Positions 1 through 26,869 of a stretch of 26,869 nt of DNA are shown piece after piece (position 1 is the first letter of the stretch; each line of letters begins with the position of its first letter). This DNA is from a virus, in the IMG/VR virus record IMGVR_UViG_3300046000_006306, positions 1 to 26,869 of that record. One strand, given 5' to 3'. Below the pieces are notes generated by a model that did not search any database, was not told where the DNA came from, and worked only from the letters and a program-made list of their open reading frames with translations. A program made the position numbers and the translations under genes.

Positions 1-1
1 C

Positions 2-2659
2 AATCCCAGCGACTTTGTAGTAAGAACTAGAGAAGGTTCTAGATCAGATGCTGAACAAAGTGGTATTATTGACATTGAACCAGATATAGAGGTAATCTAT
101 CCTGGAAGCACAGCAGACCTGGCACAGCAACGAGCCACGCCAGGCACATTCTCTGGTGCATGGAAGGTGTTAGTCAACGGAGAAGAAGTTCACAGATTCT
201 CAGGTGTGGGCAACAATCAATCAGATGCCAACAGAGTTGCAGCCACTTGGTTGCGAAACAATGGTATGGGCGTGTCAGGCGAAGGCTTTGAAGTGTATCC
301 TATCATGACAGAAGGCCTCACAGAAGGCAAAAAATACAATTTTGGAAGATTCCTAATCACACTAGGCGACCATGCTGTGGATAAATCAGTTGATCGTGTG
401 GTGCCTATAGAAAATGCTGAACGACTGCTGAAAAATATCAATAAAGTGCAAAGCAGTATCATGGGACAGCCCGAAGGGGCAGCATTTATTCTGCATGATG
501 GCCAAGGAACTGGGCTGGGCATGCGCAAGCATGATGGCAATAGATTGACTGTGGCTACAGTATATCAAACTCCACCAGGTTTTCGCAAAGGCCGACATCC
601 TACATTTCAAGTTGATGTTGATCAACAACTAGCAGAGTCAGCCAGTGACTATGAAATACATGACCGTCCCAAGCTAGATCGTGTGCTGGCCAAATGCTGC
701 CGCATGGTAGTGCAAGGTCAACAGCGAGATCCCGAACGCTATGGCCAAGTTGCTGCTTGTGTGATTGACCCTGACAACAGAATGATCTACGGCATCAACT
801 TGCCTGCCCGAGATGGCACACGCCGCCATGCTGAACGAGTGGCCATAGACAAGTATAGAAAAAGCATAGGTGAGATTCCCCAAGGGTCAATTGTTGTGAC
901 CACTTGCAGTCCCTGCAACTCACCCATGGAAGAACGCCACGGTGAAAGTTGCAAAGACCTACTGAACTCTGTGGGCATTCACAAGGTATACGCAGGCTAT
1001 CAAGACCCCACACAGCATGATGATTCGGACGCTGACTTCCGTGTGTATGTGACTGAAAATGATCAGCTATGGGGCGAATGTCAGTTGTTTGCTCAGTCAT
1101 TTTTGGGCTCAGAAGAACTTGCAGAAAATTTCCAAGAACCTGTCAACGAGATACTAAAAATTACTCCTTTTCAAATGGGTCGAAGCAATATTGATACTGA
1201 CAACCAAGGCATTAAGTCTGCAAATAAATTACCGGGCGGTAGTGGATTGTTATACAAAATAAATGACGAGAACTTTAGAGTTACTATTTCAATCTATGAT
1301 CCTCAGAAACAGGGAAAAAATCCAGTAGGACGTCAAATTGGCATCCTGACACTTTCTCCGGGTGGATGGTATTTGCCTATTGAATCAAGCCTGCGAGTTA
1401 ATATGATTGCAGTGGATCCACAATATCGAGCACAGGGTATCGCAAAAGCCATGTATGGCTTGGTGTTGACCAAGATGAAACGCACACTGGTAGCAGGAGA
1501 CAGTCAGAGTCCTGGAGGTCGTAAAAACTGGTTAAGCCTAGCACAGATTCCTGGAGTATCTGTCAAGGGATATGTGGCAATTGATAATAGATTGTTGGAC
1601 AGTCGCATAGACACAATAATGGGAAAATTAGGTGGTGAGTACATTGGCAGTGACATTAGCAACAGGAAATTTTTTGCGTTTGATGTGCTGCCAGGAACCA
1701 ATGAGCTCAAGCCTGCGGTAGTAACTTCATTAAATAAGATCTATAGTGGTGCGTTGCACACTGGATTATATGCCACATGGTCAGGCACAGTAAATGAGCA
1801 AGGTGTGGCAGAAGAAAACGAGTTAGATGAAGACTGGAAATCTGCATTGGCAACAGGTGCAATGGCTGGTGCAATGGCCATGGGTGCTCATGCAAAAGTT
1901 CCTGAAATAGTTCGCCAGGCAGTTGAACCAGGTGACACAGTCTACAGCATAGCAAGACAAAATAATGTAAATCCAATAGAGATATTCAAACTCAACAAGA
2001 TGGATCGTAATACCAAATTGGAAGTGGGACAAAAGGTATTGGTACCTGACTATTCAAAACCTGCTGTCACTCCGCCTGCTATCAAGTCACAACCTACTAA
2101 AGTTGCACAGCCCACCACATCAAAAGTTTCACCCGCACAAGATAGCGAAGTTACATTGTTAAGCATGAACAGTGACGCTGAGGCTGCACTACAAACTGCT
2201 GCCAAGGCCGCAGGACTTCGAGGTGTAGAACTGGCACAGTTCATGGCACAGACCAGACATGAAAGCTGGGACTTTAGCAAGATGAAGGAAGTGGGCAGTA
2301 AACAAAGATTTGCCAAGTATGAAAAACCCAAACTAGCAAAACAGTTGGGCAACAAAGTCAAAGGCGACGGCGAGCTATTTAAAGGACGTGGGTTTATTCA
2401 ACTTACCGGACGAGACAATTACACCCGAGCCAGCAAGCAAATATTTGGTGATGACAGATTGGTAAAAAATCCCGAGTTGGCCAGTAAACTGGATGTGGGT
2501 GCTCAAATTGCATTGTGGTTCTGGAAAAATCAAGTTCGACCCAATGTGAAGAACTTCAACAATACCACTGAAGTTGTGAAGGCCATCAATGCTGGTGAAC
2601 CAATACATGTGGTGCAACAACGGCATAATAAATTTAAAGAATATTTGGCGGTGCTATGA
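2..2659 (+). CDS. Multidomain phage protein, 5'-truncated: deaminase-like, GNAT, LysM, GH19 lysozyme
   Basis: The reading frame is open from base 2 with no stop, so the gene begins before the window; the GTG at 167 is probably internal. 885 residues are visible, numbered here from base 2. A cytidine-deaminase-like zinc site shows as HAE at 276-278 and SPC (C305), with a further Cys at 317; the usual PCxxC is stretched, so substrate and activity are uncertain. A GNAT acetyltransferase follows, with acetyl-CoA loop RAQGIA at 476-481. A short hydrophobic Ala/Gly/Met stretch precedes a LysM peptidoglycan-binding domain (about 641-683, PGDTVYSIARQNNV). The C-terminus (about 738-885) resembles GH19 chitinase/lysozyme, with RHES (E754 the likely catalytic acid) and GRGFIQLTGRDNY. 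The last three domains are clear by motif; the deaminase is moderately clear. Its stop overlaps the next start (ATGA). I infer a virion-associated polyprotein with murein-degrading ability; an endolysin fused to other enzymes is the alternative. Confidence 0.8.
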   Translation, partial: NPSDFVVRTREGSRSDAEQSGIIDIEPDIEVIYPGSTADLAQQRATPGTFSGAWKVLVNGEEVHRFSGVGNNQSDANRVAATWLRNNGMGVSGEGFEVYPIMTEGLTEGKKYNFGRFLITLGDHAVDKSVDRVVPIENAERLLKNINKVQSSIMGQPEGAAFILHDGQGTGLGMRKHDGNRLTVATVYQTPPGFRKGRHPTFQVDVDQQLAESASDYEIHDRPKLDRVLAKCCRMVVQGQQRDPERYGQVAACVIDPDNRMIYGINLPARDGTRRHAERVAIDKYRKSIGEIPQGSIVVTTCSPCNSPMEERHGESCKDLLNSVGIHKVYAGYQDPTQHDDSDADFRVYVTENDQLWGECQLFAQSFLGSEELAENFQEPVNEILKITPFQMGRSNIDTDNQGIKSANKLPGGSGLLYKINDENFRVTISIYDPQKQGKNPVGRQIGILTLSPGGWYLPIESSLRVNMIAVDPQYRAQGIAKAMYGLVLTKMKRTLVAGDSQSPGGRKNWLSLAQIPGVSVKGYVAIDNRLLDSRIDTIMGKLGGEYIGSDISNRKFFAFDVLPGTNELKPAVVTSLNKIYSGALHTGLYATWSGTVNEQGVAEENELDEDWKSALATGAMAGAMAMGAHAKVPEIVRQAVEPGDTVYSIARQNNVNPIEIFKLNKMDRNTKLEVGQKVLVPDYSKPAVTPPAIKSQPTKVAQPTTSKVSPAQDSEVTLLSMNSDAEAALQTAAKAAGLRGVELAQFMAQTRHESWDFSKMKEVGSKQRFAKYEKPKLAKQLGNKVKGDGELFKGRGFIQLTGRDNYTRASKQIFGDDRLVKNPELASKLDVGAQIALWFWKNQVRPNVKNFNNTTEVVKAINAGEPIHVVQQRHNKFKEYLAVL

Positions 2660-3804
2660 GAGCAAATGAATTTATTGTTGAATCAGATGAGCGGGCCATT
2701 GCACAAGCTCAGTACATGCAAGGTGAATGTGCAGTGTTAGCAATTACAATACACAAAATGGATCCTCAAAGATTTCCGCTAGGATTTGTTTACGAATTCT
2801 TTGATTCTATGCCAGACATATATATAGAACCTGACGAGTTTGATGAACTTGACCCGGCACGGCAACAGGATATACAAAACAATCATCAAAATTGGTCCCT
2901 GACTCATGCTTATGTGTATGATGTAAAAACTCAAAAATACATAGATGCTAGGGGCAGTCATGATTCTCCTCCCAATATCGGGCATCACTTCAATGCCACT
3001 AGACACAACAAATTCCCAGCTAAGATTCAAGACTTAGTAAACGTCAGCAGCTATATGGAATGGGACGAAGCGCAAGAAAAATGGATTGTGTTGCGCGGAT
3101 GGGATGCTCTTGACAAAGCATACACTCCTGAAGACCAGCAACGTGCCCGAGAATATGCTATAAAGTATCTGGGCGTGGAAGAACTGCCAGAAGCATTTGA
3201 TCGACCTTACAAAGGCAAGTGGGAGAAAAGCGAGTCTGGCAGTTATGACATGTTGGTACCGTTGCCCGATGGATCAAATTTAAACATCATGTTCAACAAC
3301 GAAGGTGGGAATGAATGGCAAGTTGAATTTTACAGAAACAACAGCCAAGAAGTCACTGGCGAAGGTGATGCTCAACGAATATTTGCCACTGTGTTAAATG
3401 CTATACAAAAGTTTATTAAAAAACACAAACCACTCCAGATTACTTTCTTTGCTAGTAAAGAAGTTGAGGCAGGGCAGAACAGCGAGAGTCGTGCCAAGTT
3501 ATATGACAGACTGGTTCAGCGTTATGCTGCATCTTTGGGATACGATGCAAGAATTTTTCAACACGGAAATGCAGTTAGCTACGAATTGACACAATACTCA
3601 CCACGTGACCATCTGTTTACAGAAAACTTTGCGGATGGTCGGAATCCGCAGGACAAGGGCGATTCAAAACGACACGGTGTGCCCACCAAAGCGTCCGTAA
3701 GCACCCTGCGTAAAGTGGCCAAACAAGGCGGTCGCAAAGGGCAGTTAGCACATTGGATGGCCAACATGAAGGCTGGGCGGGCTAAAGCCAAACGCAATAA
3801 ATAA
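2656..3804 (+). CDS. Internal virion protein candidate with papain-like fold domain
   Basis: 382 residues, starting by ATGA overlap with the upstream gene. The N-terminus MRANEFIVE/S resembles the T4 capsid-targeting peptide (MKTYQEFIAE) and ends in an I-x-E site typical for the prohead protease gp21. Residues about 20-110 carry GECAVLAITIH (C25), LTHAYVYD (H84) and KYIDARG (D97). That order of Cys, His and Asp fits a papain-like/transglutaminase-type domain of the kind found in phage polyvalent proteins. A second domain (about 205-320) is a globular module I associate with other T4-like phages, including TGEGDAQRIFATVLNAI and SRAKLYDRLVQRYA; its function is unknown. The C-terminus (about 325-382) is strongly basic, with HGVPTKASVSTLRKVAKQG and GRKGQLAHWMANMKAGR, and might bind DNA. 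Gene certain; protease-like role inferred from three residues only. Confidence 0.75.
   Translation: MRANEFIVESDERAIAQAQYMQGECAVLAITIHKMDPQRFPLGFVYEFFDSMPDIYIEPDEFDELDPARQQDIQNNHQNWSLTHAYVYDVKTQKYIDARGSHDSPPNIGHHFNATRHNKFPAKIQDLVNVSSYMEWDEAQEKWIVLRGWDALDKAYTPEDQQRAREYAIKYLGVEELPEAFDRPYKGKWEKSESGSYDMLVPLPDGSNLNIMFNNEGGNEWQVEFYRNNSQEVTGEGDAQRIFATVLNAIQKFIKKHKPLQITFFASKEVEAGQNSESRAKLYDRLVQRYAASLGYDARIFQHGNAVSYELTQYSPRDHLFTENFADGRNPQDKGDSKRHGVPTKASVSTLRKVAKQGGRKGQLAHWMANMKAGRAKAKRNK
3796..3803 (+). promoter_or_regulatory. Possible T4-type late promoter box (AATAAATA)
   Basis: The octamer AATAAATA matches seven of eight bases of the T4 late consensus TATAAATA. It spans the stop codon of the upstream gene and lies 7 bases before the ATG at 3811. 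That would give an almost leaderless transcript. The sequence is AT-rich and made partly of Asn-Lys-stop codons, so chance is a real possibility. Confidence 0.25.
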
Positions 3805-3810
3805 ACAATC

Positions 3811-4164
3811 ATGAGATATAAAGAAATTCTTGAAGCCTGCTGGACTGGGTATCGCCAAGCAGGCATGAAAAACAAAGGTGGGCGTCAGGTGCCCAATTGT
3901 GTGCCTGTGAGCGAAACAGATCTTGAAGAAAATCTCCGTGATTGGTTCAAAGACAAGTGGGTGCGCTTTGGACCCGATGGCAAGATCCGTGGTGATTGTG
4001 CTAGGGGCAGTTCAAAAGAAGGCAAGCCCAAGTGTTTGCCACAGGCCAAAGCACATGCCCTGGGCAAAAAAGGTCGTGCATCAGCAGCCGCAAGAAAACG
4101 CAGACAAGATCCCAACCCCAATCGTACAGGAAAGGCCATCAACGTGGCCACTAAAAAGAAATGA
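3811..4164 (+). CDS. Small basic Cys-containing conserved phage protein with capsid-targeting-like start
   Basis: 117 residues. The start MRYKEILE/A again ends in an (I/L)-x-E site. It is followed by CWTGYRQAGMKNKGGRQVPNCVP, a motif I recognise from many T4-like aquatic phage proteins, and then by WVRFGPDGKIRGDCARGS and GKPKCLPQAKAHALGKKGRA. Four Cys residues (two in each half) could bind metal. The C-terminal third is very rich in Lys and Arg, as expected for a protein packed with DNA. No enzymatic motif is visible. Its stop overlaps the start of the next gene (ATGA), so the two are probably translationally coupled. A packaged DNA-binding protein is my inference; the function is unknown. Confidence 0.75.
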   Translation: MRYKEILEACWTGYRQAGMKNKGGRQVPNCVPVSETDLEENLRDWFKDKWVRFGPDGKIRGDCARGSSKEGKPKCLPQAKAHALGKKGRASAAARKRRQDPNPNRTGKAINVATKKK

Positions 4165-6665
4165 TCATAAACGACTTATTTGAAGAGCAACAATCATGCC
4201 CACACTGTGGTGGTCCCATGTTCAGCGAAATGCTGATGATGGAAAAGAAAGATGCCTGCTACTACAAGGTCAAAGCGTCGGCTAAAGTATGGCCGTCAGC
4301 TTATGCATCAGGACGCTTGGTTCAGTGCCGTAAGAAAGGTGCTGGCAACTATGGCAACAAGTCGGAAGGCGTGGCAGAAGGCAAAGTAGAACCACAAGTT
4401 GATCATCGTGGTGATGTTGATCTCGATGCTGATATAGAAGTGCTGGGTGTTGATTACAACACAGGAACTTGGAAAATAACCTACAACGGAAAACCATACA
4501 CAGTAAAAGCTGATTATTTTTCTCGAGAAGATCTCAACCGTTGGCAAATTCCCGACTATGATGTTGAGATCATCAATCGCAATGGCCAAAATATAATGAA
4601 GGTGATTGACTGGGACAACGAAGGTTCTAGCAAGACTGACCGTCAAATAAGAATGGTCAACACTATCATTGCTTATTTAGATACAGAAAATGCACAAGAC
4701 ATACAATACATGGCTTGGAAAGATCAAGAACTTGATAACGTAAGTGCTTACGAGTTTTACAATGACATAAAATATTTTTACAACAAAGATCAACAAAAAA
4801 TAGACCAGACTGTACAATGGCTGTTGAAGAACATGACCAATGATGAAGCTCGTGAAGGTCTTGCAGACTACATAAAAAATCCAGTAAATCCCATGGATTG
4901 GAACACAAAAGAGAATCTAAAGAAAAACCGTCCGTATATGTTATACGTGGCCTTCAGTTATTCACGCGAAGGCAACACTGAAATGACACCAGGCATGAAC
5001 TTGCCAAAGATTCAGTTGAATGATCCTGATGACGAAGATGAACTTCAGCAACAGTTAGATGCCTTGTTTAAAAAAGTAGAATTTAAATTTGATGCTTTTG
5101 AAAACAAAATAGTTGAACTAAGTAAAAAATTCTCGCTTCCCGATCCAGACTTGGGTTCTGGCATGGGTGCTCGTGAAATGTTTTGGGATCTAACCATGCA
5201 AACAGCGTGGCCTAAAGAATACAAGCGTACTCGAAACGCAGCAACAAATATTTTGAACTTTAAAGCTGCGGTTGACAAGTATGCTAAATCGTTTAACAGT
5301 TCGTTGATAAAGATTGGCCTGCCTGGCATTAGTGAATATGCCATATGGTACGGTGTGTTGAGTGACGATCTAACAGAACAACAAGTAAACTACTTTGCAA
5401 CCCCAGAAGGATTTGCTAATGTTGCCAATGGTAAGATTGATGTGTCAAAAATGATCAACGACAACATGCAACGAAAAAGTTTGGAAGAAAAACTGGGCGA
5501 CAACCGTCCCAAGCTAGGCAGCAAGCGTGATGCAGGCAAGAGTGTTCGCAAGTGGCGCAAGAGTCGTGGACTGGATGAAACTGATCAAGTCAACGAAAAG
5601 TCTGTGAGCCAAGCACAATTCCGCACCATGGCAGCAGCCGCACACAATCCTAAATTTGCCAAGAAAGTTGGCATCAGTCAAGATGTTGCTCGAGAGTTTA
5701 ACAAAGCGGATAAAGGACAAGAATACAAAAAACTGCCTGCTCGCACCACAGAAGGCAGTTTACAAGAGACTGATACTAGTCGTCGTGGATTCCTTAGAGG
5801 ATTAGCAGCTTTTGCGGCCAGTGCGGCTGTGCCTGCACCAGTGGTTAAATTGCTATCAACACCAACAGGCGTTGCTTCTCTCCCTATCCCAGCCGGAATT
5901 GCATTGCTAAAAGGTATTCAAGAACATCTGGATCAATGGGACCCAGAAGATGATGACGACTACTACGAAGCATGGGAAGACATGGCCGGTGAACTGGGAT
6001 TTGAAGATGAAGATGCCGGCGATGAATACGGAGAGAGTGCTCAAGATAAGTTGGCAGATGTAGTAAACCTGTATAGAGAAAATCCTGAGCTGGCCGCGGC
6101 ACAACTGATCCGGCATCTCCAGACCAATGTGGGTGTGAGTCCTAAAGAGATAAAACCATCACTTGGGTCACGAGCCGACAATCCAAATGATTGGCGGTAT
6201 CATGACAAACAAAAGGGTGACGCTGTCGCAGGAAAAAAAGAGTCTGAGCTGGCAAAGTTAACACGATTAGCCGCTGCCGCCCAAAGTGCTGCTAATGCTA
6301 ACTTTCAAAAGTCCGCTGCTGCTGCCGCAGTCAAACACATGGGTCCAGTTCAGTATGCCAAAGACACACCTGCATTACCGGCACCCACCAAACCTGAATT
6401 TGATCTTGCGCCTGACTTGAAACAAAAAGGAAAAGTTCCTGTTGGCCAGCAATACAAAAAAGATAACCAACAAGGCATGGGCGAAGGTGAACAACAAAAG
6501 GGTGCTGACTATCGTGATCCGCCTGAAGCCGACTACGGTGACGACTATCAAGACATGGTTGCCAGAGTGAAAAAGCTGGCTGGCTTGGGCCCGTTAAAAA
6601 CTGTGTATGATCCTGCCAAGCGTGTGTATCGCAACGTGCCCACAGCAGTGCAACCTAAAAAATGA
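4161..6665 (+). CDS. 834-residue mosaic phage protein, probable internal virion protein
   Basis: Begins MIINDLFEE, whose L-F-E could be a prohead-protease site. Next comes a Cys motif CPHCGG (C13, C16) and the phage module ACYYKVKASAKVWPSAYASG ending in C56. The middle (about 75-440) has no motif I recognise. At about 447-473 lies NRPKLGSKRDAGKSVRKWRK, and at about 477-515 SVSQAQFRTMAAAAHNPKFA with a GISQDVAREF helix; both are short modules I associate with diverse phages. Residues 540-560 read SRRGFLRGLAAFAASAAV, identical in form to a twin-arginine signal but internal. An acidic stretch (about 588-622) follows, then Ala-rich helices and a C-terminal module YQDMVARVKKLAGLGPLKTV. Starts and ends by ATGA overlaps with its neighbours. 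Real gene without doubt; I see no catalytic domain. A scaffold-like or injected protein is an inference. Confidence 0.75.
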   Translation: MIINDLFEEQQSCPHCGGPMFSEMLMMEKKDACYYKVKASAKVWPSAYASGRLVQCRKKGAGNYGNKSEGVAEGKVEPQVDHRGDVDLDADIEVLGVDYNTGTWKITYNGKPYTVKADYFSREDLNRWQIPDYDVEIINRNGQNIMKVIDWDNEGSSKTDRQIRMVNTIIAYLDTENAQDIQYMAWKDQELDNVSAYEFYNDIKYFYNKDQQKIDQTVQWLLKNMTNDEAREGLADYIKNPVNPMDWNTKENLKKNRPYMLYVAFSYSREGNTEMTPGMNLPKIQLNDPDDEDELQQQLDALFKKVEFKFDAFENKIVELSKKFSLPDPDLGSGMGAREMFWDLTMQTAWPKEYKRTRNAATNILNFKAAVDKYAKSFNSSLIKIGLPGISEYAIWYGVLSDDLTEQQVNYFATPEGFANVANGKIDVSKMINDNMQRKSLEEKLGDNRPKLGSKRDAGKSVRKWRKSRGLDETDQVNEKSVSQAQFRTMAAAAHNPKFAKKVGISQDVAREFNKADKGQEYKKLPARTTEGSLQETDTSRRGFLRGLAAFAASAAVPAPVVKLLSTPTGVASLPIPAGIALLKGIQEHLDQWDPEDDDDYYEAWEDMAGELGFEDEDAGDEYGESAQDKLADVVNLYRENPELAAAQLIRHLQTNVGVSPKEIKPSLGSRADNPNDWRYHDKQKGDAVAGKKESELAKLTRLAAAAQSAANANFQKSAAAAAVKHMGPVQYAKDTPALPAPTKPEFDLAPDLKQKGKVPVGQQYKKDNQQGMGEGEQQKGADYRDPPEADYGDDYQDMVARVKKLAGLGPLKTVYDPAKRVYRNVPTAVQPKK

Positions 6666-7177
6666 GAGCCCAAGAGTTCATAGTTGAATACAAAAAATAT
6701 CCTACACAAGAATTTGAGGGTGTTACTTTTACTATGGCGGAAAAAGACGGTGAATTAATCGTCAAAGCACTTAATGATTTTGGAAATGCAATGGGTCATG
6801 TTATTTTTAACATGGATGGTCGAGAACTTGATCCACAAGATTTACAAGTTGATGAAAAGTATCAAGGTCAAGGTATTGCTAGAGTCATGTACGACTACAT
6901 TAAGAGTCGTGGATTTGTTATCAACCGCAGTTGGGACCAAACAGATGCAGGTGCAGGCTTTTGGAACAAGCACCGTGGAGAAGATGTTAGAGTTTGGGAA
7001 CAAGATGTCACAGAAGAACAACTGGACGAACTCACCTTCATGGGTTCGCAATGCACCAAAGACTGTTCCGGACACCGTGCTGGATACAATTGGAGTGTTG
7101 CTCGAGGACGTAAGAGCGCAGCCTCTTGGTCAAACTCATTCAACAAAGGCGCTGAATTAGCAGCCACAGGACACTGA
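6662..7177 (+). CDS. GNAT-type acetyltransferase with capsid-targeting-like N-terminus
   Basis: 171 residues. Starts MRAQEFIVE/Y, almost the same peptide as the protein at 2656 (EFIVE), with the I-x-E cleavage pattern. Residues about 15-110 form a short GNAT domain: beta strand LQVDEKYQGQGIARVMYDYI carries the acetyl-CoA pyrophosphate loop (Q/G-x-G-x-A), and GFWNKHRGEDVRVW resembles a GNAT C-terminal strand. The tail has GSQCTKDCSGHRAGYNWSVA followed by a Ser-rich SWSNSFNKGAELA, a compact Cys/His module I have seen in other T4-like phage virion proteins. Translation is coupled to the 834-residue protein by an ATGA overlap. The acetyl acceptor cannot be told; a host protein modified on injection is possible. 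GNAT assignment is good, role inferred. Confidence 0.75.
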   Translation: MRAQEFIVEYKKYPTQEFEGVTFTMAEKDGELIVKALNDFGNAMGHVIFNMDGRELDPQDLQVDEKYQGQGIARVMYDYIKSRGFVINRSWDQTDAGAGFWNKHRGEDVRVWEQDVTEEQLDELTFMGSQCTKDCSGHRAGYNWSVARGRKSAASWSNSFNKGAELAATGH

Positions 7178-7192
7178 TCCATACATACGTGC

Positions 7193-8002
7193 ATGATTGA
7201 TATCTGCACTGTTGTATTTGACGCCGAACTTGATGTCCTAAAACTACAAGCCCGTAGCATTGAACTCTACTGCCAAAACATTGGCCTAAAGAATATCTTT
7301 GTGATGATCAACGACTCCAGCCGAGTGGACCCTGCTTGGTATGGCGCATTTTCTGACTGTGTGAAGATTGTGCCACGATCCACATTCGATTGTGAGTGGA
7401 GCGACAACGGTTGGGTCAGCCAGCAAGTGTTAAAGATTCTAGGATCAGCCATGAGCAACAATGCCTGGTGCATGATCGTGGATGCCAAGACCTTGTTTGT
7501 GCGTCCAGTAGAGTTGGATCAAGTGCTAGTGGACGGTCGTGCTGCCACAGGAAGCCTATCAATCTATCCTGTATTTGAACCCAGCCGAAACATAACCAAC
7601 AAGTTGTTTGACATAGACTTGCCGGCACAGTTAGGTCCCGGTGGTGTGCCATTTTTTGTTGAACCCAGTTTAACAATAGACATGATTGCAGAAGTAGAAA
7701 GTAGAACTGGTCAAGTCTTTGGCAACTACTTTCAACAGCAGGGTATGCTTACGGAGTTCATACTGTATTCGGGCTATGTGTGGTATAGAGATCAGTCATT
7801 TGACCAGAGATATCACTCACAATCAAACATCTATCCTGCCAATCTCTGCCACAGTGAAACTGGCATATTTGATTCAAAGTTCAACACAATGAGCCAGCCA
7901 CACACTCTCACAGTAAGCATACACAGAAATGCGTGGACACAGTTGACTGAGCAACAACAACAAAAATATCACGAGCTGTTGATTGCACGAGGAATACTAT
8001 GA
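7193..8002 (+). CDS. DUF6492-like glycosyltransferase (GT-A type), degenerate DxD
   Basis: 269 residues. It has the layout of phage and bacterial proteins annotated as DUF6492/nucleotide-sugar transferases: an N-terminal beta strand (ICTVVFDAELDVLKLQARSI), a GWVSQQVLKIL helix near residue 73, and a strand ending in MIVDAKTLFVRP near 95-105, where a GT-A enzyme has its metal-binding DxD. Here that site is D97-A-K, so metal binding may be altered. The minus-strand gene 10363-11385 has the same layout with an intact DPD, so the two are probably distant paralogues. The stop overlaps the LmbE gene start (ATGA). It opens the glycan cassette; the sugar donor and acceptor are unknown. Confidence 0.6.
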   Translation: MIDICTVVFDAELDVLKLQARSIELYCQNIGLKNIFVMINDSSRVDPAWYGAFSDCVKIVPRSTFDCEWSDNGWVSQQVLKILGSAMSNNAWCMIVDAKTLFVRPVELDQVLVDGRAATGSLSIYPVFEPSRNITNKLFDIDLPAQLGPGGVPFFVEPSLTIDMIAEVESRTGQVFGNYFQQQGMLTEFILYSGYVWYRDQSFDQRYHSQSNIYPANLCHSETGIFDSKFNTMSQPHTLTVSIHRNAWTQLTEQQQQKYHELLIARGIL

Positions 8003-8514
8003 ACGCATTGTGTTTGGTAGCACACCCCGATGACTGTGTGATATTTGCCTACAGTTTCATACACAATCATCCTGAGCACAAATGGACCATTGGATACTTG
8101 ACTTACACTGCGCAAGATCCACGTGGACAAGAACTTTCAGCATTTTGGAAACAACGTGGCATTGAATGTGTGTTCTTGGGATTTGAAGATCACTGGCATG
8201 ACAACGAACAAAAGGTGTTCACACGCTGGCACGAAGAATCCGCTGACCAGGCCTGTTGGCATCTGGCTCGTAATTATGATCTAGTGCTCACACATGACGA
8301 GCAGGGTGACTACGGACACATACATCATATACTAGTAAATCGTGCAGTGCAGTGGCATCCTAACCTGGTGACATTTGCACAACCTGGCGAAGGAACTGTC
8401 ACGCTGACCGTGCCGCCAGATACATATAGCATAGATGAATTACCACTGCATGGCGAAATTGTGCGTGGCTTTCATCCCATAACACATCAAAACGATTACA
8501 AGGAACCCCAATGA
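7999..8514 (+). CDS. LmbE/PIG-L family deacetylase
   Basis: 171 residues, shorter than most family members (about 220-270). The N-terminus holds the zinc motif AHPDD (H9, D12, with D11 the likely base), and a distal motif THDEQGDYGHIHH places H107, H109 and H110 for the third zinc ligand. Family members are zinc-dependent hydrolases that remove acetyl groups from N-acetylglucosamine derivatives and similar small molecules. A GAGGA ribosome-binding site lies just before the ATG, and both ends overlap neighbours by four bases, coupling it to a glycosyltransferase upstream and an SGNH hydrolase downstream. Together they suggest deacylation of a glycan or glycoconjugate. Family call firm; substrate inferred only from context. 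Confidence 0.8.
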   Translation: MNALCLVAHPDDCVIFAYSFIHNHPEHKWTIGYLTYTAQDPRGQELSAFWKQRGIECVFLGFEDHWHDNEQKVFTRWHEESADQACWHLARNYDLVLTHDEQGDYGHIHHILVNRAVQWHPNLVTFAQPGEGTVTLTVPPDTYSIDELPLHGEIVRGFHPITHQNDYKEPQ

Positions 8515-9320
8515 AATTAATGGTAGCAGGCTGTTCATTTTCGGCTGTGAGTCAAACTCAACCGGGCACTGCCTGGAGCGAAAGATTAGCTGAAAAGCTA
8601 GGTGGCTGGGAGTTGATTAACCTAGCACGCCAAGGCTGCTCCAACGGCGGCATTCGCATACAGATGGACGAGATTCGTAGACAGCGTCCAGACTTTGCTG
8701 TGATTGGTCCTACCTTTTGGGATAGAATGGAAATACCTGCTAACTCTGTGCCATACGATTGGACTCAAGCACCCAGCGCCGGTGAAAATCCTCCACTGGA
8801 ACGACACCTACAAAATAGAAAACTGGGCAATGGCTACAACAGAGAAGATGGCATACGCAATGTAAATTATGGACAAGAACCATCAAACATGATTTGCGAA
8901 ACTATCTTTACACTGGCCGAAAACTTTGATCATCCGTACAGAATGGGTCGCATTACCAAACAAGCACAAACAGGCATAAGGCACTGGATTGATTCAATCT
9001 ACGACAATGCTTGGAAAAAGCAACAGGATGAGTGGATGATACGCGAAGGTGTAATCACAATGTTCCTAGATGACATTAAGTTTTTAGTGCTGCCAAACTT
9101 GCTGTGGCCGTTTGATCCTGACAATACTACACAGTGGCGCCAGGCGTTTCCTGCACTTGTGCCTGACCATTACATCAACTTGAACGAATCACGCTCGCCG
9201 CAGGCCATTTGTGGTAACAATCCGTTTACAGGCGAAGACCCAGGCTATCACTCAAGTGCTGCTGGACAAGAAATTATTGCTGAAAACTTCTATCAGCACT
9301 GGCTTACTCACTTCAAGTGA
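8511..9320 (+). CDS. SGNH/GDSL-type hydrolase-like protein
   Basis: 269 residues. The N-terminal strand reads MVAGCSFS, with S9 where SGNH esterases carry the nucleophile (block I). A block II-like Gly lies in INLARQGCSNGG, the third strand is DFAVIGPTFWDR, and near the C-terminus DPGYHSSAAGQEIIAENFY supplies the Asp/His of block V. Block III Asn is not obvious (GPT instead of GxND), as in several phage homologues, so the activity could be altered. Such enzymes de-esterify or deacylate sugars and lipids. An AAGGA site precedes the ATG. It ends the plus-strand half of the cassette, and its last 13 bases overlap the end of the convergent minus-strand gene, with no terminator visible between them. 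Confidence 0.65.
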   Translation: MKLMVAGCSFSAVSQTQPGTAWSERLAEKLGGWELINLARQGCSNGGIRIQMDEIRRQRPDFAVIGPTFWDRMEIPANSVPYDWTQAPSAGENPPLERHLQNRKLGNGYNREDGIRNVNYGQEPSNMICETIFTLAENFDHPYRMGRITKQAQTGIRHWIDSIYDNAWKKQQDEWMIREGVITMFLDDIKFLVLPNLLWPFDPDNTTQWRQAFPALVPDHYINLNESRSPQAICGNNPFTGEDPGYHSSAAGQEIIAENFYQHWLTHFK

Positions 9321-10366
9321 TTGACAACAAAATTCTGCAACTGTTGAGTTTTTTCTCTTTCAAACTCATACAGTTTGTTGTGATTGTGGTCCAGCCTAGG
9401 CTTTAACTTTTGCAATAGTGCGGGCAAGTCCTGCTGGCACAGCCAATGCACTTGCACAAATGCCTTGGTCCATCGCACAATGTCATCTGGTTCAGTGTCG
9501 TATGATTCGTCTATGACATCGCTAAATGTTTCAAATCCCCAGTCTCTATAGTGTTGTAAAAACCCTTGTATAGCAAACACCACAAACAGTCTGCGAGCTT
9601 GCAAACATTTGGCCATTTTTTCAGCAGAAAGAAAAACTCGATCTTTGCCTAGTGTTTCACAAATTACCGAAAACCAAGTGCGATTGTAGATTTCCCAAGG
9701 TACAAGGCCACTCACAGAGTTATCCATATTTTCTTTAACTTCCCATGCAGGATTAAGATTAGAACTTATATAAGGATATTGTAGTTTTGTGTTGCCGAAC
9801 AGTTTGGCTACACGCTCGGGAGTTTGATCAATCCAGTGTCCCACAAACAAATCTCTATAGGTCACAATGCCTTGTTCTAACAAATTAGATTGTTGTAGAC
9901 TCAGCATTGCAAAGTCTCTGTGTTCTCGCCTGGCTCCTAACAAGCATTCAAATGCATAAGGTCGCTCAAGTGGAAAATCCAAACGTGGCGGATTCCAACG
10001 CAAGAAGTTAAAACTCCAAGCGGGTCTGTAAATTATTCTTGGGTCGTTGGGTTCGTCTAACCAAATGCCAGCTGTATGCAACAACCAGTTTTTGACTCCT
10101 GTGGTTTCAATCCAGGCCACAAGTTCTTTTTTGCTGTGCCATTCAATGTCAGTAAACAACACAAGATCAAACTCGTGCAACGGAATCTGCATGTACTCTG
10201 GACGATAATCAAACTTGTTGGGCAGACTGTAAAACACTGGCATTACTGCTATGCGATGTGGTTGTGCCAGTGCAGTTTCAAGATCTACAATTTGATCGTA
10301 ACTGAATCCCCATTCAGTTGCTTGATATCCTGGAGAATACACACGCAATTGAGATAGATCCATCAT
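9308..10366 (-). CDS. Glycosyltransferase-like phage protein (family uncertain)
   Basis: 352 residues. The first two thirds show alternating beta strands and helices (DLVLFTDIEWHSKKELVAWI, NWLLHTAGIW) as in GT-B glycosyltransferases. The C-terminal third has LSAEKMAKCLQARRLFVVFA then GFETFSDVIDESYDTEPDDI. This S-E-K helix followed by a Gly-containing loop and DESYD recalls the donor-site region of GT10/fucosyltransferase-like proteins. The plus-strand gene at 16952-17839 has the same C-terminal layout (AFSEKIFRALQL, YGFDVWDDIIDHAYDVEPDQ), so they are paralogues. The start ATGATG overlaps the stop of the upstream minus-strand gene; 10363 is an alternative start. Glycosyl transfer is an inference; the gene itself is certain. 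Confidence 0.6.
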   Translation of the reverse strand: MMDLSQLRVYSPGYQATEWGFSYDQIVDLETALAQPHRIAVMPVFYSLPNKFDYRPEYMQIPLHEFDLVLFTDIEWHSKKELVAWIETTGVKNWLLHTAGIWLDEPNDPRIIYRPAWSFNFLRWNPPRLDFPLERPYAFECLLGARREHRDFAMLSLQQSNLLEQGIVTYRDLFVGHWIDQTPERVAKLFGNTKLQYPYISSNLNPAWEVKENMDNSVSGLVPWEIYNRTWFSVICETLGKDRVFLSAEKMAKCLQARRLFVVFAIQGFLQHYRDWGFETFSDVIDESYDTEPDDIVRWTKAFVQVHWLCQQDLPALLQKLKPRLDHNHNKLYEFEREKTQQLQNFVVNHLK

Positions 10367-11385
10367 TGTTTGTGTTGATAGGCCAAGTAATTGTTGCCGT
10401 GGAGTCGGGTAAGATGCTGGTCGTCTTCAGCAGATCTACTCAACCATTTTAAATTGGGCTGTCCAGGACAGAGTTCTTCTGCCAGGTGTGTTTTTGTCAC
10501 GCCAGTGGCAGCACTTATTTTTTGTCTAATCAACTCCATCCAACGATCAAACTCGACAACTTCTTTTGTGTCCCAGTCAAACTTCACACTGAGACTTAGA
10601 TCAGGAACAGCATCACATACTGCTGTGTGATAGTCTGGATCAAAGCCGCCAATCTTGGTCATGGCATCATACATGTATCGACGTTGCGGTTGCGTGTTGA
10701 TTTCTCTGCGACTCATGGTCCAGTTTCCTATTAGCTCATACTCAGACAACCATCGAATGAGCTCACCGTTGCCCCAAGGTGGCACAGTGGGTTCTCCTGG
10801 GCAGTTTTCAATCAGTGCATCTAGCCAATTGCATTTGTGTTTTTGTTCAAGAAACTCACGCATGGCAGTGACATCTTCCTTTAGTACAGGCACATATTCT
10901 GAAATAAAGCAGTGTGGGGTCAGTCGATCAAAGCCAAATGCATTGCGAATAGTTTCGTAATAGCCCCAGCTATGGCGTTCATTTTCTAATACCATGAAGT
11001 TTAATTTGCCATCTATAATAGGTTGATAGTCCTGTATCATAATGCAGTCAGGATCGTGCATGATCATTAGATCGTAGTCAAGGTAATCAAGGAACGACAA
11101 TTTGATAGCTTGCTGACGCAGCCACCACCCGCGGTAGTCATCTGAAAATACCCAGTTGTTGACTTCAGGATACAGTCTGTAAATTTCTGAATCAGGGGCA
11201 TAATCAAAATTAGTAGTATCAATACCGTATTTTTCAAATACGGGCCACAGTTCTTCTTTGGGCACAGGACTGGCAATGCAAGTTCTATCCACACCAATGA
11301 GGTGCTTGGTAAATTCTGGTTGCAAGCTCATGATAGCATGCGGCATACGATAACGTGCTAGGTATAAGATTTTTGCGCTGGTCAT
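10363..11385 (-). CDS. DUF6492-like glycosyltransferase with DPD motif
   Basis: 340 residues. Key signature: GWWLRQQAIKLSFLDYLDYD followed by LMIMHDPDCIMIQDYQP at about 85-120. This is the GW..QQ..K helix and DxD metal site typical of DUF6492/GT-A-like nucleotide-sugar transferases. A later region, NCPGEPTVPPWGNGELIRWL, resembles the acceptor-side part of the family. It parallels the plus-strand gene at 7193 but keeps the acidic DxD that the other has lost. It is transcribed between the radical SAM gene (8-base gap) and the glycosyltransferase-like gene (overlap), so the three probably form one minus-strand operon. The class call is reasonable; the sugar and acceptor are unknown. Confidence 0.6.
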   Translation of the reverse strand: MTSAKILYLARYRMPHAIMSLQPEFTKHLIGVDRTCIASPVPKEELWPVFEKYGIDTTNFDYAPDSEIYRLYPEVNNWVFSDDYRGWWLRQQAIKLSFLDYLDYDLMIMHDPDCIMIQDYQPIIDGKLNFMVLENERHSWGYYETIRNAFGFDRLTPHCFISEYVPVLKEDVTAMREFLEQKHKCNWLDALIENCPGEPTVPPWGNGELIRWLSEYELIGNWTMSRREINTQPQRRYMYDAMTKIGGFDPDYHTAVCDAVPDLSLSVKFDWDTKEVVEFDRWMELIRQKISAATGVTKTHLAEELCPGQPNLKWLSRSAEDDQHLTRLHGNNYLAYQHKQ

Positions 11386-11393
11386 AGCATTAA

Positions 11394-12458
11394 TTATAAG
11401 AGTGCGGCTGCTGAGGCCGGTTTTCCGCAGGTACTAACACACTGGTAAGGTCTGCCGTCAGCAATGCTGGATTTTTGCCAGGCTTGTTCTATAGACTCAA
11501 ACCAGTCCAAACAATGCTCTAATGTATACTGCAAAGCATTGTTTTCTTTTACCATTGGTGCCAATTCCTTATTACCCGGATGGCTCATGGTGTGTGGATA
11601 AAACCCTAAAAAGCAGCAAGGATAAACAGATCCGTCAGCAGCAATATAAATTTCTTGAGTTTGTTTATGAATGCAATTCATTGTGAGATCTGGAATATCT
11701 TTATGTGATCTAAAAGTTTTGGCATCATACCACGAAATGTGATTTTCTAATAGTGCTTCGACTGGCGGGACTTCTCCAGGTTCTTTGGGTCCAATCACAT
11801 GACTAAATTTACCGTCTCTAGTGAACACTGGACCGCGATCCCGTCCATCATATATATTTTCAAATCCAAAAAATCCCAGTTCACGAGCCATCTGTCTACA
11901 TTCTTGTTCTTGATGTCGATTGTGTTCAAATGGCACAAATCTCCAAATAGCTCGTCCACCTGCTTGAATTAACGACTGAGCATGTTCGATGATTCTATGC
12001 CAATCAGTATCTTGACGATACAGTTTATGAGTGTCTGCCATCCCATCAATAGCAAATCCCACAGTGACGTCAGGCAGAGCAAGTCTTCTCCACCATTCAG
12101 AATTGCGCAAACTGCCGTTGGTGTTGATATGCACTGGAACTCGGTGTTCAGCAACATATTCAACTATGTCCACAGCATCACGAGCTGATGCAAAATCTCC
12201 AAGATTGCCATTGAAAGTAATGCCCCTAAATCCAAATACTTTTGGTATCAACCCGTTAATAGGCGCCTCGGGTTGAATTAGTTGTGCCAACAGTTCAGGA
12301 GTCACAATGTGCTTGAAATCTGCTAGAGACAATTCGCATGTTGGATAACCAGAGTTGTACTCATAGCCTCTGTAGTTTCTCATGCACATGGGACAGCGAG
12401 CATTACATCTTGTGGTCAATTCAATGTGCAATCGACGAATTTCTGATAGTTTTAACAT
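11394..12458 (-). CDS. Radical SAM enzyme with SPASM-like C-terminal cysteines
   Basis: 354 residues from the ATG at 12458. A longer frame from a TTG at 12506 exists but would run through the divergent promoter region, and the conserved part begins only after the ATG. The radical SAM cluster motif is CNARCPMC (C18, C22, C25), followed by the Gly-rich strand GFRGITFNGNLGD. C-terminal cysteines in NCIHKQTQEIYIAADG, VYPCCFLG and CVSTCG fit a SPASM/twitch domain binding extra iron-sulfur clusters. Such enzymes use S-adenosylmethionine to modify peptides, sugars or small molecules. It is the first gene of the minus-strand operon with two glycosyltransferase-like genes. Its substrate is unknown; a sugar or a virion protein is possible. 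The start lies only five bases from a TATAAATA box. Confidence 0.85.
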   Translation of the reverse strand: MLKLSEIRRLHIELTTRCNARCPMCMRNYRGYEYNSGYPTCELSLADFKHIVTPELLAQLIQPEAPINGLIPKVFGFRGITFNGNLGDFASARDAVDIVEYVAEHRVPVHINTNGSLRNSEWWRRLALPDVTVGFAIDGMADTHKLYRQDTDWHRIIEHAQSLIQAGGRAIWRFVPFEHNRHQEQECRQMARELGFFGFENIYDGRDRGPVFTRDGKFSHVIGPKEPGEVPPVEALLENHISWYDAKTFRSHKDIPDLTMNCIHKQTQEIYIAADGSVYPCCFLGFYPHTMSHPGNKELAPMVKENNALQYTLEHCLDWFESIEQAWQKSSIADGRPYQCVSTCGKPASAAALL

Positions 12459-12460
12459 TG

Positions 12461-12494
12461 AGATATTTATAGCTGTATATTTTACTAAATATCT
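12461..12494. promoter_or_regulatory. Inverted repeat with divergent late-promoter-like boxes
   Basis: The 37-base gap between two divergent genes holds a perfect 9-base inverted repeat: AGATATTTA at 12461-12469 and TAAATATCT at 12486-12494, separated by 16 bases. On the minus strand the left arm makes TATAAATA (12464-12471), the exact T4 late promoter consensus, five bases before the ATG of the radical SAM gene. On the plus strand the right arm makes ACTAAATA, four bases before the ATG of the 98-residue protein. Both genes therefore begin within the same TAAATATCT(C)AATG context and would have nearly leaderless mRNAs. A protein-binding operator is the other reading. Confidence 0.5.
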
Positions 12495-12495
12495 A

Positions 12496-12792
12496 ATGCA
12501 GACCAAATCAATTCAAGTTCAGTGCGATGTTTATTGCAGGTGGGATGGCAACGACACCCGCTATAGACTGTATGTAAATGATGAGCTGTTTACAGAGAGA
12601 TCTTGGATCTGGAATGATAAAGAATACTATTTGGAAGAAGTGATAACTATCGAAGCACCCCCGGGGCAATACGAAATCAAATATGAGCTGCTTGAGCCCA
12701 CCCACAGCAAATTAGGAATAAAAAACATGCGAGTAACCAGCGGAACTGCTACCATACACAAAAATCAGACAACATTGGAAATACCATCATGA
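12496..12792 (+). CDS. 98-residue beta-rich conserved phage protein
   Basis: Starts MQTKSIQVQCDVYCRWDG, then TRYRLYVNDELFTERSWIW, EAPPGQYEIKYELLEP and a final strand ending at IPS. Alternating hydrophobic residues suggest an all-beta sandwich. I recognise it as a small protein typical of T4-like aquatic phages, usually near virion genes, without known function. A longer frame from 12382 exists, but it lies inside the radical SAM gene on the other strand; the ATG at 12496 leaves the divergent promoter free. No Shine-Dalgarno sequence is visible. The stop overlaps the next start (ATGA). A virion decoration or structural role is inference. Confidence 0.7.
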   Translation: MQTKSIQVQCDVYCRWDGNDTRYRLYVNDELFTERSWIWNDKEYYLEEVITIEAPPGQYEIKYELLEPTHSKLGIKNMRVTSGTATIHKNQTTLEIPS

Positions 12793-13007
12793 GAATGAAA
12801 GAAATTATGGAAAATGCATCAGTAGGCGGCACTAGTTCAGGATCTATAGCACCTGTAGAGTCAGCTTTGGGCATGCAATCAAGATCAGGCGGATCCATGC
12901 TAAGTGGTAAATATGTAACAGGCTCTGATCCTACACCGAACACGCCTAAGGAATACAAAAGGAATAAACATGTTAGCGGACGCTTTAAAAACTCTCCTGG
13001 CAACTGA
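12789..13007 (+). CDS. 72-residue Gly/Ser-rich phage protein with capsid-targeting-like start
   Basis: Starts MRMKEIMEN, matching the short M-R/K-x-x-E-I-x-E peptide of other proteins in this window (possible prohead-protease cut after I-M-E). The rest is low in hydrophobic residues and rich in Gly, Ser, Pro and Lys (GSIAPVESALGMQSRSGG), so it is probably disordered. I recall similar short proteins in many T4-like aquatic phages. It overlaps the 98-residue protein by 4 bases and the Dps-like gene by 38 bases in another frame. If it is cut, a small basic peptide would remain in the capsid, like T4 internal peptides. That role is inference. Confidence 0.65.
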   Translation: MRMKEIMENASVGGTSSGSIAPVESALGMQSRSGGSMLSGKYVTGSDPTPNTPKEYKRNKHVSGRFKNSPGN

Positions 13008-13413
13008 GTATGCTTTCAGCATCAAAGCCCAGCTGTTTCACTGGAATGTGGAAGGCCCAGACTTTGCTCAATTGCACGAGTTTTTTGGAAACTTGTACGA
13101 AGAAGTCTATAACGGATCAATAGATCGAACCGCTGAATACATTCGCGCACTAGGCGACTACTCGCCAGGTAGTTTTGAACGTTTTGCTGAACTGTCGGAA
13201 ATCAAAGGTCAGACCAAGATACCACGTGCCCGACTCATGATTGAAGAACTGTTGGCCAACAACACCCAACTGTTGGAACTTCTTAATAAATGTTTTGCTG
13301 TTGCTGAAAGTGAAAATCAGCAAGGTATTGCTAATTTTATAGCTGAACGCATTGATGCTCAACAAAAGCACGGCTGGATGCTGAGAAGTTTCTTGAAAGA
13401 CGAAAGAGCATGA
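12970..13413 (+). CDS. dps: Dps/ferritin-like protein
   Basis: 147 residues, close to the usual Dps length but with a short N-terminus. The four-helix core begins ALKTLLATEYAFSIKAQ and carries the Dps signature FHWNVEGPDFAQLHEFFGNL. By comparison with E. coli Dps, H24, H36, D52 and E56 align with ferroxidase ligands H51, H63, D78 and E82. The position of D67 is Gly/Asn (G40-N41), so iron oxidation may be weakened. Dps proteins bind iron, limit hydroxyl radicals and can coat DNA. The start is supported by an AAAGGA site eight bases upstream, inside the preceding gene. It lies between virion-type genes and is coupled to the next by an ATGA overlap. It might protect phage DNA from oxidative damage. 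It has no basic tail for DNA binding. Confidence 0.85.
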   Translation: MLADALKTLLATEYAFSIKAQLFHWNVEGPDFAQLHEFFGNLYEEVYNGSIDRTAEYIRALGDYSPGSFERFAELSEIKGQTKIPRARLMIEELLANNTQLLELLNKCFAVAESENQQGIANFIAERIDAQQKHGWMLRSFLKDERA

Positions 13414-14096
13414 GTTCAGACATTAGATCGATACTAGAACGCCTGGCAGCAGTGGAAGGCAAACTCACACCCACGGGTGTCAAGCATGGCCTTAATCCAC
13501 AACAAAAATCTGTCAATCAACTGCCAGCACTGTTTAAACCACATGGCATTCGAGCACTAGGTTCTAAAACAGATCCGCAACATCCCATGCATGGTGAGTT
13601 AGTTGGGGATTCAGTTGAGCCTGCTAAAACTGCACTAGAAGAAGCCATGCAAGAAGTTGAAGAAGACATGTTAAGCAAGGTCAAAAAGGACCTTACACAG
13701 TATCTTGATCAGCTGGAAAAGAAAGTTCGAGTTGATCGCGAACTCAAAGACAAAGCCAAAGACGCTGTGAAAAAACATGCAGCTGAAGAAGAAATTGAAG
13801 AAAACGATTATGAACTAACTGATCCGGGCACAGTGCATGGCATTGAAAACAATATAGATACTCAACTGGGCAATCCACAACAACCTACCAAAGTCATGGA
13901 ACTGGATGATGGTGCTGTGTTTGAAATACATGGCGACGATGGCATTGGCTATGAAATACGCCACCGTGGTCGTAGCCTACCCAGCAGATTCCGAACATCT
14001 GACGAAGCAGGTATAGCAGTTGATCTGTTCCGTGCTTATAGACAGCGCAATCGGCCTGAACAAGATCTAAGTCAAGACTACATAGAAGAAAGATAA
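13410..14096 (+). CDS. 228-residue conserved phage protein with coiled coil, function unknown
   Basis: The first 20 residues form an amphipathic helix (SSDIRSILERLAAVEGKL), followed by GVKHGLNPQQKSVNQLPALF, a motif I associate with T4-like aquatic phages. Residues about 70-135 are highly charged and probably helical or coiled-coil (EEAMQEVEEDMLSKVKKDL, DQLEKKVRVDRELKDKAK). The C-terminal part (about 150-228) looks like a small globular alpha/beta domain (AVFEIHGDDGIGYEIRHRG). No signal peptide, membrane segment or catalytic motif is seen. It is coupled to the Dps-like gene upstream (ATGA) and ends five bases before the 752-residue gene. A virion or assembly role fits the neighbourhood but is not shown by the sequence. 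Confidence 0.7.
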   Translation: MSSDIRSILERLAAVEGKLTPTGVKHGLNPQQKSVNQLPALFKPHGIRALGSKTDPQHPMHGELVGDSVEPAKTALEEAMQEVEEDMLSKVKKDLTQYLDQLEKKVRVDRELKDKAKDAVKKHAAEEEIEENDYELTDPGTVHGIENNIDTQLGNPQQPTKVMELDDGAVFEIHGDDGIGYEIRHRGRSLPSRFRTSDEAGIAVDLFRAYRQRNRPEQDLSQDYIEER

Positions 14097-14101
14097 GCGC
14101 C

Positions 14102-16360
14102 ATGATCATCAGAGATTTAATTATTAAAGAACATAGAGTACTAACTGAAGCTCAGGCACGAGCACAGCTGATGGAAGATCCAATCTATCGCCAGTTTAGA
14201 TCAATAGGTCGTTACATTACTGAACGAAAAATGACTGACAGTGAAATTCTTCAGGTGTTTGCTGACGTTGAAGCAGGCATGACAGACAAAGCCACAGGTG
14301 CAAATCGTACAATTGTAGGCTCTACTAAAGATTCTGTCATGGACTTTGCTGGCGGCGTAAAAGATGCATATGATAGTATTATCAACAGCATTCAAAGTTC
14401 TGCACCAGTGGCAGCAGTAGATTATGCTTATAATGAAGCCACAGACGCATTGGCAAAATTAACTGGTGGAGAAAAAGGCAAGGTCATGCAGGCTATCATC
14501 GCCTATCGCAATCTTGTTAAAGAATATCCCAAAACTGCTGGCTTTGCCAAAGCAGCACTGGTTGCTATTGCCGGCCTGGCCACAGGTGGTGCAGGCCTTC
14601 CTATTATTGCTGGTCTGACATATGCACTAGATTCGGCCATCAAAGGCGATAAACTATCCAGTGTTCTCGGCAAAGGTGTTGGAGCTTACGCATTGTCATA
14701 TGCTGGCCAGGCTGCGTACGGTGCATACGGAGGTCAGGCAGACATAGGTAATGTAAGCGGCGGACAAGACATTGGCGGATATAATCCCGACAATGTGCCT
14801 GGCGACTTAATGACTACTCCTGAACCAGGATGGCAAAGTAATGCTGATGTGAGTGGCATGTATGCTCAAGAACCAGGATGGCCGGGCTCAGGAGCAGGCG
14901 GTAGCACATACACTGTAACTGCTGATGACTTTAAAGGACTTGGAAAAATTGCACAAGACAATGGACTTACTGCACAACAATTATGGGATGCTAATCCCCA
15001 GATTACAGACCCGAACAAAATTTTTATTGGTCAAGAAATTAACATACCTGCAGCCGGCGGTGAACCAGTAAAGAATGTATGGCAAGGCTGGGAAGGTCCT
15101 ACCAAATCAACTGCTGGTGCAGTTGAACCTGGTCCTAGTGACACTGTGCCAGCATTACCTGCTGCCAGCGGGCAGATAGGCACACCATTTAATGCAGGAA
15201 ATGCACCAATTGGCCCTAATGGACAACCAATGCGATTGATGCCAATGGATGATGGTCCAACAAATCTCACAAAAGATTTTGATCCAGCTAATGTGCCAGC
15301 AGGCATGACAATAAAACAAGGCGCCAGTCCAGTAAGAGAATCAATCTGGACTAAAGTAGCTGAATCTGTCAAATTTAAAACACTGCCAGTAGATCGACTT
15401 ATTGATAACAGAATAACTATTTTAAGCTGGGCGTTGAATGAAAGCATTGGTCGCAAAAGCAAAAGCATAAACTTGACCACTGTTGGTGTCTACACTGTGT
15501 TTGAAAATATTGACCGTTATCGCAAGGCTATTTTAGGAGAGCGTTTGCCGTCAACTGTAGTAGGTCCAGGCCGTGAACAACTGCCAGACTACGGTCGCCC
15601 CGACGCTCCCGGAGCACCTGCGCCTGTCACACCGGCTGCAAAAAAAGGCTGGGTTGGTAAAGGCTTAGATTGGGTAAACAAAGCAGCTGGTAAAGTAGGC
15701 GGCGCTTTGGGTACTTTAGGACATCAGTTCACAACCAATGTCACAAAAGAAAAACTCAAAATGAATTGGCAATTAAAAGGCAGGCCTAGCGAGTCAGATC
15801 AATTGTCTGCATGGTTGGTTACACAAGGTGTGCCACAACAAGTTATCACCACCGTGTACAACAAGATGGGCATACCGCATACAGCACCTGCAGCCACACC
15901 CGCTGCTACTGGCACAGCTCCAACTGCGGCAACTACTGATGTGGCAAAAAATTATAATGCATCACTTGCTCGTAATCCTTTTGCAAAAACGTCAGCAACG
16001 GTTACCCCAACACCAGGCCCAACTCCTACACCTGCACCACCTACGCCAGGTGTAGAAACTCCACCAACACCTACTCCAACACCAGCACCTACTACTCCAG
16101 GTGTTAATCCAAAGACACAACGTGATGCTAGACTCGTAGCTAAAGGATGGAAAGGTCGCCCACCTAAGTCAGTCCAACCTACGTCAGTTGGTGAAGAAGA
16201 TGATTATCATGCTGCACTAGACGATCGTGAGGCCGATCTTGTGGCCACACAAAAGAATCTAAAAAAACTACCACGTAATGCATTTGAATCATTGTCTTGG
16301 AGCCAAAACTTCGATCCTGGCATGACACTGTTCCGTCAAATGAAACAGGAACAATTATAA
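14102..16360 (+). CDS. 752-residue LysM-containing phage protein with Pro/Thr linker
   Basis: Starts MIIRDLIIKEHRVLTE/A; L-T-E could be a prohead-protease site. Residues about 148-178 are a hydrophobic Ala/Gly stretch (AALVAIAGLATGGAGLPIIA) that could insert into a membrane. A LysM domain lies at about 269-317 (YTVTADDFKGLGKIAQDNGL, then FIGQEINIPA). A module with RLIDNRITILSWALNES and VGVYTVFENIDRYRKAI follows. Around 560-600 are helices resembling other phage internal proteins (SDQLSAWLVTQGVPQQVI). Residues about 633-670 form a Pro/Thr/Ala linker with repeated TPTPAP units and PGV. The C-terminus has SLSWSQNFDPGMTLFRQMKQ, a tail motif I have seen in similar proteins. It may act at the host envelope during genome delivery. 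Stop and next start overlap (TAATG). Confidence 0.75.
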   Translation: MIIRDLIIKEHRVLTEAQARAQLMEDPIYRQFRSIGRYITERKMTDSEILQVFADVEAGMTDKATGANRTIVGSTKDSVMDFAGGVKDAYDSIINSIQSSAPVAAVDYAYNEATDALAKLTGGEKGKVMQAIIAYRNLVKEYPKTAGFAKAALVAIAGLATGGAGLPIIAGLTYALDSAIKGDKLSSVLGKGVGAYALSYAGQAAYGAYGGQADIGNVSGGQDIGGYNPDNVPGDLMTTPEPGWQSNADVSGMYAQEPGWPGSGAGGSTYTVTADDFKGLGKIAQDNGLTAQQLWDANPQITDPNKIFIGQEINIPAAGGEPVKNVWQGWEGPTKSTAGAVEPGPSDTVPALPAASGQIGTPFNAGNAPIGPNGQPMRLMPMDDGPTNLTKDFDPANVPAGMTIKQGASPVRESIWTKVAESVKFKTLPVDRLIDNRITILSWALNESIGRKSKSINLTTVGVYTVFENIDRYRKAILGERLPSTVVGPGREQLPDYGRPDAPGAPAPVTPAAKKGWVGKGLDWVNKAAGKVGGALGTLGHQFTTNVTKEKLKMNWQLKGRPSESDQLSAWLVTQGVPQQVITTVYNKMGIPHTAPAATPAATGTAPTAATTDVAKNYNASLARNPFAKTSATVTPTPGPTPTPAPPTPGVETPPTPTPTPAPTTPGVNPKTQRDARLVAKGWKGRPPKSVQPTSVGEEDDYHAALDDREADLVATQKNLKKLPRNAFESLSWSQNFDPGMTLFRQMKQEQL

Positions 16361-16563
16361 TGCGACTGAATGAAATTACCAATCCGCCAGTTGATGTTGC
16401 GGCATTGAAACAAGAACTGGCCGCAAAACAAGCTCGGTTTGAACGACTGGGTGGTATGAGTTATCAATATGCTGATCGCATGATGCCAGATGATTACGAA
16501 GCACAACAATTGCATAGAGAAATTGATTCCCTGTCAAGAAAGATACAAGCCGCAGGTGGCTAA
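16360..16563 (+). CDS. 67-residue small helical phage protein
   Basis: The frame is open further upstream to 16297, but the ATG at 16360 overlaps the previous stop as TAATG and gives the start MRLNEITNPP, like the M-R-x-x-E-I starts of nearby proteins, although without the cleavable Glu. The rest is two charged helices (DVAALKQELAAKQARFERLG and AQQLHREIDSLSRKIQAAGG) with coiled-coil character, joined by a short loop with MSYQYADRMMPDDY. No domain recognised. It is the last gene before a hairpin and a change of promoter, so it probably ends the late virion-protein operon. Confidence 0.6.
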   Translation: MRLNEITNPPVDVAALKQELAAKQARFERLGGMSYQYADRMMPDDYEAQQLHREIDSLSRKIQAAGG

Positions 16564-16573
16564 CCAAACTCAG

Positions 16574-16611
16574 CCTTAGGACCGAGTGGGCGGCTGCTGC
16601 CCGGGCTAAGG
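16574..16611 (+). terminator. Two-part hairpin at end of virion-protein operon, possible terminator
   Basis: Outer stem CCTTAG (16574-16579) pairs with CTAAGG (16606-16611). Inside it, GGGCGG (16588-16593) pairs with CTGCCC (16597-16602) through one G-U pair and a 3-base loop. Ten bases separate the upstream stop from the stem. No run of T follows, so a standard intrinsic terminator is not complete; an mRNA 3' stabiliser or processing site would fit too. The remaining gap to 16649 shows nothing recognisable. Confidence 0.4.
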
Positions 16612-16649
16612 AATTCGCTACTCCACGGCCCAAAGTGAGCAAATTGTCA

Positions 16650-16678
16650 TTGACATGCCACTACTAAAACTGTATACT
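16650..16678 (+). promoter_or_regulatory. Sigma70-type early promoter
   Basis: A perfect -35 TTGACA (16650-16655), a 17-base spacer, and -10 TATACT (16673-16678, one mismatch to TATAAT). Transcription would start near 16685, in or just before a run of seven T. The AGGAGG ribosome-binding site (16688-16693) lies four bases before the ATG at 16698. This marks the switch from late virion genes to early-type genes transcribed by host RNA polymerase. It should drive the dsbA-like gene and perhaps continue to the polymerase. Confidence 0.8.
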
Positions 16679-16697
16679 TGTTTTTTTAGGAGGCTCC

Positions 16698-16955
16698 ATG
16701 AGCAAGACATTTAACGGCGAGCAAAAACTCAAACTCACTCAAATCATCAACGAAGGCATGCAAGTGCTGCATGAAATCGAAACACTCAACGGTGGACTGA
16801 CCGATACCATCAAGGCTGTGGCCGAAGAGCTAGAAATCAAGCCTGCTATTCTCAAGAAGGCCATCAAGCTGGCACACAAGGCTGAGTTTGGTAAAGAGAA
16901 ACAAGATCACGAAACCCTGGAAACTATTTTAGAAACTGTTGGCAAAACTCTTTGA
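16698..16955 (+). CDS. dsbA: DsbA-like small DNA-binding/late-transcription protein
   Basis: 85 residues, close to T4 DsbA (about 89), mostly helical and charged: QKLKLTQIINEGMQVLHEIE, DTIKAVAEELEIKPAILKKA, then KLAHKAEFGKEKQDHETLET. In T4, DsbA is a double-stranded DNA-binding protein linked to late transcription, and the family is common in T4-like aquatic phages. The layout (N-terminal helix pair, E-L-x-I-K-P turn, short terminal helix) fits that family, but similarity is from memory, not alignment. Strong promoter and AGGAGG site directly upstream suggest high early expression. Its stop overlaps the TTG start of the next gene. Another small transcription regulator remains possible. Confidence 0.6.
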   Translation: MSKTFNGEQKLKLTQIINEGMQVLHEIETLNGGLTDTIKAVAEELEIKPAILKKAIKLAHKAEFGKEKQDHETLETILETVGKTL

Positions 16956-17839
16956 CTGTTGTTTATACTGATCAAATTTGGCACAAGTCTCAATGCAGAA
17001 CATTTGAGCAAGATACCTATGCATTGTTTCGTCAAACAGGTATTCCTGTTAGATTAGTTGATGCTGTTGACGTCGCAACATTGACCAGACGTGTGATAAC
17101 CGATAATGTAGTCAGTAGGCCACACATAGGACTATATCCTGAATTCTGGGGCAGTTTTAGTTATCAATCAGAATACAATTCACGCCCTCCAGTTCGATTG
17201 TTTAATTGTTTTATGAATCGAGCATGTACAACTAGGCAAAGTTGGTTTTATCAGTTTGTTCGTAGAAATTTACTGCATGTTGGCTGGATTAGTTTTTTGT
17301 TAGACTATAGAAAACTACCTCCCGGAGTTGTTTCTAAACAGGATCTTTACGAATACAATTACAATCAAGGATATAGCATTTTTGAAGCCGAGCACAATCT
17401 CATGCGAGATCGTGTGCCTTTTTGTAATTTTGAAGGTGACTTAGATCAAGTTGTTGTTGATAGTTGCATAAGTCTTGTGATCGAAACATATTTTGATTGG
17501 CCAGATACTATAGCATTTAGTGAAAAAATATTTAGAGCATTGCAATTGCCACGGCCGATAATATTGTACAGCATGCCAGGATCAGTAGAAGTGCTTCGAA
17601 AGTATGGGTTTGATGTGTGGGACGACATTATTGATCATGCATATGATGTTGAACCTGATCAGATTCAACGTCAAATAAAAATTTTAGATCAATTGTGTCA
17701 ATTAAGAGATTTGACATATACTGATCAGCAATTAGAACAGTTTGAACTTCGCGCACAATACAATAGAGATTTATTACAAAAATTTAGATTGCAATGGCCC
17801 AACAAATTAAAAAACACTTTAGTTCAACTATCTATATAA
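16952..17839 (+). CDS. Paralogue of the minus-strand glycosyltransferase-like protein
   Basis: 295 residues from a TTG that overlaps the previous stop (TTGA); no upstream alternative is better. The N-terminal half has no recognisable motif (RPHIGLYPEFWGSFSYQSEY). The C-terminal part reads AFSEKIFRALQLPRPIILY, then a Gly turn and YGFDVWDDIIDHAYDVEPDQ. This mirrors the S-E-K helix, loop and DESYDTEPDD region of the gene at 9308-10366. The shared part suggests a common glycosyltransferase-like donor-binding half, with diverged N-termini. Codon use here is more AT-rich than in the adjacent polymerase, as in the 20561-21499 gene, which hints at a later acquisition. Function is unknown; its place among replication genes could mean it acts on DNA or on a host target early. 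Confidence 0.55.
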   Translation: MTVVYTDQIWHKSQCRTFEQDTYALFRQTGIPVRLVDAVDVATLTRRVITDNVVSRPHIGLYPEFWGSFSYQSEYNSRPPVRLFNCFMNRACTTRQSWFYQFVRRNLLHVGWISFLLDYRKLPPGVVSKQDLYEYNYNQGYSIFEAEHNLMRDRVPFCNFEGDLDQVVVDSCISLVIETYFDWPDTIAFSEKIFRALQLPRPIILYSMPGSVEVLRKYGFDVWDDIIDHAYDVEPDQIQRQIKILDQLCQLRDLTYTDQQLEQFELRAQYNRDLLQKFRLQWPNKLKNTLVQLSI

Positions 17840-17845
17840 GTAACA

Positions 17846-17903
17846 ATGAGTCGCTCACATTACGAGCATGTATCAAGGCCGGTCCGGCCACAAACGGAGA
17901 ACA
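17846..17903 (+). promoter_or_regulatory. Structured leader of the DNA polymerase gene, candidate autoregulatory operator
   Basis: The 64 bases before the polymerase start hold GCTC (17853-17856) that can pair with GAGC (17864-17867) over a 7-base loop, then the near-perfect palindrome GGCCGGTCCGGCC (17877-17889), ending 14 bases before the ATG and next to the GGAGA ribosome-binding site. T4 and RB69 gp43 repress their own translation by binding a hairpin at this position, so a similar operator is plausible, though the sequence differs. A 23-codon upstream frame (17846-17917, MSRSHYEHVSRPV...) also runs across the polymerase start. Which, if any, matters cannot be told from sequence. Confidence 0.4.
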
Positions 17904-20564
17904 ATGAGTTATATTGACGCACTATTTGATCGTGAGCACGATCGCATTCATGTATTAGAACGCCGCGACGGCGTAAGACAGTACAAAGAGTATCCTGCCA
18001 ACTACATCTTCTATTACGACGACCCTAGGGGCAAATTTCAAAGCATCTATGGCACGCCGGTCAATAGATTTTCATCACGCAACAACAAAGAATTTCGCAA
18101 GGAAGTTCGCAGCCAGTCCGGCAAGCAGTTGTATGAATCGGACATCAACCCCATCTTTAGATGCTTGGAAGAAAACTACAAAGACCAAGACGCTCCGGAA
18201 CTGCATACAGCATTTTTTGACATTGAAGTTGCATTTGACCAAGAACGTGGATTCTCGCCTGTGGCAGATCCGTTCAATCCCATCACTGCCATATCTGTCT
18301 ATTTGGATTGGTTGGATCAGATGATCACCTTGACTGTGCCTCCCAAACACTTGAGTTGGGACACAGCACAAGAGCTGGTGAGTGAGTTTGAAAACACCAT
18401 CTTGTTTGAGCGTGAAGAAGACATGATCAAGATGTTCTTGGATGTGATTGAAGATGCAGATGTGCTTACCGGTTGGAACTCAGAAGGCTATGACATTCCT
18501 TACACAGTGAATCGTACCACACGCATACTCAGCAAGGATGACACACGGCGTTTTTGTTTGTGGGGACAGTTTCCCAAGCAACGCATGTTTGAACGCTTTG
18601 GCGCAGAGAATCAGACCTACGACTTGATTGGTCGTGTGCATATGGACTACATGCAGTTGTATCGCAAGTACACATACGAAGAACGCCACTCATACAGCCT
18701 GGATGCCATTGGCGAATATGAACTGGGCGAACGCAAAACACAGTTTGAAGGCACACTGGATCAGTTGTACAATCAGCACTTCAAGAAGTTCATTGAGTAC
18801 AACCGCCAAGACACTATGATCATTGCCAAGTTGGACAAGAAACTGCGTTTCTTGGATCTAGCCAATGAACTGGCGCATGCCAATACTGTGTTGCTACAAA
18901 CCACAATGGGTGCTGTGGCAGTGACTGAACAGGCCATTATCAACGAAGCGCATGAGCGTGGCATGGTTGTGCCCAATCGCAAGCAACGTCTTACAGATGA
19001 TGACACACAGGCCGCAGGTGCGTATGTGGCATACCCTAAAAAGGGCCTGCACATGTGGATTGGATCAGTGGACATCAACAGTCTATATCCATCTGCAATT
19101 CGTGCCATGAACATGGGTCCAGAAACTGTGGTAGGCCAATTGCGGCAAACCATGACTGATCATTTGATCAAAGCCAACATGGCTAAAGGGCAAAGTTTTG
19201 CGGCTGCATGGGAAGGTTTGTTTGCCAGTTTAGAATACACCGCCGTAATGGAACAACAGCGTGGCACAGAAATTACCATCGACTGGGAAGGTGGCGAAGA
19301 GTCGGTCCACTCAGCTATGGAAATCTGGCACATGATCTTTGATAGCAACCAACCCTGGATCCTCACTGCCAATGGTACCATTCTTACTTACGAGAAGAAA
19401 GGCATTATTCCCGGCTTGCTGGAACGCTGGTATCGTGAACGGCAAGAACTGCAAGCCAAGAAGAAAGAAACCAAGGATGCCAAAGAGATTGCGTTTTGGG
19501 ACAAGCGTCAGTTGGTCAAGAAGATTAACTTGAATAGCTTGTATGGTGCTATTTTGAATCCAGGCTGTAGATTCTTTGACAAGCGTATTGGTCAGTCAAC
19601 CACACTTGCTGGCAGATCAATTGCCAAGCACATGGATGCTCACATCAACGAGTGCATTACAGGCGAATACGATCACACAGGTAAAGCTATCATTTACGGT
19701 GACACAGACTCATGCTATTTTTCTGCATGGCCCATCTTGGAAAAAGAAGTTGCAGAAGGGCGCATGGAATGGTCAAAAGAAACTTGCATCCAACTGTATG
19801 ATTCAATTGCTGATCAAGTTAACGAGAGTTTTCCGGCATTTATGGAACAGGCATTCCATTGTCCCAGAGACATGGGATCCTTGATCAAGGCAGGCCGTGA
19901 ACTGGTTGCTGACCGCAGTTTGTTCATTACCAAGAAGCGTTATGCTGTGAACATCATTGACTTGGAGGGCAAGCGACTGGATGTGGATGGTAAGATTGGC
20001 AAGACCAAGGCCATGGGTTTGGATTTAAAGCGCAGTGATACACCCAAAGTAATTCAAGACTTCCTGTTAGAAATTCTAAATAAAGTACTGGCAGGTACGC
20101 AACGAGATGAAATTATTGAACGCATTAGAGAATTCAAGTATGAGTTCAAAGAGCGTCCTGGCTGGGAGAAAGGGTCGCCCAAGCGTGTGAACAACTTGAC
20201 CAAGTATGCGGCAGAAGAAGCACGTCTTGGCAAAGCCAACATGCCCGGCCACGTTAGAGCCGCAATGAACTGGAATCAAATGCGTAGAATGAATTCAGAC
20301 AACTACTCAATGCAGGTTGTGGATGGTATGAAAACTATTGTGTGCAAACTCAAGTCAAATGCACTTGGATGGACATCAATTGGCTATCCTACAGATGAAC
20401 AACGATTGCCTGCATGGTTTACTGAACTGCCGTTTGACGATGGACTAATGGAAGCAACTGTTGTGGATCAAAAGGTTGACAACTTGTTGGGTGTGTTGGA
20501 GTGGGACCTTGCGTCAGCTACCAACACAGAAAACACTTTTACATCACTATTTTCTTTCGAATGA
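17904..20564 (+). CDS. 43: T4-type family B DNA polymerase (gp43)
   Basis: 886 residues from the ATG at 17904, chosen because it has GGAGA seven bases upstream and follows the leader palindrome; an ATG at 17868 would add 12 residues from the palindrome region. T4 gp43 has 898. Exonuclease motif I is FFDIEVAFD (D106, E108), the next Asp is in GWNSEGYDIP, and motif III is YNRQDTMII. Polymerase motif A is DINSLYPSAI (D390), motif B KKINLNSLYGA (K539-G548) and motif C YGDTDS (D600, D602). All metal-binding residues are present, so both polymerase and proofreading should work. The C-terminus ends FTSLFSFE, resembling a clamp-binding tail for gp45, encoded 1 kb downstream. Stop overlaps the next start (ATGA). 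Central replication enzyme of the phage. Confidence 0.97.
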   Translation: MSYIDALFDREHDRIHVLERRDGVRQYKEYPANYIFYYDDPRGKFQSIYGTPVNRFSSRNNKEFRKEVRSQSGKQLYESDINPIFRCLEENYKDQDAPELHTAFFDIEVAFDQERGFSPVADPFNPITAISVYLDWLDQMITLTVPPKHLSWDTAQELVSEFENTILFEREEDMIKMFLDVIEDADVLTGWNSEGYDIPYTVNRTTRILSKDDTRRFCLWGQFPKQRMFERFGAENQTYDLIGRVHMDYMQLYRKYTYEERHSYSLDAIGEYELGERKTQFEGTLDQLYNQHFKKFIEYNRQDTMIIAKLDKKLRFLDLANELAHANTVLLQTTMGAVAVTEQAIINEAHERGMVVPNRKQRLTDDDTQAAGAYVAYPKKGLHMWIGSVDINSLYPSAIRAMNMGPETVVGQLRQTMTDHLIKANMAKGQSFAAAWEGLFASLEYTAVMEQQRGTEITIDWEGGEESVHSAMEIWHMIFDSNQPWILTANGTILTYEKKGIIPGLLERWYRERQELQAKKKETKDAKEIAFWDKRQLVKKINLNSLYGAILNPGCRFFDKRIGQSTTLAGRSIAKHMDAHINECITGEYDHTGKAIIYGDTDSCYFSAWPILEKEVAEGRMEWSKETCIQLYDSIADQVNESFPAFMEQAFHCPRDMGSLIKAGRELVADRSLFITKKRYAVNIIDLEGKRLDVDGKIGKTKAMGLDLKRSDTPKVIQDFLLEILNKVLAGTQRDEIIERIREFKYEFKERPGWEKGSPKRVNNLTKYAAEEARLGKANMPGHVRAAMNWNQMRRMNSDNYSMQVVDGMKTIVCKLKSNALGWTSIGYPTDEQRLPAWFTELPFDDGLMEATVVDQKVDNLLGVLEWDLASATNTENTFTSLFSFE

Positions 20565-21499
20565 AACTAAGTCAAGTTGTCGCATACTTAAACTGGCTGG
20601 AACGTCCCGACATGGATCCTGCCTATGGTAATATTACTGACAAGTTGGACGATATATTACATGCTGTTAAAAGTCGTGACGTACAGTATCATTCAACGAC
20701 CGCAGAATTAGATGAGCGTTTGCTAGATGTTAGACATTCTATTTCAAAATTTGATCAATCACTTCAAACTCTAAAGCAACAGTTAAGGAACGACGTCAAT
20801 CGTCTAGAGCCCGAATACTATGCAGAAAGTTGGAAGCGATACGAACAAGAAATGTGTTTTGAAACTGTGGAGCACTTGATCAATCGAAAACTACCTATTG
20901 AGTTTAATGATCGTGAAAGTCTACGCAACACAATAAAAAATTATACCGACTGGCGGCTGCCCGGAATGTTCATTGGCGCTCGACAAGAAATGCTAGTGGA
21001 AGACATGGTGCCAATGGATCCTTTATATCTTGTGGATCACAATTGCGAATTGATTGATGTTGCTATGGCTCCGTTTACCAAAGAATATCAAAACAGATTG
21101 AGACCATACGTAATTAACGACTGGAAAGACACAGAAATTTTTACTGCACTGCCTGTCAATCAATTTGGCCTGGTATTTGCCTACAATTATTTTAACTGGA
21201 AACCCATTGAGATGATTGAAAAGTTTTTGATAGAGATATATCAAAAACTACGCCCTGGTGGTGCATTGGTTTTTACCTATAATGAATGCGATAGTTGGCA
21301 TGGCGTTGGTGCTGTAGAAAATGCTTGGATGTGCTACACTCCAGGCAGTCGCATACAAACAATAGCCAGAAGTCTTGGCTATAAAATTATTGAGCAGTAC
21401 ACCGGAACAGGTGACATTGCTTGGTTTGAAATGCGCAAACCTGGAGAAATCCAAAGTCTGCGCGGCGGTCAAGTTTTGGCAAAAGTAATTCGTCAATAA
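20561..21499 (+). CDS. Methyltransferase-like phage protein with N-terminal coiled coil
   Basis: 312 residues from the ATG at 20561, which overlaps the polymerase stop; an upstream extension would lie in the polymerase frame. Residues about 40-95 are a likely coiled coil (AELDERLLDVRHSISKFDQS). The C-terminal half looks like a class I methyltransferase fold: a strand with PLYLVDHNCELIDVAM where motif I/II would be, FGLVFAYNYFNW (motif IV position), LRPGGALVFTYNE (motif VI) and a closing strand IAWFEMRK. The glycine-rich SAM loop (GxGxG) is not visible, so SAM binding is doubtful. It sits between polymerase and clamp; a role in DNA or nucleotide modification is possible but unproven. Confidence 0.55.
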   Translation: MKLSQVVAYLNWLERPDMDPAYGNITDKLDDILHAVKSRDVQYHSTTAELDERLLDVRHSISKFDQSLQTLKQQLRNDVNRLEPEYYAESWKRYEQEMCFETVEHLINRKLPIEFNDRESLRNTIKNYTDWRLPGMFIGARQEMLVEDMVPMDPLYLVDHNCELIDVAMAPFTKEYQNRLRPYVINDWKDTEIFTALPVNQFGLVFAYNYFNWKPIEMIEKFLIEIYQKLRPGGALVFTYNECDSWHGVGAVENAWMCYTPGSRIQTIARSLGYKIIEQYTGTGDIAWFEMRKPGEIQSLRGGQVLAKVIRQ

Positions 21500-21502
21500 T
21501 GA

Positions 21503-21531
21503 TTGCAAATTCTAAATACATCTGTTATAAT
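21503..21531 (+). promoter_or_regulatory. Sigma70-type promoter of the sliding clamp gene
   Basis: TTGCAA (21503-21508, four of six matches to TTGACA, in a row apart from the middle CA) lies 17 bases before a perfect TATAAT (21526-21531). The transcript would start about 21538. An AGGAGAG ribosome-binding site (21541-21547) precedes the ATG at 21552 by 4 bases. The whole 52-base gap is used by this promoter and leader. It probably drives the clamp and the overlapping genes up to about 25619. Confidence 0.75.
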
Positions 21532-21551
21532 CAAACACATAGGAGAGAAAC

Positions 21552-22274
21552 ATGAGAGATTATCTATTAGACTTAGTACAACACACACATGACCTTGGTT
21601 GCATTGACTTGATCAAGATTGTGGGAGATGACAAATCCACACAAATCGTAGGCCTAGCTGAAGACATGAGTGTGGTTGTGGAAGGTGAATTTAAAAACCC
21701 ACACCCAGACTTTGTGGGCACATTTGGCATGCCAAACTTGAGCAAGTTGAAAATTTTATTGAACTTGCAAGAGTACAAAGAAAATGCCAAACTCAGCTTG
21801 AGTCGCCGAGCAGGTGGCGAACCAGATGGCATTAACTTTGAAAATGCCACTGGCGACTTTAAAAACAACTATCGTTTTATGGCTGAAGCTATTGTGACTG
21901 AAAAGCTCAAGACCCCCAAGTTCAAAGGTGTAAACTGGCACATTGAATTTGAGCCCACTGTGGCTGCTATTCAGCGCCTGCGCATGCAAGCACAGGCCAA
22001 TGCCGAGGAACCACACTTCCAGGCCAAGACTGAAAACGGCGACTTGAAGTTTTTCTTCGGTGATCACTCAACACACGCTGGTAACTTTGTGTTCCATCCA
22101 GGTGTTAATGGGCAGTTGAAACGTGCTTGGTCTTGGCCTGCTCAGCAAGTCATGAGCATTCTGGCACTCACAGGTGACAAAACCATTCGCATTAGTGATG
22201 ACGGTGCTGCCAAGATCACAGTGGATTCAGGCATTGCTGTTTACAACTACATTCTGCCTGCACAAAGCAAGTGA
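21552..22274 (+). CDS. 45: T4-type DNA polymerase sliding clamp (gp45)
   Basis: 240 residues (T4 gp45 has 228). Overall features fit the clamp: two similar halves of beta strands and helices, the central EYKENAKLSLSRRAGGEPDG, and the C-terminal half with LKFFFGDHSTHAGNFVFH, AWSWPAQQVMSILALTGDKT and VDSGIAVYNYILP, which I recognise as gp45. The protein forms a ring on DNA that tethers the polymerase and, in T4-like phages, also activates late transcription with gp33 and gp55. The gene has its own strong promoter and AGGAGAG site. Its stop (TGA, 22272-22274) overlaps the following ATG. In T4, gp45 lies beside gp44, gp62 and gp46; here those neighbours are absent from the window. Confidence 0.93.
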   Translation: MRDYLLDLVQHTHDLGCIDLIKIVGDDKSTQIVGLAEDMSVVVEGEFKNPHPDFVGTFGMPNLSKLKILLNLQEYKENAKLSLSRRAGGEPDGINFENATGDFKNNYRFMAEAIVTEKLKTPKFKGVNWHIEFEPTVAAIQRLRMQAQANAEEPHFQAKTENGDLKFFFGDHSTHAGNFVFHPGVNGQLKRAWSWPAQQVMSILALTGDKTIRISDDGAAKITVDSGIAVYNYILPAQSK

Positions 22275-22483
22275 TGGAAACACAAAAAAGAACAATCACT
22301 AGAATGGTAACATACAGGATTACTGCCTGGCTGTTTACCATACTATGGACTTACATGTTCACTAGTGATATTGGCAATGCAACTGGATTTGCCACAGCAT
22401 TGCATGTCTTGCTTAGTATTGATTATTACATACACGAACGAATCTGGCTTAAAATAAAGTGGGGTCGAATTGACTCAAGATAA
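22274..22483 (+). CDS. DUF2061-like small membrane protein
   Basis: 69 residues from ATG 22274 (an adjacent GTG at 22271 would add one residue). Two hydrophobic helices, ITAWLFTILWTYMFTSD and ATGFATALHVLLSIDYYI, are joined by a short Gly/Asn loop and flanked by basic residues. The C-terminal YYIHERIWLKIKWG matches the DUF2061 pattern of a Tyr/His/Glu/Trp box after the second helix; the Arg-rich start fits as well. Such proteins are inner-membrane and of unknown function, and are not rare in aquatic phages. It overlaps the clamp stop and the TTG start of the next gene, so it is co-translated with them. No catalytic motif. Confidence 0.7.
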   Translation: METQKRTITRMVTYRITAWLFTILWTYMFTSDIGNATGFATALHVLLSIDYYIHERIWLKIKWGRIDSR

Positions 22484-24089
22484 CTTAACAGCCAAGCAAT
22501 TGGACTATGCTGTATTCCTTCCGGCCATCAGCGGGTTCTATGCCACATTTGTGGGCAAGCAAAGGAATGAACCGTATGTGGATCCCGCACGATTTCCGCA
22601 GGGTCTTACGGATATGGAACAGCTTAATTGGCTCAACTCCACTAAGGCTTTGTTCCCGTATCGCTGGTCACTTGCGTCTGGAGGACATGCTAACCTCGAT
22701 CTCTCCAAACAAGACTGGTCAGAAGACATGGTACGAAACCGTGAGCCTGGCACGTTTATGCTTGGAGACTCGGGCGGTTTCCAGATTGCTAAAGGCTTGT
22801 GGGAAGGCGATTGGAAAGCCAACTCGGGTTGTGCTAAAGCTCAAAAGAAACGAGAGCTTGTTTTAAACTGGCTAGATAACGTTTCTGATTACTGCATGAC
22901 ACTTGATATTCCAACTTGGGTCATACATGATAAAAAAGCAGCCAAGGCATGCGGAATAAGCACACTACCCGCTGCGGTAGCAGCTACCAAGTTCAATAAC
23001 GAATACTTTATGAAGCATCGTAAGGGTGTTCGCAATGGTGGCACTAAGATCTTAAATGTATTGCAGGGTGACAACCACGGCAGTGCAGACCAATGGTATG
23101 AGACCATGAAAGAATACTGTGATCCTGCAAAGTATCCAGACACACACTTTGACGGTTGGGCAATGGGCGGTCAGAACATGTGTGATGTGGATCTAGTATT
23201 GAGACGTTTGGTAGCTTTGCGTTATGATAATTTGTTGCAAGAGGGGGTGCATGATTGGATGCACTTCTTGGGCACGTCAAAGTTGGAATGGGCAGTATTA
23301 CTCACTGTGATTCAACGAGCAGTTAGAAAATATGTTAATCCGGCTTTTACTATTAGTTTTGATTGTGCTAGTCCATTCCTTGCCACAGCTAATGGCCAGG
23401 TATATTACGAAAATGTATTCAAACATGATTCAAAATGGTCGTATCGTATGGGACCGTCAGCAGATGACAAGAAGTATGCTACAGATACACGCAAATGGTC
23501 TACAGGTGTAGTAGCAGACGGTATCTACAATAACTGGCAAGAGAGTCCCATAAGTGATATGTTAACCATGAAGGACATCTGTATCTACAAAGCAGGCACA
23601 CCTAAGACTGGCGTGGTGCTTACTGAAGAAAACTTCCGGGATCCTGCGCTGTATGATGTGCTACCAGACGTTAACAAAAACGGCAAGTGGGGCAAAACGT
23701 CTTGGGATAGTTTCTCTTATGCTTTGCTAATGGGGCATAATGTTTGGATGCACCTGACCGCGGTACAAGAAGCCAATCAACGTTTTGATGCAGGCGAACG
23801 TCCTGCAATGATGCAACGCAGTACAGGTGACTACGCCAAGTTTGAAGATATTGTTGAAGCAATTTTTGCTGCACCAGATAGACAAACAGCCGAAGATATT
23901 ATAAAATTGTATGATACATATTGGATGGAGATTGTGGGCACACGAGGATTCAAAGGTAAAAAAACCAAAAATGCTCGCTCACAATTTCATGTACTATACA
24001 CTTTCGACGAACCAGAAGTTGACACAGAGCCCGAAGATCAGTTACAATCAGAAGCATTACAACTGCTTGAAAGTGAGCAAATTAAATGA
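22470..24089 (+). CDS. tRNA-guanine transglycosylase-like protein, DpdA-like DNA deazaguanine modifier
   Basis: 539 residues from a TTG overlapping the previous gene; the first in-frame ATG is far inside conserved sequence. TGT hallmarks in order: GDSGGFQIAKG (D100), DYCMTLDIPTW (D146), LNVLQGD (the V-Q-G-G motif), WAMGGQNMCD (the A-I-G-G-L motif) and SFDCASPF (D298, position of the covalent nucleophile in FDCVxPTR). The zinc site CxCxxC...H of bacterial TGT is absent. Family members swap guanine for a 7-deazaguanine base. Bacterial tRNA TGT is about 375 residues; this one is longer, has no zinc site and sits beside a nuclease and a QueD-like gene, so DNA modification of the DpdA type fits better. 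Substrate (preQ0 or derivative) is inference. Stop overlaps the next start. Confidence 0.75.
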   Translation: MTQDNLTAKQLDYAVFLPAISGFYATFVGKQRNEPYVDPARFPQGLTDMEQLNWLNSTKALFPYRWSLASGGHANLDLSKQDWSEDMVRNREPGTFMLGDSGGFQIAKGLWEGDWKANSGCAKAQKKRELVLNWLDNVSDYCMTLDIPTWVIHDKKAAKACGISTLPAAVAATKFNNEYFMKHRKGVRNGGTKILNVLQGDNHGSADQWYETMKEYCDPAKYPDTHFDGWAMGGQNMCDVDLVLRRLVALRYDNLLQEGVHDWMHFLGTSKLEWAVLLTVIQRAVRKYVNPAFTISFDCASPFLATANGQVYYENVFKHDSKWSYRMGPSADDKKYATDTRKWSTGVVADGIYNNWQESPISDMLTMKDICIYKAGTPKTGVVLTEENFRDPALYDVLPDVNKNGKWGKTSWDSFSYALLMGHNVWMHLTAVQEANQRFDAGERPAMMQRSTGDYAKFEDIVEAIFAAPDRQTAEDIIKLYDTYWMEIVGTRGFKGKKTKNARSQFHVLYTFDEPEVDTEPEDQLQSEALQLLESEQIK

Positions 24090-24619
24090 ATAGACCCGGA
24101 CACGAAGATACCAATTTCTTTGTAGGCACAGAAGTTGAAGCCAGCCCTGCTGTCAACCGCCGCACATTGTTTGTGGTAGGCTTGCAAACTAACGAAGCAA
24201 TAGATTGGAAGCGTGGAGAGATTGATGCAAAGTCAAAGATGCCGATCACACACATTTATTTTGGTGCCAATCAAAGTTTTCCGAACCCTACTATGAATGA
24301 TGCCGAAACTTGGAGTGCATGGGAACGCATGATTCAACACTGGTTGGATCGGGGCTACTGGTGTACATTGGATCTTGATTCTGCTGCTGTAGAAGGCTTG
24401 TGCGAAGGCGGCTTGTGTGAACAAGCACAATTCATTCCTATGATATCTGTAAAACTACCTTACATCAAATTGCTGGGCTACAATGCCACAATCAAATTAG
24501 ACGATCGAGATTTTAAAGCAACCAACCCTGGAGTATGGTGTCATAGCCTGCATGATTTGCTGGATAGAAAAACATTTACTTCTTGGGATCAATACACAAA
24601 GGATGAAGTGATCAAATGA
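24086..24619 (+). CDS. Conserved phage protein of unknown function next to DpdA-like gene
   Basis: 177 residues. It starts with FFVGTEVEASPAVNRRTLFV, then ITHIYFGANQSF, ERMIQHWLDRGYWCTLDLD, FIPMISVKLPYIKLLGYNAT and NPGVWCHSLHDLL. The alternation of strands and helices suggests an alpha/beta fold, possibly half a TIM barrel; the ITHIYFGANQ and ISVKLPY strands vaguely recall QueE, but no radical SAM Cys motif is present. I remember this family as widespread in T4-like aquatic phages without assigned function. It overlaps both the DpdA-like and nuclease-like genes by ATGA, so it very probably belongs to the same system. Gene certain; role unknown. Confidence 0.6.
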   Translation: MNRPGHEDTNFFVGTEVEASPAVNRRTLFVVGLQTNEAIDWKRGEIDAKSKMPITHIYFGANQSFPNPTMNDAETWSAWERMIQHWLDRGYWCTLDLDSAAVEGLCEGGLCEQAQFIPMISVKLPYIKLLGYNATIKLDDRDFKATNPGVWCHSLHDLLDRKTFTSWDQYTKDEVIK

Positions 24620-25179
24620 AGATTACAAGTATCAAAACTTCATTGCTTGGACAAACTGTTCCGACCAATATCAATGGTGTTGCAGGTAGATATATTGAAG
24701 AATATCTGCAACAAGAAGGTTGGCCTACTGATTTACGTGGTGCTGGTGCAGATGTACCCAAGTACAATCTTGAAATTAAATCTCGTGACAAAGATGCAGT
24801 ATCTCACCATGTTGTAGGCACAATGCTTCCTACAGATATTATTTCAACGTCTTATTCAGACAGTATAATTTTTGAAAAACTGCAACAACAATTTAGAGTG
24901 ATCACTAAAGATCAAGTGGTAGTAAGTACTACTGTGTATGATTTTGCACATCCTAAAATACAAAAAATTTTTAAGGATGGATATGAAACATGCCGCCAAC
25001 AACTAGCTGCCGGCAGTCAAAGCGATTACATCCGAGGCAACGATTATTGTTTTTTTGAACGACAACGCGGTAAAACCAGTTACAAATTTAGAATATTTAA
25101 AAATAAAATGGCTGTGCTTGAAAGCATGGCAATGAGAAGCAAACAATATGATAGACTTTACTCCGGAGATGAACTATGA
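24616..25179 (+). CDS. PD-(D/E)XK nuclease-like protein
   Basis: 187 residues. The N-terminal helix GVAGRYIEEYLQQEG supplies E28/E29, followed by GAGADVPKYNLEIKSRD, a good D-x6-E-x-K site (D46, E53, K55) of restriction-endonuclease-fold enzymes. The next helix and strand (SHHVVGTMLPTDIISTSY) and a basic C-terminal part (ERQRGKTSYKFRIFKNK) fit a DNA-binding nuclease core. Such enzymes cut DNA with divalent metal. An AAGGATG site lies before the ATG, and both ends overlap neighbours by four bases. In context it may degrade unmodified host DNA while phage DNA is protected, comparable in idea to T4 endonuclease II/denB. The motif is clear; target and specificity are inferred. Confidence 0.7.
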   Translation: MKITSIKTSLLGQTVPTNINGVAGRYIEEYLQQEGWPTDLRGAGADVPKYNLEIKSRDKDAVSHHVVGTMLPTDIISTSYSDSIIFEKLQQQFRVITKDQVVVSTTVYDFAHPKIQKIFKDGYETCRQQLAAGSQSDYIRGNDYCFFERQRGKTSYKFRIFKNKMAVLESMAMRSKQYDRLYSGDEL

Positions 25180-25619
25180 ATCAAATTGAACGTGAAACTA
25201 TAGAAAGAATCAAACATCATGCTCAGAAAAAAATCTGGGTCACCTTCCAAAAAGAAGGAATCCACTGCTACCCCGCAGCCGCAACAGATCCAGCCCTTAA
25301 GACGGGCGATGAGTATGATGTTAGTTTCCTTGGCACTCCTCACCGTCATATCTTCCACTTCCGGGTGTGGATTGATGTTGTACACAATGATAGAGACATT
25401 GAATTCATCCAGTTCAAGCGATGGCTCCAAAAACTCTATCAAGACGGAGTCATCCAACTCGACTACAAGTCATGTGAAATGATGTCGGACGATTTGTATT
25501 TGCAAATCGCTGGCAGGTATCCCGGACGCTCAGTCTGGATTGAGGTCTCTGAAGATGGTGAAAACGGAGCCCTTATCAAGTATGAAACTCACCGCCCTAG
25601 TATTAACATTGCTATCTAA
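25176..25619 (+). CDS. QueD/T-fold-like phage protein
   Basis: 147 residues. EGIHCYPAAA (H30) and TPHRHIFHFRVWIDV (H56, H58) place three His as in 6-pyruvoyl-/6-carboxy-tetrahydropterin synthases, whose zinc is bound by one His followed by HxH. The next part IEFIQFKRWLQKLY corresponds to the DFxxLK helix, and VWIEVSEDGENGALIKYE resembles the C-terminal strand with its Glu. The usual catalytic Cys is not placed with certainty (C31 is one candidate). QueD makes a precursor of preQ0, so this fits beside a transglycosylase-like gene. The similarity is limited, so another T-fold protein is possible. GGAG precedes the ATG, which overlaps the nuclease stop; it ends the operon. Confidence 0.5.
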   Translation: MNQIERETIERIKHHAQKKIWVTFQKEGIHCYPAAATDPALKTGDEYDVSFLGTPHRHIFHFRVWIDVVHNDRDIEFIQFKRWLQKLYQDGVIQLDYKSCEMMSDDLYLQIAGRYPGRSVWIEVSEDGENGALIKYETHRPSINIAI

Positions 25620-25630
25620 TAGGAAACAAA

Positions 25631-25852
25631 ATGGCAAAAATCACTATCAAATCCAATCCTCGCGTGATTGAAATCCAAGACGACTTGGAAAAGCTCTTGG
25701 AGTTCTGCCAAGACTATGGCTATCGCTACAACGAGGCTGATTTGTACAACTTCAAGAGTTATGCTTGGCAACAGTATAACAAGTATTCACAAGGCAAGAA
25801 TGCCAAGAACATGTGGGACGAAGACGCTCGTCGCTTTGCCGGAAGATTCTAA
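25631..25852 (+). CDS. 73-residue conserved phage protein
   Basis: MAKITIKSNPRVIEIQDDLE, then FCQDYGYRYNEADLYNFKSY and KNMWDEDARRFAGRF. It has a beta strand followed by helices rich in Tyr, Asp and Phe. I recall close relatives in T4-like cyanophages and other aquatic phages, where they are annotated only as hypothetical. An AGGAAA ribosome-binding site lies 5 bases before the ATG. It follows the deazaguanine-type operon by 11 bases and precedes the oxygenase by three. No catalytic or binding motif is visible, and no function can be given. Confidence 0.6.
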   Translation: MAKITIKSNPRVIEIQDDLEKLLEFCQDYGYRYNEADLYNFKSYAWQQYNKYSQGKNAKNMWDEDARRFAGRF

Positions 25853-25855
25853 TCC

Positions 25856-26443
25856 ATGACCAAGTGGCCACTGGTTAATGTTTCAAAAGATAATACCAGT
25901 TGGATCGCACTGGATACAATTTTTACTGATTATGAACTTGATCAACTTGTCATGCAAGCCAATCAAGTAAAAAAAGTATCCAGTACTGTGGGCAGTGGTG
26001 CAGTTTCAAACTATCGTATTTGTGATATTGCTTGGTTGGAATCTGATGAAGTAGAATCAGATTTTGATTGGGTATATGCTACACTAGCCAATGCTATAAG
26101 CCGAGTCAATAATGAGCATTTTCAGTTTGACTTGACCCACTTGACTGCTTTACAATTTACAGTATACCATGCAAGCAACCACAGCAATTATCAAAAGCAT
26201 TTGGATCTTGGACACCAATTTCCCAACAGAAAATTGAGCTTTAGTGTGCAACTGTCAGACAATGCTGAGTATGTTGGGGGAGATTTGAGATTTCACTATA
26301 TCAAGAATCAGCCTGAAGTTGCACCAAGAGAAAAAGGAAAAATAATCTTTTTTCCAAGTTGGGTAGTACATGATGTTACTCCGGTAACACAAGGAACTCG
26401 GCGCAGTTTGGTAGGTTGGGTTAATGGTCCAAATTTTAAATAA
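25856..26443 (+). CDS. 2-oxoglutarate/Fe(II)-dependent oxygenase
   Basis: 195 residues. The iron triad is H115-x-D117 in YQKHLDLG and H172 in PSWVVHDVTPV, with R182 or R183 in GTRRSLVGWV to bind 2-oxoglutarate. The double-stranded beta helix is supported by the strands TALQFTVYHA, LSFSVQLSD and GGDLRFHY. The length is typical for the prolyl-hydroxylase/PKHD-like group common in T4-like aquatic phages. Members hydroxylate proteins, peptides or nucleic acids; the substrate here is unknown. It follows the small conserved gene by three bases and comes before a truncated phage gene. A role in nucleic-acid or host-protein modification is possible, and the nearby DNA-modification genes make the first worth a look. 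Confidence 0.85.
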   Translation: MTKWPLVNVSKDNTSWIALDTIFTDYELDQLVMQANQVKKVSSTVGSGAVSNYRICDIAWLESDEVESDFDWVYATLANAISRVNNEHFQFDLTHLTALQFTVYHASNHSNYQKHLDLGHQFPNRKLSFSVQLSDNAEYVGGDLRFHYIKNQPEVAPREKGKIIFFPSWVVHDVTPVTQGTRRSLVGWVNGPNFK

Positions 26444-26456
26444 ACATAGGAAAGCA

Positions 26457-26869
26457 ATGAGAAAACTATTTTACATGGGCTTGGAAAGTTATGAAGCCCG
26501 CTACACACTACAACTCACAGAGTGGAACCGGCGTGTGTTTGACCGCAGAGGTCTTGATGTTGTGTATGTGCCTGGCACCACAATTGACAACACACAGGCT
26601 ATCTCGGTAGGTCAGGTGTTGGATGCACACGGTCGCAGTTTCTTTGCCATGAGCCAAATGATGAACTTGGTTCAGCTCATGAAGAACGGTGATGTTACTG
26701 GTGACGATGTGATCTACTTTGAAGACATGTTCCAACCAGGCTTTGAAAGTCTTGGTTACATCATGAACCAGATTCCACAAGAACAATGTCCAAAGATTTA
26801 TGTACGTTGTTTGGCACAAGCAATCGACCCCGATGACTTTGTGCATGTGTGGGGTATGTCAAAGTGGAT
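26457..26869 (+). CDS. Conserved phage protein, 3'-truncated, possible glycosyltransferase
   Basis: An AGGAAA site precedes the ATG at 26457, and the frame stays open to the window end (137 residues visible): MRKLFYMGLESYEARYTLQL, VVYVPGTTIDNTQAISVGQV, DAHGRSFFAMSQMMNLVQLM, VIYFEDMFQPGFESLGYIM, then VRCLAQAIDPDDFVHVWGM. The strand-helix pattern beginning with KLFYMGLESYEARYT suggests a Rossmann-like or GT-B N-terminal domain. I recall this family in T4-like cyanophages and other aquatic phages, sometimes annotated as a glycosyltransferase, without experimental proof that I know of. Only the N-terminal part is here, so the sugar-binding half cannot be inspected. The gene is certain; the class is tentative. 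Confidence 0.55.
   Translation, partial: MRKLFYMGLESYEARYTLQLTEWNRRVFDRRGLDVVYVPGTTIDNTQAISVGQVLDAHGRSFFAMSQMMNLVQLMKNGDVTGDDVIYFEDMFQPGFESLGYIMNQIPQEQCPKIYVRCLAQAIDPDDFVHVWGMSKW

Follow-up and report, generated by a model that had tools for sequence, protein, structure and literature searches.

A set of four adjacent genes in the window, the whole 26,869-nucleotide stretch of viral DNA that was analyzed (IMG/VR record IMGVR_UViG_3300046000_006306), may allow a phage to mark its own DNA and to attack DNA without the mark. We put the probability at about 0.5 that a 7-deazaguanine would mark the phage DNA while the product of the third gene would cut unmarked DNA. The fuller version is more tentative and falls somewhat short of even odds: a phage analogue of restriction-modification, in which the self mark would be a 7-deazaguanine made without QueC and possibly decorated with a sugar, and a nuclease of the MutH fold, encoded between the marking genes, would destroy whatever lacks it.

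All four genes lie on the plus strand and are joined by ATGA overlaps at 24086, 24616, and 25176. An earlier sequence-only reading had described four open reading frames in a row overlapping in this way, and all four are where it had placed them, the four genes having three junctions. Gene A (22470..24089; 539 aa) encodes a divergent DpdA/TGT-like DNA-guanine transglycosylase by its motifs and profile match. Its TTG start is plausible from sequence comparison; most homologues start there or a few residues away. B (24086..24619; 177 aa) encodes a conserved protein, C (24616..25179; 187 aa) a predicted PD-(D/E)XK endonuclease of the MutH/Sau3AI fold, and D (25176..25619; 147 aa) a QueD-like, putatively T-fold protein. 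A small conserved protein of 73 aa, E (25631..25852, plus strand), is found in 39 of the loci, mostly adjoining D, and belongs to no family. Given at least 599 A-encoding contigs in IMG/VR, an A-B-D order conserved among relatives, and low dN/dS against close relatives (0.09-0.15 for B, C, and D), we take A to D to be real genes. Judged by its own ratio of 0.11, C is under purifying selection.

The module is carried by a group of uncultured phages. No model in Pfam, NCBIfam, or PADLOC matched A to D, including the PADLOC dpd proteins of the bacterial Dpd defence island; weak matches in these databases, such as adenylate kinase and Adeno_E4, were dismissed as chance. In PHROGs, D alone has a family, with none for A, B, or C. 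Searches of the four proteins against PDB sequences with phmmer and hmmsearch gave chance or low-complexity matches only, the "Cake" matches to B being one short stretch, repeated.

C is likely a MutH-like nuclease, according to its predicted structure. The AF2 model (pLDDT 84.7) was matched by Foldseek to MutH in the PDB (2aoq; E 5.5e-6, prob 1.0, TM 0.69), with further matches to Sau3AI (4pxg) and MvaI (2oaa). The motif reads exactly D46-x6-E53-x-K55 and aligns with D70/E77/K79 of MutH at the same spacing, bearing out the PD-(D/E)XK nuclease that had been claimed, which the model now places with MutH/Sau3AI. Among 24 distinct C sequences, D and K are present in all 24 and E in 23, with D replacing it in the remaining one, and the triad is retained in relatives down to ~30% identity. 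The sequence itself is only distantly similar to the MutH/Sau3AI/MvaI family (11-15% identity); Pfam MutH gave no match at E 1 for six C members, and the hhalign score of 20.7 against MutH, with a shuffled maximum of 19.2, is weak alone.

Used as the sole query, C matched 40 contigs, in all of which it lies inside an A-B-D module; 3 further contigs bring the total to 43. The four genes are thus linked, and the proposed coupling of a nuclease to modification genes holds for every C found, but most modules do without it. C is an accessory gene of a minority of modules, carried by 9 of the 73 nearest (~12%); since ~88% lack it, marking does not need C. It was not found in named phages by tblastn or profile search, nor in bacterial and archaeal genomes by a search with short peptide patterns.

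Radical SAM and methyltransferase genes and small ORFs occupy the B-D gap elsewhere, and as a slot for varied cargo it may make the position of C say little about its function. Occupation of this junction by unrelated genes in other phages, together with the gain or loss of C at least seven times on the tree of A, is consistent with C being cargo, a nuclease for host takeover or DNA processing whose activity is independent of base modification. We consider this unlikely. Other junctions in the genomes of C-bearing phages also hold cargo, yet none of the 43 contigs has a C outside the module. Furthermore, modifying the site prevents both MutH and Sau3AI from cutting it.

The patchy occurrence of C, nearly always in the same place, and the clean 4-base overlaps of the B-D junction whether filled with C or empty could also suit a free-standing homing (selfish) endonuclease that invades this junction in phages without C. 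This account seems rather improbable, given that C diverges along with its neighbours over long distances (Pearson 0.71 with A and 0.80 with a clamp-like gene), occurs in the deepest lineages, and in two loci (L146 and L241) sits between A and B instead of B and D. To our knowledge, the MutH/Sau3AI fold is also not the usual type for homing endonucleases.

C might instead act as MutH does. With the base exchanged after replication, the new strand would briefly be unmodified, and C could nick it while the phage's DNA is being repaired, recombined, or replicated. The fold and triad agree with such a role, and DpdA would be expected to leave a transient one-strand mark, as Dam does, but neither a MutS ATPase nor a D12-class (Dam) methylase was found in 15 long relatives, several of which are fragments. 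Host MutS could substitute for a phage MutS; even so, we regard this role as improbable.

Site usage agrees with the preferred reading, in which C cuts DNA lacking the mark. The observed/expected ratio of GATC is 1.12 in C-bearing and 1.15 in C-less phages, with no added avoidance of GATC or other 4-base palindromes. Lack of avoidance is expected if modification protects the phage DNA, and it fits an inactive C, or one with a long site, equally well.

That A is a TGT/DpdA-type transglycosylase of a divergent group is well supported by sequence comparison. It contains DSGGFQ (D100), MxLDxP (D146), LQG, GWxMGG, HFLG, and ISFDCASPF (D298, the nucleophile position), nearly all invariant in 14 homologues, including those of Paride and Phosso; both active-site aspartates of the TGT catalytic barrel, D100 and D298, are invariant in all 14. 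By hhalign, A matches the DpdA2 proteins of nt-1, ACP17, pf16, X1, and BUCT-ZZ01 (E 2.5e-7, prob 93) across the catalytic barrel, and its FDCASPF aligns with FDCVMPTR of E. coli Tgt (pairwise E 0.002). Thus, the TGT-like/DpdA-like assignment made from sequence alone was upheld. Pfam TGT, PHROGs, and PADLOC give no match, which sets A among the DpdA-like proteins as a divergent group.

B is probably a partner of A. Where the locus leaves room, A is present in 78 of 78 cases and D in 62 of 62, directly adjoining B in 73 and 59, and in ACP17 a B homologue lies immediately upstream of DpdA2. The AF2 model of B (pLDDT 79) matched no PDB structure below E 0.07.

D matches phrog_17812 (E 5.3e-35), a family without an annotated function. 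Its H30, H56, and H58 align with the zinc-ligand residues H16, H31, and H33 of QueD and are invariant in 21 sequences, though the alignment score of 17.7 against a shuffled maximum of 17.6 is weak. The QueD/T-fold proposal therefore stands in part: D is QueD-like, but it is not the QueD of the pathway, as the catalytic Cys before HGH is absent from that place and a separate QueD is found by Pfam in relatives. QueD and QueE are present in 8 of 8 long relatives; FolE adjoins the module in relatives, and D adjoins FolE/QueD/QueE in ACP17, Phosso, RHph_I1_18, BUCT-ZZ01, and X1. In relatives, the module thus has 7-deazaguanine synthesis genes around it, in line with what had been suggested. No QueC above the cut-off was found in any of 18 contigs or 7 named D-bearing phages (25 records), whereas nt-1, pf16, and 9g, three DpdA phages that lack D, all have it. 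QueD and QueE, and FolE too, without QueC indicate that the pathway probably ends at 7-carboxy-7-deazaguanine (CDG). The bases named earlier, preQ0, preQ1, or archaeosine, are accordingly unlikely, QueC being missing from all 25 records. We infer that D acts at the CDG step, as a candidate CDG-processing enzyme. Cui and colleagues (NAR, 2023) reportedly described 7-deazaguanine derivatives, including a predicted CDG decarboxylase, and DpdA subfamilies; a phage stopping at CDG or 7-deazaguanine would be compatible with the position of D and the absence of QueC.

If A acted on RNA, these genes would serve only to boost queuosine-type tRNA modification in the host. The TGT fold is one that tRNA enzymes share, and such a boost may be what preQ0 genes provide in phages that lack DpdA (PMC6884629). 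We nevertheless regard this as very improbable: the match of A is to the DpdA2 group and not to Tgt, QueC and hence preQ0 is missing, and A shares a gene block with a DNA polymerase and the clamp-like gene. Marking of the phage DNA with a 7-deazaguanine seems likely.

Downstream, a glycosyltransferase-like gene (26424..26867, plus strand), of which the window end leaves the 5' part, clusters with the full-length glycosyltransferase genes of 65 loci. Its relatives match Glyco_trans_1_2 at E 0.013, and the Paride gene matches Glycos_transf_1 at E 1e-3, both below the cut-off. The neighbouring genes suggest a sugar on the base.

We imagine that FolE, QueD, and QueE, encoded elsewhere in the genomes of relatives, make CDG, and that D would process it where QueC otherwise would, perhaps decarboxylating it to 7-deazaguanine. 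With B as its probable helper, A would then swap guanine in phage DNA for the modified base after replication, and the downstream glycosyltransferase, an epimerase, and an aminotransferase may decorate it. C, as a metal-dependent endonuclease of the MutH/Sau3AI type, would nick or cut an unmodified guanine-containing site, attacking host or rival DNA and sparing that of the phage. We infer each of these elements: the DNA modification, the identity of the base, the roles of B and D, the activity of C, and its gating by the mark. DpdA-dependent deazaguanines do block restriction enzymes, and modification is partial, reaching ~30% of G at most (PMC6884629), so sites would be left open to C unless it reads the same context.

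The phage DpdA/DpdA2 system (Hutinet et al. 2019, PMC6884629) likewise has a TGT-like transglycosylase with the barrel motifs and FolE, QueD, and QueE near replication genes; it differs from the module here, where A escapes the curated models, QueC is absent, B, D, and the glycosyltransferase are present, and some members carry the nuclease. PA5oct and its kin (Pseudomonas jumbo phages, Arenbergviridae), whose deazaguanine system has been noted (PMC7824862), have orthologues of A (37% identity) and D separated by 1.5 kb, and they share the glycosyltransferase family, a nearby QueE, and the lack of QueC, but the B homologue is unlinked, and the Paride record yielded no C.

The nuclease pairing and the partner B had appeared undescribed. 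A literature search returned no paper joining deazaguanine to a phage MutH, its matches being unrelated by title and abstract. The genes for T4 endonucleases II and IV (denA and denB) are not known to lie within the modification block as C does here, nor are the enzymes known to have the MutH fold. They are likewise phage nucleases that cut unmodified host DNA and spare modified phage DNA, with hydroxymethylcytosine as the mark in place of a guanine analogue; the cytosine-specific endonucleases of T4 spare HMdC phage DNA (PMC6071114). Cutting unmodified DNA while sparing one's own has also been stated as a principle for jumbo phages (PMC7824862). Hence, the principle of a self-sparing nuclease is established, and it is the parts that are new.

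Our findings define a large, previously unrecognized group of DpdA-like proteins, encoded on at least 599 contigs, with a probable partner in B and a candidate QueC-bypass enzyme in D. If C is gated by the base, the module would be a compact self/non-self system in which DNA marking serves attack as well as defence, and the cytosine system of T4 would have its counterpart in a guanine analogue paired with an enzyme of the MutH type.

The sequence-only reading had proposed a 7-deazaguanine DNA-marking unit joined to a nuclease and encoded by four consecutive genes, and the four-gene arrangement was borne out. A (22470-24089), B (24086-24619), C (24616-25179), and D (25176-25619), all on the plus strand, overlap by ATGA at 24086, 24616, and 25176, a short way downstream of a phage DNA polymerase gene (phrog_262) in the 26.9-kb window. 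None of the four was recognized by Pfam, NCBIfam, or PADLOC models, and D alone falls in a PHROG family, phrog_17812, of unknown function. Elsewhere in the window, a methyltransferase-like gene (20561-21499; PF08241, E 4e-4) lies between the DNA polymerase and a clamp-like gene and is kept in most relatives; a radical SAM domain gene (11397-12506; phrog_21308, E 1.3e-15) belongs to a three-gene group on the minus strand.

Across 14 aligned homologues of A, the TGT motifs DSGGFQ, MxLDxP, GW/YxxxG, and HxLG are kept, a QG motif is nearly invariant (SG in Paride), and SF/YD is the counterpart of FDCVMPTR in Tgt. A DpdA2-type profile (nt-1, ACP17, X1, pf16, and BUCT-ZZ01) matched A over 190 barrel columns (E 2.5e-7); a single E. 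coli Tgt sequence gave a pairwise E of 0.002, and 9g DpdA gave no match. The motifs and the profile match argue, as first proposed, for a DpdA-like protein, with DpdA2 the nearest of the groups tested. Pseudomonas jumbo phages of the PA5oct/Paride group carry homologues of A (37% identity), as do Sinorhizobium phage Phosso (30%) and at least 599 IMG/VR contigs, and a deazaguanine system has already been credited to PA5oct (PMC7824862).

The conserved protein B was searched for on its own, yielding 80 loci. Where there was room, A lay upstream in 78 of 78, immediately next to B in 73 and overlapping it or at a greater distance in 5, and D lay downstream in 62 of 62; in ACP17, B directly precedes that phage's own DpdA2. 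The predicted structure of B gave no convincing match in the PDB. A natural guess is that B is a partner of the transglycosylase A.

The assignment of D to the QueD/T-fold held in part: three invariant histidines occupy the QueD zinc positions and a QueD profile from D-neighbor phages matched (E 3e-5), but the catalytic cysteine is absent from its position. Since that match covers only the C-terminal 42 columns and E. coli QueD scored barely above shuffles, the kinship is probable rather than proven. D adjoins FolE in ACP17, Phosso, RHph_I1_18, BUCT-ZZ01, X1, and phiST, in most along with QueD and QueE, and the latter two occur in 8/8 long relatives. QueC passed the cutoff in none of the 25 records examined that carry D, comprising 18 contigs and the genomes of 7 named phages, with weak subthreshold matches in X1 and two contigs; nt-1, pf16, and 9g, three phages without D, all have it. 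The simplest reading is that the pathway ends at 7-carboxy-7-deazaguanine (CDG) and that CDG is the substrate of D. A phage CDG decarboxylase was reportedly predicted by Cui et al. in 2023.

Beyond D, a 2OG-Fe(II) oxygenase gene (25856-26443; PF13640, E 1.5e-13) lies between a small conserved gene (25631-25852, plus strand) and a glycosyltransferase-like gene cut by the window end (26424-26867, plus strand); it clusters with no gene in 80 other A loci. In relatives (e.g., L086, L024, and L112), the glycosyltransferase is followed by a UDP-sugar-type epimerase, a short DegT-type aminotransferase, FolE, a HIT protein, and QueD, a possible sign that the 7-deazaguanine bears a sugar or amino-sugar.

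The claim that C is a PD-(D/E)XK nuclease with a D46-E53-K55 triad was supported. Its AlphaFold2 model (pLDDT 84.7, from an alignment of six sequences) best matched MutH (2aoq; E 5.5e-6, probability 1.0, TM 0.69), followed by Sau3AI and MvaI. Blind profile alignment paired the triad with D70/E77/K79 of E. coli MutH; the triad is conserved across 24 distinct C sequences with identities as low as about 30%, and dN/dS is 0.11. The predicted fold of an uncharacterized Synechococcus phage S-CAM7 protein (BFVD A0A7D5JWA5) also matches C (E 1.2e-5, probability 1.0), and a sequence search of the S-CAM7 record with C gave no match.

Searching IMG/VR with C alone returned 40 contigs, and in 40/40 C lay within the A-B-D module; it usually separates B from D, and in one contig it separates A from B. 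Three more contigs came from additional scans and from the survey of B, with C again inside the module. At least 599 stretches in 2.9 million IMG/VR contigs bear A, a background frequency far too small to explain this co-occurrence by chance. C is present in only 9 of 73 loci near the window that have A and D or C; in many C-less loci, B directly overlaps D by 4 bases. At least seven gains or losses of C are needed on the A tree, a FastTree phylogeny with some long branches and C carriers oversampled. The tree distances of C track those of A (correlation 0.71) and of the clamp-like gene (0.80) to much the same degree as B does (0.61 and 0.64). This patchy presence, module-only location, and correlation make C a long-resident accessory, bound to the A-B-D module alone. 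The B-D junction carries other cargo too, which weakens any argument from the place of C to its function; in L022, L069, L072, L086, L089, L122, and L124, the slot holds radical SAM, SAM methyltransferase, SDR-like, or sugar-dehydrogenase-like proteins.

The principle of sparing one's own DNA and cutting the unmodified, DpdA-type marking, and the PA5oct system were already known. Provisionally, since the literature searched comprised open-licence papers, what appears new within it and the databases searched is a large group of DpdA-like proteins accompanied by B, the pattern of D in place of QueC, and the exclusive pairing with a MutH-fold nuclease. A plain MutHLS or Dam arrangement is argued against by the absence of MutS and D12 methylases from the 15 relatives examined. 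Known MutH/Sau3AI-type enzymes are blocked when their site is modified. No 4-base palindrome was avoided more in C carriers, a result consistent with protection by modification that falls short of demonstrating it. Many restriction enzymes fail to cut DNA carrying 7-deazaguanines made by DpdA (PMC6884629), T4 produces cytosine-DNA-specific endonucleases while sparing its own HMdC DNA (PMC6071114), and in jumbo phages modification is said to permit endonuclease attack on host DNA (PMC7824862). A predicted MutH/Sau3AI-type nuclease among marking genes fits this logic, in which the phage would spare its own DNA and cut what is unmodified.
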